Made by a program: the position numbers and the translations under genes. The notes under the pieces are model-generated. The model saw nothing but the letters and a program-made list of their open reading frames with translations. It made no database searches and was not told where the DNA came from. Shown here piece after piece: positions 1 through 64,000 of a stretch of 64,000 bases of DNA. Source of the stretch: an uncultured Treponema sp. (GTDB lineage Bacteria; Spirochaetota; Spirochaetia; Treponematales; Treponemataceae). The stretch is from positions 1 to 64,000 of the forward strand of contig CAMVHR010000006.1 of NCBI GenBank assembly GCA_947167345.1, in the 5' to 3' direction. Numbering within the stretch: the stretch's first letter is position 1; each line of letters begins with the position of its first letter.

Positions 1-5
1 AACAT

Positions 6-53
6 AAAAAAGGCTGCCCTTTATTGAAAATATTTCAACTTTAAGGACAGCCC
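6..53 (-). terminator. Rho-independent terminator after fba
   Basis: Read on the minus strand, GGCTGTCCTT (52-43) pairs with AAGGGCAGCC (21-12) over 10 bp with one G-U. A run of six T residues (11-6) follows directly. It sits 11 nt past the fba stop codon. Confidence 0.85.
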
Positions 54-63
54 CTATGCAGTT

Positions 64-1062
64 TTAGTCAGCGTAGTGACCTGCAGATCCCAATACGTCT
101 GTACATTTGTGCATGTACATCTTCTTGAGTTCTTCACGTGCTGGTCCGAGGTACTCACGTGGATCAAACTTGTCAGGATGTTCTACGAAGAACTTGCGGA
201 TTGCAGCAGTCATTGCAAGACGACCGTCAGAGTCGATGTTAATTTTACATACTGCAGAAGAAGAAGCCTTGCGCAGCTGTTCTTCAGGAATGCCAACTGA
301 GTCAGGAATCTTACCGCCGTACTGCTCGATAATCTTTACATATTCAACAGGAACAGAAGATGAGCCGTGGAGTACGATTGGGAATCCAGGAAGCTGCTTT
401 TCGATAGCTTCAAGAACATCGAATGCAAGTGGAGGAGGAACAAGAACTCCGTCTGGAGTGCGTGTGCACTGTGCAGGAGTGAACTTGCAGCGTCCGTGTG
501 ATGTACCGATGGAGATTGCAAGGGAGTCACAGCCTGTCTTTGATGTAAAGTCTACAACTTCTTCTGGTTTTGTGTATTTTGATTCTTCTGCGGCAACGTC
601 ATCTTCAACACCACCGAGAACGCCGAGTTCTGCTTCTACTGTAACGTCGTGTGCGTGTGCATACTCAACAACCTGCTTTGTGAGCTTTACATTCTCATCA
701 TAAGGAAGTGCTGAGCCGTCAATCATGACAGAAGAAAATCCGTTGTCAATGCAGTCCTTGGCTACTTCAAAGTTTGGACCGTGATCAAGATGAAGGACGA
801 TAGGGATGTCACATCCCAGCTCGTGTGCATATTCTACAGCACCGCGAGCCATGTTGCGGAGGATGAATTTGTTTGCATACTGGCGGGCACCCTTTGAAAC
901 CTGAAGGATTACAGGTGACTTTACCTCAACGCAAGCCTGGATGATTGCCTGCATCTGTTCCATGTTATTGAAGTTGAATGCAGGAACGGCATACTTTCCC
1001 TTCATTGCAGCTTCAAACAAGTGTTTTGTGTTTACAAGACCGATATCTTTGTAACTGAACAT
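64..1062 (-). CDS. fba: Class II fructose-1,6-bisphosphate aldolase
   Basis: Cytosolic zinc-dependent aldolase that cleaves or forms fructose-1,6-bisphosphate from dihydroxyacetone phosphate and glyceraldehyde-3-phosphate in glycolysis and gluconeogenesis. At 332 residues it has a normal class II length. Visible family residues are HLDH at 91-94 (catalytic Asp and a zinc His), E145 in EAELG, H189 in TSHG, H232 in LHGSS and the NID signature at 275-277. The start is supported by a GGAG Shine-Dalgarno sequence 8 nt upstream. It is transcribed alone and ends at a strong terminator. It is divergent from the flaA pair; a fba-flaA neighbourhood also occurs in T. pallidum, from memory. The assignment is secure. 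Confidence 0.97.
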   Translation of the reverse strand: MFSYKDIGLVNTKHLFEAAMKGKYAVPAFNFNNMEQMQAIIQACVEVKSPVILQVSKGARQYANKFILRNMARGAVEYAHELGCDIPIVLHLDHGPNFEVAKDCIDNGFSSVMIDGSALPYDENVKLTKQVVEYAHAHDVTVEAELGVLGGVEDDVAAEESKYTKPEEVVDFTSKTGCDSLAISIGTSHGRCKFTPAQCTRTPDGVLVPPPLAFDVLEAIEKQLPGFPIVLHGSSSVPVEYVKIIEQYGGKIPDSVGIPEEQLRKASSSAVCKINIDSDGRLAMTAAIRKFFVEHPDKFDPREYLGPAREELKKMYMHKCTDVLGSAGHYAD

Positions 1063-1187
1063 AAAAACTCCTATGTAGAATTTTTTAATCTATTAAATAT
1101 GATAGATTTCACCTATCAGCATACGCTTTTTATCATTAAAATTCAAGATAAAAACTTTCTAAATGAAAAAAGGAAATTGCAAACCAT

Positions 1188-1216
1188 TTGACAAACTGCG
1201 AATATGGAAATATAAT
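1188..1216 (+). promoter_or_regulatory. Consensus sigma70 promoter of the flaA operon
   Basis: TTGACA (1188-1193), a 17-bp spacer and TATAAT (1211-1216): a perfect housekeeping consensus. The predicted transcript starts near 1223, leaving a leader of about 130 nt before the first flaA gene. This suggests strong constitutive expression of the sheath proteins rather than sigma28 control. Confidence 0.85.
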
Positions 1217-1351
1217 AAACTTATGATTTCTACTTCTGCGTGATTTTTTTCAAGGGAGAAATTATGTTGAAATAGGAAATTCATGACGATAAGTAAAAGA
1301 AAGGTGTTTTCCAGTTGAAAACGGGGGAACAGTGATTCAAGGAGATTTCTA

Positions 1352-2068
1352 ATGAAAAAGGGCGTAGTCGTTTTAGGAAGCCTTGTTCTTGCGCTTGCAT
1401 TCTGCGTTCCAGCAGTTGCCCAGCCAAGTGCTAAGGCCGTGGAAACAATCGTTATCGATAATTTCGATACACCGGATAACATGGAGTGGAAATGGGACAT
1501 CCAGACAAGCCGCTTCATTGCAAAAGGATATCCAGTATTAAAAACTGTAGAGGGTATCCCTAATTCTCTCCGTCCGTTCCATAAGGACAGTGACCCAGCT
1601 GCCCAGGTACTCGGAGCAAAGGTTTCTTATGACCGAAAAGGTGATAACTGGTTTGAAATTTACCAGAAAGATGCATCTGGCAACAGGTATGAGTATGAAT
1701 TTGTAGGAACTATTACACAGATTGATTTCTGGGTATGGGGTGCAAATTACAATTATAACCTTGAACTTCTTGTTCGTGACTGTGATGGTGTTGTACGCAC
1801 TCTTAATGCAGGTAATCTTAGATTCCAGGGTTGGAAAAACATCATTATCAATGTTCCTGGTTGGATTCGCCAGCATTCACGCTTCCGCAATGGTCGTCCA
1901 AATTTGACTTTTGTAGGTTTCAGAGTACGTTCTGCAGCAAGTGAAGCAGTAGACAATTTCGCAATTTACTTTGACCAGCTCAAGTATACTACAAATACAT
2001 TGTCTAACATTTACGATGGCTACGAGCTTCGTGCTATAGACTTCGGTGAAAACACTTCTGCAAACTAA
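1352..2068 (+). CDS. flaA: Flagellar filament outer layer protein, FlaA family (first copy)
   Basis: Secreted sheath protein of spirochaetal periplasmic flagella, expected to coat the FlaB core filament. The 238-residue product has a classical signal peptide (MKKG, a hydrophobic stretch to about 22, AVA then QPS cleavage). The mature FlaA fold is suggested by the IDNFDTP opening, WVWGANYNYNLELLVRD in the middle and FVGFRV near residue 194. An AAGGAG Shine-Dalgarno sequence lies 8 nt before the ATG. It is co-transcribed with a second, divergent FlaA-like gene 17 nt downstream. The order matches the T. pallidum flaA pair next to aldolase, as I recall it. Which sheath layer each paralogue forms cannot be read from sequence. 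Confidence 0.88.
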   Translation: MKKGVVVLGSLVLALAFCVPAVAQPSAKAVETIVIDNFDTPDNMEWKWDIQTSRFIAKGYPVLKTVEGIPNSLRPFHKDSDPAAQVLGAKVSYDRKGDNWFEIYQKDASGNRYEYEFVGTITQIDFWVWGANYNYNLELLVRDCDGVVRTLNAGNLRFQGWKNIIINVPGWIRQHSRFRNGRPNLTFVGFRVRSAASEAVDNFAIYFDQLKYTTNTLSNIYDGYELRAIDFGENTSAN

Positions 2069-2085
2069 TTGGATAAGGCGGTATA

Positions 2086-2832
2086 ATGATGAAAAAGATT
2101 TTCTTAGCTTTTTTAACTGTAGCATTGGTTGCTTCTGCCAGTGTTTTTGCACAGGCAAGTAACTCAAACGGCAGTACAAGTATTACTGACCCTAATGCAG
2201 CAAATATTGGTAATGATTCTGCAAGAGAAGCACTTCGCGAAATTAGCGTAGACCGTTTTGAGCGTGAAGGTTTCTGGAATGTTCATTGTTCTTCAGACTT
2301 TGGTGTAATTGCTGGTCGTCTTTTTGAAGGTGGTCCAGATGCAAAAGAGCCTTTGAATGACATTAAAAACACAGAGTTGCAGGATACTCATGTATTCGGT
2401 GCAAAGATTGAGTTCTTCAAACGTGGTGTAAACTCTTTCTATGTAACAGCTGCTCGCCCACTTCCTATTGAAGGCATTACAAAGACTGTTTCTGTATGGG
2501 TTTGTGGACGTAACATGGGACATCAGTTGTGGCTTTTGGTTCAGGACTACTATGGTCACAACTTTGAAATCTGGATGGGCTCACTTGAGTTTAGTGGTTG
2601 GAAAAAGATTACAACAGCTATTCCACCATCTCCAGATAGTGAGCATGGAATTATCCAGCAGAGCGTATATCATGGTAACAAACCTGGTCTCCGCATTGTA
2701 GGATTCCGTGTAGACTGTGCTCCAATGGAAGCTCAGGGTTCATACTACATCTATTTCGATGATTTGCGTGCTGTAACTGACCTTTATGATCAGGAAAACA
2801 GAGACGTTGATGATATGGATGATAGCTGGTGA
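2086..2832 (+). CDS. Flagellar filament outer layer protein, FlaA family (second copy)
   Basis: Second FlaA-like sheath protein, 248 residues, with a signal peptide (MMKKIF, hydrophobic to about 20, cleavage near VFA-QAS). It shares with its upstream neighbour the pattern of an acidic mature N-terminus, a VWVCGRNMGHQLWLLVQD segment, a GWKKI motif and a VGFRVDC motif before a YYIYFDDL ending. The acidic C-terminus (DVDDMDDSW) is unlike the first copy. An ATGATG double start follows a weak AAGG; either Met is possible. A terminator lies 36 nt downstream, so the pair forms a two-gene operon. FlaA membership is confident; the precise paralogue name is not. Confidence 0.85.
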   Translation: MMKKIFLAFLTVALVASASVFAQASNSNGSTSITDPNAANIGNDSAREALREISVDRFEREGFWNVHCSSDFGVIAGRLFEGGPDAKEPLNDIKNTELQDTHVFGAKIEFFKRGVNSFYVTAARPLPIEGITKTVSVWVCGRNMGHQLWLLVQDYYGHNFEIWMGSLEFSGWKKITTAIPPSPDSEHGIIQQSVYHGNKPGLRIVGFRVDCAPMEAQGSYYIYFDDLRAVTDLYDQENRDVDDMDDSW

Positions 2833-2867
2833 TTTTGATAACCTAACTAGCTGATTTATTAGGTGGA

Positions 2868-2899
2868 AGCCCATGATTGTAAAATCATGGGCTTTTTTT
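2868..2899 (+). terminator. Terminator of the flaA operon
   Basis: AGCCCATGATT (2868-2878) pairs perfectly with AATCATGGGCT (2883-2893) around a 4-nt loop, followed by T7. Confidence 0.92.
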
Positions 2900-2919
2900 A
2901 TGCATTGATTCTTTGCCTG

Positions 2920-4347
2920 CTACCTTGTTACTACAGTAACTGGTCTGCCTTGTAGTTTTATTGTTCTGTGTGCAAGTTTTTCTGCTTCAGACGGTGTGTG
3001 TGTTACTAGGATTGCCGTTCTGTTTTGCTCTTTTTGAAGCGTCTCAAACAGTTGCATAAGTTTTGCTTTTGTTTCAAAGTCCTGTGATTGAAAGGGTTCA
3101 TCCATTAGCAAAAGACCTGATGGATAGGCAAAAGCCCTTGCAAGACTTGCCCGTTGCTTTTCTCCGCCTGAAAGCTCGGTGGGCAAAGCATTTTGTTTTT
3201 GTTTTAGCCCTGTCTTTTCTAGATATTGCATTGCATGTTCTAATGCCATGCTTTGACTCATTAAATTTGAAAGTGGAATCATTATGTTTTGTAATACTGT
3301 AAGGCTTGGTATTAAACGTGGTTCTTGAAAAATGTATGCTGTATTTTCGTTTTTATTATTGGCTGCAATGTAGTTTAAAAGGGTTGTTTTTCCGCATCCG
3401 CTTGGAGCAAGCAGTGCTAGAATTTCAGATTTTGCTATGTTTAGTGAAAAATCTCTATAAATAAGACTTTCGTAGCCAAGGTTTAAGTTTTTTATATGAA
3501 TTTCTTGAGGTAGCATGCCGTCGTGCAATTGTGTGTCTGTCATGCAGTTTTTATTGCAAAAAAATAGCTTTTTAGAAAAATACCATCTGTTAAACAGAAA
3601 TCCAGTTTTTACTGCAAGTTCTGCCAGTCTGTTTATTATAACGGAGCATAAGGAACTCATTGCAATAATTACTGCTGTTGTGGCAAATACTTGTTCCGTT
3701 TCAAGAATTGTTTGAGCATTTTGAAGATATGTTCCTAACGCACTGAGCGGCAGACTTAGGACTTCGCCCGCCGCAACAACTTTCCATGTCATGCCGGAAC
3801 AGTTTTTTATGCCAGTGATGATTGACGTGGATGAGTAAGGAATGCGTATAAAAAGAAATTTCTGTATTTTTGTAAGCTTGTAAACATTCGCCATTTGCAG
3901 TAGTGGTTTGCTGCAAGACTTGAATCCTGCCTGCGTACAGTTTTTCATTATAGGAAGGCTCATGAGGACAGCTGCAAAGACTGGGATGGTGTTGGATTTA
4001 AGCCAAAACAGTGCGAGTAAAATTATTGAAATGACAGGTACTGAGCGTATTATTGCAAGCGGAACTTCAAAGAATGCCTCGCATATTGGAAAAAATGCAC
4101 AGAATGAGCCAAGAATTAAGCCTGTCAGTACACTTATTGAAAATGCCGTAAGGCATCTTTTTGCAGTATTGAGCATTGCAAAAAGAAAAGATTTTTGCCC
4201 TAAAAGGGTAACTGCCTTCTGCAAAACACGGCTTGGCAATGGCAGTATTAGAGGGGCATTAAGATATGCTGCTGTAAAATGCCATATTGCAAGCATTAAT
4301 AAAACAGACAGCAGAATTGTTTTTTTACTTAAAGTAGAATTCTTCAT
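2920..4347 (-). CDS. Fused ABC importer: SsuC/TauC-like permease joined to its ATPase
   Basis: Single polypeptide of 475 residues holding both a membrane and an ATP-binding half of a nitrate/sulfonate/taurine/thiamine-precursor type importer. Residues 10-250 are a BPD-type permease with about six hydrophobic segments and a degenerate EAA loop near 140-175. Residues 281-475 form the ATPase: Walker A PSGCGKTT (315-322), Q-loop Q341, signature LSGGE (392-396), Walker B LLLMDEP (412-418) and switch H450. In most relatives these are separate genes. Its ATG lies inside the last 23 nt of the upstream binding-protein gene, so translation is probably coupled. The D-loop after Walker B is unusual (QSQD rather than ALD). 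The substrate cannot be assigned. Confidence 0.85.
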   Translation of the reverse strand: MKNSTLSKKTILLSVLLMLAIWHFTAAYLNAPLILPLPSRVLQKAVTLLGQKSFLFAMLNTAKRCLTAFSISVLTGLILGSFCAFFPICEAFFEVPLAIIRSVPVISIILLALFWLKSNTIPVFAAVLMSLPIMKNCTQAGFKSCSKPLLQMANVYKLTKIQKFLFIRIPYSSTSIITGIKNCSGMTWKVVAAGEVLSLPLSALGTYLQNAQTILETEQVFATTAVIIAMSSLCSVIINRLAELAVKTGFLFNRWYFSKKLFFCNKNCMTDTQLHDGMLPQEIHIKNLNLGYESLIYRDFSLNIAKSEILALLAPSGCGKTTLLNYIAANNKNENTAYIFQEPRLIPSLTVLQNIMIPLSNLMSQSMALEHAMQYLEKTGLKQKQNALPTELSGGEKQRASLARAFAYPSGLLLMDEPFQSQDFETKAKLMQLFETLQKEQNRTAILVTHTPSEAEKLAHRTIKLQGRPVTVVTR

Positions 4348-5296
4348 CAGGAAGTTTTCCGCCTATGGATGCCTGATTGAATTGGAGAAATACGTTAAGC
4401 AGGTATTCTATAGAGTTGCGTCCCTTATCCGCTGTGACAAATGTGTAAGCGCAGTTTGGAATAGCCTTTTGAGCAACGGTTCCTGCAAGTCCTATTGAAT
4501 GCTTTTCAACAAGGATTCCTGCTTCTTTTGGATTTAGCTTTGTCCATTCGGATGCTTCTTTGTATGATTTTAAGAACGCTCTTACAACATCTGCATGTTC
4601 GTGTGCGAATGTGCTGTTTACTACGATTAAAGTCATAGGGTAAGAGTCTTTTGTATTCTGAAATTGATTATAAAGTTTTTGAATGTCTATTGCCCTTATT
4701 ATATCAGAACTTTTAGTTTCGGCAGCGGTCGCAAATGGTTCTGGAACTAGAGCATATTGTATTCTGTCGGATATTAAAGCTGGAGCAATTTCTGCGTTAG
4801 GAATGGAGAAGTCTAATGTAACACCATCGCTTTCTGTACTGATGTCTTGTTTTGACAGAAGATAGCGGAGCATAAAATCTGGAGTAGCTCCTTGACCTGC
4901 AACGGTTACTGTTTTGCCACGTAAATCCTGCAAAGAGTTTATAGCCGAATCCTTTGTAATTAGGTAAAGCATTCCGTTACCTGCAATGCCAGTCGTTACT
5001 AAAGCTTTGTTATTTGTATTATAAACTTTTGCTGCCATGTTGGGTGGCAGAAAACCTATGTCAATCTCGCCTTTTATGAGCTTTGGAAGTAGCAGTGCGG
5101 CTCCTGCAAAAACTTCATAAGAGGCTTGAATGTCTCCTATTTTGTCGTTTTCCATTTGTTTTGCCATAGGAATGCCGCTAGGTCCTGAAAGTACACCTAT
5201 GCGTATATTTTCAATATCAGAATGTTTTGACATGGCAAATGAAGTTATTGTGCAGAATATAAATAATAATGATACAGCTGTTACAAGTTTTTTCAT
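4325..5296 (-). CDS. ABC transporter periplasmic binding protein, NMT1/THI5-SsuA type
   Basis: Binding protein of 323 residues for the fused importer encoded directly downstream. A signal peptide spans about residues 1-21 (MKKL, hydrophobic, SFA-M); no lipobox Cys is placed correctly, so it is probably soluble periplasmic. The mature part shows the family pattern IRIGVLSGPSGIP, GEIDIGFLPP, LRGKTVTVAGQGATPD and ALVPEPFA (around 195). Family members bind sulfonates, taurine, nitrate or thiamine pyrimidine precursors; which applies here is unknown. There is no Shine-Dalgarno sequence. A TTGCCA-17-CATATT promoter ends 6 nt before the ATG, so the mRNA may be leaderless. Confidence 0.85.
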   Translation of the reverse strand: MKKLVTAVSLLFIFCTITSFAMSKHSDIENIRIGVLSGPSGIPMAKQMENDKIGDIQASYEVFAGAALLLPKLIKGEIDIGFLPPNMAAKVYNTNNKALVTTGIAGNGMLYLITKDSAINSLQDLRGKTVTVAGQGATPDFMLRYLLSKQDISTESDGVTLDFSIPNAEIAPALISDRIQYALVPEPFATAAETKSSDIIRAIDIQKLYNQFQNTKDSYPMTLIVVNSTFAHEHADVVRAFLKSYKEASEWTKLNPKEAGILVEKHSIGLAGTVAQKAIPNCAYTFVTADKGRNSIEYLLNVFLQFNQASIGGKLPDEEFYFK

Positions 5297-5302
5297 ACTT
5301 AT

Positions 5303-5331
5303 AATATGACAGAATATTTATTGCGTGGCAA
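5303..5331 (-). promoter_or_regulatory. Promoter of the importer operon, predicted leaderless
   Basis: On the minus strand TTGCCA (5331-5326), a 17-bp spacer and CATATT (5308-5303); the ATG follows after exactly 6 nt. No ribosome binding site is present, so +1 should coincide with the start codon. Confidence 0.5.
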
Positions 5332-5398
5332 GAACAGTATAGGTTATGTGCAAGAAAACAAGCAAAACTCTTGAAAATATTGTAAAATACTAAACTGT

Positions 5399-6247
5399 AT
5401 GAATAGGCAAAATTATTTTTTTTGTTCAGTATTTGCAATATATTTTTCATGTTTTCTGTTTAGGTGTCTTGAGTATTTTTTGATTCGAACAGATTATACC
5501 GTGTTTGGAGAAGCCTTCATTCATAAAATAATAGGCATAGTTATCTTAGGTTGCTGTGCACATCTTTTTTCTTATGATAAAAGCAATATTGGCTTTGCAA
5601 AAACGGATGCTTTTAAAAAGCTCTGTTGTGGATTATGTCTGGGTGCATTTTTTTATTCGATATCTTATATATCAGAAAGTTTCGTTCTAAAACAAATAGG
5701 AAATTTTAAAGGCTTTGAACTGTATGTCTCCAGTTATTCTGTAAACGGCAATATTGGCAATCATAAGGAAGCTTTTTTCTTTTTAATATGCATAATTGGA
5801 AATATCATTAATGTCATAATGGAAGAAGGTGTGTTTCGTGGTTTATTCCAGAAACTTCTTGAACAGAAATACAAGTTCTTAGTCTCTGCTGTCATTGCTT
5901 CTGCTTTTTTTGGTGTATGGCACATTGTAGGACCTGTTAGAAGTTATATGGACGGTCTCAGTAATTCAAGGCAATTAATTGTCAGCATTGCTATTTTAGT
6001 ATTTTCATCAGCTTTGGTCGGATTCAAATATGCATTGCTGACAAAGCTGTCCGGTTCTGTTTATTTGTCAATGGGAGAACATTTTGTTAATAATACGATT
6101 ATTAATGTACTGCATGTGATCAGTAATACTGGTACAGATGAACTTCAGACTCTAAGGATTTGTATTGCTCAGTCTGTGTCATTTGTTGTCGTCTTAGTTT
6201 TCTACGTGCTTTTTGCGAAAAGATTTATTCAAAGAAGGAATACTTGA
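5399..6247 (+). CDS. CPBP family intramembrane glutamic protease (CAAX/Abi type)
   Basis: Membrane protein of 282 residues with about seven to eight hydrophobic segments. The family signature is present: EExxxR as EEGVFR (142-147), a second motif with H175 in FFGVWH, and H228 followed by N232 in GEHFVNN. These residues form the active site of Rce1-like intramembrane proteases. Bacterial members have roles in peptide maturation or bacteriocin immunity, but the substrate here is unknown. No Shine-Dalgarno sequence precedes the ATG. The 3-prime end overlaps the convergent gene by 23 bp. It is divergent from the ABC importer with about 100 bp between them and is not obviously linked to it. Confidence 0.82.
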   Translation: MNRQNYFFCSVFAIYFSCFLFRCLEYFLIRTDYTVFGEAFIHKIIGIVILGCCAHLFSYDKSNIGFAKTDAFKKLCCGLCLGAFFYSISYISESFVLKQIGNFKGFELYVSSYSVNGNIGNHKEAFFFLICIIGNIINVIMEEGVFRGLFQKLLEQKYKFLVSAVIASAFFGVWHIVGPVRSYMDGLSNSRQLIVSIAILVFSSALVGFKYALLTKLSGSVYLSMGEHFVNNTIINVLHVISNTGTDELQTLRICIAQSVSFVVVLVFYVLFAKRFIQRRNT

Positions 6248-6983
6248 TTCTGTACAGGTAGCTTCTTTTTGATGTGCCGCATCGTTCTACCAGCCCTGTT
6301 TTGCTGTAAAGCCATATCATGCAGCGGACGGACTGTTCTGTTGCTTTTATGCCTGTATTTTTTAGAGAATTTATTACGTCTTTTACTGTAAAGTCTTCTG
6401 GAAGTCCTGAAGGAAGTAGGTCAAGATAATTTTTGCAACTATAGAATGTATGAGCCTTTCCTATCTCTTCAAGCTTTTTTCCGGTCTTTATCCAGCTTTT
6501 CATGAAGCGTCTTCTTCTGTTTCCTGATTGAACAGGTGTTTCAGTTGTCTGTCTTGTCTCGGTCACTGTCACTTCTATAACTTCTAGAGTAAAAAGACTG
6601 TTCAAAAGAAATTCGTATAGTCCTGTAAGTTCCCTGAATATGGAATATATGTTTTTATGTAAAGGACTTTTTCTTTTTGAATATGTTTTTTTATTGTCGG
6701 ATATTGTTTCAATGTATTTTGTTATGACTAAAGGATAGACAACCTTTATGCTTATGCCGTTTTCAATGCAGTACCGTATCTTGTCATGCAGATGGGCAAG
6801 GCTGCCCGTCTGAATTTCTATAATATTTCCGTCTTTTGTGCAAACATCTGCAATATACTGTCCTTTCTTTACTTCCGTAAGGCTACCTTCATTCTGCATA
6901 GAATAGTACGCCTTCAATGTCTTGTGCAAGGAACTTTCATTAAGTGTGTTTATTACAGTCGCATTATGTTTGGCCTTTACCAT
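6225..6983 (-). CDS. Hypothetical protein with a PD-(D/E)XK-like (CoiA-type) core and winged-helix-like C-terminus
   Basis: Product of 252 residues that I do not recognise by name. Residues 37-70 read as E37, then GQYIADV with D46, then GNIIEIQTG with E56 and Q58, then K68. This is the order of a PD-(D/E)XK nuclease of the E-x-Q variant seen in CoiA-like proteins. The basic middle (GNRRRRF near 155) is followed by a segment from about 195 to 250 (DFTVKDVINSLKN, then SVRCMIWLYSKTGLVER) that looks like a winged helix. The region before mraZ is otherwise featureless. There is no Shine-Dalgarno sequence; a weak TATACA lies 7 nt before the ATG. The nuclease assignment is inference; a DNA-binding regulator is the alternative. 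Confidence 0.6.
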   Translation of the reverse strand: MVKAKHNATVINTLNESSLHKTLKAYYSMQNEGSLTEVKKGQYIADVCTKDGNIIEIQTGSLAHLHDKIRYCIENGISIKVVYPLVITKYIETISDNKKTYSKRKSPLHKNIYSIFRELTGLYEFLLNSLFTLEVIEVTVTETRQTTETPVQSGNRRRRFMKSWIKTGKKLEEIGKAHTFYSCKNYLDLLPSGLPEDFTVKDVINSLKNTGIKATEQSVRCMIWLYSKTGLVERCGTSKRSYLYRIKYSFFE

Positions 6984-7087
6984 ATATGAATGTATAGTAA
7001 TTTTTGATAGTTAAGAAAACTATACAGAGTTTTAGATGTTATAAAAATAATATCTCTAAAAAGTCTATTTATCGGACATATTTTTTA

Positions 7088-7115
7088 TTGACATTATAAA
7101 AAAAGTGGTTAAAAT
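7088..7115 (+). promoter_or_regulatory. mraZ operon promoter
   Basis: TTGACA (7088-7093), 16-bp spacer, TAAAAT (7110-7115). The -10 element lies between the first two MraZ-type repeats, so bound MraZ would block RNA polymerase. The transcript is expected to start near 7122. Confidence 0.65.
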
Positions 7116-7160
7116 GGTGAGTAAGTGGGAAATAGTGGGAAAAAGTGGTGAGCAGTGGTA
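7101..7160 (+). repeat. Six decameric GTGG repeats: MraZ operator
   Basis: Six consecutive blocks of 10 bp, each with (G)TGG at the same phase. TGG begins at 7106, 7115, 7126, 7136, 7146 and 7156. The consensus is close to AAAAGTGGKR. MraZ proteins bind direct repeats of TGGG or GTGG type with about one helical turn per repeat upstream of their own gene. The array covers the -10 region and runs up to the ATG at 7160. Family knowledge plus position make autoregulation likely. Confidence 0.8.
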
Positions 7161-7603
7161 TGGATTTGCTTATTGGTGAGTATCGTAATACGCTGGATGA
7201 AAAAGGAAGAATCCTTTTCCCGGCGAAATTACGTTCTGTTCTCCAGCAGAATGAACTTATCATTACGCAAGGTCTGGATCATTGTCTCATGCTTTTTACA
7301 ACCGAAGAGTGGGTCAGCCTTAATGATAAAATCATGGGCTCGGCCTCTCTTTTTAATGATCAAAAAAGACTTGTAATGAGGCGTTTCATCGCGCCTGCGC
7401 AAAAACTTGAATTTGACCGTTCCGGTCGCCTTTCTATTCCTCAGAATCTAAGGGAGTATGCTTCTCTTAAGGGGGAATCTGTAATTCTAGGACTCAACAA
7501 GTACATGGAGTTATGGGATTCCGAATGCTATGATAAATATCTTGCTGCAAGTGAGGATTCTTTCCAGCAGGCAGCAGAAAGCATGAGCAATATTCTCTTT
7601 TAA
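7160..7603 (+). CDS. mraZ: Transcriptional regulator MraZ
   Basis: DNA-binding protein with two tandem AbrB-like MraZ domains, heading the division and cell-wall cluster. The first domain starts at LLIGEYRNTLDEKGRILFPAK; the second has FDRSGRLSIPQNLREYA. The start is placed at ATG 7160 (147 residues). A longer form from GTG 7145 would place coding sequence inside the operator repeats and gains no family sequence. A GGTGAG about 8 nt upstream is a weak ribosome site. The six repeats upstream are its expected own binding sites. rsmH follows after 37 nt, giving the order mraZ-rsmH-ftsL that is widely conserved. Confidence 0.93.
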   Translation: MDLLIGEYRNTLDEKGRILFPAKLRSVLQQNELIITQGLDHCLMLFTTEEWVSLNDKIMGSASLFNDQKRLVMRRFIAPAQKLEFDRSGRLSIPQNLREYASLKGESVILGLNKYMELWDSECYDKYLAASEDSFQQAAESMSNILF

Positions 7604-7640
7604 GTTAGAAAATAACATTTAATATAGTCGGAGTCGTAAC

Positions 7641-8627
7641 TTGGAAATTGTCCACACCCCAGTTCTTTTGCAGGAATGTCTCTCTTTATTGTCGCCTGTC
7701 GGCGAGTCTTTTGAGCAAGATGCCTTTATGATAGACTCTACTCTTGGTGAAGGTGGTCATTCCTATAACTTTTTGGAAAAATATCCTTCTCTTAAAATAA
7801 CTGGTCTTGATGCTGACAGTATAATTCAAAAGAGAGCTAAGGAACGACTTGCTCCTTTTGGAGACCGTATGACTTTTTTTAACGGCTGGTTCAACGATTT
7901 TTACAAAAACTATCCTGCTGAAAGTCGCCATCCTGACATAATTTTGTTTGATCTTGGCATAAGTGTTTTTCATTACGAACGAAGTGGCAGAGGTTTTTCT
8001 TTTCGTCATGATGAGGCTCTAGACATGCGCCTTAATACTGATGCAGGTGAGAGTGCTGCTGATGTTGTGAACAATATGCCAGAAACTCAGCTTGCGAACA
8101 TGATATATCTTTATTCTGATGAACGATATTCCCGCAGGATTGCATCTGCAATCGTAAATGCAAGGCAGTCTGAACGTATTGAGTCTTCAAAAGCTCTTGC
8201 AGACCTTATATACAATGCCGTTCCTGGAAACTATCGCCATGGACAGATCCATCCTGCTACGCGTACATTTCAGGCTCTTCGAATTTATGTTAACAGCGAG
8301 CTTAAGCGTCTTCCTCAAGCCCTTCATGATGCATTTAATGTTCTTGAAGCAGGCGGAAAAATGGGAGTCATAACGTTCCATTCTCTGGAAGATAAAATCG
8401 TAAAGAATTATTTCCGAAATTTAGGTAAACAGTGTGTGTGTCCGCCGGAGGTGGCTGTATGCAGATGCGGTGGAACTCCTTGTGCTCAACTCATTACAAG
8501 AAAACCTGTTGAACCTTCTGAAGAAGAAATAAAAATGAATTCTCCGTCTAGAAGTGCAAAGTTAAGGGTTGTCAGAAAACTTAGAAATGCTGATGATTTG
8601 AGGCTTTATGGTGTGGAGGCTATATGA
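7641..8627 (+). CDS. rsmH: 16S rRNA (cytosine1402-N4)-methyltransferase RsmH
   Basis: SAM-dependent enzyme that methylates the N4 of C1402 in the ribosomal P site (formerly MraW). The 328-residue protein shows HTPVLLQECL at the N-terminus, the SAM-binding DSTLGEGGHS motif near 32-41, FDLGIS near 105 and the C-terminal NPSRSAKLRV-type tail (NSPSRSAKLRVVRK). It starts at TTG, supported by GGAG 7 nt upstream. Its stop overlaps the ftsL start by 4 nt (ATGA), indicating translational coupling. Confidence 0.96.
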   Translation: MEIVHTPVLLQECLSLLSPVGESFEQDAFMIDSTLGEGGHSYNFLEKYPSLKITGLDADSIIQKRAKERLAPFGDRMTFFNGWFNDFYKNYPAESRHPDIILFDLGISVFHYERSGRGFSFRHDEALDMRLNTDAGESAADVVNNMPETQLANMIYLYSDERYSRRIASAIVNARQSERIESSKALADLIYNAVPGNYRHGQIHPATRTFQALRIYVNSELKRLPQALHDAFNVLEAGGKMGVITFHSLEDKIVKNYFRNLGKQCVCPPEVAVCRCGGTPCAQLITRKPVEPSEEEIKMNSPSRSAKLRVVRKLRNADDLRLYGVEAI

Positions 8628-8923
8628 GTAAATTTTTCTTTGTGTTCAGATGGATTATGATATGCATACTTGCCTTGAGTATTCCCGCATTATTGGTAAT
8701 GAATGGCATTCAGTCAAGAAAATATACTGATCTTGAACGCCAGATTACGGAACTTGAAAAAAAACAGGCTGATTTGATAGAACAAAATAAAAAGCTTATT
8801 ACAGATATAAGTTTGCTTTCTAATACAGATAGAATTGAAAAACTTGCAAAAGATAACCTTAATATGCGGCCTGCTGAGACAGATGAGATTGTCCGCGTAG
8901 AGATGAAGGATAGTTCAAAATGA
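8624..8923 (+). CDS. ftsL: FtsL-like divisome protein
   Basis: Bitopic membrane protein of 99 residues: short cytoplasmic start, one transmembrane helix (about 7-27), then a coiled coil rich in E, K and Q (about 33-75) and a periplasmic tail. This is the architecture of FtsL/DivIC, which link FtsQ/DivIB to the septal synthase. The sequence itself is poorly conserved, so the name rests on topology and position between rsmH and murF. It overlaps both neighbours by 4 nt. No ftsI or murE follows, unlike the E. coli order. Confidence 0.75.
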   Translation: MSKFFFVFRWIMICILALSIPALLVMNGIQSRKYTDLERQITELEKKQADLIEQNKKLITDISLLSNTDRIEKLAKDNLNMRPAETDEIVRVEMKDSSK

Positions 8924-10320
8924 GTAAAACCTTGCTTTCGTATGAAGATGTTGTTCAAGCCTCTAATGGTGTTCATGTCCTGGGAACAGGAGATTTCTGT
9001 TTTACCGATGTACAGACTGACAGCCGTAATGTTGTAAGAAATACTCTTTTTGTGCCCCTTATTGGTGAAAATCAGGATGGACACAAGTATATTCCTCAGG
9101 CCATAGAAAAGGGGGCGACTGTCGTCCTTGTTAATTTTAAGAATTTTGAGGCGGACGGCAGTTTTTATGCTTCTTTATCTCAAAGCAATCCATCTGTATT
9201 CTTTATTGCTGTTGATAACAATCTTTCGGCCTTGCAAAAGATTGCCGGACGTTATGTAGAACAGTTTCCTGAACTTATTAAGATTGGAGTGACAGGTTCC
9301 AGCGGTAAGACTACAACAAAGGAAATGTTGCGCTCAATTCTTTCTCAGAAATATAATGTCGTATCAAATAAAGGAAATTTAAATAGTGAGACAGGGCTGC
9401 CTCTTTCTGTTTTTTCTATTCGTGCAGAACATAAAGTCGGACTTTTTGAGATGGGCATGAACAGAAAAGATGAGATTAAAGAGATTGCAGGTGTCCTTAA
9501 ACCAAGATTTGCAGTTGTTACGAACATTGGAACTGCTCATGTAGGACTTCTTGGAAGCCGAGAGAACATTGCTGCTGAAAAAGCACATGTCTTTGATTAT
9601 ATAAATCATTTTGGAACTGCTGTTATTCCTAAAGATGATGATTTTACGGACTATCTTGCATCTCAGGTTGATGGCAATGTTGTGTATTACGGCTGTAATT
9701 TGCCGGAAAACGTGCAGCTAGTTTCACATAAAGGTCTTGATGGTACGGATTTTTCTATTAATGGTGTTCCTGTTCATCTTTCCCTGCCTGGTGAGTATAA
9801 TTATAAAAATACGCTTGCAGCTGTAACTCTTGCTTTGGTTCTTGGACTGTCTGCAGAAGAAATAAAACGTGGCGTAGAATCGTATCAGACTTTGTTTGGT
9901 CGAAGTGAAATTATTCACGGACAGTATACTGTTGTAAAGGATTGTTATAATGCAAATCCTGATTCTATGGAAAAGGCTCTTGAACTGATGTCTTCTGTAA
10001 GTGTAAAAAATAAGAAGTTTTTTGTACTGGGAGACATGCTTGAGCTAGGCGAAGATTCTGAAAGAGCTCATGCTCATGTTGGAGAACTTGTTTCTAAATC
10101 AGATGCAGTGTGTATTTTTGTCGGACAGGAAATGAATGCTGCGTATAAGGCATATTCCGGTCTGGATGGTATGTATGTCGCAGATAAGTCTGACGAAAGT
10201 ATTGGTCGTATTGTAGATTTTATTAAACATAATGCTGTAAAAGATGATGTTATTCTTGTTAAGGGGTCTCGAGGCATGGCTTTGGAGCGCGTTTGTGACG
10301 GATTGCTAGGTGAGGATTAA
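8920..10320 (+). CDS. murF: UDP-N-acetylmuramoyl-tripeptide--D-alanyl-D-alanine ligase
   Basis: Cytoplasmic ATP-dependent ligase that adds D-Ala-D-Ala to the UDP-MurNAc-tripeptide, the last soluble step of peptidoglycan precursor assembly. 466 residues with the Mur ligase order: N-terminal UDP-binding domain (TDSRNVVRNTLFVPLIGE at 33-50), P-loop GVTGSSGKTTTKE (123-135), central motifs EMGMNRKDEI and NIGTAHVG, and a C-terminal domain with DCYNANPDSM and LGDMLELG. The ATG overlaps the ftsL stop. It is complete with no missing motif. Confidence 0.96.
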   Translation: MSKTLLSYEDVVQASNGVHVLGTGDFCFTDVQTDSRNVVRNTLFVPLIGENQDGHKYIPQAIEKGATVVLVNFKNFEADGSFYASLSQSNPSVFFIAVDNNLSALQKIAGRYVEQFPELIKIGVTGSSGKTTTKEMLRSILSQKYNVVSNKGNLNSETGLPLSVFSIRAEHKVGLFEMGMNRKDEIKEIAGVLKPRFAVVTNIGTAHVGLLGSRENIAAEKAHVFDYINHFGTAVIPKDDDFTDYLASQVDGNVVYYGCNLPENVQLVSHKGLDGTDFSINGVPVHLSLPGEYNYKNTLAAVTLALVLGLSAEEIKRGVESYQTLFGRSEIIHGQYTVVKDCYNANPDSMEKALELMSSVSVKNKKFFVLGDMLELGEDSERAHAHVGELVSKSDAVCIFVGQEMNAAYKAYSGLDGMYVADKSDESIGRIVDFIKHNAVKDDVILVKGSRGMALERVCDGLLGED

Positions 10321-10322
10321 CC

Positions 10323-11480
10323 ATGTCGGAATTTACATTTAAAACAGACAGAACGGTTGGTCCTTATGTAAAAAGTGATTTTCTCTTTATTATCTGTACC
10401 TTGATTTTATGGGGTCTGGGACTTTTCATGCTTTATATATGTACGCCTTATACTGGAGAACGTTTGTTCTCTAACAGATATTATTTTGTTAACAGGCAGA
10501 TTGTCTGGTCTTTCATAGGCTTTGTTGGTCTGGTCTTTTTTGCGTTAATTCCAATGAATTCTCTCAGAAAGTTGCTGCCACTGATTGTAATTGGAACTCT
10601 TTTTTTGTGCATTGTTGCTATGGTTCCGGGTATTGGCAGTGAACGTAAAGGTGCTGCCAGATGGATTAGAATTGGTAACTTTGGTACTATACAGCCATCA
10701 GAATTTGCAAAATTTGCTGTTGTTCTCTTTCTTGCAAATCTTTTTAGCAAGCATGCTGAAGAAGATGTTAAGACAAAGCAGGATTTTCAGTATCCTTTTG
10801 TAGGACTTTTAGTCTTTGTTGTTGTTATTTTTTTGCAGAAAGATTTTTCTACCGGTCTATTTGTTTTTTTTGTTGGCAGCCTTATGTTTTTTGTTGCCGG
10901 AGTTTTGATGTCATGGTTCATCCCTCTGATGTTGCTTGCAATTCCTGCAATTGTACTGATGATTACAATAGAACCTTACCGCCTTATGCGTGTTATAGCA
11001 TTTTTTCATCCTGAAGAATATACTCTTTCATCTGGATATCAAAAGCTGGCTTCACAAAGGTCTATTACTTCTGGAGGAATTTGGGGCAATGGTTTTGGTT
11101 CTGGTCTTACTGAGGTATTTAAAATTCCTGAAGTCCAGACAGACTATATTTTTGCCGGCTGGGCAGATGCCATGGGGCTGTTTGGAGTGACAATTTTTTT
11201 CTGTCTTCTTATTTTTTTTGCATTACGAGGCTATAACATTTCATTTTCTGCTAAAGATAGTTTTGCTTCGTATGCTGCATTCGGATGTGTAACAAGCATT
11301 TTTGTACAGTCTCTCTTGAACTGTGCTGTTGTCTGTGGTGCTGTTCCTACAACAGGAATTACACTTCCGTTTTTTTCTTCGGGAGGTTCGTCCCTTATTG
11401 TTACTTTGAGTATGTGTGGTTTCATAATAAATGCTTCCCGCATGGGAATGGATTATGATGGCAGTTTTTATGGAAGATGA
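10323..11480 (+). CDS. ftsW: Septal peptidoglycan glycosyltransferase FtsW
   Basis: SEDS-family integral membrane polymerase working with a class B PBP at the division septum. 385 residues with about ten hydrophobic segments. Signature blocks are IQPSEFAKFA (about 121-130), KDFSTGLFVF and, near the C-terminus, GAVPTTGITLPFFSSGGSSLIV. It starts 2 nt after the murF stop. FtsW rather than RodA is chosen from its place in the division cluster. Confidence 0.95.
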   Translation: MSEFTFKTDRTVGPYVKSDFLFIICTLILWGLGLFMLYICTPYTGERLFSNRYYFVNRQIVWSFIGFVGLVFFALIPMNSLRKLLPLIVIGTLFLCIVAMVPGIGSERKGAARWIRIGNFGTIQPSEFAKFAVVLFLANLFSKHAEEDVKTKQDFQYPFVGLLVFVVVIFLQKDFSTGLFVFFVGSLMFFVAGVLMSWFIPLMLLAIPAIVLMITIEPYRLMRVIAFFHPEEYTLSSGYQKLASQRSITSGGIWGNGFGSGLTEVFKIPEVQTDYIFAGWADAMGLFGVTIFFCLLIFFALRGYNISFSAKDSFASYAAFGCVTSIFVQSLLNCAVVCGAVPTTGITLPFFSSGGSSLIVTLSMCGFIINASRMGMDYDGSFYGR

Positions 11481-11486
11481 TGGAAA

Positions 11487-12293
11487 ATGAGTGATTTTGT
11501 TGTTTCTGAACATATAGCGATGGCTGACAAAGACCAAAAAAAAGATTCTCGCATAACAATTGTAAAGATAATAGTCCTGATTCTTTGTATTCTGTTGGTT
11601 ATAGAAGGCATTTTCTATATGCTCATTATACCGTGCCTTGCACCTGTCAAGGTTCAGTTTTCAGGGTTAAAAAATCTTCCGTCTTCTGTTTTGCTTGATA
11701 AGCTATCGAAGACGGGTGACGTTACCTGGATTCAGTTTGATTCCAGCAGGGCTGTTGATGTTTTAAGTACTCTTTCGGCTGTTGATACTGTGTCTGTTGA
11801 TAAAGTGTTTCCTGATAAAGTTTTGATAAATGTAAAAGAACGTACTGCTGTTGCAAAAACGATTGTGTCTATAAATGGTCGCTCAATGTCTGTTCAAATT
11901 GATGAAAATGGTGTACTATTTTCTAATACAACATCAGTTGCCAGTGACAGTAACATACCGCTCATTTCTGGTCTTCCTATTGAAAATATGCAGACTGGAA
12001 TGAGGTTTCCTGCAAAATATAAACCTCTTATGGCTCAAATTGCAGAAATTCAGAAGCTTCCACAAAAATATTTTGTGGCAATTTCTGAAATTCAGGTTGT
12101 TCCTAAGGAATACGGCAATTATGAGTTAGTACTTTATCCTATTCATACGCATGTAAAAGTGCTTACAGATCGTTCTCTGAATGAAGATGCCCTGAAGTAC
12201 ATGATGGTAGTTCTTGATGTTGTAAATTCTTTTGAGCCTGATGTTAGAGAAATTGATCTTAGATATGGTTCTGTTTCGTACAGGTCTCGCTGA
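11487..12293 (+). CDS. ftsQ: Cell division protein FtsQ/DivIB
   Basis: Bitopic divisome protein of 268 residues: cytoplasmic N-terminus with basic and acidic residues, one transmembrane helix (about 25-47), then a POTRA-like domain (VKVQFSGLKNLPSSVLLDKLS, about 53-75) and a beta domain with FPDKVLINVKERTAVA. It is expected to connect FtsL-type proteins to the septal machinery. It lies between ftsW and ftsA as in most bacteria. Sequence conservation is low; identification rests on the POTRA pattern, topology and context. Confidence 0.88.
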   Translation: MSDFVVSEHIAMADKDQKKDSRITIVKIIVLILCILLVIEGIFYMLIIPCLAPVKVQFSGLKNLPSSVLLDKLSKTGDVTWIQFDSSRAVDVLSTLSAVDTVSVDKVFPDKVLINVKERTAVAKTIVSINGRSMSVQIDENGVLFSNTTSVASDSNIPLISGLPIENMQTGMRFPAKYKPLMAQIAEIQKLPQKYFVAISEIQVVPKEYGNYELVLYPIHTHVKVLTDRSLNEDALKYMMVVLDVVNSFEPDVREIDLRYGSVSYRSR

Positions 12294-12314
12294 TTTTTTA
12301 TTGGGAGAATATTT

Positions 12315-13574
12315 TTGAGCAACATTATAGTTGGACTTGATATTGGTACTTCCTTTATTAAGACTGTTATAGGAGAAATTGACTCAGAAAATAAGCTTGA
12401 GGTAATAGGATTCTCAAAAAAGCCTTCAAATGGTGTACGTAATGGTGTCATTGTAAACATTGATGCGGCTGTTGCTGCCATAAAAGAATCTGTGGACGCT
12501 GCAGAACAGCTTGCTGGAGCGGAAGTTGAATCTGTTTATACTGCAATAGGCGGTTCTCTTGTTGAAGGAAAGAATTCTGAGGGCGATGTTGTTGTTGATA
12601 CAACGCCTCATCTTCGTGCGCTTGAAATTAATGAAGATACTAAAAGGCGTGCTCAGGAATCTTCAAGGGCAATAGATCTTCCTTTGGAAAAGAAAGCCCT
12701 TCAGGCAGTTACACAGGAATATATAGTAGATGATTTGCCTGGATGTAAAGATCCTGTGGGCGTTATAGGGAAACGGCTTAAAGTTAAAGTTCATATAATT
12801 TCTGCATCTGAAACTGCATGTGTCAATCTTACAAATTGTGTTGAAAGAGCCGGCTATTATTTGCAGGGAATCTGTTCCAAGACACTGGTTTCTGCAATGG
12901 CTACAGTACATGAGGATGAACTGGAGCTAGGCTCTATTCTTATAGATTTAGGTGCAGGTTCTACAGATGTTATTGTCGTAAATAAAGGTGCGCCTGTCTT
13001 TATGGCTTCTGTTCCTGTAGGTGGAAATCTTGTAACTAGTGATATTGCTCTTGTAAAGGGGCTGCCTGTTGAAGAAGCTGAAAAAATAAAAATACAGCAT
13101 GGCTGTTGCTGGATTGAAGGAAATGAAATAGAGCAGGAAGTTATTATTCCTAGTGTTGGAGGTAGAGGTCCTGAACAGACAAGTAGGTATGAATTATGCC
13201 AGATTATTCAGCCTAGAGTTGAAGAAATTCTTTCAATGGTAAAAAAAGAGATTGTAAGACATTCAAATTTAACAAAATTGAACGGTAGCATAGTTTTGAC
13301 AGGAGGCGGCTCTCTTATGTCGGGAATAGTGCAACTGACCCAGAACGTATGGGGAACGTCATCTGTCCGTATAGGAACTTCTTCTGATTTTGGTAATCTT
13401 GATCAGGACTATAGAAATGCGGATTTTGCTACTGCTGTAGGACTTGTCATTTGCAATAAAGATGCTGCTCAAAAAAATGTTCGGCAAAAGAGCAAAACTA
13501 GGTTTTCTGAAGATCAGAAAGATTCCGAAGGAGTTGGAAAAAAGCTGTCAAAGCTATTTAAAAACTTCTTTTAA
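12315..13574 (+). CDS. ftsA: Cell division actin homologue FtsA
   Basis: Membrane-tethered actin-fold ATPase that anchors FtsZ. 419 residues; VGLDIGTSFIKTVIGE (phosphate 1 motif, about 6-21), an SHS2-type 1C insertion (about 85-165), LIDLGAGSTDVIVV (phosphate 2) and TGGGSLMSG (adenosine motif). The C-terminus ends KKLSKLFKNFF, an amphipathic membrane-targeting helix. It uses a TTG start with GGGAGAA about 6 nt upstream. It is followed by 79 nt that hold a small ORF and the ftsZ ribosome site. Confidence 0.96.
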   Translation: MSNIIVGLDIGTSFIKTVIGEIDSENKLEVIGFSKKPSNGVRNGVIVNIDAAVAAIKESVDAAEQLAGAEVESVYTAIGGSLVEGKNSEGDVVVDTTPHLRALEINEDTKRRAQESSRAIDLPLEKKALQAVTQEYIVDDLPGCKDPVGVIGKRLKVKVHIISASETACVNLTNCVERAGYYLQGICSKTLVSAMATVHEDELELGSILIDLGAGSTDVIVVNKGAPVFMASVPVGGNLVTSDIALVKGLPVEEAEKIKIQHGCCWIEGNEIEQEVIIPSVGGRGPEQTSRYELCQIIQPRVEEILSMVKKEIVRHSNLTKLNGSIVLTGGGSLMSGIVQLTQNVWGTSSVRIGTSSDFGNLDQDYRNADFATAVGLVICNKDAAQKNVRQKSKTRFSEDQKDSEGVGKKLSKLFKNFF

Positions 13575-13625
13575 TATATTAGAATAAAAAAGTAAACTTC
13601 GTTTTGTCTAGGGGGATAAAGCAAA

Positions 13626-13679
13626 ATGAAGGTGTCTGGGTTGGGAGGAAGACATGATAGAACTGTCTGTAGTAAATGA
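13626..13679 (+). CDS. Possible 17-codon upstream ORF overlapping the ftsZ start
   Basis: ATG at 13626 opens a 17-residue frame (MKVSGLGGRHDRTVCSK) that stops at 13677-13679. It overlaps the first 26 nt of ftsZ in another frame. It has its own AGGGGG site about 10 nt upstream, and the ftsZ Shine-Dalgarno GGGAGGAAG lies inside it. It could couple or modulate ftsZ translation, or be chance. Nothing in the peptide is recognisable. Confidence 0.3.
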   Translation: MKVSGLGGRHDRTVCSK

Positions 13680-15015
13680 TGTAAATTCTGATGTATCGGC
13701 TGTTAGTCCGACGGTAATAAAAATCATTGGATGTGGTGGCGGTGGATCTAATGCCGTAAACCGAATGATTGATGCCGGTGTTAAAGATGTAGAATTTATT
13801 GTTGTCAATACAGATTTACAGGCATTGAGGGTATCGAAGGCCCAGCGAAAAATAGCTATAGGACAAAAACTGACTGGTGGTCTTGGTGCAGGCGGAAATC
13901 CTGCTGTCGGTGAAAATGCTGCAAAAGAAGATGTTGATAATATAAAAAATATAGTACAGGGTGCTGACATGGTTATTATCACTGCTGGAATGGGCGGTGG
14001 AACAGGAACCGGTTCTGCACCTGTTGTTGCTGGTGTTGCGAGGGAAAGTGGGGCCCTTACTATAGCTGTTGTTACTACTCCGTTTGATTTTGAAGGTCCT
14101 GTACGAATGAAGAATGCACAGGACGGCATTAAAAAACTTCGTGAAAATGTTGACAGCCTTATAATTATTCCTAATTCCCAAATAATGAAGATTGTTGAGA
14201 AGAAACTTAACTTTAAACAGGCATTCAGACTTGCTGATGATGTTTTGTGTCAGGGTGTTCAAGGCATTTCTGAAGTCATTACAGTACCAGGTGATATTAA
14301 TCTTGATTTTGCGGATGTAAAGTCTGTAATGAAGAATCAGGGAAATGCAATTTTGGGTGTTGGCTTTGGTGAAGGCGAAAACCGTGCGGTTGATGCTGCT
14401 CAGGCTGCAATTTCGAATCCTATGCTTGAAGACTGTCAGATTGATGGGGCTTCAAAGATTCTTATTAATATTACTGGTGATGATAGTCTTGCCATGACAG
14501 AAGTTGAAGAAATTACAAATAACATAAAGGCTTCTGCTGCTCCGAATGTGGAAATTTTCCTTGGACTTTCTACTAATACAGAAATGAACGGAAAGGTTTC
14601 CGTAACTGTTATTGCTACAGGTTTTAAATCTGATACCGACACTTCTTCGTATGAAGAGACGGATTCAAAGCCTGTTAATGAAAATGTTCTTGAGTATGGG
14701 GATTTTGAAAGGGTAATTCAGGGAAAGACCACGTTTGAATCTCGTACTGCAGTAAAAGAGGAACCTAAAGTCAGCCCTATAATGATTGACAAAAAATCTC
14801 TTGAAAAAATAAAAGATACTTCTTCAGAGGTTCAGGAAACTGTGCAGGAATCACTGTCAAAGGCTTTAAACAGGTCTTCTGTAGTAAATTCCAGCCACGG
14901 TCTGACACCTCCTCCGGGATATTCTAGGAATGGTTCTGATTTGAGTCAGCCTGCAATCTGGAGAAAAAATCTGGAAGGACTTTCCAGAAGCATTAATTTA
15001 TCTGATGACAAATAA
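13654..15015 (+). CDS. ftsZ: Cell division GTPase FtsZ
   Basis: Tubulin-like GTPase forming the division ring. 453 residues: N-terminal GCGGGGSNAVNRM (about 26-38), GTP-binding loop GMGGGTGTGSAP (about 111-122), T7 loop NLDFADVK with catalytic Asp, then a long variable linker (about 325-425) rich in S, T and E. The conserved C-terminal peptide is recognisable as PAIWRKNLEGL, which normally binds FtsA. The start is fixed by GGGAGGAAG 4 nt upstream. The recombinase gene downstream overlaps its last 11 nt. Confidence 0.97.
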   Translation: MIELSVVNDVNSDVSAVSPTVIKIIGCGGGGSNAVNRMIDAGVKDVEFIVVNTDLQALRVSKAQRKIAIGQKLTGGLGAGGNPAVGENAAKEDVDNIKNIVQGADMVIITAGMGGGTGTGSAPVVAGVARESGALTIAVVTTPFDFEGPVRMKNAQDGIKKLRENVDSLIIIPNSQIMKIVEKKLNFKQAFRLADDVLCQGVQGISEVITVPGDINLDFADVKSVMKNQGNAILGVGFGEGENRAVDAAQAAISNPMLEDCQIDGASKILINITGDDSLAMTEVEEITNNIKASAAPNVEIFLGLSTNTEMNGKVSVTVIATGFKSDTDTSSYEETDSKPVNENVLEYGDFERVIQGKTTFESRTAVKEEPKVSPIMIDKKSLEKIKDTSSEVQETVQESLSKALNRSSVVNSSHGLTPPPGYSRNGSDLSQPAIWRKNLEGLSRSINLSDDK

Positions 15016-15937
15016 TGATTCTGTAATGCAGGAATTTTTTAATGATTTTGTTTTTGTGGAGGGACGTTCTCGTCTTTCTGCAGAAACCTATCGTTTTTGC
15101 ATTAAGGAATTCCTTACTTGGCTGGAACAGAATTCTATTGAACTTTCTGCTGTAACTGAAAAAGATTTGTTTTTTTATATACGATGGCGGCATACCCAGG
15201 GAATTCAGGATATATCGATTGCAAAAGATGTTTCTGCCCTTAGAGCTTTCGGGACATTTTTGAAACATAAGGGAATGTGGACTAAAAATATATGTCTTGA
15301 ACTGGATCATCCTTCTGTCGCAAGAAATCTGCCGAAAGTGCTTAGTGTTGAGCAGATTGATGATTTATTGAATTCCATAGATACGAGTAAACCTTTGGGA
15401 GTTCGAGACAGAGCTTTGTATGAGGTTATATACAGCTGTGGGTTACGAATAAGCGAAGCTTGTTCCCTTCTTATGGGTAACGTTCATTTTGACGAGAAAA
15501 TAATAATAGTGTATGGAAAAGGTGATAAAGAGCGTATTGTGCCGTTTGGTGATATTGCGCGTGAATGGCTTCATACATGGATTTATGATGTACGAGGTCA
15601 GTTTGTAACTTCTAATGCTGTAAATGAAGTGTTTGTGAATAGCAGGGGGCAGCCTTTATCACGAAAAGGTGTATGGAAAAACTTTAAGGCTCTTGAAGCT
15701 AAGTCTGGAGTGAATGCAAAAGTTCATACCCTCAGACATTCTTTTGCAACACATCTTCTTGCCGGTGGTGCAGATTTACGTTCCGTGCAGGAACTTTTGG
15801 GGCATGCAGATCTTTCTACAACACAGATATACACTCATATAGACAATGAACAGTTAAGGGAATATCATAGCGGATATTTTCCTGGACATAAAAATAAAGA
15901 ATTATCTGACAAAAAGGAGAATGATTATGAAGAATAA
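15005..15937 (+). CDS. xerD: Tyrosine recombinase, XerD-like
   Basis: Site-specific recombinase of 310 residues expected to resolve chromosome dimers at dif together with a partner. N-terminal SAM-like core-binding domain (about 5-95) and catalytic domain with R148 in SCGLRISEA, K172 in GKGDKER, H241 and R244 in HTLRHSFATH, H267 in LLGHADLST and nucleophile Y276. All catalytic residues are present. Overlap of 11 nt with ftsZ puts it under division-operon control. A second recombinase gene is at 19815, nearer the xerC (codV) position; calling this one XerD is by elimination. Confidence 0.85.
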   Translation: MTNNDSVMQEFFNDFVFVEGRSRLSAETYRFCIKEFLTWLEQNSIELSAVTEKDLFFYIRWRHTQGIQDISIAKDVSALRAFGTFLKHKGMWTKNICLELDHPSVARNLPKVLSVEQIDDLLNSIDTSKPLGVRDRALYEVIYSCGLRISEACSLLMGNVHFDEKIIIVYGKGDKERIVPFGDIAREWLHTWIYDVRGQFVTSNAVNEVFVNSRGQPLSRKGVWKNFKALEAKSGVNAKVHTLRHSFATHLLAGGADLRSVQELLGHADLSTTQIYTHIDNEQLREYHSGYFPGHKNKELSDKKENDYEE

Positions 15938-16670
15938 TGTTATTATTTTGGCTGGATTTATAGCCTTTTTTTGTTTTACTGTAGTTTCATGCGGTCCGTC
16001 CTATAATTCCATTAAACGTATGCAGAAACTTGAAGAAGGTGTTTCTAATCCTACAACAAAAGAGGAACTTAAAGAAGCTTTAAAAAAGTATGATGCCAGA
16101 GCCATGGACTTGGTGACAACTCAGGCACAGGAAGGCATGTGGTATAAGATATTGGGAACACGCTATCTTGATGAAGCTATGTATAAAGAAGCCTATGAAG
16201 CTTTCAAGCAGGCTGTCCTGTTTTTTCCTAATAATCAGAACCTTTACTATTACATAGGAATTTGTGCAGGTTATCTTGCAAATACAGAACTTGACTATAA
16301 TGCAAGCGGTGGTCTTGACAGTGCCACAAAAAAAATGAATTACCTTAGGCTTTCAGAATCTGCCTATTTGACATCTCTTGAGATTGATTCAAGATATTTC
16401 CGTTCAATGTATGCACTTGGCGTTCTTTATGTATTTGAACTGAAAGAACCTGATAAAGCCATTCCTTATCTAGAACGCTTTCTTGAAGTTCAGAAACGTG
16501 ATACAGACGGAATGTTTGTACTCGCAAATGCATACTATATGACAAGCGAATTTGACAAAGCCATTGCTTTGTACGATCAGATAATAAAAATAAATCCTAA
16601 CGAGCAAAAAACTGCTGACGCACAGAGGAATAAAAAGGTTGTACTTGACGCACAACATGCTTCTAATTAA
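15927..16670 (+). CDS. TPR-containing lipoprotein
   Basis: Lipoprotein of about 247 residues with a lipobox ending VVSC (Cys near residue 22), so likely anchored in a membrane facing the periplasm. After a charged stretch the protein holds several TPR-like helices: WYKILGTRYLDEAMYKEAYEAFKQAV, YFRSMYALGVLYVFE, PDKAIPYLERFLEV and FDKAIALYDQIIKINP. The start is taken at ATG 15927, with AAGGAG 8 nt upstream; ATG 15921 is too close to that site. Position between xerD and dprA matches treponemal relatives as I recall them. Function is unknown; a scaffold role in envelope or division is a guess. Confidence 0.8.
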   Translation: MKNNVIILAGFIAFFCFTVVSCGPSYNSIKRMQKLEEGVSNPTTKEELKEALKKYDARAMDLVTTQAQEGMWYKILGTRYLDEAMYKEAYEAFKQAVLFFPNNQNLYYYIGICAGYLANTELDYNASGGLDSATKKMNYLRLSESAYLTSLEIDSRYFRSMYALGVLYVFELKEPDKAIPYLERFLEVQKRDTDGMFVLANAYYMTSEFDKAIALYDQIIKINPNEQKTADAQRNKKVVLDAQHASN

Positions 16671-16679
16671 TCTGTAGCT

Positions 16680-17666
16680 GTGGATTTACTGGATATTGCG
16701 CTTGCTTCTCTTTCTTTTCTTACCTTAAAAGAAAAAATTCTTTTAAAAAAGAATATTGACAGTCTGGACAATCTTGCTGTACTTTCTATAAAAGATATTT
16801 CTTCTATAATAGGGCGTGTTATTAATCATTCTGTATGGAATGGGCGGGAGACTTTTATTTCTGTACGCAAAAGTGCCTCTATTATGGAAGCTCAGCATAT
16901 TAATGCTGTCCATTACAATGATTGCGGCTATCCTGCACTGTTGAGGGAAATTATAAATCCTCCGTATATCTTGTTTTACAGGGGAAACCTTAATTCTTTA
17001 CACAAAGAATGTGTCTCGGTTGTAGGAACCAGGAATGTTTGTAAGGAAACAGCTCAGAGTTCTTTTGAATTTGCACGAGATGCTGCTTGCGACGGTCTTA
17101 CTGTTGTAAGTGGAAATGCCATGGGCATTGATTTTTTTGCCCATAAAGGGGCTCTTTCTTCTGGCATTGCAGCAAGTACGGTCGCTGTTTTGCCATGTGG
17201 AATTGATACTATTGTGCCTTCGTCCCATAAAGTGCTTGTTCAAAAGATACTGGAAAGCGATGGTCTGCTTGCAAGTGAATATATTCCCGGATGCCCTGCT
17301 GTAGCATGGCGATTTGTTCAGAGAAACAGGATTATTGCAGCCCTTTCTCCTGCAACAGTTGTCATACAGGCTCCTCCTGGAAGTGGAGCTTTAATAACTG
17401 CATCATTTGCATTGGATTTTAACAGAGATCTGGTGTTTCATAAGAGCGGCTTTTGTCAGGAAGCATTACAAATCTCTAAAAATACTGTAAAAAGACTAAG
17501 CTCTGATAAAAAACATGAAAAGAAGCTTGCTCGTTCTTCAGAATATTATATAGAATCTGGTGCTTCTGTTATCAGGGATTATGCCGAATATAAAACTGTA
17601 AAATATGCTGCTCCCGGATCTCATGCAGTGGATATTTCCGGACAGCTGGGTTTTGCAGACTTTTAA
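16680..17666 (+). CDS. dprA: DNA processing protein DprA/Smf
   Basis: Rossmann-fold protein that in competent bacteria binds incoming single-stranded DNA and loads RecA. 328 residues with GYPALLREIINPPYILFYRG (about 81-100), SVVGTRN (about 112-118), SGNAMGIDFFAHKGAL (about 143-158) and the SEYIPG loop. The C-terminal part is short and less conserved. It starts at GTG with no strong ribosome site, so the start is moderately certain. It precedes topA, as dprA (smf) does in many bacteria. No full competence machinery is visible here apart from a ComFB-domain gene at 60625. Confidence 0.92.
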   Translation: MDLLDIALASLSFLTLKEKILLKKNIDSLDNLAVLSIKDISSIIGRVINHSVWNGRETFISVRKSASIMEAQHINAVHYNDCGYPALLREIINPPYILFYRGNLNSLHKECVSVVGTRNVCKETAQSSFEFARDAACDGLTVVSGNAMGIDFFAHKGALSSGIAASTVAVLPCGIDTIVPSSHKVLVQKILESDGLLASEYIPGCPAVAWRFVQRNRIIAALSPATVVIQAPPGSGALITASFALDFNRDLVFHKSGFCQEALQISKNTVKRLSSDKKHEKKLARSSEYYIESGASVIRDYAEYKTVKYAAPGSHAVDISGQLGFADF

Positions 17667-17690
17667 AAATTGAGAACCAAAGGATGACTT

Positions 17691-19811
17691 ATGGCTGGAA
17701 CAAAAAAAAAGAAGACTCTTGTTATTGTTGAGTCTCCTGCAAAAGCAAAGACTATTGAACACTATTTGGGAGCAGGATACACGGTAAAAGCTTCAATGGG
17801 GCATTTAATAGATTTGCCAAAAAGCCGTATTGCAATAGATGTTAATAATAATTTTGAGCCTGAATACATAACTGTACGAGGAAGGGCAAAACTTCTAAAA
17901 GAACTTCAAAAAGATGCAAAGAATTCAGATGTTGTTCTTCTTGCATCTGATAATGATAGGGAAGGAGAGGCAATTTCCTGGCATTTGAACAATGTTCTAA
18001 AAGACAAGACTTCTGCCTCAATCCACCGCATAACGTTTAACGAAATTACGCCTGTTGCCATAAAAGAAGCCATAAAGCATCCTCGTACAATTGATGAAGC
18101 AAAGGTTGATGCACAAAAAGCACGCAGAATTCTGGATCGCCTTGTAGGTTATAACCTTAGTCCATTGCTTTGGAAGAAAGTGAAGAATGGTTTGAGTGCA
18201 GGAAGAGTTCAGTCGGTTGCTTTAAGGCTTATTTGTGAGCGAGAGAAGGAAGTTGAAGATTTTATTCCTGAAGAATATTGGACCCTTGATGCTGATTTTA
18301 TGAAGGGCAAGAATAAATTTACTGCACAGCTGCTACAATATAAAGGTGAAAAGCCTGAACTCAAAAGTGAAAAATCTGTAAATGATATAATAAAAGAAAT
18401 TCAGGACAGTGATTGTGTTATTGCAGACATAAAAGAATCTGAAAAGATTCTTCGTCCGAAGCCTCCTTTTACGACTTCTAAATTGCAGCAGGCTGCGGCT
18501 AACAGGCTCGGTTACACTTCAAGAAAAACAATGCAGATTGCACAACAGCTGTATGAGGGCGTGCAGATTGGGTCTACACGTGTCGGTCTTATAACTTATA
18601 TGCGTACGGATTCTGTAAGAATTTCGCAGAGTGCAATTGATGATGTTCGTTCTTGGATAGAAAAGAATTTTCCTAATGATTTGCCTGATGAAAAAATTGA
18701 GTATTCTGTAGGAAAAGGTGCTCAAGATGCTCATGAAGGTATTCGTCCTACATATACAAAGTATACTCCTGATGCTGTAAAGGAATATCTGTCACGTGAT
18801 CAGTTGCGTCTTTACTCAATAATTTGGGAACGTTTTGTTTCAAGCCAGATGAAAAATGCCGTATCAAAAACAATAAGTGCTGATATTCAGGCTGGAGATG
18901 CATTGTTCCGTGCAAGTGCAAGTAAACTGACCTATAAGGGATTTTATAATGTCATAAAGACACTTTCTTCAAAAGAGGAAATTAAGGGTAGTCTTCCTTC
19001 CTTGAAAGTTGGAGAAATGCTTAGCAGCGGGACATTTTATCCTGAACAGCATTTTACTCAGGGACCAGCACGTTATACAGATGCTTCTATAGTCAAGACT
19101 CTTGAAGAAAAAGGAATAGGAAGACCTTCTACTTATGCTCCTATCATTTCTGTGCTTTTGGACAGGTATTATGTAATAAGAAGCAATAAGCAGCTTGTCC
19201 CTACTCAGCTTGGAAAAATAATTTGCAGGATACTTGTTGAATCTTTTCCTGCTGTTATAAATGAAAAGTTTACCTCAGATGTTGAAAATGACCTTGATAA
19301 AATAGAAAGAAATGAGCTTGTATGGAATTCAATGATAAATGAATTTTACGAGCCGTTCAAGCAGCAGGTTGATAAGGTTAATGATACTCATGAAAGCCTT
19401 AAAGGTTCTCTCGATGAAAAAACCGATCAAGTTTGTGAAAAATGCGGAAAACCCATGTTGAAAAAGCTTGGAAGGTTCGGTTATTTCCTTGCCTGTTCTG
19501 GATTTCCAGAATGTCACAATACTAAAAGCATTCCTTTGGCAAAATGTCCGGTAAAAGGTTGTGACGGTGATATTGTTGCACGTAAGACTAAAGGTAAGGG
19601 AAAGGAATTTTACGGCTGTACAAATTACCCAAAATGCAGTTTTATTACTCATTTTAAGCCTATTAATTCTGTCTGCCCCAAATGTGGTTGGTTCCTTGTC
19701 GAAAAATACGATAAAAAGAACGGTTTTTATAAGAGCTGTATAAATCCTGACTGTGATTATCTGCATTCTCCTGAAGAAGATAAGGATGCTGCTGCGATTT
19801 CGGGTGAATAA
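17691..19811 (+). CDS. topA: DNA topoisomerase I
   Basis: Type IA topoisomerase that relaxes negative supercoils. 706 residues: Toprim domain (VIVESPAKAKTIEHYLG, acidic DNDREGEA near 87-94), active-site Tyr303 in GLITYMRTDS, and a C-terminal region with three zinc-ribbon type Cys4 modules (CEKCGKPM, CPVKGCDGD, CPKCGWFLVEK). A purine-rich AAAGGATG upstream supports the start. It sits 24 nt after dprA and 3 nt before xerC, so all three are probably co-transcribed. Confidence 0.97.
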   Translation: MAGTKKKKTLVIVESPAKAKTIEHYLGAGYTVKASMGHLIDLPKSRIAIDVNNNFEPEYITVRGRAKLLKELQKDAKNSDVVLLASDNDREGEAISWHLNNVLKDKTSASIHRITFNEITPVAIKEAIKHPRTIDEAKVDAQKARRILDRLVGYNLSPLLWKKVKNGLSAGRVQSVALRLICEREKEVEDFIPEEYWTLDADFMKGKNKFTAQLLQYKGEKPELKSEKSVNDIIKEIQDSDCVIADIKESEKILRPKPPFTTSKLQQAAANRLGYTSRKTMQIAQQLYEGVQIGSTRVGLITYMRTDSVRISQSAIDDVRSWIEKNFPNDLPDEKIEYSVGKGAQDAHEGIRPTYTKYTPDAVKEYLSRDQLRLYSIIWERFVSSQMKNAVSKTISADIQAGDALFRASASKLTYKGFYNVIKTLSSKEEIKGSLPSLKVGEMLSSGTFYPEQHFTQGPARYTDASIVKTLEEKGIGRPSTYAPIISVLLDRYYVIRSNKQLVPTQLGKIICRILVESFPAVINEKFTSDVENDLDKIERNELVWNSMINEFYEPFKQQVDKVNDTHESLKGSLDEKTDQVCEKCGKPMLKKLGRFGYFLACSGFPECHNTKSIPLAKCPVKGCDGDIVARKTKGKGKEFYGCTNYPKCSFITHFKPINSVCPKCGWFLVEKYDKKNGFYKSCINPDCDYLHSPEEDKDAAAISGE

Positions 19812-19814
19812 AAA

Positions 19815-20741
19815 GTGGGGAGTGTTTTGTTAGGTGAGTGCATTGAAGAATATTTGGAATATCTTCGGTGCATAAAATGTAGGTCGGTTCATACTATCGC
19901 AGGTTATGGAGAGGATTTAAAGCATTTTGCCAGGCAGATTGGAATTGAAACTCCAATGCAGGCAGTTACTGAACTTCAGCTCAGAAACTGTATAGGTGAG
20001 CTTTCTAGACAAAAATATTCGACTGCATCGATAAATCGTTTTATTTCTTCATTGAGGGGATTATTTGCTTATTGCAAAAAAAATCACTATATTTTAGATG
20101 ATGTTGCAATTGAATTAAAGAGCTTGAAACTGGCAAAGCATCTTCCACGCTTTATGACTCAGACTGAAATAGACAGACTGTGTAATGAGCCTGATGAAAA
20201 GAATTTGCTGTGGGCTACAAGAGACAAGGCTATTTTTGAAATGTTGTATTCTTCTGGATGCCGTGTTGCAGAACTTGCATCATTAAAGTTTCAGGATTTT
20301 ACAAAGGATTACAAAAGTGCTGTCGTAAAAGGTAAAGGAAACAAGGAACGGTATGTGTTTTTTGAATCGGATGCGGTAAAAGCTTTAAAAGCTTATCTTG
20401 CCGAAAGAGATTTAAAATTTCCTGCTCAAAGTTCAAAAGGTGCGTGCTATGTTGACCATATCTTTATAAATCAACAGGGAACACCTTTAAAAGAAGGTGG
20501 CATAAGGTTCATCGTTGGAAAGTACAGTGGAATTGAGGGTGTGAACAATCCTGTTACACCTCATTCATTCCGGCATACTTTTGCAACTGGAATGCTTTTG
20601 AACGGAGCTGATGTCCGCATGGTTCAAGAAATGCTCGGGCATTCAAGTATAAATGCGACTCAGCGTTATACGCATGTATCAAAAGAACATTTGAAAGATA
20701 TTTATAATCAGGCTTTTCCGCACAGTGGAAAAAAAGATTAA
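19815..20741 (+). CDS. xerC: Tyrosine recombinase XerC
   Basis: Second tyrosine recombinase of the cluster, 308 residues. Catalytic residues: R150 in SSGCRVAEL, K174 in KGKGNKER, H250 and R253 in HSFRHTFA, H276 in LGHSSINA and Y285. Its place directly before hslV-hslU is the codV-clpQ-clpY arrangement of Bacillus, which supports XerC. The start is uncertain: GTG 19815 has no ribosome site, whereas TTG 19827 has GGGGAG just upstream and loses only four residues. Confidence 0.9.
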   Translation: MGSVLLGECIEEYLEYLRCIKCRSVHTIAGYGEDLKHFARQIGIETPMQAVTELQLRNCIGELSRQKYSTASINRFISSLRGLFAYCKKNHYILDDVAIELKSLKLAKHLPRFMTQTEIDRLCNEPDEKNLLWATRDKAIFEMLYSSGCRVAELASLKFQDFTKDYKSAVVKGKGNKERYVFFESDAVKALKAYLAERDLKFPAQSSKGACYVDHIFINQQGTPLKEGGIRFIVGKYSGIEGVNNPVTPHSFRHTFATGMLLNGADVRMVQEMLGHSSINATQRYTHVSKEHLKDIYNQAFPHSGKKD

Positions 20742-20759
20742 TAGCCAGAAGGAGTTTAT

Positions 20760-21308
20760 ATGGCTGAAGATGAAAATGTAAAGATTAGGAGTACGACTGT
20801 TATTGCTGTAAAAAAGGATGGTCATGTCGCAATGGCTGGAGACGGACAAGTTACAGCAGGAAATACAGTTGTAAAGGGAAATGCTCGCAAGGTCCGCAAA
20901 ATATATGACGGTAAAGTTATAACAGGATTTGCTGGTTCTGTGGCAGATGCTTTTACGCTTTTTGATAAATTTGAGGATAAGCTTAAGGAATATAACGGGG
21001 ATTTGACACGTTCTGCGGTAGAGCTTGCAAAAATGTGGCGTACTGAAAGATATATGAGTAAACTCGAAGCCATGCTTCTTGTTGCTGATAAAAACAAAAT
21101 ACTTCTTATTTCCGGTGATGGAAATGTCATTGAACCTGAGAATGATATTATAGCAATTGGTTCTGGTGGAAATTATGCTTATGCAGCGGCAATGGCCTAT
21201 TTTGAAAGCAGTAACCTTTCTGCAAGAGAAATTGCCGAGCATTCCCTGAGTATTGCCGGAAAAATTTGCATTTATACAAATGATCATATAACAGTAGAAG
21301 AATTGTAA
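20760..21308 (+). CDS. hslV: ATP-dependent protease proteolytic subunit HslV
   Basis: Peptidase of the HslUV complex, an N-terminal threonine hydrolase related to proteasome beta subunits. 182 residues. The catalytic Thr is in STTVIAV at position 12 or 13, so an unusual 11-12 residue N-terminal extension must be removed before activity. [13 protein letters not shown] (28-40) and the IGSGGNYA loop are family hallmarks. AAGGAG lies 8 nt before the ATG. hslU follows after 15 nt. Confidence 0.95.
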
Positions 21309-21323
21309 TAAGAGGAGCTGGTT

Positions 21324-22862
21324 GTGGAAAATGTCAGTACAAAGGCTGGAATGCCGGAAGGATTAACTCCATCAGAAATCGTTGAACGTCTGGATAATTA
21401 TATTATCGGGCAAAATAAGGCAAAACGCTTTGTTGCCGTTGCATTAAGAAACAGGCAGCGCCGCATTAAACTGCCTGAAGAAATAAGGGATGAAGTTGCC
21501 CCAAAAAACATTCTTATGATAGGACCAACAGGAGTTGGAAAGACAGAAATTGCGAGACGTCTTGCAAAATTGTGTGGTGCTCCTTTTTTAAAGGTTGAGG
21601 CAACAAAATATACGGAAGTAGGCTATGTCGGTCGCGATGTTGAGAGCATGGTCCGCGATTTAATGGCTGTCGGCTATAATATGGTCAAGTCAGAAATGCA
21701 GGAAAACCTCAAGGCTAAGGCAGAACCTATGGTGGAAGAGCAGTTGCTTGATTTGTTGCTTCCTGGCAGTGGTTCTAAGAAGTCTAATGCCGCAACTCCG
21801 TCAAAGAAACCTAATGTTCATATTTTAGGCAATATTTTTGGAAATGACAGTCCTGTACAGGGCAGTCTGATTCAAATTGACATGCCGAAAAAACTACCTG
21901 AAGTAGAAACTGAAAACTCTCAGGAAACGGCTCAGCCTCAAAGTTCTCCAGAACAAAAAGAAGATACGGCTGAAATGTCTGAAACTCGTGAAAAATTCAG
22001 ACAGATGCTGAGGGACGGAAAACTGGAAGACCGCATGGTTGATATTGTCGTTCATCAGCAGCCACGCTTCAGTGGCATAGAGATGATGGGTGGTGGTACT
22101 CCAGAAGATTTGGAGGCTAGCATTACAGGTTTGCAGGAAATGCTTTCGGGCGGAAGAAATAAGCGAAGATCTATGTCCGTGCACGAAGCTCGTCAGATTT
22201 TGCTTTCAGAAAATCTTGACCGCCTTACAGACAGTGATAAAGTTGCTGATATTGCAAAAGAGCGTGTTGAGCAGAGTGGCATTATCTTTATTGATGAAAT
22301 TGACAAGATTGCTACTAAAGGCGGCGAAGGTTCCCGACAGGATGTAAGCCGCGAAGGTGTCCAGCGCGACATTCTTCCGATTGTTGAAGGCAGCAATATC
22401 AATACAAAGTGGGGTGTTGTAAATACAACTCATATTCTCTTTATTGGTGCTGGTGCATTCAGTCTTTCTGCTCCAAGCGATTTGATTCCTGAGCTTCAGG
22501 GACGTTTCCCTCTTCGTGTAGAACTGGAAGCTTTGAAGAAGGAAGATTTCAAGAGAATCTTGACGGAGCCTAAGAACGCCCTTATAAAGCAGTATGAAGC
22601 ATTGCTGGGGACGGAAAATGTGACATTGAAGTTTTTAGATGAAGCTATTGACAGGATGGCTTTTATTGCCGAAGATGTCAATTCTCATGCAGAAAACATC
22701 GGTGCTCGCCGTCTGCATACTATACTTGAGACTGTGCTTGAAGAATTGAGTTTTTCTGCTGATAAGCATGCCGGAGAGACAATTACGATTGATGAAGCTT
22801 ATGTAAATGAAAAACTGAAAGGAATCGTTCAGAATCAGGATTTGGAACGTTACATTCTGTAA
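21324..22862 (+). CDS. hslU: ATP-dependent protease ATPase subunit HslU
   Basis: AAA+ unfoldase that feeds substrates to HslV. 512 residues, about 70 longer than the E. coli protein, with the excess in the I-domain (about 112-290), including a low-complexity acidic segment (about 195-225). Walker A GPTGVGKT (67-74), Walker B IIFIDEID (321-328), sensor motif near GRFPLRVEL, and the C-terminal DLERYIL that docks into HslV. It starts at GTG with GAGGAG upstream. A terminator follows directly, closing the operon. Confidence 0.96.
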   Translation: MENVSTKAGMPEGLTPSEIVERLDNYIIGQNKAKRFVAVALRNRQRRIKLPEEIRDEVAPKNILMIGPTGVGKTEIARRLAKLCGAPFLKVEATKYTEVGYVGRDVESMVRDLMAVGYNMVKSEMQENLKAKAEPMVEEQLLDLLLPGSGSKKSNAATPSKKPNVHILGNIFGNDSPVQGSLIQIDMPKKLPEVETENSQETAQPQSSPEQKEDTAEMSETREKFRQMLRDGKLEDRMVDIVVHQQPRFSGIEMMGGGTPEDLEASITGLQEMLSGGRNKRRSMSVHEARQILLSENLDRLTDSDKVADIAKERVEQSGIIFIDEIDKIATKGGEGSRQDVSREGVQRDILPIVEGSNINTKWGVVNTTHILFIGAGAFSLSAPSDLIPELQGRFPLRVELEALKKEDFKRILTEPKNALIKQYEALLGTENVTLKFLDEAIDRMAFIAEDVNSHAENIGARRLHTILETVLEELSFSADKHAGETITIDEAYVNEKLKGIVQNQDLERYIL

Positions 22863-22867
22863 TGCTG

Positions 22868-22904
22868 AAAAAGCCTTGCAAATTTCTTTGCAAGGCTTTT
22901 TTTA
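22868..22904 (+). terminator. Terminator after hslU
   Basis: AAAAAGCCTTGCAAA (22868-22882) pairs with TTTGCAAGGCTTTTT (22887-22901) around a 4-nt loop and runs into more T residues. It separates the division-protease operon from the flagellar genes. Confidence 0.92.
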
Positions 22905-22924
22905 TGTTTTCTAAAGATAATATA

Positions 22925-22951
22925 TAAAGTTAATAGATTATTTTCCGATAA
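22925..22951 (+). promoter_or_regulatory. Sigma28 (FliA)-type promoter of flgB
   Basis: TAAAGTTA (22925-22932), 11 nt, TCCGATAA (22944-22951). This matches TAAAGTTT-N11-GCCGATAA at 14 of 16 positions with exact spacing. The ATG of flgB begins 7 nt after the element, so the transcript would start at or next to the ATG. The AAGGA that looks like a ribosome site overlaps the -10 element and would not be transcribed from this promoter. Confidence 0.7.
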
Positions 22952-22958
22952 GGAAAAT

Positions 22959-23387
22959 ATGGGAATGAATAGTTTTGTAAATTCAGTAGATTTGCTTCAT
23001 AGGGAACTTGATGTTCAGAGTTTGAGGTATCAGGTGACGGCAAATAATATTGCCAACAGTGAAGTACCTAACTATAAGAGGCAGAGCGTAAACTTTGAAT
23101 CAGAGTTGAAAAAGGCTTTTGAATCTCGCGATAATGAACATAATTCATTTAAGATGATTACGACGGATGAGCGTCATATTCAGAGTGAGACTCCTCGTGA
23201 CTGGAGAAAAGTTGAACCTAGGCGTACTACTGATTATTTAACTACTTCCAAGGCAAACGGAAATAACGTTGATGCAGAAGAAGAAGCAATGAATCTTGTT
23301 CAGATTCAGATGCAGTATAGGCTTTTAACTCAGCTTGAAAGCTTTGAGTTTGGTCAGATAACGACAGCAATGAAATCAGTACGTTGA
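22959..23387 (+). CDS. flgB: Flagellar basal-body rod protein FlgB
   Basis: Proximal rod subunit of the periplasmic flagellar motor, 142 residues. The rod/hook family N-terminal motif LRYQVTANNIANSEVPNYKR (about 22-41) is intact. The C-terminal helix carries NLVQIQMQYRLLTQ. The start could be ATG 22959 or the in-frame ATG 22965; the second fits homologues beginning MNSF. First gene of the flgB-flgC-fliE set, separated from hslU by a terminator and preceded by a sigma28-type promoter. Confidence 0.95.
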   Translation: MGMNSFVNSVDLLHRELDVQSLRYQVTANNIANSEVPNYKRQSVNFESELKKAFESRDNEHNSFKMITTDERHIQSETPRDWRKVEPRRTTDYLTTSKANGNNVDAEEEAMNLVQIQMQYRLLTQLESFEFGQITTAMKSVR

Positions 23388-23408
23388 TTTATATAACAGG
23401 AGCATAAT

Positions 23409-23867
23409 ATGGGTCTTTACACAAGTATTAACATAGCTGCAACAGGAATGAGTGCTGAACGTCTTAGAACGGATGTTATCAGCAACAATATTGCGAATGC
23501 TTCCACGACTCGTACGCAGGACGGTGGTGTATACAGAAAGCAGACTGTTATATTTGAGCCTGTCGCTTCAAAAAATCCTACATGGCGTCTTCCTTTTACA
23601 GATGCTTCTCAGGATAATGGTCCTGGAAAGGGAGTCCGTGTAAGGGAAATTGTAAAAGATACAACTCAGGGAAGAATGGTTTATGATCCTGATCATCCTG
23701 ATGCCATAAAATCAGGTCCTAACAAAGGATATGTTGAGTATCCTAATGTTAACATAGTAAATGAAATGGTTGATATGATTAGTGCTAACCGTGCTTATGA
23801 GGCAAACAGTGCTGTTATAGAAGGCAGCAAGGATATGTTTTCATCTGCACTGAATATTGCACAGTAA
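23409..23867 (+). CDS. flgC: Flagellar basal-body rod protein FlgC
   Basis: Second proximal rod subunit, 152 residues. The ANNIAN-type motif reads SNNIANASTTRT (about 29-40), and the C-terminal family block NIVNEMVDMISANRAYEAN is present. AGGAGC about 6 nt upstream supports the start. It lies 21 nt after flgB and 15 nt before fliE; the three genes are conserved as a unit in many flagellated bacteria. Confidence 0.96.
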   Translation: MGLYTSINIAATGMSAERLRTDVISNNIANASTTRTQDGGVYRKQTVIFEPVASKNPTWRLPFTDASQDNGPGKGVRVREIVKDTTQGRMVYDPDHPDAIKSGPNKGYVEYPNVNIVNEMVDMISANRAYEANSAVIEGSKDMFSSALNIAQ

Positions 23868-23882
23868 TAGGGGTTATCATAT

Positions 23883-24218
23883 ATGGACTTTACAATAGGT
23901 TCGCTTGAATTAAACAGAAGTAATCCTGCTCACCTTGGAACAGCTCCTCTTATTGATTCCTTTGGCGGAGAAAAAAAGGCTTCTGTTGAAAAATCAAAGG
24001 GAAGCTTTGAAAATTATCTGCTTGCTGCTGTTGAAGAACTTAACGGACAGCAGACTGAAGTTGGAAAGCTACAGGAACAGCTTATTACAGATCCTGACAG
24101 TGTTGACATTCATGATGTTACAATTGCAATGGCAAAAGCACAGATGTCCCTAAATCTTGCTCAGACTGTCATTGACCGTGTAATAACTGGATGGAATGAC
24201 CTGTCTCAGACTAGATAA
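23883..24218 (+). CDS. fliE: Flagellar hook-basal body complex protein FliE
   Basis: Small rod-MS ring adapter, 111 residues. Conserved C-terminal block HDVTIAMAKAQMSLNLAQTV (78-97) followed by the usual alpha-helical end; the N-terminal third is variable. GGGG about 10 nt upstream is a weak ribosome site. A stem-loop and a promoter lie between it and fliF. Confidence 0.93.
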   Translation: MDFTIGSLELNRSNPAHLGTAPLIDSFGGEKKASVEKSKGSFENYLLAAVEELNGQQTEVGKLQEQLITDPDSVDIHDVTIAMAKAQMSLNLAQTVIDRVITGWNDLSQTR

Positions 24219-24226
24219 ATATCGGG

Positions 24227-24267
24227 ATGCCGTTTTTAGTTCCCATTAATTTCCTAAAATACGGCAT
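24227..24267 (+). other. Stem-loop between fliE and fliF
   Basis: ATGCCGTTTTTAG (24227-24239) pairs with CTAAAATACGGCAT (24254-24267) apart from a single bulged T. No proper T-run follows, so it is a weak terminator or an mRNA-stabilising hairpin at the 3-prime end of flgB-flgC-fliE. Confidence 0.6.
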
Positions 24268-24295
24268 TATATTACATAAATTGGCACTGTTACGC

Positions 24296-24324
24296 TTTTC
24301 AAAAAAAAAGTATGGTGTTATAAT
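24296..24324 (+). promoter_or_regulatory. Extended -10 promoter of the fliF operon
   Basis: TTTTCA (24296-24301), 17 bp, then TGtTATAAT with the hexamer at 24319-24324. Transcription should start near 24331, giving a leader of about 65 nt. The leader holds an inverted repeat CCTTTAC/GTAAAGG (24338-24344 and 24363-24369) and a GGGAGGGGAAG ribosome site. Confidence 0.6.
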
Positions 24325-24396
24325 ATTAAGACTTAAACCTTTACGGAGTAGTGGGAAACAATGTAAAGGCATTTTATTCGTTCACGGGAGGGGAAG

Positions 24397-26115
24397 ATGA
24401 ACGAATGGTTCAAAAATTTTTCAAAAACCATTAAAGAAAAGTGGGGAAAGTGGACAATCGTCCAGAAAGGCATTTTAATCGGTATATTCGTTGTCATCAT
24501 AGCAGGAATTGTTATGTTGGCTGCCTTTTCTTCAAAACCAACAACAGTCCGTCTTTTTAACAAGGCCATTACTGATGAGGTCGAGCGAGATCGCATACTC
24601 ACGCGTCTTGATCAGGATAATGTTAAGGCTTATGTTTCTTCAGACGGTTATATTTCCGTTGAAACAGAAGGTATTGCAAAAAAATGGCGAAGCAAGCTCA
24701 TCGCTGAAGGTTATGAGCCGTCTGGTATTGATGCATACCAGCTTTTTGATGTAAGCAGATGGACTCGCAATGACTTTGACGACAAAGTAAACTGGCAGCG
24801 TGCCACTACAGCAGCTCTTGAGGAGCATCTTAAGCAGCTTGACGGCATTCAGCAGGCTAAAGTTATGCTTTCATTGCCAGATGATGCTTTGTTTGCTTCT
24901 GATCAGAAGCCTGTAACTGCAAGTGTTGTTCTTTATGCTCGTGGCGGTAGTGATGTTTTGCAGAGTAAAAAGTCTGTGCAGGGAATTGAGCATCTTATAA
25001 TGCGCAGTGTTGAAGGCCTCACAAGAGATAATATTACTATAGTAGACGGTAGTACAAATCTTGAAATCAATGATTTTGATGGAATGGAAGAAACTGACCG
25101 CATAAATAATATACAGAAAGAACAGAAGGTTATTCAGAAGCTTGAAGCAGAGCGTTCTAGTGCTATTCTTGCTGCCCTTCAGGCAACTTATGGTGTTGAT
25201 CGTGTACGTGTTGCAACAATAAAGATTAAGATGGACATGTCCAAGCGATCTGTTTCAAAGAAAGAGTATACGGCTCCTACAATAGAAGAAGACAACCCGA
25301 ATACTCCGTATAATGACGGTAAGAAAGCTGAAAATGGATTTATATTGTCAGAGGAAACTGTTACCAAGTCATTTACAGGAACAGGATATAATCCAGAAGG
25401 GCCTGCTGGCGTCCAAGGCCAGAATCCTCCTGCATATTCTGACATGTCCAATGTAATAGGAAACTCTACGGAGAACGGAGCAAAACGTAATTATGTTCTC
25501 AATGAAAAGAGTTTGGTAGAAGATGAAAGTCCTTCAATTGACAGCATATCAGTTTCTGTTAACGTTGACGGTACATGGAAATATCCGTTGTATGACGAAA
25601 AGGGCAATATCCGGCTTAGTTCAAGCGGTGGATATGAGCGTGAGTATATTCCAGTACCAGAAGAAGATTTGAAGCAGGTTGTAAGACTTGTTCAAGGTGC
25701 TATTGGTTACGATAAACAGCGCGGAGATATTGTAGAAGTTACAAGCCTGCAGATTGACCGTACGGAACAGTTCCGTAGGGAAGATGAAGCATTCATAAAG
25801 TCTCAGCAGACAAAGAAGATGTTCTTCTTTATCTTGATTGGTATTGCCGTTGTCCTTGTTACATTCATTGTATTCCGCATTATCAGTCGTGAAATTGAAC
25901 GCCGCAGACGTCTTCGTGAAGAAGAACTGTTGCGCAGACAGCAGGAAGAACGCGAACGTGCTCTTTGGGATGCAAAGAACGAAGGCATGGAAGTTTCTAT
26001 GACTGTAGAAGAAAGAAAGCGCCAGGAGCTTGCAGAAAACGCTATTGCTCTTGCAAAAGAGCATCCTGAAGACGTTGCAATGCTTATTAGAACTTGGCTT
26101 AGAGAGGAGGCTTAA
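24397..26115 (+). CDS. fliF: Flagellar MS-ring protein FliF
   Basis: Membrane ring that nucleates flagellar assembly, 572 residues. First transmembrane helix at about 26-48, ring-building motifs with VETEGIAKKWRSKLIAEGYEP, a hypervariable segment (about 310-370), second transmembrane helix near 470-490, then a charged cytoplasmic tail ending EDVAMLIRTWLREE that binds FliG. A very strong ribosome site (GGGAGGGGAAG) precedes the ATG. First gene of a tight run to fliJ, with fliG starting 3 nt after its stop. Confidence 0.96.
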   Translation: MNEWFKNFSKTIKEKWGKWTIVQKGILIGIFVVIIAGIVMLAAFSSKPTTVRLFNKAITDEVERDRILTRLDQDNVKAYVSSDGYISVETEGIAKKWRSKLIAEGYEPSGIDAYQLFDVSRWTRNDFDDKVNWQRATTAALEEHLKQLDGIQQAKVMLSLPDDALFASDQKPVTASVVLYARGGSDVLQSKKSVQGIEHLIMRSVEGLTRDNITIVDGSTNLEINDFDGMEETDRINNIQKEQKVIQKLEAERSSAILAALQATYGVDRVRVATIKIKMDMSKRSVSKKEYTAPTIEEDNPNTPYNDGKKAENGFILSEETVTKSFTGTGYNPEGPAGVQGQNPPAYSDMSNVIGNSTENGAKRNYVLNEKSLVEDESPSIDSISVSVNVDGTWKYPLYDEKGNIRLSSSGGYEREYIPVPEEDLKQVVRLVQGAIGYDKQRGDIVEVTSLQIDRTEQFRREDEAFIKSQQTKKMFFFILIGIAVVLVTFIVFRIISREIERRRRLREEELLRRQQEERERALWDAKNEGMEVSMTVEERKRQELAENAIALAKEHPEDVAMLIRTWLREEA

Positions 26116-26118
26116 TAT

Positions 26119-27210
26119 ATGGCTGATGCAGCAGAAAGCCACATCAAACAGCCAATTAAACAGGCTGGCGGTGGTAATAGCGGAAAGAAAAAAGGCGGCT
26201 TAAAGGACTATAAAAGCCTTACTGGCCGTCAGAAAGCAGCTATTTTCTTAGTCTCTTTGGGAAGTGAAGTTTCTTCTGAAGTCATGAAACATCTTCGTGA
26301 AGATGAAGTTGAAACTTTGACATTTGAAATAGCTCGTCTTGATACAATTGATGCAGATTTTAAGGATCAGGTTCTTGAAGAATTTCAGGAGTTGATGAAA
26401 GCACAGAACTTTATCACTACAGGTGGTATTGACTATGCTCGCGAACTTCTTGAAAAATCTTTGGGAAGCCAGAAAGCTATTGATATTATCAACAGGCTTA
26501 CAAGCAGCCTTCAGGTTCGTCCGTTTGACTTTATCCGAAGAACAGACCCTGCTCACTTGCTGAACTTTGTCCAGCAGGAATATCCGCAGACTATAGCCCT
26601 TATTTTGGCATATCTTGAGCCTGCAAAAGCTGCTACAATTCTTCAAAACCTTCCAGAAGACATTCAGCCGGAAGTTTCAAAACGTCTTGCTACAATGGAC
26701 CGTACATCTCCTGATGTTTTGCGTGAAGTTGAGCGTGTTCTTGAAAAGAAACTGTCAACTCTTTCTAGCGAAGACTACACTGCTGCTGGTGGTGTTGATG
26801 CAATCGTTGAAATCCTTAACCTTGTTGATCGTTCTTCTGAGAAGGCTATTATTGAAACTCTTGAAGAAGACGATCCTGAGCTTGCAGAGGAAATCAAGAA
26901 GAGAATGTTCGTCTTCGAAGATATTGTTATGCTTGACGACCGTGCTATTCAGAAAGTTCTGCGTGAAGTTGACCAGCAGGAACTTGCAAAAGCCCTTAAG
27001 GCTGTTGATACGGAAGTTCAGGATAAGATTTTCCGCAACATGTCTAAGCGTGCTGCAAGTATGCTTAAGGAAGATATGGAATTCATGGGTCCTGTACGTC
27101 TGAAGGATGTTGAGGAAGCCCAGCAGAAGATTGTTTCAGTAATCAGACGTCTTGAAGACAGTGGTGAAATTGTTATTGCCCGTTCTGGTGATGATGAACT
27201 TGTAGAATAG
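26119..27210 (+). CDS. fliG: Flagellar motor switch protein FliG
   Basis: Rotor protein that couples stator force to rotation and sets direction. 363 residues: a basic, Gly-rich N-terminal extension (about 1-30), N-domain LTGRQKAAIFLVSLG, middle domain with EYPQTIAL (His of the usual EHPQ replaced by Tyr), and C-terminal torque domain with MFVFEDIVMLDDRAIQKVLREVD holding the charged helix. It directly follows fliF. Spirochaetes often carry two fliG genes; this operon copy should be the motor-active one. Confidence 0.96.
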   Translation: MADAAESHIKQPIKQAGGGNSGKKKGGLKDYKSLTGRQKAAIFLVSLGSEVSSEVMKHLREDEVETLTFEIARLDTIDADFKDQVLEEFQELMKAQNFITTGGIDYARELLEKSLGSQKAIDIINRLTSSLQVRPFDFIRRTDPAHLLNFVQQEYPQTIALILAYLEPAKAATILQNLPEDIQPEVSKRLATMDRTSPDVLREVERVLEKKLSTLSSEDYTAAGGVDAIVEILNLVDRSSEKAIIETLEEDDPELAEEIKKRMFVFEDIVMLDDRAIQKVLREVDQQELAKALKAVDTEVQDKIFRNMSKRAASMLKEDMEFMGPVRLKDVEEAQQKIVSVIRRLEDSGEIVIARSGDDELVE

Positions 27211-27220
27211 GAGTAAAAGT

Positions 27221-28153
27221 ATGGCCCAGACCGTATTCAGATCTAATCAAATAAACAAGATTGACGGGGAAATGATGTTTACACTTCCACGTCCGTTTAC
27301 CACTGTAGTTGAAGAACCAGAAGAAAAAGAGCCTGAATATACTGGACCAACTGTGGAAGACCTTAAGCGCGAGGCTGAGGAATTCAAGGTAAAATGGGAA
27401 GCTGAAAAGGCTGAGATGCTTGCAAATGCAAATAATGAAGCTGCCCAAATTATTCAGAAAGCTCAGGACACAGCATTTGAGGAAATAAAGCATCAGAGTG
27501 ATGAAGCTTCTGTTATAAAGAATGGTGCAAAAGAAGAAGCTTCTTCTATTATAGAGGATGCCAAAAAGCAGGCCGAAAAAATAATAGCTGAAGCAAAAGC
27601 TCAGGAACAGGAAATTATTTCCAAGGCAGAATCCGAAGGTCTTAAGCAGGGACGTGAAGAAGGCTTTACTAATGGAAAAAATGAAGTAGAGCGTCTTGTT
27701 GAGCGCATGCATAAGATAATTGATTCTGTTCAGGATAAGCGTCAGGAAATCCTTGATAATACAGAACAGCAAATTGTAGACCTTGTAATTCTTATGACAC
27801 GTAAGGTTGTCAAGATTATGAGTGACAATCAGAAAAGTGTCATCATGGCTAATGTCGTACAGGCTTTGAAAAAAGTTAAGGGACGTGGTGATGTTACACT
27901 TCGTGTAAATCTTTCTGATGTCAAACTGACAACTGATCACGTTCAGGATTTTATTAAGGAAGTTGAAAATATTAAGAATATAGCTATTGTTGAAGATAGT
28001 TCTGTGGAAAAAGGCGGTTGTATTGTTGAAACTGACTTTGGTGCAGTTGATGCTCGTATTGCCAGCCAGCTTTCAGAACTTGAAACAAAGATTCTTGAAG
28101 TTTCTCCTATTAAGACTGTTAATAAGTCTGACGTAAAGAACCCTGATAACTGA
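27221..28153 (+). CDS. fliH: Flagellar assembly protein FliH
   Basis: Peripheral regulator of the export ATPase, 310 residues. Long coiled coil rich in A, E and K (about 65-165) with repeats of the kind AEKIIAEAKAQEQEIISKAE, followed by the C-terminal domain that binds FliI (LVILMTRKVVKIM, VERGG-like VEKGGCIVETDFGAVDARI). Located between fliG and fliI as expected. The last codons are 5 nt from fliI. Confidence 0.92.
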   Translation: MAQTVFRSNQINKIDGEMMFTLPRPFTTVVEEPEEKEPEYTGPTVEDLKREAEEFKVKWEAEKAEMLANANNEAAQIIQKAQDTAFEEIKHQSDEASVIKNGAKEEASSIIEDAKKQAEKIIAEAKAQEQEIISKAESEGLKQGREEGFTNGKNEVERLVERMHKIIDSVQDKRQEILDNTEQQIVDLVILMTRKVVKIMSDNQKSVIMANVVQALKKVKGRGDVTLRVNLSDVKLTTDHVQDFIKEVENIKNIAIVEDSSVEKGGCIVETDFGAVDARIASQLSELETKILEVSPIKTVNKSDVKNPDN

Positions 28154-28158
28154 TAGAT

Positions 28159-29523
28159 ATGGATTCTCTTTCTTTTTTCGATAAGTACATAAAAACTGTT
28201 AACCGCACAGAAACAATAAAGTACAGAGGTGTCATAACTGCAGTAAAGGGACTTATGATAGAAAGTAAAGGTCCTCGCAGCGTTATGGGCGAAATCTGTA
28301 AGATTGTAATTCCAAGTTCTGGTACAACTTTGCTTGCCGAAGTTGTCGGCTTGGAAGGTACAACCGTGCGTCTAATGGCATTCGGTGATACAAAAGGAAT
28401 AGAAGTTGGCAATGAAGTAATTGCCAGTGGTCGCGTACTTGAAGTTCCTGTCGGTGAAGGTCTTTTGGGCCGTGTAATCGATGCAACAGGAAAGCCTTAT
28501 GATGAAAAAGGCGATGTCGATGCATTTGATTATTATCCGGCAATAGCAAGTCCTCCTAATCCAATGGAGCGTAAGCCTGTAAACAAACGCATTGTTACGG
28601 GGGTTAGAGCCATAGATTCCCTGCTGGCTGTAGGCAAAGGCCAGCGAATTGGAATATTTGCCGGTAGTGGTGTTGGAAAAAGTACACTCATGGGCATGAT
28701 AGCCCGAAATACAAATGCAGATATAAATGTTATTGGTCTTGTTGGTGAGCGTGGTCGTGAAGTAAAAGACTTTATAAACCGGGATTTGGGTGTTGAAGGA
28801 TTGAAACGTTCTGTCCTTGTTGTTTCCACAAGTGACCAGCCTTCAATTGCTCGTCTTAGGGCAGCTTATGTTACAACTGCCATTGCAGAATATTTCAGGG
28901 ATAAAGGAAAAGATGTAATGCTTATGATTGACAGTGTTACCCGTTTTGCCCATGCCCAGCGTGAAATAGGTCTTGCTACTGGTGAACCTCCTGCCCAGCG
29001 TGGTTATCCTCCTAGTGTATTTGATATGCTTCCTAAGCTTTTGGAACGGACTGGAACAAACTCAAAAGGTAGCATTACCGCTTTTTATACCGTACTTGTT
29101 GACGGTGATGATATGGATGAACCTATTGCAGATAAGGTTCGAGGAACACTTGATGGTCATATTGTCCTTCGACGTTCTCTCGCACAAAAGCAGCACTATC
29201 CTGCAATCGATGTTCTTTCCAGCATAAGTCGTCTGCACAAGCGTGTATCTGGTCCTGTCACATTAAAAGCCGTGCAGCGTGTAAAAAGATGGATGGCTGA
29301 CTATGCAAACCAAGAAGAAATGATTCTTGCAGGTGTATATCAGAAAGGTAATTCTCCTGAAATTGACGAAGCTATAGATAAACACCCGGCAATAGAAGAA
29401 TTTTTGTGTCAGGAAGAAAAAGACCATTGTACCATTGAAGATACGTTGAACAAACTTTCTGTCTTGACTGGTTTGGAAATTCCAGAAGAAGAGTATCAGG
29501 AAAGTCCTTCAATAACAGCTTGA
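28159..29523 (+). CDS. fliI: Flagellum-specific ATP synthase/export ATPase FliI
   Basis: Hexameric ATPase of the flagellar type III export apparatus, 454 residues, related to F1 beta. Walker A GIFAGSGVGKSTLMG (about 168-182), GERGREVKDF, Walker B VMLMIDSVTRFA (about 254-265) and the QRGYPPSVFDMLPKLLER signature are complete. It starts with ATG shortly after fliH without a clear ribosome site, so translation is probably coupled. fliJ follows after 9 nt. Confidence 0.96.
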   Translation: MDSLSFFDKYIKTVNRTETIKYRGVITAVKGLMIESKGPRSVMGEICKIVIPSSGTTLLAEVVGLEGTTVRLMAFGDTKGIEVGNEVIASGRVLEVPVGEGLLGRVIDATGKPYDEKGDVDAFDYYPAIASPPNPMERKPVNKRIVTGVRAIDSLLAVGKGQRIGIFAGSGVGKSTLMGMIARNTNADINVIGLVGERGREVKDFINRDLGVEGLKRSVLVVSTSDQPSIARLRAAYVTTAIAEYFRDKGKDVMLMIDSVTRFAHAQREIGLATGEPPAQRGYPPSVFDMLPKLLERTGTNSKGSITAFYTVLVDGDDMDEPIADKVRGTLDGHIVLRRSLAQKQHYPAIDVLSSISRLHKRVSGPVTLKAVQRVKRWMADYANQEEMILAGVYQKGNSPEIDEAIDKHPAIEEFLCQEEKDHCTIEDTLNKLSVLTGLEIPEEEYQESPSITA

Positions 29524-29532
29524 AAAGGATAA

Positions 29533-29973
29533 ATGAAGAAATTCCATTATTCACTGCAAAAGATTCTTGACCTGCGTGAGTTTGAATTAAAACAGGCAGA
29601 GATGGAGCTTGGAAAGGTAAATGCACAGATTGCTCAATTTCAGAATCAGTTGAAATCTATTGCAGATCAGAGGGTTTCAACGCAAAAAGAAATAGATTCT
29701 TCACATGATATTTCCTTTTTTGGTCAGGGACATAATTACATGCTTTTTTTAGAACAGAAAAAAGATTATTGCCTTCAGTGTATTGCAGAATTACAGGTTG
29801 AAGCCGAAAAGCGAAAAGATGTTGTACGCAAGGCTATGCAAAAAGAAAAAGTACTTGAACACCTGAAAGAATCAAAAATCAAAACATGGAAAGCTGACTG
29901 CCTTAAGGCTGAAGAACTTGTAACTGATGATGTTGTTACTGCAAAATACAATAACAGGACATCATCAGTTTAA
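29533..29973 (+). CDS. fliJ: Flagellar export chaperone FliJ
   Basis: Small coiled-coil protein, 146 residues, that acts as the central stalk of the FliH-FliI export complex. Start FHYSLQKILDLREFELKQAE is typical; the rest is a two-helix coiled coil. AAAGGA upstream supports the start. It ends 5 nt from the convergent uridine kinase-like gene and is the last gene of this flagellar run. Confidence 0.88.
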   Translation: MKKFHYSLQKILDLREFELKQAEMELGKVNAQIAQFQNQLKSIADQRVSTQKEIDSSHDISFFGQGHNYMLFLEQKKDYCLQCIAELQVEAEKRKDVVRKAMQKEKVLEHLKESKIKTWKADCLKAEELVTDDVVTAKYNNRTSSV

Positions 29974-29978
29974 GTTTT

Positions 29979-31631
29979 TTAGTAGTGGAACGCTGAGCCA
30001 CCAATAAATTCTCTTATAATTGACTGTGTAGGAACTGAAGTTGCAGGAATAGTAGAGAAGTTGCTAAGGAACTGTAACAGATGGTTTGCTTCGCTGTATT
30101 CTTTCTGCAAAGGTGTTACACATCGTAATAATGGATCCGCATATACTTTGAGTACAGGAATTTCATAGTCAAGGGCTGTATTAAGCATTGCATCAGCATT
30201 ATTCTGGAACGGGAAAATATGCAGCCTCTCACCTTTCTGAACATTATCCCACATTGCGATAGTATCTGCGGCACTCTTTCCTCGGAACTGAGCATCTCGC
30301 ACAATGCGGCGGATAAGACGGTTGTCACTTGTAGGAATCCTATTGTGGTCATCAAGATTAAGCTGCGTAAGCGCAGAAAGGTAAATCTTGAATTTCTTAT
30401 CAGCCGGTACAAGGGGTGTAAGCTTATCGTTCAAGCCGTGAATGCCTTCCATAACCAGAATGTCATTTGGCTCAAGAACCATCTCGTCTCCCTTAAAGTA
30501 ACTTAATCCCTTATGGAAGTCATAGGAAGGAAGCTTTATTGCCTTGCCTGCAAACAGGTCAACAAGATTCTGATTAAGAAGTTCTATGTCAAGTGCTTCC
30601 AGACACTCATAATCATAGTTACCGTTTTCATCGCGCGGAGTCCTGTCTCGGCTGACATAGTAATTGTCAAGACCGATAACTTTCGGCTTGTAACCTAAAG
30701 CCTGCAACTGCAGTGCGAGTTTTTTACTTGTTGTAGTTTTGCCGGAAGAAGAAGGACCTGCAATAAGAACAACCTTTACAGTACCTTTTTCCTGAATCTG
30801 GTCTGCAATGTCTGAAATGCACTTTGTCTGCAATGTTTCTGTAATGTCAATAAAGTCATTAACCTTTCTGTCATGGATAAGCTCGTTTAAAGAAGCTGCA
30901 GACGTTACATTAAGGCGTTTTCCCCATTTTTTGTATTTATTATAAATTTCAAAAAGCTTAGGCTGATCTTTAAATTCTGTAAGCTGTTTTGGATTTGTGT
31001 GTGTAGGGAATCGCAAAAGGAATCCTTCCTTATACAATACAAGGTCAAATACTTCAAGTACGCCAGTATTACATACCAGCGGTGCAAAATACAAATCAGA
31101 AAAATCTTCAAGCTGATTTACCCTGATGCGGGCAGGGCAACGGTAATTAAGCTGCTTTCGTGTCTCTATTAGGCTTAGCTTTTCAAAAAGTGTACATGCT
31201 TCCTGATAAGAAATAAAGTCTGCTGAAATGATCTCATCTGCATCAATGATGCGTTTCATTTCTTTTTTCAAGGCATCAAGGTCTTGTTGAGAGAGAGCCT
31301 TTCCGTTTTCAATAGTATAATAATATCCGTAGCCAAGACTATGACCTACAAGAAGTCGTGCTCCAGGAAAAAGATGATGTGCCGCTGTTGCAAGTACGAA
31401 ACAGAGTGAACGCCTGTAAGTTTCGGCCCCTTCTACCGTGTTGTCATAAATCGGCTCAATGCGTGCCGAAATATTGACAGGACTGTAGAGTGAGCTGATT
31501 TCGTTATTGACTTTGACGGCAAGAATTTTATGACCATTGCTTTCAAATCTGTTCATCAGCGTTATAGGAGTAACTTCGTTTTCTGCTTCCATTGTGGAAT
31601 TATCTGGAAATGTTAATGTTATCTTTTTCAT
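29979..31631 (-). CDS. TGS domain-uridine kinase-like P-loop protein
   Basis: Protein of 550 residues. Residues 1-60 resemble a TGS/ubiquitin-like domain (KKITLTFPDNSTMEAE). Residues about 60-230 are similar to the catalytic-editing side of threonyl-tRNA synthetase (LATAAHHLFPGARLLVGHSLGYGYYY). The C-terminal half is a uridine kinase/phosphoribulokinase P-loop kinase with Walker A GPSSSGKTTTSKKLA (about 290-304), GLDNYYV and MEGIHGLND. The substrate is unproven; simple uridine phosphorylation is only one option given the fused N-terminus. GGGGAG precedes the ATG. It is convergent with fliJ with almost no spacer. Confidence 0.85.
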   Translation of the reverse strand: MKKITLTFPDNSTMEAENEVTPITLMNRFESNGHKILAVKVNNEISSLYSPVNISARIEPIYDNTVEGAETYRRSLCFVLATAAHHLFPGARLLVGHSLGYGYYYTIENGKALSQQDLDALKKEMKRIIDADEIISADFISYQEACTLFEKLSLIETRKQLNYRCPARIRVNQLEDFSDLYFAPLVCNTGVLEVFDLVLYKEGFLLRFPTHTNPKQLTEFKDQPKLFEIYNKYKKWGKRLNVTSAASLNELIHDRKVNDFIDITETLQTKCISDIADQIQEKGTVKVVLIAGPSSSGKTTTSKKLALQLQALGYKPKVIGLDNYYVSRDRTPRDENGNYDYECLEALDIELLNQNLVDLFAGKAIKLPSYDFHKGLSYFKGDEMVLEPNDILVMEGIHGLNDKLTPLVPADKKFKIYLSALTQLNLDDHNRIPTSDNRLIRRIVRDAQFRGKSAADTIAMWDNVQKGERLHIFPFQNNADAMLNTALDYEIPVLKVYADPLLRCVTPLQKEYSEANHLLQFLSNFSTIPATSVPTQSIIREFIGGSAFHY

Positions 31632-31705
31632 ATTATTATTTTACTCCCCATAAAGATATTTTACAAGAAAATTTTGTTTGCGTGGTAATAGTGTTGAGTG
31701 AGCCT

Positions 31706-33082
31706 CTAAAACAATAATGCCTGTGCAATGCCAAAATATACAAGCAGACTTACGGCATCAACAATTGTTGTAATGAACGGACTTGCCATGACGGCAGGAT
31801 CAAGCCCTAGTTTTTTTGCACACAGAGGAAGCGTACAGCCTATCAGTTTTGCTACTAGTACTGTCAGAACCATTGTCATGCATACAACCATAGCAACAGC
31901 AAGGGTTACATCTGTATTTGAAAGTAAAAGCCTGTCTACAAGCATTATCTTGATGAAACAGGCACCTGCAAGTGCCATGCCGCACAGAAGGGCAGTGCGA
32001 ATTTCCTTCCAGATGACAATGGGAAGATCTACGAAATTTACTTCTTCTAGAGAAAGAGCCCTTATTATGGTGACTGATGACTGAGAACCAGAGTTTCCAC
32101 CAGTGTCCATTAGCATTGGAATGAATGCGGTAAGTACAACCTGCACTGCAAGGGCACTCTCAAAGCCTGTAATTATCATGCCCGTAAAAGTTGCACTGAC
32201 CATCAGAAGAAGAAGCCAGACAATTCTATGTCGGAACAAATCAAATGGTGTAGAACGCAGGTATGTTTTTTCTGAAGGAGCCATACCACCCATGATTTCA
32301 ATGTCTTCAGTAGCTTCATCTTCCATAACTTCAATAGCATCATCAAATGAAATGATGCCGACAATGCGATCTTCTCCGTCTACAACCGGCAGGGCAAAAA
32401 AGTTGTACTTTGAAAGCAGCTTTGACACCTCTTCTTTGTCATCATGAGTGCGTACATATATGATGCCATTGCTCTTCATAAGGTCGTCAATGAGTATTGA
32501 ATCATCCTTTGCAAGCAGCAAGTCCTTTACAGACAGGCGGCCGATAAGCTTTTTGTTTTTAGTAACATAACAAGTATAAAACGACTTGTTGTCTACGCCA
32601 CTGCGGCGAATCATGTTGATTGCCTGCCCTACAGTTGTCCCAAGCCTCAATGCGACATATTCCGTGCTCATGATGGAACCTGCAGAATTTTCTGGATACT
32701 GTAACAACTGGTTCACATCATTGCGCATGTCCGGGCTTATCTGCTTAAGAATGCGTTCAACTACGTTTGCAGGCATTTCATCTACAAGGTCTGCAGCATC
32801 TGCTGCATACAATTCATCGAGGATAGCTTTGAGCTCTGAGTCAGAAAAACCTTTTATGAGCAGTTCCTGAAAATCATTGTCCATTTCGACAAACACGTCA
32901 GCGGCTTTGTCTTTTGGCAGAAGCCGGAACAATACGGGAATCTGCTTTTCATCAACACGTTCAAACAATGCGGCTATGTCACCGGTTGCCATTGTCGAAA
33001 CCATGTCCTTTATTGTTGAATACTTTTTTTCTGTAAGAAACGTGTGTATGAGGCTTTCTATTTTTACTGTAAATTCTGCCAT
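31706..33082 (-). CDS. mgtE: Magnesium transporter MgtE
   Basis: Mg2+ channel of the inner membrane, 458 residues. N-terminal superhelical domain (about 1-130, with LFERVDEKQIPVLFRLLPKDKAADVF), two CBS domains (about 135-255) that sense cytosolic Mg2+, a connecting helix, and five transmembrane helices from about 285, with GGNSGSQSSVTIIRALS as the family signature. There is no Shine-Dalgarno sequence before the ATG, although the mRNA should carry a leader of about 150 nt. The leader is structured and probably regulates expression. Confidence 0.95.
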   Translation of the reverse strand: MAEFTVKIESLIHTFLTEKKYSTIKDMVSTMATGDIAALFERVDEKQIPVLFRLLPKDKAADVFVEMDNDFQELLIKGFSDSELKAILDELYAADAADLVDEMPANVVERILKQISPDMRNDVNQLLQYPENSAGSIMSTEYVALRLGTTVGQAINMIRRSGVDNKSFYTCYVTKNKKLIGRLSVKDLLLAKDDSILIDDLMKSNGIIYVRTHDDKEEVSKLLSKYNFFALPVVDGEDRIVGIISFDDAIEVMEDEATEDIEIMGGMAPSEKTYLRSTPFDLFRHRIVWLLLLMVSATFTGMIITGFESALAVQVVLTAFIPMLMDTGGNSGSQSSVTIIRALSLEEVNFVDLPIVIWKEIRTALLCGMALAGACFIKIMLVDRLLLSNTDVTLAVAMVVCMTMVLTVLVAKLIGCTLPLCAKKLGLDPAVMASPFITTIVDAVSLLVYFGIAQALLF

Positions 33083-33233
33083 TTGATATTTGCAATGAGA
33101 AATAGTTAGCGAGAAGGATTGCTAAAGGGCTGCTATGGTTAGGGCAAGATTGCCGGCAGCACACAGTCTGTTCCCCGGATATGAGCCACTACTACTGCCA
33201 TCTCCCATAGCATCCTCCTGTTTATTGAATTTC
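33083..33233 (-). promoter_or_regulatory. Structured mgtE leader (candidate Mg2+-responsive RNA or uORF region)
   Basis: On the minus strand TGCTATGG (33212-33205) pairs perfectly with CCATAGCA (33138-33131). Just outside it AGGAGGAT (33219-33212) can pair with ATCCTTCT (33119-33112), one G-U. Inside are GGCAG/CTGCC and GGCA/TGCC pairings. Two small ORFs overlap it: 33208-33122 (28 codons, AGGAGG 5 nt upstream) and 33213-33139 (24 codons). The 3-prime strand (CTTGCCCTAACCATAGCAG) recalls the closing stem of the M-box, but the conserved M-box core is not seen. Either a divergent riboswitch or translational control is possible. Confidence 0.55.
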
Positions 33234-33239
33234 GGCTTC

Positions 33240-33268
33240 ATTGTAACACATGTTTTATAGAGCAGCAA
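33240..33268 (-). promoter_or_regulatory. mgtE promoter
   Basis: Minus strand TTGCTG (33268-33263), 17 bp, TACAAT (33245-33240) preceded by TGT, an extended -10. Predicted +1 near 33233. Confidence 0.6.
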
Positions 33269-33390
33269 GTATTTTTGTACCTGTGATATTGGTATTTTTA
33301 TCTCTTTCGCAATGAAAAAACTGATTTATAATTTAAACATGATAAGTAAAGGTACGAATAATCACGTGCCTATTACAGGAGGACATATTT

Positions 33391-34695
33391 ATGAAAAAAC
33401 TTTTACGTTTTGCACTTACAGCAATACTTGCTACAGGACTTGCAGCAAGTTTCATGAGCTGCGGCAAAAAAGAAGCAAAGGCTCCTGCTGCAGATCCTAA
33501 TGCACCTGTAAAACTGACAGTATGGTGCTGGGACCCTTCATTCAACATCTATGCAATGAAAGAAGCTGCAAAAATCTACAACAGGGAGAAACCAAATGTA
33601 ACAATCGACATTGTGGAAACACCTTGGGAAGACCTTCAGCAGAAACTTATTGCATCCCTTTCTGCAAATGACCCTTCAACACTTCCTGACATTATTCTTT
33701 GTCAGGACAACGCAATCCTTAAGAACGTATCAAGCTATCCTAACGCATTTGCTCCACTCAATGGCAAGGTTGACTTGTCACAGTTTGCTCAGTTTAAGGT
33801 TGCATTTGGTGAAGTAAACGGCAAGAACTATTCTGTTCCTTTTGACAACGGCGTTACAGCAACATTCCTTCGTACAGACCTTATTGAACAGGCAGGCCTT
33901 AAGGTAGATGACTTTAAGGACATTACATGGGAACGCTTCCATGAACTTGGAAAAATTGTAAAGCAGAAGACTGGCAAATACATGATTTCTTACGTTGGCA
34001 ATGACCCAGACTTTGTAATGGTTGCCCTTCAGAGTGCAGGAACATGGTTCTTTGACGACAAAGGAAAGGTAAACATTGCAAATAACCAGGCTCTTATTGA
34101 AGGCCTTAAGGTTTATGCAGACATGGTTGCAGACGGAACATGTCTTGCAGTTCCTGATTGGAATGCATTCGTTGCATCTGTAAACAACGGACAGGTTGCT
34201 TCTTGTATTGACGGTAGCTGGATGGTAGGAATTATTTCTTCACAGTCAAACCAGCAGGGTAAATGGGCAATTACAAATACACCACGCCTTTCTGTTTCAG
34301 GTGCAAAAAACAGCTCTAGCCAGGGAGGTTCTTCATGGATGATTATGGCAAATTCAAAGTATCAGGATGTAGCAGCAGACTTCCTTAACAAGACTTTTGC
34401 CGGTAGCAAAGAACTTTATGAGATAATTCTTCCTTCATCAGGTGCAATTTCTACATGGCTCCCTGCAGCAAGCTCACCAGCTTATGAAAAGGGTAACGAG
34501 TTCTTTGGTGGCCAGCAGATTTACAAGGAGTTCCTTGCATATTCCAATGAGATCCCTCGCATCAAATACGGTATCTACAACTATGAAGCTCGTGCTGAAG
34601 TAGGTGTTGCTGTTGCAGATATTCTCAAAGGCTCTAGCGTTGAAGATGCTCTTGCAAAGGCAGAAAAGAACGTAAAGTTCATTATGGGTGAATAA
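33391..34695 (+). CDS. Sugar ABC transporter lipoprotein binding component (CUT1 family)
   Basis: Extracytoplasmic solute-binding protein family 1, 434 residues. Lipobox FMSC with the lipidated Cys at about 25, then an Ala/Pro-rich linker. The mature fold starts KLTVWCWDPSFNIYAMKEAA; PSTLPDIIL, VPFDNGVTATFLRTDL and IDGSWMVG fit the maltose/oligosaccharide-binding fold. The substrate is unknown. AGGAGG lies 9 nt before the ATG. A TATAAT at 33327-33332 may be its -10, with a poor -35. It is followed by a large hairpin and then two permease genes. Confidence 0.9.
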   Translation: MKKLLRFALTAILATGLAASFMSCGKKEAKAPAADPNAPVKLTVWCWDPSFNIYAMKEAAKIYNREKPNVTIDIVETPWEDLQQKLIASLSANDPSTLPDIILCQDNAILKNVSSYPNAFAPLNGKVDLSQFAQFKVAFGEVNGKNYSVPFDNGVTATFLRTDLIEQAGLKVDDFKDITWERFHELGKIVKQKTGKYMISYVGNDPDFVMVALQSAGTWFFDDKGKVNIANNQALIEGLKVYADMVADGTCLAVPDWNAFVASVNNGQVASCIDGSWMVGIISSQSNQQGKWAITNTPRLSVSGAKNSSSQGGSSWMIMANSKYQDVAADFLNKTFAGSKELYEIILPSSGAISTWLPAASSPAYEKGNEFFGGQQIYKEFLAYSNEIPRIKYGIYNYEARAEVGVAVADILKGSSVEDALAKAEKNVKFIMGE

Positions 34696-34707
34696 ACATA
34701 TTAAAAA

Positions 34708-34755
34708 GTGAAGTTTTAAGCCACTAAAGTACAGTGACGTGACTTAAAACTTCAC
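34708..34755 (+). other. Intercistronic hairpin between binding protein and permeases
   Basis: GTGAAGTTTTAAG (34708-34720) pairs perfectly with CTTAAAACTTCAC (34743-34755); a further CAC/GTG closes inside after one mismatch. No T-run follows. Such hairpins after binding-protein genes commonly protect the upstream mRNA so that the binding protein is made in excess. Confidence 0.75.
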
Positions 34756-34789
34756 AGTTCAAAATTAATCTAACATAAAGGACTGTCTA

Positions 34790-35674
34790 ATGGCAAAAAA
34801 AATATCACTGGAATCGAAATACAGCAGGGCCGGCTGGTGCTTTGTAATGCCTGCTGCGGTTCTTATTTTCTTATTGAATTTTTTCCCGATGATTCGGGCA
34901 TTCGTTCTTTCTCTTCAGTCAGGTGTTGCTAATAACCTGCATTTTACCGGATTAAGAAACTATATACGCCTCTTACAGGATGAACGGTTCCTTTATTCTG
35001 TGCGCAATGTATTCATTTACTTGATTTTTCAAGTTCCGATAATGCTTTTCCTTGCAATAGTGCTTGCGAGCATTCTTAACGACAACCGCCTTAAGTTCAA
35101 AGGGGTTTTCAGAACAATTATATTTCTGCCTTGTGCAACGGCACTTGTTTCTTCTGCCCTCATATTCAAGTCAATATTCGGCATGGATGGAATCATAAAC
35201 CACTGGTTCATTTATTTAGGCATTCTTAATGAACCTAAAAACTGGCTTACAGACCCAGTATGGGCAAAGATAATCATTATTATTTGTATAACATGGAGAT
35301 GGACAGGGTACAATACTGTATTCTTTCTTGCAGGTCTCCAGAACATAGATCCAAGCATTTATGAAGCTTCTAAGATTGACGGAGCCTCAACAATGCAGCA
35401 GTTCTTTAAATTGACGTTGCCTTTGCTGCGTCCTGTAGTTCTTCTTACGTCAATTATGTCTATAAACGGAACTCTACAGCTCTTTGATGAAGTAAGAAAC
35501 CTTACAGGAGGCGGTCCTGGAAACGAGACAATTACAATCTCTCAGTACATATATAACCTTTCGTTTATAAACAATCCTCAGTTTGGTTATGCGGCTGCAA
35601 TATCATATACAATCCTTATTATGGTTGCATTGCTTTCATTCATACAGCTCAGAATAGGAGATAAAAATGATTAA
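34790..35674 (+). CDS. Sugar ABC transporter permease, MalF/UgpA type
   Basis: Inner-membrane permease of 294 residues with six predicted helices. The EAA loop that contacts the ATPase reads YEASKIDGASTMQQFFKLTLPLLRP (about 191-215), a typical CUT1 sequence. AAAGGA precedes the ATG. The stop overlaps the next permease by 8 nt. Together with the upstream lipoprotein and the next gene it forms a carbohydrate importer; no ATPase gene is nearby, so a shared MsmK-like ATPase elsewhere is likely. Confidence 0.93.
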   Translation: MAKKISLESKYSRAGWCFVMPAAVLIFLLNFFPMIRAFVLSLQSGVANNLHFTGLRNYIRLLQDERFLYSVRNVFIYLIFQVPIMLFLAIVLASILNDNRLKFKGVFRTIIFLPCATALVSSALIFKSIFGMDGIINHWFIYLGILNEPKNWLTDPVWAKIIIIICITWRWTGYNTVFFLAGLQNIDPSIYEASKIDGASTMQQFFKLTLPLLRPVVLLTSIMSINGTLQLFDEVRNLTGGGPGNETITISQYIYNLSFINNPQFGYAAAISYTILIMVALLSFIQLRIGDKND

Positions 35675-36491
35675 AAAAGAAAGGTCACTAAACAGCTGTC
35701 CGGCTTATGAATACGCATTCATAATTGCAATATGTGTGTTTTCAATCTTTCCGTTTTACTTTATGCTTGTTTCTGCAACAAACAAAAGTACGGATGTAAT
35801 TGCAGGAAGAATGGTTCCTGGGGGCTATTTGTTCCAGAACATAAAGAACATGATTCAGACTGTAGCCATTGGCAGGGGGCTTTGGAATTCCTTACGCACT
35901 ACCGTAATTCAGACCGTACTCAGCATATTTGTCTGTTCTCTTGCAGGATATGGTTTTCAGGTATACCGAGACAAGCATAAGGATTTGCTCATGAAAATCC
36001 TGTTGCTTTCAATGATGATTCCTTTTGCATCGATTATGGTTCCGCTGTTCAAGATGTTCAGTTCTGCGCATCTGTTGAATACGACTTTGGGATTTGTATT
36101 GCCGTCAATATCTACTGCATTCCTGATTTTCTTTTTCAGGCAAAATTCTCAGGCTTTCCCTATAGAAACCATACAGGCAGCCCGCGTTGATGGACTTAAT
36201 GAGTTCCAGATTTATCTGCAGGTGTATTTTCCTATAATGTCTCCTACATTTGCGGCGGCAGCAATTGTTACATTCATGAACGGCTGGAACAACTACATGT
36301 GGCCTCTTATTGTAATGCAGTCACAAAGCATGAGGACAATGCCTCTTGTCGTAACAGGACTTACAGCGGGCTACGTCACAGATTATGGACTTTTGATGTT
36401 ATGCGTATCCATAATGACGTTGCCTACGATCATATTGTTCTTTACACAGCAGAAACGCTTCGTTGAAGGTGTTACTGGCTCTGTAAAATAA
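35667..36491 (+). CDS. Sugar ABC transporter permease, MalG/UgpE type
   Basis: Partner permease of 274 residues, six helices. EAA loop IQAARVDGLNEFQIYLQVYFPIMSP (about 170-194). MIPFASIMVPLF and the C-terminal QKRFVEGVTGSVK ending are typical of CUT1 MalG-like proteins. Its ATG lies inside the previous gene, so the two subunits are translationally coupled. A terminator follows 36 nt after the stop. Confidence 0.93.
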   Translation: MIKKERSLNSCPAYEYAFIIAICVFSIFPFYFMLVSATNKSTDVIAGRMVPGGYLFQNIKNMIQTVAIGRGLWNSLRTTVIQTVLSIFVCSLAGYGFQVYRDKHKDLLMKILLLSMMIPFASIMVPLFKMFSSAHLLNTTLGFVLPSISTAFLIFFFRQNSQAFPIETIQAARVDGLNEFQIYLQVYFPIMSPTFAAAAIVTFMNGWNNYMWPLIVMQSQSMRTMPLVVTGLTAGYVTDYGLLMLCVSIMTLPTIILFFTQQKRFVEGVTGSVK

Positions 36492-36526
36492 AGTGCATCT
36501 CGAAAATAAATTCTCCTTTTTTCTTT

Positions 36527-36562
36527 GCCGTGCAGCCGTAAAAAACTGTACGGCTTTTCTTT
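36527..36562 (+). terminator. Terminator of the sugar transporter operon
   Basis: GCCGTGCAG (36527-36535) pairs with CTGTACGGC (36546-36554), one G-U, followed by TTTTCTTT. Confidence 0.85.
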
Positions 36563-36589
36563 GCAAAATCTTAAAACCAGTGTTATAAT
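36561..36589 (+). promoter_or_regulatory. Extended -10 promoter of the hydrogenase-like receptor, leaderless
   Basis: TTGCAA (36561-36566), 17 bp, TGtTATAAT with hexamer at 36584-36589. The ATG at 36596 begins after exactly 6 nt and there is no Shine-Dalgarno sequence, so +1 should be the A of ATG. Confidence 0.65.
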
Positions 36590-36595
36590 TTGATT

Positions 36596-38698
36596 ATGGC
36601 TGTAACAAACGAATATACTATGTCTGAGCATCTTCGTCCTGTAATCAACGTGGATTCGACAAAATGCTGCAATTGCCACAGGTGCATAAGCGTATGCCCT
36701 GTAAAGATGTGTAATAACGGTTCTGGTAACTATGTTTCCGTCAATCATGATCTTTGCATTGGATGTGGAACATGTCTAGATGCATGTGTTCATGGTGCAA
36801 GAACTGGTATTGACGATATGGAACAGTTTTTTCAGGATTTAAAAAAAGGAACCCCTATTGTTGCTATAGTAGCTCCTGCCGTCGTCGTAAACTTTAAGGG
36901 CAAAGATTTGGAGCTTAACGGATACCTTAAGTCTATAGGCGTAAAGGCTGTATTTGACGTTTCGTTCGGCGCAGAGCTTACAACCAAAAGCTATGTAGAA
37001 CAGATAAAAAATGAAAATCCGCTGGTAATGGTGTCTCAACCATGTCCGGCTCTTGTAACATTCATCGAGACTTACCGCCCTCAACTGATAAAATACCTTG
37101 CAAAACCCGACAGTCCTATGGCTCATACAGCGGAATGCATAAGGCATTTTTATCCAGAATACAGCAATTGCAAGATAGCCGCAATATCTCCTTGTTTTGC
37201 AAAAAGGCGAGAATTTGATGAAAATGGACGTGTTGACTATAACGTTACCATGAAAAATCTTGACATTTATTTTAATGAACATGGCATTAAACTGTCGGAT
37301 TATCCTAAAACTGAATATGACAATCCACCTGCAGAAAGGGCAGTCCTTTATTCAACTCCAGGAGGTCTGATGCGTACTGCCGAGCGCTTTGTTCCCGGCA
37401 TATCTGCCCAGACAAGAAAAATTGAAGGACAGCCTGCTGTATTTGAATACTTGTCAGGACTTGACAAGTCTCTTTCTTCTGGAGTCAAGCCATACTATAA
37501 GCTTGTTGACTGCCTTAACTGTGAAAAAGGTTGCAACAGGGGAGGCGGAACGACAAACAATAATATGCCTCTTGATGAGCTTGAATCTTTCGTTGAAAGC
37601 AGGGCTAATGAACGGCGCAGAATATGGAATACTCAGTCTAATGTTGCAAAAAGCTCCGCATTCAAAAAACTAGACAAAACAGTTTCCGATTACTGGAAGC
37701 CAGGCATATATGAGCGTAAATACAAAGACAGAAGTGCCATACAGAAAAACTTCATAAAAAGACCTTCAAGCGAACAGCTGCAGGAAATCTTTAACAACAT
37801 GGAAAAGCGTACCAAGGCAGATTTGTATAACTGTGGTGCATGCGGCTATAACAGTTGTGAGCAGATGGCTGTTGCAATTTTTAATGGATTAAACCGAAAG
37901 GAAAACTGCCATCATTATGTGCTTTACCTTGTAAATAAGGAACATGATCAGAAAATTTCAGAGACTGTCAGCAGCATAACAAAGGAAAGCATAAAGCTTC
38001 TTGAAGGAACAAAGAGCAATGTGGAAAGCCTTACAAAAGTCACGGAAACAATGACTCAAAATGTAGCAGCGTCTTCTTCTGCCATAGAAGATATGGTAAG
38101 TAACATTTCTACAATAAACAATATTGTTGATACGAATTTCAAGATTGTCAATGAACTGGAAGATGCTACTCAGACAGGCCGCACAAAACTTACAGAAGTT
38201 GACAAGCTTGTAGGAGACATCGAAAAAGAATCATCAGCACTCATGAAGATGAGTAGTTCCATTCAGAAAATTGCAAGCCAGACTAACATGCTTGCAATGA
38301 ATGCTGCAATCGAAGCTGCTCATGCAGGTGAATTCGGTGCAGGATTCTCTGTTGTTGCGGATGAAATACGAAAGCTTGCAGAAGATTCCGGTAGAGAAGC
38401 CAAACAGATTGGCGAAGTCCTTAAGAAAATAAAAGGCATGGTTGACGGTGCCTATGACAAGTCAAATGAAGTTAGCAGTGAGTTTGAGAATGTTGTTTCC
38501 CTAATGGAAAACGTAAAGACTCATGAAATGGAAGTAAAGACTTCCATGCAGAAGCAGAATGCGGGAAATGAACAGCTTCTGAATACTCTTGCACAGATGA
38601 AAGAAGGTGCAAGAGTCGTTGAAGCCGCAGCGTCTCATCTTAGTGCAGACACAAAGAACATCATAGAGGCTGTGCGAGATATAGGAAAGCAAAAGTAA
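36596..38698 (+). CDS. [FeFe]-hydrogenase-like domain fused to a methyl-accepting chemotaxis signalling domain
   Basis: Soluble sensor of 700 residues. Positions below count from TTG 36590, two residues earlier. Residues 26-66 hold two ferredoxin motifs ([23 protein letters not shown]). Residues 90-320 match the catalytic large-subunit domain. The H-cluster cysteines are present as C152 (SQPCP), C202 (SPCFAK), C311 and C315 ([11 protein letters not shown]), although surrounding motifs differ from TSCCPxW and MPCxxKxxE of catalytic enzymes. Residues 413-440 form another Fe-S motif (CGACGYNSC, then C440). The rest is a long coiled coil with the MCP tip [19 protein letters not shown] (563-581). 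There is no transmembrane helix. It probably reports H2 or redox state to CheA. Divergent motifs argue for sensing, not bulk catalysis. Confidence 0.88.
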
Positions 38699-38704
38699 AA
38701 GTTT

Positions 38705-39370
38705 TTAATGCAGCTTGTTTGCAAGCTGTATTATCTCAAAGCGATCCTTTACTTCAAGCTTGGAATATATGGTGCTGACTCTGTTTCGTACTGTCTGCGG
38801 CGATATTCCAAGTTCTTCTGAAATTTGCGCATTATCCTTGCCAGTTGCAAGTAATGCAAAAATCTCACGTTCTCTGTCTGTAAGGGTGTCAAACCATGGA
38901 AATTTTTCGTCCATTCCGTTATCGGCAGCCACAGGCTTTTTTTCTACATAAGTGCTCTGTATAAGTTTTTTCGCTATGCTTGGTGAAATCTGTATCATGC
39001 CGGAATTAAGAGCACGTATGGAAACAATAAGTTCTGTAGGCGAAATGTCTTTTAAAAGATATCCTGATGCCCCATTAATAAGTGCAGAACGGACTGATTC
39101 ATCCTCATCATAGGTGGAAAGCATGATAATCTTTACTGAAGGATGCTTTGACTTTATTTTTGCAACGGCTTCAACTCCGTCCATCACAGGCATGTGAACA
39201 TCCATCAGTATGATGTCCGGTTCATTTTTGTCAACAAAATCACAGGCTTCCTTTCCATTTGCACAAATGCCGATTATATCAACTTCTTCGGCATAGTTTG
39301 TAAGATAAATTTTCAAGCTCTCTGCAAACATACGCTGGTCATCCACCAGCAGAAGATTCATTTTATTCAT
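38705..39370 (-). CDS. NarL/LuxR-family response regulator
   Basis: Two-domain regulator of 221 residues. The receiver domain has acidic D10-D11, phosphoacceptor D57 in ILMDVHMPVMDG, T/S in MLSTYDE and K near PTE. The C-terminal GerE/LuxR helix-turn-helix reads LTDREREIFALLATGKDNAQISEELGISPQTVRNRVSTI. Its start overlaps the histidine kinase stop by 8 nt, so kinase and regulator are a pair. The regulated genes are unknown; the convergent hydrogenase-like receptor 6 nt away is a candidate link. Confidence 0.94.
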   Translation of the reverse strand: MNKMNLLLVDDQRMFAESLKIYLTNYAEEVDIIGICANGKEACDFVDKNEPDIILMDVHMPVMDGVEAVAKIKSKHPSVKIIMLSTYDEDESVRSALINGASGYLLKDISPTELIVSIRALNSGMIQISPSIAKKLIQSTYVEKKPVAADNGMDEKFPWFDTLTDREREIFALLATGKDNAQISEELGISPQTVRNRVSTIYSKLEVKDRFEIIQLANKLH

Positions 39371-40661
39371 GTTCCTCCATAAGAAGCTGCACTAGAGGTA
39401 TTTTTATGTCAAGCTGGAATCCGCCTTCCGCACTTACTCCAGACATTATTGTTCCTCCGACAGGCTTTAACCGTTCTTCCATTCCTGCAAAACCGATTCC
39501 CTTTACAATCAGTTTTGAGCCTATGCCGTTGTCTTTTATTGTCATGTACAAAAAATCACCTTCATCACGTAAATAAACGCATACAAGAGATGCATGACCG
39601 TGCTTGACGGAATTTGTGAGACCTTCCTGCATGGTACGTATTAATATCTTGTTTATTGTCCTTCCATAATCACTTTTTATGTTACCCTTGTCTAGGATGA
39701 CTTCTATGCCTGTTACTTTTTGGAATATATTCTTTATTTGATACAGGGAATCAAGGTTGTTGTCAACAGGATTCTGAATGTCACGGATTGCCCTGAGCGT
39801 CTGTCTGGTTTCCTGAAGCCCCTGACTTGCAAGGCTTCGTACTGTCTCAAAAATTTCCGTTGTCCGTGTCCATTCCACAGGAGGGCTGCTCATGCATGCC
39901 TGCATCAGGCTGATAAGGTTTACGAAGACGTAGCCGCAGCTGTCGTGCATGTCGCGTGTAATGCGTAAGCGTTCTTCTTCCGCAGCTTCCTTGCCTTTGT
40001 TTTTGGCATAGTCCTGAAGCTCCTGATTTATTACTGTCATCTGCGACATGACCATGTTAAGATGTGTTTTTGTTGATTCACTTTCATACCATTTGTAAAT
40101 TATCATCCTGTACATGCAGAAAAAGGTTGCCGTAAGTATGAGTACTGACATGATCATGAATAAATCGTAGGCATTTTCGATTACCGGCTCCCGTGCCATG
40201 TCAACAATTCCCAGTATTGAAGGATGAAACTGCATGAAAATGAATGCGGCAACTCCTGTAACAAGTGACGGTATGGAATACTTAAGGTCGAGCCTTACGC
40301 TTACAGTGATTATCCAAGCAATGAATATATATATTTTTATAGAAAAAAGTTCGCTGACTGTATACAGGCACAATGCTGCGGAAATTATTGTGACTATAAT
40401 TGAAAGGGCAACATATCGCCTCTGCCTGTTTAGAAGAAGGACAAACAGACAGATAACAAACATTGCAAAAAATACATAAAAGTCTACAAGAAATATCTTA
40501 CGGTTAAATACAAAATGCCCGTCAATTGCAGAAATTGATTCATTTGCATTAAAGACATAATTTACTTGAAAACTAACAAAAGCAATTACTAGTAAAATTA
40601 TGTCTAATGCTAATACAACTCCTGTACAAAATATCTGTGGCAATGAATATTTTTGCATCAT
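39363..40661 (-). CDS. Membrane histidine kinase, NarX/DesK-like (HisKA_3)
   Basis: Sensor kinase of 432 residues with about six hydrophobic segments (15-190), no obvious periplasmic sensing domain, then a coiled coil and HisKA_3 dimerisation box RITRDMHDSCGYVFVNL with H239. The ATPase domain shows QEGLTNSVKHGHA (N box) and DNGIGSKLIVKGIGFAGMEERL (G boxes). This class pairs with NarL-type regulators, as found directly downstream. There is no Shine-Dalgarno sequence; a TGgTATAAT promoter ends 7 nt before the ATG, so the transcript is probably leaderless. Confidence 0.92.
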   Translation of the reverse strand: MMQKYSLPQIFCTGVVLALDIILLVIAFVSFQVNYVFNANESISAIDGHFVFNRKIFLVDFYVFFAMFVICLFVLLLNRQRRYVALSIIVTIISAALCLYTVSELFSIKIYIFIAWIITVSVRLDLKYSIPSLVTGVAAFIFMQFHPSILGIVDMAREPVIENAYDLFMIMSVLILTATFFCMYRMIIYKWYESESTKTHLNMVMSQMTVINQELQDYAKNKGKEAAEEERLRITRDMHDSCGYVFVNLISLMQACMSSPPVEWTRTTEIFETVRSLASQGLQETRQTLRAIRDIQNPVDNNLDSLYQIKNIFQKVTGIEVILDKGNIKSDYGRTINKILIRTMQEGLTNSVKHGHASLVCVYLRDEGDFLYMTIKDNGIGSKLIVKGIGFAGMEERLKPVGGTIMSGVSAEGGFQLDIKIPLVQLLMEEHE

Positions 40662-40668
40662 TTATTTC

Positions 40669-40677
40669 ATTATACCA
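40669..40677 (-). promoter_or_regulatory. Extended -10 element of the kinase-regulator operon
   Basis: Minus strand TGGTATAAT with the hexamer at 40674-40669, 7 nt before the ATG. No convincing -35 is visible, which is usual for extended -10 promoters. Confidence 0.5.
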
Positions 40678-40691
40678 CAAAAGTCTGTTTA

Positions 40692-42731
40692 TCAGTTACT
40701 CTTTTTTTGAAAGTGACTGAATGTCATTCCAAAGCTGGCTCGTCCCTGTGTGACGGAGCGCAAGTTTGTAGAAAAGCCGAACATCTTTGCCATTGGTGCC
40801 TGAGCATGAACTATGTTTCCGCCCATCTTTTCTTCCATGCTGCTTATGATTCCGCCTCGCTGGGTAATCTGACTCATTGCATCGCCTACAAATTCTGCAG
40901 GACTTTCAATGTCCACTGCCATTACAGGCTCCAGCATTTCTGGTGTTGCCAGATTGCAAACCTTGTCAAATGCTTCTGCCGCCGCCGCTTCAAATGCAAA
41001 AGGTGTCGCTGTAAGCTCGTCATAGTCAATTGCAGTGACTGTAATTGACGTGTCTGTACATGGATAACCGAACTTAATGCCGGAAGAAAAGCTGTTTGTG
41101 ATGCTCTGTTCGATTGCATCATAAATTTCTTCAGGAATGGCACTGTCTCTTACTGTGCATGCATACTTGTTGCCACTACCTGTTTCAAGCGGCTCTGCAT
41201 GAAGTGTAATGCCTGCGGCATTTTCTTTTCCGGCAATGACGCGGCTATATTTTTCTGTGTAATCTGCAGATGATGTAACAGCCTCACGGTATGTAACCTG
41301 AGGAGCTCCAACCCTGCACTGAACCTTAAAGTCATCGCGTATTCTTGTAACAAGAACATCAAGGTGCAGTTCTCCCATTCCGCTTATTACAAGCTGTCCA
41401 GTTTCTTCATCATCACGGTGCGTAAAGGTAGGATCTTCGCGGCTTAAAATATCAAGAGTATCCAGAAGTTTCTGTCTGTCACTCATTGTTTCTGGTTCTA
41501 TTGCTATTGAGATTACCGGTTCCGGGAACTTTACGCTTTCAAGAAGGATTGGCATTCCTTCACTGCCAAGAGAGTCTCCTGTCTGGGCAAGCTTTAAGCC
41601 TACGAATACGGCGATGTCACCTGCACTGACGCTATCAGTCTGCTCCATGTGGCTTGCATTAACGCGGAGGATTCTGTTGACACGTTCCCTTTTCTTCTTT
41701 GAGACATTGTAAATCTGTGTGCCTGTAGAAATTTTTCCCGCATACATGCGTACGAAGCACAGAATTCCTGCATTCTGGTCATACTGAATCTTGAATACAA
41801 GTCCTACTGGAATTTTTGCATTAGGGTCGCACTTTACGGCAATTTCTTCTGTTTCGTCATGCTTTTTTACATGTAGCCCTTCTGCAGGAGGAATTTCATC
41901 TGGTGCAGGCAGGTAGCTTATGATTGCATCCATTAGGGGCTGAATGCCCTGGTTGTGGCGGCTTGAACCGCAGAAGCAAGGAACAAGTGTGCGTGAAATT
42001 GTTGCCTTGCGTATTGCGCTGATCAGCTGTTCATTTGTAATTTCCTTGCCTTCCAGATATAGCTCTCCGAGTTCATCATCATTAGATGCAACTGTATCTA
42101 CAAGTTTTTCGTGCCATTCATCAGCAAGGGCTTTGTATGCATCGCTTATTTCTGATACTGTAAACTTTTCACCTTCTGTTTCTGCATCCCAGTGGATTTC
42201 CTTCATGTTTATAAGGTCAATTACACCGTCAAAATCAGAACCTGCACCGCATGGAATTTCAAGGGCTACTGTCTCGCATCCAAATTTTGCATGAACATCA
42301 TTAATTGCCCCAAAAAAATCTGCGCCAACGCGATCCATTTTGTTTACAAAACAGATTCGCGGAACGTTGAACCTGTCTGCCTGCTTCCATACTGTCTCGG
42401 TCTGCGGCTGAACCCAACCGACAGCACAGATTACAGCAATGGCTCCGTCAAGGACGCGGAGAGAGCGTTCTACTTCTGCCGTAAAGTCAACATGTCCAGG
42501 TGTGTCGATTATGTTTATCTGATGACCTTTCCATTCTGTAGTGATGGCAGCTGATGCGATTGTAATGCCGCGTTCCTGTTCCTGCTGCATAAAGTCCATT
42601 GTGGCAGCACCGTCATCTATTTCGCCTATCTTATGTATCTTGCCCGAATAAAAAAGGATACGTTCTGTAGTGGTTGTCTTTCCTGCATCAATGTGTGCCA
42701 TGATGCCGATATTGCGCATTTTCTCTAACAT
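40692..42731 (-). CDS. Elongation factor G, second spirochaetal type (EF-G2-like)
   Basis: Translational GTPase of 679 residues with all five EF-G domains. G1 is AHIDAGKTTTTE (about 12-23), G2 RGIT, G3 DTPGH, G4 NKMD. The RNIGIMAHIDAGKTTTTER opening resembles mitochondrial EF-G2/spdEFG2, whose Borrelia member acts with RRF in ribosome recycling, rather than the SAHIDSGKTTLTER of spdEFG1 translocases. However, canonical EF-G begins alike, so the split of function is inference. Start: ATG 42731 or the internal ATG (MRNIGI, 42719). TATAAT lies 8 nt before the first ATG, leaving almost no leader. Confidence 0.85.
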   Translation of the reverse strand: MLEKMRNIGIMAHIDAGKTTTTERILFYSGKIHKIGEIDDGAATMDFMQQEQERGITIASAAITTEWKGHQINIIDTPGHVDFTAEVERSLRVLDGAIAVICAVGWVQPQTETVWKQADRFNVPRICFVNKMDRVGADFFGAINDVHAKFGCETVALEIPCGAGSDFDGVIDLINMKEIHWDAETEGEKFTVSEISDAYKALADEWHEKLVDTVASNDDELGELYLEGKEITNEQLISAIRKATISRTLVPCFCGSSRHNQGIQPLMDAIISYLPAPDEIPPAEGLHVKKHDETEEIAVKCDPNAKIPVGLVFKIQYDQNAGILCFVRMYAGKISTGTQIYNVSKKKRERVNRILRVNASHMEQTDSVSAGDIAVFVGLKLAQTGDSLGSEGMPILLESVKFPEPVISIAIEPETMSDRQKLLDTLDILSREDPTFTHRDDEETGQLVISGMGELHLDVLVTRIRDDFKVQCRVGAPQVTYREAVTSSADYTEKYSRVIAGKENAAGITLHAEPLETGSGNKYACTVRDSAIPEEIYDAIEQSITNSFSSGIKFGYPCTDTSITVTAIDYDELTATPFAFEAAAAEAFDKVCNLATPEMLEPVMAVDIESPAEFVGDAMSQITQRGGIISSMEEKMGGNIVHAQAPMAKMFGFSTNLRSVTQGRASFGMTFSHFQKKSN

Positions 42732-42739
42732 GATGTGAC

Positions 42740-42768
42740 ATTATATAGAAAAAAAACGTCTAAAACAA
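42740..42768 (-). promoter_or_regulatory. Promoter of the EF-G gene, near-leaderless
   Basis: Minus strand TTGTTT (42768-42763), 17 bp, TATAAT (42745-42740), then 8 nt to the ATG at 42731. Confidence 0.45.
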
Positions 42769-42772
42769 GATG

Positions 42773-42824
42773 AAAAACTTCTAGTCTACAAGTTTCTTTG
42801 CGATGGGAAGAATGTTCCCATCGC
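42773..42824 (-). other. Tandem hairpins downstream of the aldo-keto reductase
   Basis: GCGATGGGAA/TTCCCATCGC (42800-42809 and 42815-42824) is a perfect 10-bp stem with no T-run. The weaker AAACTT/AAGTTT that follows on the minus strand (down to about 42773) ends in TTTTT. Together they probably end the aldo-keto reductase transcript. Confidence 0.5.
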
Positions 42825-42840
42825 ATTGTAAAACTGCTGA

Positions 42841-43827
42841 TTATACAAGAATATGATCTATTTTTGAAATCTCATCCTCTGAAAACTGCATTTTGTTAAG
42901 GAATTTTACACCGTCGGTAATCTGTTCAGGACGGCTAGCCCCGATAAGTACGCTTGTAACTTTGTCTTCTCGCAGATTCCATGCCAAAGCCATGTCCGCC
43001 AGAGACTGACCTCTTGCGGATGCAATGTCATTCAGTGCGCGCACTTTTGCAAGAACCTCTTCCGTAATGGAATCTTCGTGCAGAAAATGGTTGCGTTTTG
43101 CACGGCTGTCTTCTGGAATGCCGTTCAGGTATCTGTCTGTAAGAAGCCCCTGTGCTAGCGGTGAGAATACAATCATGCCTGCACCAATGTCTTTCATTGT
43201 ATCTGTCAGACCATCTTTTTCAATCCACCTGTCAAACATATTGTATCGTACCTGATTGATGAGCAGTGGTGTATGGTTTGCTTTAAGAATTTCTGCGGCT
43301 TTACGTGCCTGCTCTGATTTGTAGTTTGAAATTCCCACATACAAAGCTTTGCCAGAGCGTACAATGTCGCTCAATGCTTCCATAGTCTCTTCAATTGGAG
43401 TGTCTGGATCAGGCCTGTGGTGGTAAAAAATGTCAACATAGTCTAACCCCATGCGCTTAAGGCTCTGGTCAAGGCTTGCCATAAGATATTTTCGTGAGCC
43501 GAAATTTCCGTAAGGTCCTGGCCACATATCATAGCCGGCCTTTGTGGAAATAATCATTTCATCCCTGTACTGCCACATTTCTTCGTGAAGGATGCGTCCA
43601 AAATTGCTTTCGGCACTGCCTGGAACAGGACCGTAATTATTTGCAAGGTCAAAATGCGTAATTCCCGCGTCAAAAGCTGTAAAAAGCATCTGCTTCATGT
43701 TTTCGAACCTGTCAACCGAGCCAAAATTGTGCCACAGTCCCAGGCTTATCCTTGGCAGCAACAGCCCGCTCTTGCCGCAGCGGATATATTTCATTTTTTC
43801 ATAGCGATTTTCATCTGCTTTATACAT
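42841..43827 (-). CDS. Aldo/keto reductase, YghZ-like (L-glyceraldehyde-3-phosphate reductase group)
   Basis: NADPH-dependent aldo-keto reductase of 328 residues. (beta/alpha)8 barrel with the catalytic tetrad visible as D58 and Y65 in HFDLANNYGPVPGSAE, K96 in ISTKAGYDMWPGPYGNFGS, and H126 in DIFYHHRPDPDTPIEET. FSPLAQGLLTDRYLNGIPEDSRA and the C-terminal SVLIGASRPEQI site bind the cofactor. The sequence pattern is that of the YghZ group, which reduces L-glyceraldehyde-3-phosphate and methylglyoxal in E. coli. GGGGGA upstream supports the start. It is a single gene between EF-G and the decayed polysaccharide locus. Confidence 0.9.
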   Translation of the reverse strand: MYKADENRYEKMKYIRCGKSGLLLPRISLGLWHNFGSVDRFENMKQMLFTAFDAGITHFDLANNYGPVPGSAESNFGRILHEEMWQYRDEMIISTKAGYDMWPGPYGNFGSRKYLMASLDQSLKRMGLDYVDIFYHHRPDPDTPIEETMEALSDIVRSGKALYVGISNYKSEQARKAAEILKANHTPLLINQVRYNMFDRWIEKDGLTDTMKDIGAGMIVFSPLAQGLLTDRYLNGIPEDSRAKRNHFLHEDSITEEVLAKVRALNDIASARGQSLADMALAWNLREDKVTSVLIGASRPEQITDGVKFLNKMQFSEDEISKIDHILV

Positions 43828-44055
43828 AAAGTGTCCCCCTGTTTTTTGCTTTTCTTATGTCGATTGTAATCATATCATTTTTTTTTCACAAAAAGTAAGA
43901 GGCTTTACCTTATCTAACAAAAAATTAAACTGAATATGGCTGACATGACATCGAACCTGAATTAGACCTGAATTAAATGGATTTAGTATTGAATGAATTT
44001 ATGATACAGTTTCTTAATACTATCTGTTTTTGTTGAAATCTACAAATACCGTCAG

Positions 44056-44797
44056 ATGATTTTTTCTTTGGTTCATAAGGAACTTAGGGGAAAATACAAA
44101 GGTTCAATCCTTGGCTTTTTATGGACATTCCTTAATCCTCTGCTTCAACTTGTTGTTTATACGTTTGTTTTCTCCGTCATTATGCGGCAGCAGATAGGAA
44201 ACTATTATCTTTTTCTGTTTGTTGCACTCATTCCATGGATTTTTATCAGTACAAGCGTTTCTGCCGGTGCAAACTGTGTATTCATTTACGGAGATTTAGT
44301 CAAAAAGATTTATTTTCCGCGAGAAGTAATGCCGATTGCGTTTGTTACAAGCCAGTTTGTAAATATGCTGTACAACTTCATTGTAATATTTGCAGTAATC
44401 ATATTCACCCGTTACGGTTTCAACTTTCATGCATTGCTTTACCTGCCCGTAATAATGATTGTAGAATATTTTCTTGCATTGGGAATTACACTTTTGTTTT
44501 CTTCCATTACGGTTTATTTCCGTGATATTGCCCACATTCTCGGCATTCATACCATGGCATGGCAGTTTTTGACACCAGTCATGAACCCTTCGTCAAGTGT
44601 CCCAGAAAAATACTTAAAAATCTGGCACCTTAATCCAATGGTTTCTATAATTGACTCGTACCGTGACATCCTGTACTTCAAGCAGATTCCGAAGTTGACT
44701 ACTCTTGGCACAGCCGTTTCAATGGGATGCTTTTTTTTTAGTTTTGGGAGAATTTGTTTTCCATAAATTGCAAAAAGGATTTGCAGAGAATTTATAG
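44056..44797 (+). pseudogene. Frameshifted polysaccharide ABC export permease (Wzm/TagG-like)
   Basis: Six-helix ABC-2 permease matching the Wzm/TagG family (KELRGKYKGSILGFLWTFLNPL at the start, VYFRDIAHILG in the middle, WHLNPM near the end). At 44731-44739 a run of nine T shifts the frame, giving a premature stop at 44766. With eight T the frame continues as LVLGEFVFHKLQKGFAENL and stops at 44797, exactly the family C-terminus. No ribosome site precedes the ATG, and in-frame codons upstream (KYRQ) look like lost N-terminal sequence. The homopolymer could be a sequencing error, a phase-variable tract or a fixed mutation. The ATPase partner downstream is clearly broken, which favours decay. 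Confidence 0.8.
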
Positions 44798-44810
44798 CAG
44801 GGAGAATGTC

Positions 44811-44985
44811 ATGAACGCAGAAAATTCCATTGAAGTAAAAGACATAAAAAAATCCTTTTAGGTCTATTTAGACAAGAGCAATCTCCTTAAGGACAGAGTC
44901 ATTTTCTGGAACCTCAACAGGTATGAAAGAAGACTATATTTTCCCAAAAAGAGTTTCTTTTCATGCAAACAGCGGCTTCCCGTTT
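44811..44985 (+). pseudogene. Remnant of the Wzt-like ATPase of the exporter
   Basis: GGGAGAATGTC then ATG starts MNAENSIEVKDIKKSF, a typical Wzt/TagH N-terminus. The next codon is TAG where Lys (AAG) is expected, and the frame then continues VYLDKSNLLKDRVIFWN. A further frame change preserves VSFHANSGF, which is where VSFxxxxGExVGLIG would lead to the Walker A motif; the rest is gone. So the gene carries a nonsense codon, a frameshift and a large 3-prime deletion. Confidence 0.7.
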
Positions 44986-45009
44986 TAAAGGTACTGTTAT
45001 ATGATTATT

Positions 45010-45171
45010 CTAAGCCATTGCAGCAATTTTTTCTTTTAATGCATCTTGCAATGTCTGTGAATAATTTATGCCTAAATCGTCAGCCTTGTCCGCAAGCCAT
45101 GAAGGAATTGTTAAATAATACAGTTTTTTTTCAAAATCAGGAAAAAATAAGAGTTCTCGTTTATTAGTCAT
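45010..45171 (-). pseudogene. Truncated HicB-family antitoxin remnant
   Basis: A 53-residue frame from ATG 45171 (MTNKRELLFFPDFEKKLYYL). Its second half, LTIPSWLADKADDLGINYSQ followed by TLQDALKEKI, matches the C-terminal ribbon-helix-helix part of HicB antitoxins. The N-terminal RNase H-like half is missing and no hicA toxin is next to it. It is probably a relic rather than a working toxin-antitoxin unit. Confidence 0.55.
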
Positions 45172-45176
45172 ATTAA

Positions 45177-45344
45177 AGAGCCGGCAGAAAAGAGGGCAAA
45201 GAAGAAAAATCTATTGAAAATGCAAAAAACTTTCTTGCCATGAATGTCCTGACTCATGAGCAAATAGCGCAGGGAGTAGGGCTACCGCTTGAAAAAATAG
45301 AAGAACTTGCTGAAAATTTTGCGGAAGTACAAAAGAATTTATAA
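45177..45344 (+). pseudogene. C-terminal remnant of an Rpn/PD-(D/E)XK transposase-like nuclease
   Basis: An open frame without a start encodes GRKEGKEEKSIENAKNFLAM, then THEQIAQGVGLPLEKIEELA and a stop at 45342-45344. This is the charged linker and helical tail characteristic of Rpn-family recombination-promoting nucleases. The nuclease domain itself is absent, so this is a stub left by deletion. Confidence 0.5.
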
Positions 45345-45442
45345 ACAGAAGCCTCTGAAAAGCCGGAGGCGTTTCATAATATGATGCTTTGCCACTGTTC
45401 GCTAATGTAGACCATATTCCCAAAAGGGTTTATACTGAATGC

Positions 45443-47020
45443 ATGGAAGAACGCTTTCTGCCGATCGGCATTCAGGATTTTGAGAAACTCAGAAAAGGCG
45501 GCTACGTGTATGTAGACAAGACTAAATATGTCTACGAACTGGCACGGCTCAGCACCCCGTTTTTTTTAAGCCGTCCGCGCCGCTTTGGAAAAAGCCTTTT
45601 GCTTTCAACATTCGAGGCATTCTTTCTTGGAAAGAAAGAGCTGTTCGACGGTCTGTACATTTCTGAAAAAGAAAAGGAGTGGAGTGAATGGCCGGTCATA
45701 AAAATCAGTTTCGGCGTGAACAGTTATGAAAACAATGAACGTCTAAAAGAAAGGCTGAATGCAATTGTAACTGAAAATGAAAAGTTATACAAAATCGAAA
45801 AACAAAACAACGACCCTGCAGAAAGATTCGCATATCTCATTCATGGCATATTTGAAAAAACTGGAAAGCAGGTCGTAATCCTGATAGACGAATACGACAA
45901 GCCGATTCTAGACGCCCTCTACACAGATTTCGAGGAGCAGAACCGTCAGGAGCTCAGAAGCTTCTACAGCCCGCTTAAGGACTGCGACAAGTACATCCGC
46001 TTCCTTTTCATCACGGGAATCACAAAAGTAAGCCACGTAAACATTTTCAGCGGATTGAACCAGCTGAATGACATCAGCCTGAACTATGATTTTTCGTCAA
46101 TCTGCGGAATTTCGGAAACCGAGTTTGAAGAATATTTTGAACCTGAAATAAAAAATCTTGCGCTACGAAGAAAGCTGTCATACCAGCAGGCAAAAGAAAA
46201 ACTTGCCGCAATGTATGACGGATACCATTTTTCGCAAGACTCTGAAGGTGTATACAATCCGTTCTGTCTTTTGAAATGCTTTATGGAAAAATCTTTTGGC
46301 TCGTACTGGTTTGAAAGCGGAACTCCTTCATTCCTTGTGAAGACACTCCAGAACCAGCCTATATTTTTGGCAAACCTTGTAAACGGACGCAAGGTAAAGG
46401 AAGACCAGTTCAAAAACTACGACCCCGACTCAAAGAACATGCTGCCGGTGGTCTACCAAAGCGGATATCTTACGATAAAAGATTATAACCCGGAGAGAAA
46501 TGTCTATACGCTTGACTTTCCGAACGAGGAAATAAAATACGGCTTCCTCAATGTACTCCTGAAAAAATTCGTGACTGTTCCCGATGACGATTTGGGGCTT
46601 GCCATCGACAATCTGTGCGATGCACTCGAATCGCACAACATTGACCAGGCATTATCCATAATAAAATCCGCTATTGCAGATTTACCGACCATAGTGAAAA
46701 AGGATATGTGCGAAAATTACTACGAGTCCGTAACTCACCTGATGTTTCGCATGACAGGTTATAACGTTGTCTCGGAACTGCAGAATGTGGCAGGAAGAAG
46801 CGATGTGATTGTCACTGTCAAAGATTCAGTCTTTATCTTTGAGCTAAAAATGGACAAAGGACAGGATTTTGAGAAAGTGGCGGAGACAGCCCTAATCCAG
46901 ATTGACGCAAATGGCTATTCCGAAAGGTTTGCCGTCGGAGGAAAACAGATGTTCAAGGTCGGCGTGGTTTTCTCAAGCGGCGGCAAGGGAATTGTCGGGT
47001 GGAAGGTTAAAATGTCGTAA
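45443..47020 (+). CDS. AAA-ATPase/PD-(D/E)XK nuclease-like protein (DUF1703 type)
   Basis: Intact two-domain protein of 525 residues. The AAA-ATPase-like domain begins LPIGIQDFEKLRKGGYVYVDKT; its P-loop is SRPRRFGKSLLLS, Walker B VVILIDEYDKPI and sensor FLFITGITKVS. The C-terminal PDDEXK_9-type nuclease fold has SDVIVTVKDSVFIFELKMDKG with the D-(x)n-E-x-K triad. The family is abundant, often in many copies, in anaerobic gut bacteria and treponemes. Its role is unproven; defence or mobile-element functions have been suggested by domain content. The start is set at ATG 45443, because upstream TTG codons add sequence unlike the family. It is the only intact gene in the decayed region. Confidence 0.88.
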   Translation: MEERFLPIGIQDFEKLRKGGYVYVDKTKYVYELARLSTPFFLSRPRRFGKSLLLSTFEAFFLGKKELFDGLYISEKEKEWSEWPVIKISFGVNSYENNERLKERLNAIVTENEKLYKIEKQNNDPAERFAYLIHGIFEKTGKQVVILIDEYDKPILDALYTDFEEQNRQELRSFYSPLKDCDKYIRFLFITGITKVSHVNIFSGLNQLNDISLNYDFSSICGISETEFEEYFEPEIKNLALRRKLSYQQAKEKLAAMYDGYHFSQDSEGVYNPFCLLKCFMEKSFGSYWFESGTPSFLVKTLQNQPIFLANLVNGRKVKEDQFKNYDPDSKNMLPVVYQSGYLTIKDYNPERNVYTLDFPNEEIKYGFLNVLLKKFVTVPDDDLGLAIDNLCDALESHNIDQALSIIKSAIADLPTIVKKDMCENYYESVTHLMFRMTGYNVVSELQNVAGRSDVIVTVKDSVFIFELKMDKGQDFEKVAETALIQIDANGYSERFAVGGKQMFKVGVVFSSGGKGIVGWKVKMS

Positions 47021-47044
47021 ACTTGTCTGCACTAACGACAATAT

Positions 47045-47171
47045 CGGTCGATGCAAGTCATAAATGCTAGCGGTGTTAGCCTGAGATACGGACGATTCGA
47101 GTTTTAAATGCGGACGATACAAGTCTTTAATGCGAGCGATGCAAGTGTTAAATACGGCCGAGAATTTGATG
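47045..47171. repeat. Degenerate 22-bp tandem repeat
   Basis: Unit boundaries at 47045, 47067, 47089, 47111, 47133 and 47155 (last copy partial, about 17 nt). The best consensus is CGGACGATGCAAGTNTTAAATG; copies 1, 3, 4 and 5 are clear, and copy 2 is eroded but keeps the 22-nt phase. The unit is not a multiple of three and stop codons occur, so it is not coding. It fills the whole gap between the AAA-nuclease gene and the glycosyltransferase pseudogene. Confidence 0.8.
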
Positions 47172-47185
47172 CCCCTGTAATCGTA

Positions 47186-48851
47186 TCATGCAAAATCTTC
47201 CTTGATTATGTTCCATGCAGCATCCATGCTGAATTTTTCTTTTATGAAGTTTAGTGATGACCTGCTCATTCTTTCAAGCTGCTCCTTATCTTCATACAAG
47301 TCCAATATAGCATTTGCAAAGTCTTCCTCATCGTCATGGATTTTAGCAATATTCTCAATGCCTTCGATGCCTTCTGCCCCAATGCTTGTAGTTACAACAG
47401 GCATGCCGTTATAAAGGGCTTCAATAACCTTACCCTTTACGCCTGCTCCATAGCGCAACGGAGCTACGACAATGCGGCAACTTGAGTACAGCTGCTTCAA
47501 CTCAGATTCTGATACAAATCCCTTGAAAACAACTCCGTTCCCGTCCAGTTTCTTTATGTTGTATTGTGCATTTGAACCGGCAATATAAAACTGGATTGAA
47601 TTGTTTTTTGCCTGAATTTTAGGAAAAATAAATTTTGCAAACCATTTTACGGCATCAACATTAGGCGTGTGCCGGAATCCTCCCACAAAAAGAATTCCGT
47701 TTCTATTTTCTGCAGAATACTGCATGTCTAAATGTGCAGTGTCAAAAATATATGCGTTTATGGTCTTTACCTTAATGGATGGATCAATTTCTGAAATGGC
47801 ATTTTTCTCGATGTAAGAAGGGTAGTATACCATGTCAGATTTTCTCATGATTTCAAGTTCATCCCTTTTAGAACTTTCTGACATTTTCAATAGCAGGCTA
47901 TCATTTTTCAAGACGGCTTCCCTTTGCAGCCTTAAAAATGTACTGCAACAGATTCAGGTTGAAACATCACTTTGTAGCCATGTTTTCTGACTTCAAATGC
48001 AAGGTCGCTGTCCTCGCAATAAGCAGGCTTGTATCGTTTGTCAAAGCCGCCTATTTCATTCCATAATGATTTTCGAATCATTATGCTGGCTCCTGATATG
48101 TAATCAACTTCTTTTACATAATTATATTCTGGGCGGTAATAAAACTGTGGGGGGTACCTCGTCCGTAATTCCATCCTGTGCCGTCATTCCATATAATACC
48201 CCCATCTTCCTGCAAAGAGCCGTCTGGATAAACAAGTTTTGAGCCAGTCATTCCAATACTTTCGTCACTTTCAATAAGGCGGACTAACGATGAAAGCCAG
48301 TTTTTCTGCACCTGAGTGTCGTTGTTGAGAAAAACAATATACTTTCCTTTTGCAAGTTTTGCAACGCGATTACAGCCTGTTACAAAGCCCTTTTCGTCAG
48401 TTTCGTTTACAGTTACACGTCCATTATGGAAATATTTCGTAATGTTTTTTGTTTCGTCGGTGGACTTATCATCTGCAATGATTATTTCATACGCTATGTT
48501 AGTGACAGTGTTCATAATTGAAATTATGCACTTGTAAGTGTAGTCAAAATTATTGTAAACAGGTATGACTATTGAAGCCAGTATGTCATTAAAAACAGGA
48601 AGTGAATTAGTAGTGTAGGCAACGGTTTTAATTAATGTAGGCTTGTATGTTTCCTCAAACTGTAGATTCCTTTTATTTGCAATGTATCTACGCAGGCCTC
48701 TTACACCTTGCTTTCGAAGAATTCAAATTAGTTTTCGAATTTTATCTGGAACTATAAATCTATATATCTGCTTTGCGAGATATAAAGAAATTTTAATTAT
48801 ATCGCTACAATTTAAACGAGGCTCTAAGGTAAAACTATCTGCAATAGCCAT
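47186..48851 (-). pseudogene. Decayed GT2-GT4 glycosyltransferase
   Basis: Starts at ATG 48851 (MAIADSFTLEPRLNCSDI) with GGAG upstream. An in-frame TGA lies at 48725-48723, then the GT2 domain runs through SIVIPVYNNFDYTYKCI, ADDKSTDET and FLNNDTQVQKNWL. Near 48155 the frame shifts by one base, continuing YPPQFYYRPEYNYVKEVDYI. TAA at about 47932 replaces the Glu of VHFEG. A frame from 47911 to 47186 preserves a GT4 C-terminal domain with GILFVGGFRHTPNVDAVKWF and an E-x7-E region at GKVIEALYNGMPVVTTSIGAEG. Sequence between the domains seems deleted. The 241-residue GT4 part might still be translated but would lack its N-terminal half. Confidence 0.8.
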
Positions 48852-48979
48852 TATATTATCAGTTCTCCTTCAAAAAAAAATCTTAGCGCACTTTTTGTCT
48901 AACTGATACTTTTTGGCTTTATCTATTGGTAATCAATAAATGTACCGATAATAAGCGGCTGTCAGTGGCTATCTGCTTA

Positions 48980-49008
48980 TTGACTAAGTTCTATCGTAAT
49001 GATAATAT
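48980..49008 (+). promoter_or_regulatory. Promoter of the tyrS leader, predicted leaderless
   Basis: TTGACT (48980-48985), 17 bp, TAATAT (49003-49008). ATG 49015 begins after exactly 6 nt. Between 48852 and 48980 I see no other feature. Confidence 0.5.
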
Positions 49009-49014
49009 AAGGTT

Positions 49015-49116
49015 ATGATGAATACAGTCCGTTGGGCATTGAAAATCAATTCTACCACGCTGGCCTACCTTTATTATGGCTGCCATTGGTTCTCTTGTCT
49101 GCGGAGTTCACGCTAA
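49015..49116 (+). CDS. tyrS leader peptide with a Tyr-codon cluster
   Basis: A 33-residue ORF starting ATGATG. Residues 18-21 read Y-L-Y-Y (TAC CTT TAT TAT, 49066-49077), followed by an aromatic-rich stretch GCHWFSC and a stop TAA at 49114-49116. The stop lies just past the 5-prime arm of the antiterminator hairpin (49103-49112). The peptide resembles no protein I know. Its position before a terminator and tyrS makes a sensor of charged tRNA-Tyr the best reading. Confidence 0.65.
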   Translation: MMNTVRWALKINSTTLAYLYYGCHWFSCLRSSR

Positions 49117-49185
49117 GTTTTGGTGTGTTGTGTGTTTACTAAGTAGGGATACCGTGAACCTTCCGTAAGGAAGGTTCTTTTTTTT
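49103..49185 (+). promoter_or_regulatory. tyrS attenuator: mutually exclusive antiterminator and terminator
   Basis: Terminator: GAACCTTCC (49156-49164), loop GTAA, GGAAGGTTC (49169-49177), then T8 to 49185. Antiterminator: GGAGTTCACG (49103-49112) pairs with CGTGAAC and TCC (49153-49159 and 49162-49164) with a 2-nt bulge, using the same left arm. A ribosome reaching the leader stop covers 49103-49112 and allows termination; one stalled at the Tyr codons leaves it free. There is no T-box core (AGGGTGGNACCGCG is not intact). Confidence 0.7.
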
Positions 49186-49198
49186 GGAGGAAATGAAA

Positions 49199-50443
49199 AT
49201 GAATGAAGCTATTGAGACCTTAAAGGCTCGTGGTTTTTTTGCACAGTGTACAGATGTAGAAGCTTTGTCTGCCCGCATGGATGCTGGTCCTATCACTTTT
49301 TATGTAGGTTGCGATCCGACTGGTCCTAGCCTTCACATTGGCCACATGGTTCCGTTTTTTGCATTCCGCCATCTTATAAAATTCGGACACCGTGGTGTCG
49401 CTCTTATTGGCGGTGGCACAGGACGCATTGGTGATCCGAGCGGCAAGACGGAAATGAGAAAGATGCTTGACTATGCCCAGATTGATTCCAACGTTGAGCG
49501 CATTAAGGCTCAGCTGGACAAATTTCTTGGTTTTGACGGTACTCATGCCCTTGCCGCAAACAACAAGGACTGGCTTGAGCATTTAAATTACATTGATTTT
49601 TTGCGTGACATAGGCTCATGCTTTAGCGTAAACAAGATGCTTACTTTTGAAGAGTACCGCCTGCGTCTTGAACGCGGTCTGTCTTTTATTGAATTCAACT
49701 ATCAGTTGCTTCAGGCTTATGACTTTTACATGCTGCATCAGAAATATGATATGATGCTTCAGATTGGAGGTGCTGACCAGTGGGGCAACATTACGGCTGG
49801 AGTTGACTTGATTCGCAGAAAGCTTGGCGGCACGACGGAGTTGAACAAACAGCATGAAGTCTATGGTCTTACTTTCCCTCTTATTATGAGGGCCGATGGT
49901 AAAAAAATGGGTAAGTCTGAAAAAGGTGCTATCTTCCTCGATCCAGAACTTACTCCTGTATATGATTTCTTCCAGTACTGGCGCAATGTTCCTGATGCAG
50001 ATGTCAAGAAGTTTATGCTTCTGTTTACTTTCCTTGAAATTCCAGAAATTGAATCTATATGTGCTGGTGACATTAATGCTGCTAAAGAGCGTCTTGCCTA
50101 TGAAGTTACTGCTGTAATTCATGGTAAGGAAGAAGCTGACCGTGCTCTTGCTGGTGCAAAGGCTGCGTTCAGCGGTGAAGGTGATAAGTCTTCCATGCCT
50201 ACTGTTGAGCTTGGCAAGGCTGATTTTGAAGCAGGTGTCAATGTTTGCGATCTGTATTTTAATACTAAGCTGTGTGCTACAAAGTCTGACGCACGCCGTC
50301 TTGTTCAGCAGGGCGGAGCTACTGTAAACGGAAAGCAGATAACTGATGTAAAGGCTGTAATTTCTGTTTCAGATGCAGATTCTGATGGTGAGTTTGTTGT
50401 TAAGGCCGGTAAAAAGAAGTTTGCACGTGTAGTGCTGAAATAA
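49199..50443 (+). CDS. tyrS: Tyrosyl-tRNA synthetase
   Basis: Class I aminoacyl-tRNA synthetase that charges tRNA-Tyr. About 414 residues from ATG 49199. Signature HIGH is HIGHM in PTGPSLHIGHMVPF; KMSKS is KMGKSEKG. FYVGCDPTG, DFYMLHQKYDMMLQIGGADQWGNI and a C-terminal S4-like domain (LCATKSDARRLVQQGGATVNG) are in place. GGAGG 8 nt upstream fixes the start; it lies just after the T-run of the attenuator, so the gene is expressed only when termination is avoided or after a partial read-through. Confidence 0.96.
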   Translation: MNEAIETLKARGFFAQCTDVEALSARMDAGPITFYVGCDPTGPSLHIGHMVPFFAFRHLIKFGHRGVALIGGGTGRIGDPSGKTEMRKMLDYAQIDSNVERIKAQLDKFLGFDGTHALAANNKDWLEHLNYIDFLRDIGSCFSVNKMLTFEEYRLRLERGLSFIEFNYQLLQAYDFYMLHQKYDMMLQIGGADQWGNITAGVDLIRRKLGGTTELNKQHEVYGLTFPLIMRADGKKMGKSEKGAIFLDPELTPVYDFFQYWRNVPDADVKKFMLLFTFLEIPEIESICAGDINAAKERLAYEVTAVIHGKEEADRALAGAKAAFSGEGDKSSMPTVELGKADFEAGVNVCDLYFNTKLCATKSDARRLVQQGGATVNGKQITDVKAVISVSDADSDGEFVVKAGKKKFARVVLK

Positions 50444-50468
50444 ACGCGATATAAAAGGATTGTGCAGT

Positions 50469-50519
50469 CTCGAAAAAGTCACGAAAGTGAGTTTTCCGAG
50501 ATGCCCTATTCTTTTTTTG
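50469..50519 (+). terminator. Probable terminator after tyrS
   Basis: CTCGAAAAAGTCAC (50469-50482) pairs with GTGAGTTTTCCGAG (50487-50500) with two mismatches and a GAAA loop; T7 follows ten bases later. It overlaps the end of the convergent ParB-like gene. Confidence 0.55.
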
Positions 50520-50931
50520 TCAGAGCCTTCTTTTTGTTACCTTTGAAAATTGAAAGTATTTTTTTAGCAAGCTTTTTTATTAAGTTCCAAAGTTTTATGA
50601 ATATGCTTGGATTCTGGAGTTTTCGTAACCGTTCGTAACCGTCAAGAATCTCTTCCTGTGAAAATTCCTTGCGCTGGTTGTTTTCTTCCAGTTCCATTTC
50701 CAGTTCTTTTACTTCATCAACATTTGTCAGTACGGTTGCGTTTATTGTTTCCCATCCCAGTTCTTTTGCTGCTGCAAGCCTTCTGCCTCCTGCAATAAGC
50801 TCGTGATTTGCATTTACTGTGATTGGGTTCATCAGACCATAGATGTGCATGCTTTCTTTTAGGGCACGCAGGTCACCCATGTCTTTGCGTATCCGTTTTT
50901 TTACTTTTATATCACTGACTTTTATAAGCAT
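50506..50931 (-). CDS. Standalone ParB N-terminal domain protein
   Basis: Protein of 141 residues. Residues 1-95 match the ParB/Srx-type N-terminal (CTPase) domain: VSDIKVKKRIRKDMGDLRALKESM, GLMNPITVN and the nucleotide-binding GGRRLAAAKELGW, then ELEENNQRKEFSQEEI. The usual helix-turn-helix is missing. The C-terminus (IFIKLWNLIKKLAKKILSIF) is a basic amphipathic helix that could bind membrane. It follows the PBP1A gene by 21 nt with GGAG upstream, so the two are likely co-transcribed. Link to chromosome segregation is unlikely without the DNA-binding domain. Confidence 0.75.
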   Translation of the reverse strand: MLIKVSDIKVKKRIRKDMGDLRALKESMHIYGLMNPITVNANHELIAGGRRLAAAKELGWETINATVLTNVDEVKELEMELEENNQRKEFSQEEILDGYERLRKLQNPSIFIKLWNLIKKLAKKILSIFKGNKKKALTKKE

Positions 50932-50952
50932 AATTCTCCGTGTCTCAATTTT

Positions 50953-53580
50953 TTACTGTAACAACCAGTTTCCTTCGTAATCCTCTTCTTCTGTCCATTC
51001 ATTCTGTGCATTTTCTTCAATTTCGTCAAGAAGTTCGTTTTCTTCCTCGGACTCTTGTTCTATCGGTCTGTTAGTCGTTAAGAATGACAGATCCGGCATG
51101 GCAAGAGGGGCTGCTGCATCATCTTCAAAGTAGAAGTTGTATCCTGCTTTATAACGTTCTACCTTTAGACGCTGGAGGGCCAGATTTTTGCCTGCATTGT
51201 AAGTATGTCTTGTACAAGGTGAAGTAGGTTCTGTTCCTACAAGATAATACGCTGTAATCTTGTGGTTGCCACATTCTGGCGTTAAAAGGCCTCCGCTTAC
51301 AGAGCATACATCCATCTGTACTATTCCGTTTGGTATTTTTGATGTAAACGGTTTGTATGGCTTGCCAAGGTTAGCCTCATGCATAAAGTCGCCCCATGCA
51401 ACGCCAGCAAGGGTTGAACCTGTTATTGAAAGTCCGAGAGACTGACCTGGACGGTCAAATCCGAACCAGAATGCGGCTGTATAATATGGTGTAAAGCCGA
51501 CTGTCCATGCATCTGCCCAGTTCTGTGTTGTTCCCGTCTTTCCTGCTGCCGGCATTATGAACGAGTCTCCGTTTAAGTTTTTGAATGTGAATTTGTTTCC
51601 ATAGCCCTTTCGCTTTTTTATTGTATAAGCGGTTGAGTCGTAATCAGAACCGTATCGCAATGTACCTGTTTCAACAGTCTTCTTTAGCATTTCCTGCATG
51701 ATGAATGCTGTTTCTGGTGTGATTATCTGGATGCTGTTGCCCATGTTTTTCTGGGCTGTACGAAGCTCTTTTTCCTTGTCTATCTTTATTTTTCCATTTC
51801 GGTCAAGGACATTGCGAATTGCGATTGGTGTTACTTCTTTTCCGTTGTTTGCAAATGTAGCAAATGCCTTTGCCATTTCAACAGGACGTACAGAACAGAC
51901 TCCCAGACCTATAGGATATACTGGTATGAGATTGCGTTCCTGATGTTCTGTCTGCTTTAGTCCCAGAAGGGCAGAAGCCCTGTTTATTGCAGACTGAAAG
52001 CCTATTTTGTCAAGAACTTTTATGGAAGGAATGTTCATGGAGTGGGCGAGTGCATACCACATCTGTACATCTCCTTCGTAAACGCCCTTGAAGTCTTGGA
52101 CGATATATGGAGTTCCGTCTTCATTGTGGAATACGTAAGGCGTGTCGCTGATGACGGATGTCATTGTAAATTCCCTGCTATCTATTGCTGCAGAATAATA
52201 CAGGGGCTTGAATGTTGAGCCTGGCTGCAGTTTTGACTGTATTGCCTTGATGAACTGGTTTGATTGGTCATATTTTGAACCGCCTACAAGTGCATCGATG
52301 TAGCCTGTCTCATTTTCAATGGCGACCATTGTTCCTTCAATGGTTGTCTGCTCCTCGTTTTGCTGTATAAGGGCATTTCCCCTGTTGACAATTTCAGTTT
52401 TTAGAGTATCCATGCCCAGCATGAGGGACATGATGTCTATGACCGGGTTTACTTTTTCGCGGTAGTTTTTTAGGGCAAGAACTTCGTTTCTTTGGCTGCT
52501 TACGCGCAGGCTAGGAAGGTTGAACATAAGGCTTAACAGCGATGCCATTGGAATGTACTGCCTGAATGCACTGTTCTGCCTGTTCTTAAGCTCGCTTTTG
52601 TATATTTTGTTTGCGTAGGCAATGTAATCTTTCATTATGTCTTCGGCAGCTTTCTGATGCGACAGGTTGAGTGTCGTATTGATTGTAAAGCCACCTGTGT
52701 ACAGGTCGTCAGTCCCAAAGAACATGTCTGTCAGCTGGCGGCGTGCATACTCTGAAAACCAAGGAGCCTTATCTTCTCTCATTGCATAGGCTGATGTACC
52801 TGTTCTTGTGTAGTCAAAGTTTGCCCAGTATGTGTCAAAGCTGTCTTCAGCGGCTTCTTGTGTCAGATATCCTTCTTTGACCATTGCTTCAAGAACGTCT
52901 TTCTGTCGGGCTTTTGCTGTGTTTGTATGTTCGAACGGATTGTAATATGCAGGGTTTGACAGCTGGATTACAAGAATTGCTGCTTCTGCTGGTGTAATGT
53001 ATAGCGCACTGTGTCCAAAATAGTATTTGCTTGCTGCGTTTACACCGTATGTTCCACCGCCAAAATATATTTTATTAAGGTAAAGTTCAAGAATTTCGTT
53101 TTTTGAGTAGCGGCGCTCCATTTGGACAGCCCACCACAATTCTTTTATCTTTCGGGCTGCAGACCTTTCGGTTCTGTCACAGTAAAGTGTTCCCGCAATC
53201 TGCTGTGTCAGCGTTGAGCCGCCGCCTCGTTTGGAGTGCGTAAGAACACCGATTACTGCACGTATTATTGCTTTTGGGCTAAAGCCGTTATGTTCATAGA
53301 AAATGCGGTCTTCTCGGGTAAGAAGGGCATCTTTCATCAGCTGCGGGAGCCTTTCAAGCGAAATGAGCTCTCGTTTTTCATCGCTTGAGAATTCTGTAAT
53401 AAGCTCTCCGTTTATATCTAGAAGCCGTGAAGGAAGGGCTGTTTCCAGCTCCCTGAAGTTTTCTGTATTTTTTATGTTTAGGGTAGCGGCAAGACCTGCA
53501 CCAAGCAGTCCCCCGAAAAGAATTGCACTAAAAAGCAGGAGCATGACAAGCACATAAGGCCATATCTTCTTTTTTTCCAT
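50953..53580 (-). CDS. Penicillin-binding protein 1A (bifunctional class A)
   Basis: Peptidoglycan glycosyltransferase and transpeptidase, 875 residues. One N-terminal transmembrane helix (about 8-34). GT51 domain with catalytic Glu in TREDRIFYEHNG (E90), GGSTLTQQIAG (120-130) and NKIYFGGGTYGVNAAS. The transpeptidase has S455-TFK458, S514-MN and K681-TG. A long insert (about 330-400) lies between domains. The acidic C-terminus (EEENELLDEIEENAQNEWTE) is unusual. No ribosome site; TTGACA-17-TATTAT ends 6 nt before the ATG, the clearest leaderless start in the window. Confidence 0.95.
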   Translation of the reverse strand: MEKKKIWPYVLVMLLLFSAILFGGLLGAGLAATLNIKNTENFRELETALPSRLLDINGELITEFSSDEKRELISLERLPQLMKDALLTREDRIFYEHNGFSPKAIIRAVIGVLTHSKRGGGSTLTQQIAGTLYCDRTERSAARKIKELWWAVQMERRYSKNEILELYLNKIYFGGGTYGVNAASKYYFGHSALYITPAEAAILVIQLSNPAYYNPFEHTNTAKARQKDVLEAMVKEGYLTQEAAEDSFDTYWANFDYTRTGTSAYAMREDKAPWFSEYARRQLTDMFFGTDDLYTGGFTINTTLNLSHQKAAEDIMKDYIAYANKIYKSELKNRQNSAFRQYIPMASLLSLMFNLPSLRVSSQRNEVLALKNYREKVNPVIDIMSLMLGMDTLKTEIVNRGNALIQQNEEQTTIEGTMVAIENETGYIDALVGGSKYDQSNQFIKAIQSKLQPGSTFKPLYYSAAIDSREFTMTSVISDTPYVFHNEDGTPYIVQDFKGVYEGDVQMWYALAHSMNIPSIKVLDKIGFQSAINRASALLGLKQTEHQERNLIPVYPIGLGVCSVRPVEMAKAFATFANNGKEVTPIAIRNVLDRNGKIKIDKEKELRTAQKNMGNSIQIITPETAFIMQEMLKKTVETGTLRYGSDYDSTAYTIKKRKGYGNKFTFKNLNGDSFIMPAAGKTGTTQNWADAWTVGFTPYYTAAFWFGFDRPGQSLGLSITGSTLAGVAWGDFMHEANLGKPYKPFTSKIPNGIVQMDVCSVSGGLLTPECGNHKITAYYLVGTEPTSPCTRHTYNAGKNLALQRLKVERYKAGYNFYFEDDAAAPLAMPDLSFLTTNRPIEQESEEENELLDEIEENAQNEWTEEEDYEGNWLLQ

Positions 53581-53586
53581 TCAATA

Positions 53587-53615
53587 ATAATAAGAAAAAT
53601 GCAGGTATTTGTCAA
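53587..53615 (-). promoter_or_regulatory. PBP1A promoter, predicted leaderless
   Basis: Minus strand TTGACA (53615-53610), 17 bp, TATTAT (53592-53587). The ATG at 53580 follows after exactly 6 nt. Eleven of twelve consensus bases match. Confidence 0.75.
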
Positions 53616-53631
53616 TCTTACAATGAATTAT

Positions 53632-53716
53632 AAAAAAAAAGACCGGCCTTTCGGCCGGTTGCCCATCAGGCAACAGGGCGTAAATGGGTGGGAGGGGATA
53701 AAATTCTACGCCCTGT
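53632..53716 (-). ncRNA. Three-hairpin 3-prime region ending in a terminator; candidate sRNA
   Basis: On the minus strand: stem 1 ACAGGGCGTA/TACGCCCTGT (53716-53707 and 53682-53673) with a 24-nt loop containing TCCCCTCCCACCC; stem 2 TTGCC/GGCAA around 53673-53659; stem 3 ACCGGCC/GGCCGGT with a GAAA loop (53659-53642) and T9 (53640-53632). The last hairpin ends the PEGA-like gene upstream. The C-rich loop is complementary to GGGAGGGG-like ribosome sites, as in C-rich-loop regulatory RNAs. Whether an independent RNA is made is unknown. Confidence 0.5.
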
Positions 53717-53759
53717 ATATTAAGTATCGGTAACATATAAGGTTTCTTGAATTAAAAAA

Positions 53760-54776
53760 TTACTCTTCTTCCGTTATAGTGGCATCAAGATTTGTGTTTA
53801 TGGCGTAAGAATGTCCGTTCATTGCATTTACCGTCTTTACGATTTCATAGCCGCCTACAGATATGCGGATTGTATGCATTCCCTGAGGAACAGGTATGGA
53901 ATCGCTGCCTTTATAGTCTATGATTTTGTCGTCAATCTGAATTTTAGAGTTATTTGGTGCTGCAATGCGTATTAGTGGAGTGATGTCGCGCAACTTTATG
54001 TCCAATGTATGATTTTTTGCCTGTTCAATGGTAATCGTCTTGTTTTCGTTTCTGAAGGAATCACTCGTTACATGTACAGTGTGAATTCCTGGCGTAATCA
54101 TGATGTCCTGTAATTTTGATATTGGTGTTTCGTCAATAAAGACATTGTATAGGGCTGAATTTATGTTGTCAGGCGGTCTAACTGTTATGGAAAGTTTTCC
54201 TTTATTTATGTAGATCGGTTTTGCGGAAACTTCAAATTCGGCATCTGACAGTGAACTTGGTGTTCCTTTCATTACCATCTGCATCCTCAGGAATATCTTG
54301 TTGTGCAGAAAATCTGGTATTGCATCTATATATGTAGAATATGCATCTTTTTTTATGGTGTTTTCCTTAGTCATCGGAATTTTTAGCACAAGGCTCAGTG
54401 AATTTCCAAAAGTCCCTATTGTTTTTCGGGTGCCTTTATAGTCTATCTTTTTTTCAGTAGGTTCTGGTTTGATTTCATCATATAAAGACCATGCTACGGA
54501 ATCCATCCAGTATGCAACTTCCTGAGGAACTTTGAACATTATTTCAATGCCCTGCACGAAAGTCATGTCCTCTGGCAACGAAATTACAATGGCATCATTT
54601 GGTCCTGCCTTTACGAAGTTTTTTTCTTCTGAATTTGTTGCTGGCAGCATAATGGTTTTGTGCACTCTGAATGATTCTGCAAATGCAATGTTAACAAAAA
54701 AAGACAGAATGAGTGTAAAAATTATTGTCTTATGCCAAAACGTTTTTTGACACTTTTTCAAGTAATAAAAAACCAT
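53760..54776 (-). CDS. Secreted protein with PEGA-like repeats, unknown function
   Basis: Product of 338 residues with a signal peptide (hydrophobic 17-31, cleavage near AFA-ES). The N-terminal half is of unknown fold. The C-terminal half has two or three short beta repeats resembling PEGA domains: SALYNVFIDETPISKLQDIMI then PGIHTVHVTSDSF, and SKIQIDDKIIDYKG then PQGMHTIRISVGGYE. I do not recognise a named family. TATAAT (54791-54786) lies 9 nt before the ATG, giving a leader of about two bases. It is followed by the three-hairpin region. Confidence 0.7.
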   Translation of the reverse strand: MVFYYLKKCQKTFWHKTIIFTLILSFFVNIAFAESFRVHKTIMLPATNSEEKNFVKAGPNDAIVISLPEDMTFVQGIEIMFKVPQEVAYWMDSVAWSLYDEIKPEPTEKKIDYKGTRKTIGTFGNSLSLVLKIPMTKENTIKKDAYSTYIDAIPDFLHNKIFLRMQMVMKGTPSSLSDAEFEVSAKPIYINKGKLSITVRPPDNINSALYNVFIDETPISKLQDIMITPGIHTVHVTSDSFRNENKTITIEQAKNHTLDIKLRDITPLIRIAAPNNSKIQIDDKIIDYKGSDSIPVPQGMHTIRISVGGYEIVKTVNAMNGHSYAINTNLDATITEEE

Positions 54777-54842
54777 TTCTTTCTAATTATAACTCAAAAT
54801 ATAATACTTTTCCAGTTAAACTTTTATGAATTACAGATAGTT

Positions 54843-55934
54843 TTACCTGTTATTCAGATATTTTTGCGGATTTTCTGCTTCTCCCTTTAACTGAATCTCA
54901 AAATGCAGGTGTGGTCCTGTCGCAAGTCCTGTAGCTCCGACTTTTCCAATGACAGTACCTTTGCTTACAGTCTGTCCTGTCGTTACCTGTATGTCTTTTA
55001 AATGTGCGTATTTGCTGGTTATGTCTCCGTCATGCTTTATTATTATGTAGTTTCCGTATACATAATCATTTCTTCCGACATATTGTACGGTTCCGCCTTT
55101 GCATGCCATTACCGAGGTTCCTGCAGGGGCTGCCATGTCTATTCCCTTGTGAAACTTCCAGCTTCCGCTGATTGGGCTTTTTCTCATGCCAAATGATGAT
55201 GTGAGGATGTATTTTTCCAAAGGAAGCCCCATGCCTGAATCAAGAAAAAAGGCTCTTTCTTCCGGGGAAAACTTTGTGTCTTTAAGAAAATAGTATTTTT
55301 TTCCGTTTATTTCGTAAATCGGATAGTTTTCGGAAAGAAGTTTTACGGAATGTTCTTTTGCAATTAGAAATTCTATTTGTGTGATGGGCTGTAGCGGTAT
55401 GTAAAGTCCGGGCACGGTAGGAAGAATAAGTTTTTTTCCTTCTAGGACTGCTGAACTGTTTTCTATGCCGTTTATGGTTGCAAGGCTTTCCTGCGTAACA
55501 GCACATCGCGCTGAAAGAGTAAAGATTGTGTCACCTTTGACGGCTGTATACGAGTAAAAATTGATGTACGGCTCTTGTCCTGCTTTTAAGGCTTTTCTTG
55601 CACTCTGGACTTCTTCTTCATATTGTGCGTAAAGAAAATTACGTGAGACAAGTTCCTTGATTTCAGGATACCGTGGTGTATTTGCATGTAGTTGGGAGAT
55701 TAAAAGGGCTGCAACCACAGATACCAGCAGTGATTTGTTTCTGTGGATGGCTGGTTCATTTTTTTTTACATGGTTGATAATGTTTTTTAGGATATATGCG
55801 CTTAACGCTATAATTACTGCTAGTGTATAGGTCTTTGGTGAAAATGATGCCCACTTAAGCAAAGGAAATGCCGTCGCAATTCCTATTCCAACGCACAGTA
55901 TTGAAAAGAAAATTAATATACATGCTGATTTCAT
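54843..55934 (-). CDS. LysM and M23 peptidase, membrane anchored
   Basis: Cell-wall enzyme of 363 residues. Two N-terminal membrane segments (about 3-25 and 35-52) and a third near 68-84. A LysM domain follows (YTAVKGDTIFTLSARCAVTQ, about 128-170). The C-terminal LytM/M23 domain has SSFGMRKSPISG, FHKGIDMAAPAGT (zinc His and Asp) and the HxH motif in GPHLHFEI. All metal ligands are present, so it is probably an active peptidoglycan endopeptidase. AGGA upstream supports the start. Confidence 0.9.
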   Translation of the reverse strand: MKSACILIFFSILCVGIGIATAFPLLKWASFSPKTYTLAVIIALSAYILKNIINHVKKNEPAIHRNKSLLVSVVAALLISQLHANTPRYPEIKELVSRNFLYAQYEEEVQSARKALKAGQEPYINFYSYTAVKGDTIFTLSARCAVTQESLATINGIENSSAVLEGKKLILPTVPGLYIPLQPITQIEFLIAKEHSVKLLSENYPIYEINGKKYYFLKDTKFSPEERAFFLDSGMGLPLEKYILTSSFGMRKSPISGSWKFHKGIDMAAPAGTSVMACKGGTVQYVGRNDYVYGNYIIIKHDGDITSKYAHLKDIQVTTGQTVSKGTVIGKVGATGLATGPHLHFEIQLKGEAENPQKYLNNR

Positions 55935-55945
55935 GCTATTCCTGT

Positions 55946-55990
55946 AAAAAAAACAGGCTTCTGAAAGTTACAAAGTACGTTCAGAAGCCT
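55946..55990 (-). terminator. Terminator of the ferredoxin gene
   Basis: Minus strand AGGCTTCTGAA (55990-55980) pairs with TTCAGAAGCCT (55965-55955); a T8 run follows after one base (55953-55946). Confidence 0.88.
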
Positions 55991-56023
55991 TTCTGTTGCT
56001 AAAAGATAGTCTAATAATAAGAC

Positions 56024-56197
56024 TTATGCTTCTGCAATAGCCTCAACTGGACATGCTGATGCACATGCACCGCAGCTTACGCATGAGTCTGCGTTGATAG
56101 AACGCTTGTCGTTTACTTCGCTGATTGCTCCTGAAGGACATTCGCTTTCGCAAGCACCGCAGTTGATGCAAGTATCAGAATTAATTTTGTAAGCCAT
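56024..56197 (-). CDS. 2[4Fe-4S] ferredoxin
   Basis: Small electron carrier of 57 residues. Two clostridial-type cluster motifs: C10-x2-C13-x2-C16-x3-C20-P and C39-x2-C42-x2-C45-x3-C49-P. The start at ATG 56197 is set by GAGGTGG 7 nt upstream; a longer reading (MRWII-) has no support. It is monocistronic, between two terminators. Likely partners in an anaerobe are pyruvate:ferredoxin oxidoreductase and [FeFe]-hydrogenase, neither of which is in the window. Confidence 0.96.
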   Translation of the reverse strand: MAYKINSDTCINCGACESECPSGAISEVNDKRSINADSCVSCGACASACPVEAIAEA

Positions 56198-56263
56198 AAT
56201 AATCCACCTCAATAATAGTAAATAGAATTAATTAAAATGTATCATAACATATATAAAAAAGCA

Positions 56264-56315
56264 AGAAAAAAAGTCCATGCGGTTTGAAGTGTTGTTTTCA
56301 TTCCGCATGGACTTT
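56264..56315 (-). terminator. Terminator of the TPR-greA operon
   Basis: Minus strand AAAGTCCATGCGG (56315-56303) pairs perfectly with CCGCATGGACTTT (56282-56270), followed by more T residues to 56264. Confidence 0.9.
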
Positions 56316-56335
56316 TTGACTGTTCTGAAAGCAGA

Positions 56336-59056
56336 CTAGTTTATTTTTGCAATTTCAATAGATTTGATTGTAATGTCATATTTCTTGCCGTTGGCATCAA
56401 ACTTCTTGCTTTCATTAACTTTAAGGTCAAGGAGCTTTGCGCCTACAGGTGAAAGATATGATATGATTCCGTGCTCAACATCAGATTCGAATGGTCCAAG
56501 AATTGTGAATGTCTCGTCTGAACCAGTTACATTGTTTGTGAATGTTACTTTTGTTCCAAAAGAAACCATTGCAGATGTAACTGTGGTCTGGTCGAATGTT
56601 TCTGCACGTGCAAGCTGTTCCCTCAGTTTCTTGAGGTTTGAATTGTATCTGTCGCGTGCTTCCTTTGCAGAAATATATTCTGCATTTTCCTTAAGGTCTC
56701 CCTTTTCCTTTGCATCAGCAATTTCTTTTGCAATTCTAGGAAGAATGACATTTTCAATTTCTTCGGCTTCCTTTTTCTTTGCTTCAATCATTTTTGCAGT
56801 TGCAAGTAGTCCCTTTGGTGCTTCCTGCTTGATTTCTGCAACAGGGAACTTGTAGTCAGGATGCTGGTCAAGAATTCCCTTACGGAGCATTGTCTTGTAT
56901 TTTGATTCAAGATCTTTTACGTCATTTACCATTGTAAACATTCTTGTAATGACATCCGTGTCATTTGAAAGCATGTATGCAAGCATGTTGTTGCGTACTC
57001 CGCCGTCTGTCTTTTCTGCAAAGAGCAGTGCTACGGCATTGTTGATTGTCTTTTTGTTGTCTGTAGTGTTTACATGGCTGTTGATTTCGCGGTAACAGTA
57101 TGAAATGATGTTTACAAGCGTTACAAGCTGCTTTTCATAAGAAATGCCAGAATTTACATACCAGTCTTCATTTCTGTATTCCTTGAAGAAAGTGATTGCA
57201 GAATTGCGGTAATTCCTGTAATCATTGAAGCTGTCCTGCATGAGTTTCTGTACTTTTTCTGTTTTTCCTGCAGCAAGGAGAGATGAAATGAGAGTCTTTG
57301 AGAGCACTGTAGGAAAGAGCTTTATGTACTGGTCATCCCAGTCTGGAAGCTGTCTTACATTTGCAATGAAATCTTCCTTAAGGCTTGTGTTCTTTGTGTC
57401 CTTAAGCTCGTTGTACAAGTCTTTAGGATTGTCAATGTCTGAGTAAAGCTGTGCAAATGTAAATGATGCAGGGTTTGTAAAGCTTGGCAACTGCTTGCAT
57501 ACATTCTGTACTGTAAGATAAGCAGCTACAGTCTGTACATCTGCTGAAGATGCAGTCTTGATGAAGCTTGCAAAATAATCAAACATGTCTGCAAGAAGCT
57601 CATCGCTCTTGTCAGTTTCGTCATCAGAAATAAAGCGCATAAGAATGTCAATTCTTGCAAAAAAGTCTTTTTCTGCCTTGAATTCATTGTTCAGGCGCTC
57701 TTCCATGCTAATTTCATGGTCGCGTACAGTGTGCTTTGAATTGTCTGTTGGATCTACGCTGAATGTAGAATCTGTCGCAAAGACCTGTTGGGCTTTTGCA
57801 TGCCAGCTTGTCCATTCTCCTGTTGTAAGGACTGCTGGAACAAGTTCAGCCTTGATTCTTTTGTCATCGCAGGAATTGTCAAAGCTCTGGATGATTGTTT
57901 TAAGAGTCCAGGTAACGTCACTCTTAACTTTTTTTGCAAGATCTTCTTTTTTGGTTGTTGCTTTCTGTACCCAGATATGCTCCTTTGAAAGAGGCAGAAG
58001 TGCACTTACTGCCATTTTGAGCGACATCTGATGAACTCCGTTTTTCTTTCCGAAGTTGATTGAAAGCATGTCTCCTTCAACCTTTCTGATTATGCCGACA
58101 CCCCATGAGCGGTGGAATACATAGTTACGTGCGTCGAAAGCAATGTGCTTTTCAAAGTCACTGATAGCTTCAAATACATCGCGGAATGACTGTGAAAGAC
58201 CAGAAAGCCTGATGTAATCTTCGAGATGGTTGTTGTCAGAGTATTTTCCGCGGAAACATTCTGTAATTTCCTTGCGTGCCCAGCTGTCTTTCTTATCAAT
58301 AGAGAGAATGAGCTTTAAGATTGAAATGGCAGTATCCCACTTTGCTGTGTCTTTGTAATACTGATAGACTTCCTGCATGAGCGCTGCAGAACGATCTTCG
58401 CTGATAGACTTTGCAATCTTTCTCTGTACAAGAAGGAAAAAGTCAATTTCTTCTGGAATAAGTGAAAAAAGTTTTGACCAGACTTCCTTAGTGGAATTGC
58501 TGTTCTTTTCTGCAACGTAGCGGAGAAGGGCCTTTTTGTAGTAACTTACAGCTGTTTCTTTGTTTCCCTGTGACTCATAGCGTTCGGCAAGGATTTTTGC
58601 AATGTCTGCTTCTTCAAAATCAATCTTTACGATTTTTTCGTAGAGTTCCCAAACTTTGTCGTTATTTGTTGACTTATAGTAACCAGCGAGCTTGCGGAGC
58701 GCAAAACGATTCTGTGGATCTTCTTCAAGAATGGAATTACAAAGATATTCTATAAGAATTTCCTTATGATTTTTCTCAAAAATATCGACAATTGAAACAA
58801 GGTTGCTGTTGTCAAGTGAACCTTGAAGCAAAGAAATCATGCCTGAGAGATAAAGTGCAACGATGCTGTCCTTCGTGTGTGCAAGCTGCTCATCACAGAT
58901 TTCTTTAATTGTGTTTTCACAATTCTCGGCACGAGTCTTCTCTAAAATGCCTGCGAGTTCTACCAAATTGTTTTTGGTAAAGTTGCTGATGCCTGCGCGT
59001 GTCCATGTTTCCTCTTTAAGCATTTCACGTACAGAATTCTCAAGTTCTTCAGACAT
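56336..59056 (-). CDS. greA: GreA-type transcript cleavage factor with a large helical N-terminal extension
   Basis: Protein of 906 residues whose last 160 or so are a GreA: coiled-coil with the catalytic tip GDLKENAEY (D787, E790) and a C-terminal FKBP-like domain (GTKVTFTNNVTGSDETFTILG). The preceding 740 residues are helical, with TPR-like repeats at about 115-230 (FALRKLAGYYKSTNNDKVWE, LAERYESQGNKETAVSYYKK) and other repeats further on. Usual GreA is about 160 residues; the extension is known in treponemes, as I recall. It should rescue backtracked RNA polymerase; the extension may tether it to another partner. AGGAG precedes the ATG. Confidence 0.92.
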   Translation of the reverse strand: MSEELENSVREMLKEETWTRAGISNFTKNNLVELAGILEKTRAENCENTIKEICDEQLAHTKDSIVALYLSGMISLLQGSLDNSNLVSIVDIFEKNHKEILIEYLCNSILEEDPQNRFALRKLAGYYKSTNNDKVWELYEKIVKIDFEEADIAKILAERYESQGNKETAVSYYKKALLRYVAEKNSNSTKEVWSKLFSLIPEEIDFFLLVQRKIAKSISEDRSAALMQEVYQYYKDTAKWDTAISILKLILSIDKKDSWARKEITECFRGKYSDNNHLEDYIRLSGLSQSFRDVFEAISDFEKHIAFDARNYVFHRSWGVGIIRKVEGDMLSINFGKKNGVHQMSLKMAVSALLPLSKEHIWVQKATTKKEDLAKKVKSDVTWTLKTIIQSFDNSCDDKRIKAELVPAVLTTGEWTSWHAKAQQVFATDSTFSVDPTDNSKHTVRDHEISMEERLNNEFKAEKDFFARIDILMRFISDDETDKSDELLADMFDYFASFIKTASSADVQTVAAYLTVQNVCKQLPSFTNPASFTFAQLYSDIDNPKDLYNELKDTKNTSLKEDFIANVRQLPDWDDQYIKLFPTVLSKTLISSLLAAGKTEKVQKLMQDSFNDYRNYRNSAITFFKEYRNEDWYVNSGISYEKQLVTLVNIISYCYREINSHVNTTDNKKTINNAVALLFAEKTDGGVRNNMLAYMLSNDTDVITRMFTMVNDVKDLESKYKTMLRKGILDQHPDYKFPVAEIKQEAPKGLLATAKMIEAKKKEAEEIENVILPRIAKEIADAKEKGDLKENAEYISAKEARDRYNSNLKKLREQLARAETFDQTTVTSAMVSFGTKVTFTNNVTGSDETFTILGPFESDVEHGIISYLSPVGAKLLDLKVNESKKFDANGKKYDITIKSIEIAKIN

Positions 59057-59100
59057 AAATTACTCCTAAAAAAATGTTTAAAACGTCTCCAACAATATTT

Positions 59101-60036
59101 CTATGCTTCACCGGCATATAAATTATATATATCAGGTGCAAGAAGCTTTATTTTAAGCAAGACTTCCTTTATCCTTGTAATTTCCTGTGAAAGATCATAA
59201 TAATCAATCAGCCAGAAATACATGTTTAAAAGCCTAGGCTTTAAAAGCTGGCTGTTTACAGGATCTTTATTTTCATTTTCCTTTGCATAGATGTCCTGCT
59301 TAAGCCGTCCGACTTCCTGCGATTTAAGTGTCCTTCGGATATTAAATACTCCGTATAATGTACCGTAGACAGGAATCCATTCGAGTAATTCTCGTCCTTT
59401 GTATCCCTTTGCAGAAACCTTGTCTATCAGCTTTTTAATTAAAGGTGAGTCGAGCAGAGCAATGTCGATTTTTTCGGGATCCGCAAAGAAAGCTTCCCTG
59501 AAAATTACTTTTGCAAGCTTGTTTTCACCGCATAAATCATAGCAGTCTGCCATTTCTGCAAGAATATAAGATAATCCCTGCATGGTGTTATTTGCTTCTG
59601 TAAGAAATTTAAGGGCTTCTTCATAGTTGCCAAGTTTCTTGTGACACAGCCCCATTTTTCTACAGACTTCTGCATGTATTTTTTTATCAGAATCATCATA
59701 AACCTTACTGTATTTGTCCAATGCAAGCGAAAAAATGACTTTGTTGAATACATACAGTGTTTCTTCCAGCGGAGGTTCCTTTTCGCGGGCAATGACGTTT
59801 ACCTCAAAGTCTTTCCAGTAATTAATGATTGCCTCACCATATTCAAAAGGTTCTGCTGATCTGATTGTTTCAAAGTGTTGTAACCAGATTTTGCAGCATA
59901 AAATTGCAAAGACAAGATCCTTGTTGTCAAAGTCTGCTGGAAGGGTATCTTCTAGTAACGATTTTGCCTGCTGAATGTCTCCTGAGAGTATCAGGCTGTA
60001 TGCTGTTGACAATGCTGAATCTGATTGAACACCCAT
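59101..60036 (-). CDS. TPR-like protein upstream of greA
   Basis: Product of 311 residues, no signal peptide or membrane helix visible. TPR-like helix pairs at about 7-30 (ALSTAYSLILSGDIQQAKSLLE) and 118-180 (EVCRKMGLCHKKLGNYEEAL, then ILAEMADCYDLCGENKLAK). The rest is helical. It is 44 nt upstream of greA and very likely in the same mRNA. Given TPR repeats in the GreA extension, a shared complex is possible. No ribosome site; a TGtAATAAT promoter lies 9 nt before the ATG. Confidence 0.75.
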   Translation of the reverse strand: MGVQSDSALSTAYSLILSGDIQQAKSLLEDTLPADFDNKDLVFAILCCKIWLQHFETIRSAEPFEYGEAIINYWKDFEVNVIAREKEPPLEETLYVFNKVIFSLALDKYSKVYDDSDKKIHAEVCRKMGLCHKKLGNYEEALKFLTEANNTMQGLSYILAEMADCYDLCGENKLAKVIFREAFFADPEKIDIALLDSPLIKKLIDKVSAKGYKGRELLEWIPVYGTLYGVFNIRRTLKSQEVGRLKQDIYAKENENKDPVNSQLLKPRLLNMYFWLIDYYDLSQEITRIKEVLLKIKLLAPDIYNLYAGEA

Positions 60037-60045
60037 GATATTTTC

Positions 60046-60074
60046 ATTATTACAAAAATGAATATTTTAGTCAA
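60046..60074 (-). promoter_or_regulatory. Promoter of the TPR-greA operon, near-leaderless
   Basis: Minus strand TTGACT (60074-60069), 17 bp, AATAAT (60051-60046) preceded by TGT. ATG 60036 follows after 9 nt, leaving about 2 nt of leader. Confidence 0.6.
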
Positions 60075-60222
60075 TGAGTTTTTTTGTTAAAATGGGCATA
60101 CATTTTTAGTGATTTTCAAACTGTTTGTCAACACCATTCTTTGTGAAATTTAAAAAATATAGCAAAATAATATTGGTTTTTGCATATATTTACGTTTTAC
60201 TGTGATATATTGCTACAATAGG

Positions 60223-60246
60223 TAAAAAAAAATGCCCTTTCGGGCA
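60223..60246 (-). terminator. Terminator of the MIF-ComFB operon
   Basis: Minus strand TGCCC GAAA GGGCA (60246-60233) followed by a long T-run with nothing between. The stem is short but the tetraloop is stable. The stretch 60075-60222 holds nothing else that I recognise. Confidence 0.75.
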
Positions 60247-60260
60247 ATTTAGCTTATATT

Positions 60261-60602
60261 TTAGAAATTATTTCCGTTCCAACCCCAGTCTTTTATTCCT
60301 TGGTATGTGACATAAATTGCGTCTCCTGGAATGTCCAGCTCTTTCTTGAAGATGTCACATATTTTTGCCGTCATCTTGCTACAGGCGTCAGAATTCGTGT
60401 TTCCGAATAACTGTACCGATACAAAAGCTCCTTTGTCCAACTTTTTTCCAGCAAAAAACAAAGAATAATTTTCTTCAAAACCAAGCATAAGATAGGACTC
60501 CGGCTTACCTAGAATGGAAATTGCCTTTCCAAGTTCTGCCTTAAGCACGTCTTTCTTTTCTTCGCTTAACGGTACTGTTACTTTTGAATTAATAAATGGC
60601 AT
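60261..60602 (-). CDS. MIF/tautomerase superfamily protein
   Basis: Homologue of macrophage migration inhibitory factor, 113 residues. The catalytic Pro follows the initiator Met (MPFINSKVTVPL). The C-terminal YVTYQGIKDWGWNGNNF closely matches the IKxxxWGWNGxxF ending of eukaryotic MIF. K32-equivalent is K33 in ILGKPESYLMLGF, and S/F residues of the pocket are in place. Expected activity is phenylpyruvate/dopachrome keto-enol tautomerisation; physiological role in bacteria is unclear. GGAG precedes the ATG. It lies 22 nt after the ComFB-domain gene and shares its promoter. Confidence 0.9.
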   Translation of the reverse strand: MPFINSKVTVPLSEEKKDVLKAELGKAISILGKPESYLMLGFEENYSLFFAGKKLDKGAFVSVQLFGNTNSDACSKMTAKICDIFKKELDIPGDAIYVTYQGIKDWGWNGNNF

Positions 60603-60624
60603 TTACTTGTTCTCCATGTCTGTT

Positions 60625-61347
60625 TTATTCAAGTTCGTTTACAACATCTGTACGGAACATGAAGATGTCCTGCGTTTTTAAACTGTAAACAGAATTTAAC
60701 TGAATGCGATCCTTCTTTTCACTTACAAGAGGAACGTCAAACGAATATGTTACAGGATTGTATCCGTTGAGTGTTGCTTCTAGAGTAAAGACAAAATCTT
60801 TGTTTTCCTTGTCATGTTCTGCAGGAATAGGTGCAACCCAAAATGTAAAGCTACCGTTTGAGCCTGCAAATGTCTTGAACGGATTGCTCCATCCTGAGTC
60901 AACCATAGTAGCCTTTTCATTTCCGAGTTTTAGTACCAGCTCAACATCAGTGAGGGCTTCAAATGTCGATCCATCGTAAACATTCCCTGTGAAAGTTGGA
61001 AAGTAAAAGACAGGTTTTGCTGCGGTTTCCTGAACGTGTGCATCTAGCGTAGACTTGTGATAAGGACGCTTTGACGCACTTACAAGTTTCATTCCTTCAA
61101 GGGCATATCTGTCGATGTCGATTGAAAGTTGTGAATCTGCAAGGACCACAGCATTATTGTGGGTTACTCCACGACCGCTTACGACATAACGGGGCGGAAT
61201 CCGGTTCAAGACATAATTTATTGTGTCCAGTCGGCAGTTCTCGCAGTCGCACGTAAGCCAGACTGCTCCTTTTGCCTTTACCTGATCATAAAGTTCATTT
61301 ACATGATTTATGACCTGCTCTTCCATAATATTATGTATCTTTACCAT
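60625..61347 (-). CDS. ComFB-domain protein with a C-terminal beta domain
   Basis: Protein of 240 residues. Residues 1-65 match the late competence ComFB family: NIMEEQVINHVNELYDQVKA, the Cys cluster CDCENC (34-39) and DTINYVLNRIPPRYVVSGRG. The remainder (about 66-240) is beta-rich with TFTGNVYDGSTFEALTDVEL and FTFWVAPIPAEHD, possibly an Ig-like or carbohydrate-associated fold; I do not recognise it. ComFB in Bacillus lies in the competence operon but its biochemical role is not settled; some homologues bind cyclic dinucleotides. AAGGA upstream. The promoter is perfect consensus. Confidence 0.8.
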   Translation of the reverse strand: MVKIHNIMEEQVINHVNELYDQVKAKGAVWLTCDCENCRLDTINYVLNRIPPRYVVSGRGVTHNNAVVLADSQLSIDIDRYALEGMKLVSASKRPYHKSTLDAHVQETAAKPVFYFPTFTGNVYDGSTFEALTDVELVLKLGNEKATMVDSGWSNPFKTFAGSNGSFTFWVAPIPAEHDKENKDFVFTLEATLNGYNPVTYSFDVPLVSEKKDRIQLNSVYSLKTQDIFMFRTDVVNELE

Positions 61348-61385
61348 AAGCTGTAGTCCTTCTTAAAGTACAAAGTCTTACTCTT

Positions 61386-61414
61386 ATTATAATATAGGGA
61401 AAAATCCCTGTCAA
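61386..61414 (-). promoter_or_regulatory. Consensus promoter of the ComFB-MIF operon with a spacer palindrome
   Basis: Minus strand TTGACA (61414-61409), 17 bp, TATAAT (61391-61386): all twelve bases match. The spacer begins GGGATTTTTCCCT, an inverted repeat with AGGGA/TCCCT arms that could be an operator. ATG 61347 lies about 32 nt past +1 with a normal ribosome site. Confidence 0.8.
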
Positions 61415-61424
61415 ATTCTTCTAT

Positions 61425-61472
61425 AAAATAAAATATGGGAACCTCGAAAACCAGAAGTTTTTCAAGGTTCCC
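61425..61472 (-). terminator. Terminator of the aconitase gene
   Basis: Minus strand GGGAACCTTGAAAA (61472-61459) pairs with TTTTCGAGGTTCCC (61450-61437), one G-U, then ATATTTTATTTTA. It lies 7 nt past the stop codon. Confidence 0.85.
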
Positions 61473-61478
61473 GTGCGA

Positions 61479-63506
61479 TTATTGACCTCCGTTCTTTGTA
61501 TAGCGTGCAAGACCACCTGCAAGCAGTATGTTGCGTGAACGTTCTGCAAGGTCGTTTACACCTTCAATGCTGACAGTTCCGCTGTTTTTGTGCAGTACAA
61601 TCGTAAAATTCTTTGCATTTTTGAGGCTGTCAAAAATGTTTGTAATTTCAAGTGTATCTCCGGCTTCAATCTTGTCGTAGTCAGCAGGATCTTTGAATGT
61701 TATTGGAAGAATTCCGTAGTTTATGAGGTTTGCTTTGTGAATTCTTGCAAAACTCTTTGTAATTACAGCACGAACTCCAAGGTACATTGGACCAAGTGCT
61801 GCATGTTCGCGGCTTGAGCCCTGTCCAAAGTTTTCAGCTCCAACTACAAAACATCCAGAGAAATTGATGGCTTCTGCCTTTTTGTAGAAATCTGCATCAA
61901 TTCTTTCGTAAGTAAACTTGCTGATTTCTGGAATGTTGCTTCTGAACGGAAGGACTTTTGTTCCTGCCGGCATAATGTCGTCTGTAGAAACATTGTTTCC
62001 TGCTTTTAACAGTACTGGCAGTTTGAGTGAATCTGCACATTCCTTGCAAGGAGGACAAGGCTTGATGTTAGGTCCTCTGAGTATTTCAACCTGAGATGCT
62101 TCTTTTTCGCTTAGTGGAGGAATGAGCATTCCTTCGTCGCGTGCATCGGCCTTTATTTCATCAAGCGAAAGGCGAGCGTCTTTTCCTTCGAGGAGAGAAA
62201 CGCGACCCGCTTCGGTAAATGCAGGGTCGTTATATTCAAGGGTTGTAGGATCCGTTATGAATCCTGTAATTGCACTTGCGGCAGCGGTTTCTGGGCTTAC
62301 AAGGTAAATGCCTGCATCTGCTGTGCCTGAGCGTCCCTTGAAGTTCCTGTTGAATGTACGCAGTGAAACTCCTTCTGAGTTAGGAGCAAAGCCCATGCCA
62401 ATACAAGGTCCACAGGCACTTTCCAGAATGCGGAATCCTGCTCTTATAAGGTCTCCGAGAATGCCTGCTTTGTCGGCCATGAGAAGGGTAGTGCGGCTTC
62501 CTGGAGCAATGCCTGCTTCTACACCAGGAGCAATGTGCTTGCCTTTTACAATTGCGGCTACTGCCTGCAAATCATCAAGAGAAGAGTTTGTACAGCTTCC
62601 GATTGCAACCTGAGTGACTTTTGTAGAACTCAATTCCTTTACAGACTTGACGGCATCAGGTGAATTAGGACAAGCTGCCATTGCCCCAAGTTCAGAAAGG
62701 TTTATTTCTATTATCTTATCGTATTTTGCACCATCGTCAGCTTTCTGTTCCGTCCAGTCCTGCGGACGGCCCATGCTTTCAAGAAAGTTTTTTGTAGTCT
62801 CATCGCTTGGAAATACAGAACATGTTGCTCCTAGTTCTGCACCCATGTTTGTTACTGTCGCTCTCTGAGGAACAGTAAGACTTGCAACTCCTTCGCCAAA
62901 ATATTCGTAAATTGCACCTACGCCACCTTTTACAGTTTCACGTCTGAGTACTTCAAGAATAATGTCTTTTGCACTAATTCCTTTTTTGAGTGTTCCTGTA
63001 AGCTTTACACCAAAGATTTTTGGCATGGCAAGATGGAATGCTCCACCGCCCATTGCTACTGCAACGTCAATGCCTCCAGCTCCAATGGCAATCATTCCGA
63101 TGCCACCGCCTGTTGGTGTATGGCTGTCTGAACCAAGAAGTGTCTTGCCTGGTTTTCCAAAGTGTTCTATATGAACCTGATGACAGACTCCGTTGCCTGG
63201 ACGTGAAAAATACAGTCCGTATTTTGCAGCGACAGACTGAAGGTAACGATGGTCGTCGTGATTTTTGAAGTCTGTCTGAAGGGTGTTGTGGTCAACGTAA
63301 CTTACGCTTACTTCTGTTTTTACGCGTGGTACACCGATTGTCTCAAACTGCAAGTATGCCATTGTTCCTGTTGCATCCTGCGTAAGGGTCTGGTCAATTT
63401 TTATTGCAATGTCCTGACCTCTTTCAATTGGAGTTCCTGCAGTAAAGTTGCAGCTTCCCGGAATGATGTGCTTCTGAATAATTTTTTCAGCCAAAGTAAG
63501 CGCCAT
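61479..63506 (-). CDS. acnA: Aconitate hydratase
   Basis: [4Fe-4S] enzyme that interconverts citrate and isocitrate, 675 residues, of the shorter bacterial type. Motifs: GSDSHTPTGGGIGMIAIGAGG, cluster Cys in IGSCTNSSLDDL and ACGPCIGMGFAP (three ligands), and the swivel domain GAENFGQGSSREHAALGP carrying the catalytic Ser/Arg. It is present as a single gene, without citrate synthase or isocitrate dehydrogenase nearby; in an anaerobic spirochaete it may serve glutamate synthesis through a partial TCA branch. AGAGG upstream supports the start. Homoaconitase or isopropylmalate dehydratase is less likely given the fused swivel domain. Confidence 0.92.
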   Translation of the reverse strand: MALTLAEKIIQKHIIPGSCNFTAGTPIERGQDIAIKIDQTLTQDATGTMAYLQFETIGVPRVKTEVSVSYVDHNTLQTDFKNHDDHRYLQSVAAKYGLYFSRPGNGVCHQVHIEHFGKPGKTLLGSDSHTPTGGGIGMIAIGAGGIDVAVAMGGGAFHLAMPKIFGVKLTGTLKKGISAKDIILEVLRRETVKGGVGAIYEYFGEGVASLTVPQRATVTNMGAELGATCSVFPSDETTKNFLESMGRPQDWTEQKADDGAKYDKIIEINLSELGAMAACPNSPDAVKSVKELSSTKVTQVAIGSCTNSSLDDLQAVAAIVKGKHIAPGVEAGIAPGSRTTLLMADKAGILGDLIRAGFRILESACGPCIGMGFAPNSEGVSLRTFNRNFKGRSGTADAGIYLVSPETAAASAITGFITDPTTLEYNDPAFTEAGRVSLLEGKDARLSLDEIKADARDEGMLIPPLSEKEASQVEILRGPNIKPCPPCKECADSLKLPVLLKAGNNVSTDDIMPAGTKVLPFRSNIPEISKFTYERIDADFYKKAEAINFSGCFVVGAENFGQGSSREHAALGPMYLGVRAVITKSFARIHKANLINYGILPITFKDPADYDKIEAGDTLEITNIFDSLKNAKNFTIVLHKNSGTVSIEGVNDLAERSRNILLAGGLARYTKNGGQ

Positions 63507-63541
63507 AATAAAAACCTCTTTTGTAGAAATAGATACTTCTT

Positions 63542-63570
63542 ATAATATCCATTCATATTGTTTTTTACAA
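63542..63570 (-). promoter_or_regulatory. Aconitase promoter
   Basis: Minus strand TTGTAA (63570-63565), 17 bp, TATTAT (63547-63542), about 36 nt before the ATG. Confidence 0.6.
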
Positions 63571-63578
63571 TAGAATTA

Positions 63579-63607
63579 TGGACTTTTATAAAGTGCTTTT
63601 GTATAAT
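63579..63607 (+). promoter_or_regulatory. Promoter of the terminal lipoprotein gene, near-leaderless
   Basis: TGGACT (63579-63584), 17 bp, TATAAT (63602-63607). ATG 63616 follows after 8 nt and there is no ribosome site. Confidence 0.5.
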
Positions 63608-63615
63608 TATGACAA

Positions 63616-64000
63616 ATGCTAAAGCCAAAAAAGTATCTGCGTGCTAAATGCATGCTGTATGCCTGCTGCATGATTGTCTTTTGTGTGTGCAGCTCGTGTT
63701 CAAGAAAAAGTTCTGATGTTCATAATTCCTGTACCCTGCGTGAAGAAGCTGTCATTCTCGAAAGCAGAATTTCATGGGCAAAAGAACTTCCTGTTTCTGC
63801 ACAGGAATATAATTCCATAACTAAAGATGTTGGAAAGGATCCTGTATTGATTATTTTATCGCAGGAATTGACGGAACAGGCATCTGCTTCTGTCTTGAAA
63901 TATCCCTCCTTGCCAAATTTCCCGGAACTTGATGTTACTGCATATAATGCTGCACAAAAAACGGCTATAGATTCTTTCTGCCAGGCACTTTTAAAAAATG
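63616..64000 (+). CDS. Lipoprotein of unknown function (3-prime end outside window)
   Basis: An open frame from ATG 63616 continues to the window edge (128 codons seen). The N-terminus has basic residues (MLKPKKYLRAK), a hydrophobic core with many Cys, and a lipobox reading CSSC, so the protein is probably lipidated. The mature part (SRKSSDVHNSCTLREEAVIL, then ISWAKELPVSAQEYNS) is not recognisable. Internal ATGs at 63652 and further on are alternative starts. It is divergent from aconitase. Confidence 0.65.
   Translation, partial: MLKPKKYLRAKCMLYACCMIVFCVCSSCSRKSSDVHNSCTLREEAVILESRISWAKELPVSAQEYNSITKDVGKDPVLIILSQELTEQASASVLKYPSLPNFPELDVTAYNAAQKTAIDSFCQALLKN

Follow-up and report, generated by a model that had tools for sequence, protein, structure and literature searches.

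The flgB Operon and Its Upstream Region

The window (the whole stretch of 64,000 nucleotides analyzed here, from a gut Treponema) carries flgB on its + strand at 22959..23387, encoding a rod protein that matches TIGR01396 with an E value of 2.7e-35. It is followed on the same strand by flgC (23409..23867; TIGR01395), which has its own Shine-Dalgarno AGGAG, by fliE (23883..24218; TIGR00205), and by fliF, fliG, fliH, fliI and fliJ (24397..29973), the rest of the presumed transcription unit. On the 5' side lie hslV and hslU, with xerC- and topA-type genes further upstream. The identities of hslV, hslU and all flagellar genes from flgB to fliJ were confirmed with NCBIfam. Between hslU and flgB we found an intrinsic terminator of hslU (22867..22902, + strand) with a 16-pair stem and a T run; for the segment 22860-22910 the folding energy is -20.8 kcal/mol (z -5.3), and none of 200 shuffles folds as low. 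The predicted terminator insulates the flgB operon against upstream transcription, and on this evidence we rejected the idea that flgB is transcribed mainly by read-through from hslU.

A FliA-type element, TAAAGTTA-N11-TCCGATAA, occupies 22925-22951 of the + strand and ends 7 nt (22952-22958) before the first flgB ATG at 22959; a second in-frame ATG, at 22965, is the homolog of the start that reads MNSF in relatives. The -35 element TAAAGTTA (22925..22932), of the TAAA type and found at the same spacing in relatives, is separated by an 11-nt spacer (22933..22943) from the -10 element TCCGATAA (22944..22951), so that 20 nt separate the start of TAAA from the start of CCGA. A TAAA -35 and a CCGATAA-type -10 are therefore present at the spacing of a sigma-28 promoter. 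The element agrees at 14 of 16 positions with the E. coli consensus TAAAGTTT-N11-GCCGATAA. The Shine-Dalgarno-like AAGGA (22950..22954; duplex energy -5.1) shares two bases with the 3' end of the -10 element. Rechecked on the window sequence, the coordinates, spacing and match count given by the initial annotation are all correct, as are the 7-nt distance to the ATG and the overlap of the apparent ribosome site with the -10.

In Markov-1 sequences with the make-up of the window, 0.053 matches with at most two mismatches are expected per 64 kb on both strands, or about 4e-5 when scaled to the 97-nt intergenic stretch; at three mismatches the expectation in the window rises to 0.83, which is not significant. 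The stricter pattern TAAAGTT-N12-NCCGATAA (14 fixed bases) has a single exact match in the 3.23-Mb genome of origin, the flgB site itself. Nevertheless, the motif is depleted in this genome at up to two mismatches (45 matches versus 81 for the reversed control), and weaker matches therefore carry no meaning alone. On sequence grounds, it is by position and conservation that the flgB site exceeds chance.

Conservation of the Promoter Geometry in the Genus

FlgB is present in 91 of the 98 genus genomes searched, and upstream sequences were read in 89 of them, leaving out two with incomplete FlgB matches (G070 and G094). CCGA lies exactly 14 nt 5' of the flgB ATG in 56 of the 89, and 13 nt in one more; a Markov null for CCGA at a fixed offset gives a mean of 0.22 and a maximum of 3. 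CCGA preceded at 19-21 nt by a TAAA-like -35 is found in 85 of the 89 (null mean 4.1, maximum 13). The distance from TAAA start to CCGA start is 20 nt in 79/89, as picked by a script that chose the wrong CCGA in L045 and L124; the fixed-offset count tests the offset directly. Information content, computed over 48 non-redundant sequences, peaks at the -35, at the -10 and at the bases adjoining the ATG (mostly AGT), and sequence 5' of the -35 is unconserved. The genomes that begin flgB with ATG-GGN-ATG, the window included, keep the 14-nt spacing when it is measured to the first ATG. In the other 32 of the 89 genomes the promoter is located 25-119 nt upstream of flgB. The fixed distance, kept without a Shine-Dalgarno, indicates that the fused arrangement is under selection in the genus. 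Neither this conserved geometry in most of the genus nor the recurrence of the site at flgB across most of the phylum (see below) had been recognized in the initial annotation.

Leaders, Shine-Dalgarno Sites and the Transcription Start

The two arrangements differ sharply in their ribosome sites. An anti-Shine-Dalgarno duplex of -5 kcal/mol or lower is available in 31/32 leadered genomes versus 6/57 with a fused promoter, leaving 51 of the latter above that value and hence without a Shine-Dalgarno. Three of the six exceptions, L062, L104 and L115, score between -5.9 and -7.0; the remaining three are the window and its two nearest relatives, L134 and L135, in which AAGGA arises within the -10 and discriminator. 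Across 38 fused-promoter loci, the flgB duplex has a median of +0.1, while flgC in those genomes reaches -8.5 (p 7.6e-8); the median for leadered flgB genes is -9.3. These medians come from 80 named loci plus the window, a set overlapping the 89 genomes, in which L208 has a wrong start codon and is counted as leadered although an in-frame ATG further upstream gives it the 14-nt distance; the L203 promoter falls beyond the 110 nt read. A misassigned flgB start was considered and rejected, because all 17 aligned FlgB proteins share N2 and F4 and because, of the 143 in-frame start codons that fused-promoter genomes offer within about 25 codons, only five past codon 3 have a duplex of -6 or lower.

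To place the transcription start we used the flaB2 promoter of a T. denticola-like genome, which we take to be T. denticola ATCC 35405, where CCGA is located at -139. The flaB2 start has been mapped 124 bp from the start codon (excerpt of PMC9481697), that is 14-15 nt after the first C. Carried over to the window, this offset, calibrated on one mapped promoter from another genus of the same family with a margin of one base, would put the start on the A of the flgB ATG (22959 +/-1, + strand). The T(-1) and A(+1) conserved at this ATG in the genus alignment suit a start there. The 5' ends predicted by the initial annotation, 22957-22960, bracket this putative position. With RNA starting at 22959, AAGGA would stand 5' of the start and outside the sigma-28 transcript, and we infer that the flgB sigma-28 mRNA is leaderless to within about one base. 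This consequence, an untranscribed AAGGA and a leaderless message if RNA starts at 22959 +/-1, had been overlooked in the initial annotation.

Leaderless initiation seems plausible for this bacterium. We examined long open reading frames (ORFs) in the window plus eight further stretches of the genome of origin: a sigma-70 -10 hexamer lies 5-9 nt 5' of a start in 16 of the 34 that lack a Shine-Dalgarno, versus 2 of the 106 that have one, and 5' of 54 of 2252 internal ATGs. The candidate starts were chosen by script, and three similar cases come from repeats at L217. Elements of the TATAAT -10 type, 6-9 nt 5' of starts without a Shine-Dalgarno, are found at 36596, 40661 and 54776 of the window and at other ORFs of the same genome, and leaderless sigma-70 genes thus seem to be common in it.

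The leadered genomes have a peculiarity of their own. In 20 of the 32, the predicted 5' end consists of 1-5 nt followed by an AUG-stop, mostly GAUGUAA (shuffled mean 0.7, at most 5), and this AUG-stop sits where fused genomes have the flgB AUG. Among these relatives (L058-L113, e.g., L060, L064 and L107) the 5' AUG-stop mostly reads GAUGUAAAC; it could represent a relic or a minimal reading frame. In L065, L067, L069, L071, L185 and L187 we observed a Shine-Dalgarno-like leader AAAGGATGTCA..ATG that also resembles the CsrA-binding consensus, and some leadered relatives contain a CsrA-like GGATGT.

Distribution across the Phylum

To score more distant loci we took the best CCGATA plus TAAA pair within 110 nt 5' of flgB, which was possible for 108 of 109 phylum loci (L270 has no start codon in range); the tallies were summed by hand. 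A sigma-28-like site scoring at least 8 of 10 was found in 85 of the 104 genomes outside family f6, with 19 scoring below 8, and an individual shuffle p of 0.05 or less was obtained for 70 of these 104 loci. None of the four f6 genomes, termed Borrelia-like here for their size (1.0-1.5 Mb) and for lacking FliA, has such a site. The distribution of FliA runs parallel: 0/4 f6 genomes encode a protein above the curated cut-off, versus 14/14 of the other genomes tested. The site at flgB is thus conserved in orthologs (85/89 in the genus) and missing where FliA is missing (0/4), as expected of a sigma-28 promoter. The T. pallidum-sized genome L253 has only a degenerate sigma-28-like pair 5' of flgB (TTAA, 20 nt, TCGACAAT; score 6 of 10).

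Mapped on a 112-row tree of HslU, FlgB and FlgC, the fused state requires 4 changes, versus a shuffled mean of 37. A leadered clade of 38 rows sits inside a genus-level clade that is fused elsewhere, and the fused state also occurs in two rows from other genera (g9 and g4). In this tree fewer than half of the columns are filled in 65 of the 112 rows, and we rooted it on the rows resembling T. denticola and T. pallidum; which of the fused and leadered states gave rise to the other is our reading of the tree rather than a result. Control of flgB by sigma-28 appears to be old in spirochetes, the leaderless fusion appearing as a conserved variant, and the consequence for the order of flagellar gene classes probably extends over the phylum.

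Comparison with Known Systems

The comparisons that follow are limited to excerpts of the papers cited. In the Bacillus subtilis fla/che operon, as in the window, flgB heads an early operon with a promoter for sigma-D, the sigma-28 ortholog; PA (sigma-A) is the main promoter there, and PD3 is reported in the excerpt to have no influence on flagellar gene expression (PMC4793158). The Treponema locus differs in that no conserved sigma-70 promoter was found and in that its sigma-28 promoter is fused to the ATG. The T. denticola flaB2 promoter is also of the sigma-28 type, with TTAA, CCGATAA and 20 nt from the -35 start to CCGA, but it serves a flagellin gene through a 124-nt leader (PMC9481697). 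Unlike the fused flgB of the window, that of the T. denticola-like genome has GCCGAAAAT about 25 nt 5' of the ATG together with an AGGAG site. Leptospira interrogans is a spirochete with many mapped leaderless mRNAs (approximately 440 with leaders below 10 nt); in contrast to our locus, its motility genes are described as under-represented among these at 37 C, and its flgB leader measures 12-13 nt (PMC5243855). A 2025 review attributes to Leptospira sigma-28, in the portion consulted, only the flagellins, a sheath protein and FliS (PMC12655853). In Borrelia, flgB likewise heads a long motility operon, or superoperon, but from a sigma-70 promoter and reportedly without any sigma-28 in the organism (PMC11607428), and the four Borrelia-like genomes of our survey have neither the flgB site nor FliA. 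Outside the spirochetes, the same early gene belongs in E. coli to class 2 (flgBCDEFGHIJ), but under sigma-70 with FlhDC, and the excerpt reports no rescue of flgB by FliA overexpression (PMC4183435); C. difficile flgB uses SigA (PMC7438776). We found no report of leaderless mRNA in Treponema, nor of sigma-28 at a spirochete flgB, in the open-licence literature searched. Both parts of the arrangement thus have precedents, in PD3 of B. subtilis and the leaderless mRNAs of Leptospira, and for their combination no report was found in that literature. What is new would be a promoter fused to the start codon and kept so in relatives, giving a leaderless early flagellar message.

Interpretation and Alternative Scenarios

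In this context, we consider it quite likely that the 27-bp element is a true FliA promoter, the main one for flgB-flgC-fliE-fliF-fliG-fliH-fliI-fliJ, fused to the start codon and yielding a leaderless flgB. We envisage that sigma-28 RNA polymerase would begin the transcript at the A of the first of the two flgB ATGs (22959 +/-1), that flgB would be translated from a leaderless mRNA, beginning AUGGGAAUG and devoid of AAGGA, and that flgC and the later genes would use ordinary Shine-Dalgarno sites; the exact start, the dependence on FliA and leaderless translation are what we infer in this scheme, whereas the motif, its position and conservation, the lack of a Shine-Dalgarno in most relatives and the joint absence of site and FliA from the Borrelia-like genomes are observed. 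The fused form may go back to an earlier spirochete layout, with flgB under a sigma-28 promoter and preceded by a short leader that carried a Shine-Dalgarno, and in one large leadered subclade of the genus leader and Shine-Dalgarno would have been either regained or never lost. We count against this explanation the AAGGA in the discriminator of the window, L134 and L135, which would be usable given a start further upstream. On the same side stand the duplexes of L062, L104 and L115, the calibration of the start on one mapped promoter, the depletion of the motif at up to two mismatches, the site seen at one of three flaB-like genes, the 19 phylum genomes scoring below 8 and the failure of FliA to rescue flgB in E. 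coli.

Having noticed a sigma-28 signal at an early rod gene, the initial annotation left a choice between a different class order and a pair of promoters. The promoter at an early operon and the departure from the enteric class order are supported: its genes code for rod, MS ring, switch and export ATPase, and so it falls outside a class III (late) promoter defined by late genes only. The second promoter, on the other hand, finds little support. A pair as in B. subtilis would combine a weak sigma-70 promoter (TATAAA-like, near 22916-22928), giving a leadered mRNA with AAGGA, and sigma-28 in a minor second role. Such a scheme draws on the AT-rich TATAAA-like stretch and the AAGGA that the window and its two nearest relatives have in common, as well as on the coexistence of sigma-A PA and the minor sigma-D PD3 at B. 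subtilis flgB (PMC4793158). However, our sigma-70 scan of the + strand over 22500-22958 returned no site 5' of flgB, so that no recognizable counterpart of the sigma-70/sigma-A promoter that defines the B. subtilis type lies in that interval, although a weak non-consensus one may exist; the hslU terminator (-20.8 kcal/mol) stands between hslU and flgB; the TATAAA-like element, unlike the sigma-28 element, is conserved in the three nearest genomes alone; and in the 51 of 57 fused-promoter relatives with a duplex above -5 kcal/mol such a transcript would have no Shine-Dalgarno. We regard this arrangement as unlikely.

Less probable still, with only a slim chance in our estimate, is an ordinary leadered sigma-28 promoter starting slightly earlier (e.g., at 22950-22954), with a short leader that includes AAGGA. 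Transcription start sites can shift by one or two bases, and in the genome of origin AAGGA is well positioned for the 22959 ATG. Yet the start would have to fall inside the -10 or 1-3 nt after it, relatives with the same fixed 14 nt are mostly devoid of a Shine-Dalgarno, and the conserved T(-1) and A(+1) fit initiation at the A of the ATG. As for a chance resemblance, with flgB transcribed otherwise, the 0.83 matches expected in the window at up to three mismatches and the lack of enrichment of weak matches in the genome would speak for it; against it stand the position conserved in 85 of 89 genus genomes, the recurrence through the phylum and the intergenic expectation of 4e-5, on which we rejected it as next to impossible.

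Other Sigma-28 Sites and the Flagellar Hierarchy

The genome of origin encodes fliA (C24:17051-17728; TIGR02479, 292.1 bits versus a cut-off of 189.6). Exact TAAA-N15/16-NCCGATAA sites number 9 in the genome versus 6 in the reversed control; besides the one at flgB they include sites 5' of flgM, fliS and motA (Pfam identities), and fliL has a site with one mismatch. Among the three flaB-like genes a site is present at one only (C9:72481), as would be expected if some flagellins use sigma-70. Since fliA lies on the same strand as motA, in a close-packed gene run that starts at motA (continuity judged by eye), sigma-28 may drive its own gene. Upstream of the flgD-flgE-like ORFs on C21 (named by eye) there is no site directly 5' of the block and one inside the preceding ORF; sigma-28 is thus not shown for every early gene.

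According to the textbook flagellar hierarchy, the base is built first via another sigma factor, and sigma-28 acts only once FlgM has been exported via the completed base. Should the base operon itself need sigma-28, this FlgM checkpoint could not operate as usual and spirochetes would need another way to start. In T. denticola, FlgM has been reported to stabilize FliA, and its loss to lower flagellin expression (relayed in the consulted portion of a review, PMC12655853), which would fit a rewired circuit. We tentatively put forward, as a possibility we would not yet favor, that the whole clade is rewired: sigma-28 would switch on base and filament alike and form loops with itself and, through the flgM site, with its inhibitor, flgB would be leaderless by design via a different initiation route, and the leadered subclade would keep its 5' AUG-stop as a relic or tiny regulatory frame. 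The fused promoter would also offer a clean natural test of leaderless translation, since dozens of genomes differ in whether this first gene has a leader, and each has an ordinary flgC start as internal control.

Some further sites precede ORFs with no Pfam match. An exact sigma-28 site lies 21 nt 5' of a 130-aa ORF (L033; G000:C27:21481-21507, minus strand), possibly encoding an unknown motility protein, and another exact site precedes a 216-aa ORF (L034/L217; G000:C38:19260-19962, minus strand) that heads a flgK-flgL-like cluster, ahead of flgK. A sigma-28-like site with N16 was found 5' of a 414-aa ORF (L031/L221; G000:C14:41382-42700) divergent from a cheA-like gene block. Finally, at G000:C21:5217-5266 (L336) a sigma-28-like site is followed by GGGGGT and an ORF that is chemoreceptor-like by eye.

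Follow-up and report, generated by a model that had tools for sequence, protein, structure and literature searches.

As far as we found, descriptions of Mg2+ sensing by way of ribosome stability during translation are limited to the enterobacterial mgtA and mgtB leaders. In the mgtA leader of E. coli and Salmonella, ribosomes drop off the leader peptide mgtL at an EPDP sequence when Mg2+ is low, which releases mgtA, the output being Rho-dependent transcription termination (PMC11282234). Salmonella mgtQ is a uORF of 8 codons in the mgtC-mgtB intergenic region within the operon, before the P-type ATPase gene mgtB; its residues Asp2 and Glu5 reduce translation of the uORF and release the mgtB start (PMC8092293). 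Leaders of Mg2+ transporter genes also include the M-box (ykoK, RF00380), which in mycobacteria likewise involves uORFs and masking of an SD (PMC12810186). Upstream of mgtE itself, the "mgtE motif" of Thioalkalivibrio has been presented as a candidate cis-regulatory RNA with a stem that includes the SD and start of the gene (PMC11109978).

We analyzed the leader of an mgtE gene in a 64,000-nucleotide stretch of DNA from an uncultured Treponema sp. (the window). As in mgtL and mgtQ, a short SD-bearing ORF with a coding signature and predicted translation lies upstream of a Mg2+ transporter gene, and mutually exclusive structures linking this uORF to the output were found in relatives and, weakly, in the window. 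In the ermBL and ermCL translational attenuators, too, the start of the downstream gene is masked by one or other of two hairpins depending on translation of a leader ORF, but there the stall is induced by a drug, the controlled gene is not for an ion transporter, and a self-masking SD is not known as the conserved feature.

The likeness to mgtQ extends to acidic residues early in the uORF and to stems that exclude each other, the transporter gene's start being masked by one of them, and would also take in ribosome destabilization and translational control; a further difference may lie in the helix between the SD and the end of the uORF, of which the available part of PMC8092293 gives no description for mgtQ. 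With mgtL the leader would share the sensing of low Mg2+ by a leader peptide, through early acidic or proline residues and drop-off, and a switch in RNA conformation, while the output, the transporter, the peptide and the RNA of mgtL are different (PMC11282234). We detected no homology to either system: there was no Rfam match, the peptides differ by eye, and the transporter belongs to another family. The M-box aptamer is absent and the uORF itself is the conserved candidate sensor, whereas the mycobacterial form depends on the M-box (PMC12810186). The 32 examples of the mgtE motif come from one proteobacterial genus and are riboswitch candidates rather than uORFs; they are set apart by their description (PMC11109978). 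No earlier account of such an element turned up in open full texts; preprints, subscription journals and supplements lay outside this scope, and an earlier mention is possible there.

The upstream ORF and its distribution

The features of the locus are listed in Table 1. The original prediction derived a leader of about 150 nt from an extended -10 promoter, and the hexamer of this promoter was located, with a poor -35; the promoter was absent from the list produced by a consensus scan, which requires a better -35. The predicted 28-codon ORF was also found, with its strong SD, AGGAGG, at 33219-33214 on the minus strand, and mgtE indeed has no SD at its own start in the window. An ABC uptake operon (33391-36491, plus strand) is transcribed divergently from mgtE across a short intergenic region common to both; it encodes a solute-binding protein (PF13416/PF01547) and, by eye, two permease-like ORFs. 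Beyond it (36590-38698, plus strand) lies a gene for a 702-aa protein in which Fe-S domains and a methyl-accepting (MCP) signaling domain are combined with the C-terminal domain of an iron-only hydrogenase large subunit, and which looks like a hydrogenase-derived sensor for chemotaxis-type signaling.

Table 1. Features of the mgtE locus in the window
Feature	Positions	Strand	Basis or remark
mgtE, Mg2+ transporter/channel	31706..33082	-	Domains MgtE_N (PF03448), CBS (PF00571) and MgtE (PF01769) by Pfam
Weak -35-like hexamer TTGCTG	33263..33268	-	Sequence; 17-nt spacer to the -10
Extended -10 TGTTACAAT, hexamer TACAAT, leader promoter	33240..33245	-	Sequence
uORF, 28 codons, MGDGSSSGSYPGNRLCAAGNLALTIAAL	33122..33208	-	Stop TAG at 33124-33122; coding signature from comparison
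uORF codons 1-13, MGDGSSSGSYPGN, conserved N-terminal part under peptide-level selection	33170..33208	-	Comparison
P1 5' arm AGGAGGATGCTATGG, uORF SD and start codon	33205..33219	-	Pairing energies, ensemble, comparative P1
P1 3' arm, inner half CCATAGCA, within the uORF end	33131..33138	-	Pairs with TGCTATGG, 33212-33205
P1 3' arm, outer half ATCCTTCT, directly after the uORF stop	33112..33119	-	Pairs with AGGAGGAT, 33219-33212
Candidate P2 5' arm GGCAGTAG, codons 4-6	33192..33199	-	-12.1 kcal/mol with GTGCTGCC; weak, not canonical P2
Candidate switching segment GTGCTGCCGGCAAT	33149..33162	-	Can pair with GGCAGTAG (P2w) or the mgtE start (P3w)
mgtE start region ATTGCAAATATCAAATGGCAG, candidate P3w partner	33076..33096	-	Exposed in the ribosome-free fold

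The window genome belongs to a treponeme genus, and the close relatives that carry a name are Treponema sp. of rumen and gut origin; the genomes compared were mostly metagenome assembled. Of the 42 mgtE genes with at least 70% identity in the window's genus and in two sister genera, 36 follow the uORF, in the form M[GP]DGSSSGSYP[GA]N...; it is missing in G167, G155, G199, G183, G160 and G007. A pattern of the SD and first codons, run against 200 genomes, gave matches in 14 treponeme genomes, all 14 of them ahead of mgtE and none elsewhere. The nearest mgtE genes outside the treponemes are clostridial (64 to 70% identity). Among the 80 closest mgtE loci in named genomes, which are largely clostridial, at least 72 have an equivalent uORF, M-D-[AG]-G-S-S-[ST]-G-...-G-R-S. 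Within 30 clostridial genomes this motif occurred at most once per genome, and 20 of 21 matches precede mgtE, the 21st lying at a contig end. In both groups the uORF has a strong SD and about 21 to 36 codons and precedes mgtE. The mgtE genes of the T. pallidum-like and T. denticola-like genera are more distant (about 45 to 50% identity), with short leaders in which no uORF was seen, and in other spirochaete families, more distant mgtE genes are preceded by uORFs that open differently and are rich in D/P (MDDPDGSTDYH, DTDSDPYGSK, DNPDSDPYSSK, MSDSDGGGSIP, MDTDPLSS). Since the nearest mgtE outside the treponemes is clostridial and has an equivalent uORF, the gene and its leader have probably moved together between phyla. 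The mgtE of the window's kind is patchy within the genus (45 of 196 genomes), and this patchiness together with the clostridial nearest relatives points to horizontal transfer in gut and rumen.

Several variants of the arrangement were observed. The clostridial match at a contig end (G584:C35:62-97, L207) is a second, truncated copy with no mgtE in view and may belong to another mgtE or another gene. In one genome (G062, L083), the uORF, MSDGNRSSNMDYPPPR..., extends beyond the mgtE start, and the two ORFs overlap. A second, distant mgtE paralogue (23 to 24% identity) in G056:C35 (L092) and G079 (L093) has a uORF of its own, MSNPGGDASMLDVPLCG..., again with complementarity between the SD and its own tail (AAGGAGGTAG/CTGCTTCCTT).

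The beginning of the uORF is conserved in a frame-specific manner. Amino acid identity over treponeme codons 2 to 11 was 0.63 in the true frame versus 0.48 and 0.51 in the other frames, and over clostridial codons 2 to 8 it was 0.58 versus 0.44 and 0.39. Between 39 and 40% of the differences among the N-terminal codons fell at codon position 3, and indels in the first half were whole codons. The tail displayed neither frame-specific identity nor a codon-position-3 signal. Thus, it is the peptide that is conserved at the start of the uORF and the RNA (P1) that is conserved in its tail, and the possibility that the N-terminal part is a pseudo-uORF functioning as RNA only was ruled out by the frame-specific conservation. 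Of 92 uORFs, 89 (31 of 33 treponeme and 58 of 59 clostridial) have an acidic second or third residue, and the rest of the first 13 or so codons encodes mostly small polar residues. The 12 residues of the N-terminus in the window, MGDGSSSGSYPG, include a single acid and a single proline and no dense EPDP-like acidic/proline run. The Arg codon of G-R-S (codon ~14 in the clostridial alignment) is CGA in 58 of 59 leaders and is also CGA in Lachnospiraceae uORFs with otherwise different peptides, which may indicate a slow codon or an RNA constraint.

Alternative pairings in the leader

The SD of the uORF pairs with the 3' end of the same uORF (helix P1), so that good ribosome loading is expected only while P1 is open. 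When the SD arm was compared with the uORF end against dinucleotide-preserving shuffles, the mean z was -2.0 in treponemes, where 27 to 29 of about 40 leaders lay beyond -1.6, and in Clostridia it was -3.0, where 45 to 48 of 59 did; because the leaders are related sequences, these mean z values and Fisher's p overstate independence, and the significance is generous. Six control pairings, in which the mgtE SD was set against its own codons or the uORF SD against mgtE codons or upstream DNA, gave mean z values of 0.27, 0.15, -0.18, 0.02, -0.60 and 0.08. These values near 0 ruled out the artefact that an SD pairs with anything CU rich. Along the rest of the leader the signal was flat, apart from P2 (described below) and a local hairpin.

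Covariation among homologous leaders, on which the original prediction was made to depend, was looked for and found. The P1 partner follows changes in the SD, as in GGAAACC/GGTTTCC, GGGAACG/CGTTCCC, AAAGGAGAA/TTCTCCTTT, AGGAGGAAGCTT/AAGCTTTCTCCT and the AAGGAGGTAG/CTGCTTCCTT pair, and P1 is also present in several diverged leaders (L222, L224, L230, L218, L091 and L092). For P1 and P2 together, 93.8% of the cells in 28 aligned clostridial leaders were paired, compared with 34 to 49% when the arms were slid, and 20 cells had changed on both sides (0 of 500 shuffles).

Both adjoining helices that had been predicted for the window are present there: the outer (AGGAGGAT/ATCCTTCT) and the inner (TGCTATGG/CCATAGCA) jointly contribute -17.4 kcal/mol. 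The fold of this single sequence did not exceed chance, however (z of -0.59, with 52 of 200 shuffles equally good), and P1 alone gave a p value of 0.048 against shuffles; P1 stands far above chance because of the comparison across dozens of relatives, where the helix recurs with changed sequences, and not because of the window sequence alone. In the thermodynamic ensemble of the window leader, the uORF SD was nearly all paired (unpaired probability of about 0 to 0.15), in agreement with the prediction that the outer helix masks AGGAGG, and the ATG of mgtE was ~98% unpaired. The closest sibling locus, L032, retains the inner half of P1 with CCGTAGCA in place of CCATAGCA, the pair being preserved as G-U.

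In most relatives, the stretch between the uORF and mgtE can pair either with uORF codons 4 to 14 (P2) or with the mgtE start (P3). The clostridial element, TCTGC-GTGTCGG-GCTTCC, has GGAAG...CCGGCAC...GCAGGCC as its uORF partner and GGAGG...CCGATGGCAGA as its mgtE partner. P2 and P3 share one arm and, as pairings predicted from the relatives and only weakly from the window, exclude each other; P1 and P2 cross and would therefore form a pseudoknot if both were present at once. Pairing of mgtE positions -6 to +9 with the intergenic region was enriched: clostridial leaders gave a mean z of -1.47 (23 of 59) and treponeme leaders one of -0.97 (13 of 39). P3 was 93% paired within Clostridia with no covariation, since the SD there is invariant. 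Parallel P3 pairings were found elsewhere, GCCTCTTACGGCCTTCTGTTT/AAACAGGAGCGCGTTATGGC in L052 and GCCATA/TATGGC in L059. The overlap of the P2 and P3 arms was uninformative as a separate statistic, as random placement gives an overlap of 0.67 to 0.75. U-tracts following the P2 3' arm in L100, L040, L099 and L075 suggested an intrinsic terminator. This candidate was rejected because the Us pair with the purine-rich mgtE start (P3) and because the loop would span 60 to 100 nt; a terminator scan of the window leader found none.

Models of mgtE control

Comparison across related loci shows both the coding and the structure of the leader, and uORF-coupled control, one of the options in the original prediction, has gained strong support: the uORF is conserved, coding and specific to mgtE, and a covarying helix covers its SD. 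We lean toward a leader that acts as a uORF switch, coupling mgtE expression to the progress of ribosomes on the uORF. From gene linkage and analogy, we infer Mg2+ as the signal and ribosome drop-off as the event. With ample Mg2+, the uORF would be read to its end, P1 and P2 would be held open, and the freed intergenic element would mask the mgtE start (P3), turning mgtE off. With scarce Mg2+, ribosomes would drop off at the small and acidic N-terminus of the uORF, after which P1 would close and block the loading of new ribosomes, and P2 would form and release the mgtE start, turning mgtE on. The sign of this model fits, since the ribosome-free fold in the window leaves mgtE open.

A metal-binding aptamer, either a divergent M-box or another, could instead control mgtE without translation of the uORF, as might be expected of a structured leader upstream of a Mg2+ transporter gene with a possible P1/P2 pseudoknot. 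A cmscan with all 4,227 Rfam families found no match in the window, including RF00380 at its gathering score; RF00380 also had no match at an E value of ≤10 in the region 32900-33600, which gave chance matches only. The M-box was found in 0 of 98 genomes of the window's genus, whereas B. subtilis and L. lactis, used as controls, did match. Nothing matched in an Rfam scan of eight related treponemal and clostridial loci, and the Mg_sensor/mgtA leader (RF01056) was absent from them and from the window. These scans and the congeners ruled out the M-box or any other Rfam family as the identity of the leader. Thus, the earlier statement that the leader is not a recognizable canonical M-box was borne out by the RF00380 search; the likeness of the 3' strand to the M-box closing region found no support, nor did a divergent M-box. 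Moreover, the ORF is kept with a coding signature, and the sign would be wrong, as Mg2+ would promote the P1/P2 pseudoknot and thereby switch mgtE on. We consider control by an aptamer very unlikely, and a new Mg2+-binding aptamer is not needed for the mgtE leader.

Arrest of the ribosome by the uORF peptide is an unlikely alternative to drop-off. A stall in the conserved stretch, with YPG (treponemes) or the CGA codon (Clostridia) as possible sites, would respond to Mg2+ or another cue and block P2 or P1; the coding selection on the N-terminus, the invariance of the CGA codon (58 of 59) and the existence of the alternative helices P2 and P3 agree with it. Between clades, however, the peptides are too dissimilar for one specific arrest motif, and we prefer drop-off because a stall on codons 8 to 14 would block P2 and favor P3, with mgtE off, the opposite sign to that expected under Mg2+ starvation. 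An attenuator of the his/ilv type, sensing charged tRNA through runs of Ser/Gly codons or CGA, appears decidedly improbable: AGT AGT AGY codons occur in treponemes and CGA in Clostridia, but the runs of Ser are not maintained, with G, N, T and D taking its place, other clades carry D/P instead, and no amino acid is linked to mgtE. Small proteins act on transporters in other bacteria, as MgtS does on MgtA, and the conserved N-terminus would suit a uORF peptide acting in trans on MgtE; the peptide is hydrophilic, with about 28 residues, a tail without peptide selection and an SD masked by P1, and we give this explanation hardly any weight.

The window itself may be a simplified or partly decayed member of the class. 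Its uORF ends 39 nt from mgtE, compared with 82 nt in L032 (MgtE 95% identical), which retains a switching arm, GTCTGGATACA, able to pair with GTATCCGG (P2) or TGTACATACCAGA (P3). This canonical arm is lost from the shortened stretch, and the output stage of the window is therefore uncertain. A replacement switch segment at 33162-33149 is possible; between L032 and the window it differs by one compensatory change (ACAAT/ATTGT for GCAAT/ATTGC), and P3w alone did not exceed chance in the window (p of 0.32). The shortened stretch and this p value would also fit a relic, in which mgtE, having lost its SD and the P2/P3 arm, has become constitutive, leaving nothing of the switch but the uORF and P1. 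Against such a relic, which we think rather unlikely, the window still has an intact uORF and an intact P1 in both halves, and a subclade with short intergenic stretches (L033 to L043 and L096) mostly retains a strong P1; output may therefore work differently there. Under the preferred uORF switch, ribosome-free RNA of the window would still have the uORF closed and mgtE open, possibly alongside the replacement segment. Immediately upstream of mgtE, TTTCTCAT is conserved in the window (about 33104-33094) and in L032 to L043, L059, L094 and L096; mgtE genes of the subclade with TTTCTCAT mostly have no SD, and TTTCTCAT is a possible element for SD-independent initiation.

Implications for magnesium uptake

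We tentatively put forward the leader as an undescribed class of self-licensing leader-peptide switch, common to mgtE genes of Clostridia and spirochaetes, in which Mg2+-dependent drop-off would latch the uORF shut and mgtE on. Such a switch would carry translation-based sensing of Mg2+ beyond the enterobacteria and would stand in for the M-box. The class would add a sizeable cis-regulatory family that is absent from Rfam and, if the proposal is true, a new circuit element: the ribosome site of the uORF would be masked by its own 3' end, with each finishing ribosome keeping access for the next. Members of two other phyla, without an M-box at mgtE, would then use the ribosome as a magnesium sensor, and ribosome-based sensing would serve a different transporter family, MgtE. 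The recurrence of the leader in gut treponemes and clostridia, two unrelated groups, suggests an undescribed translation-based control of magnesium uptake.
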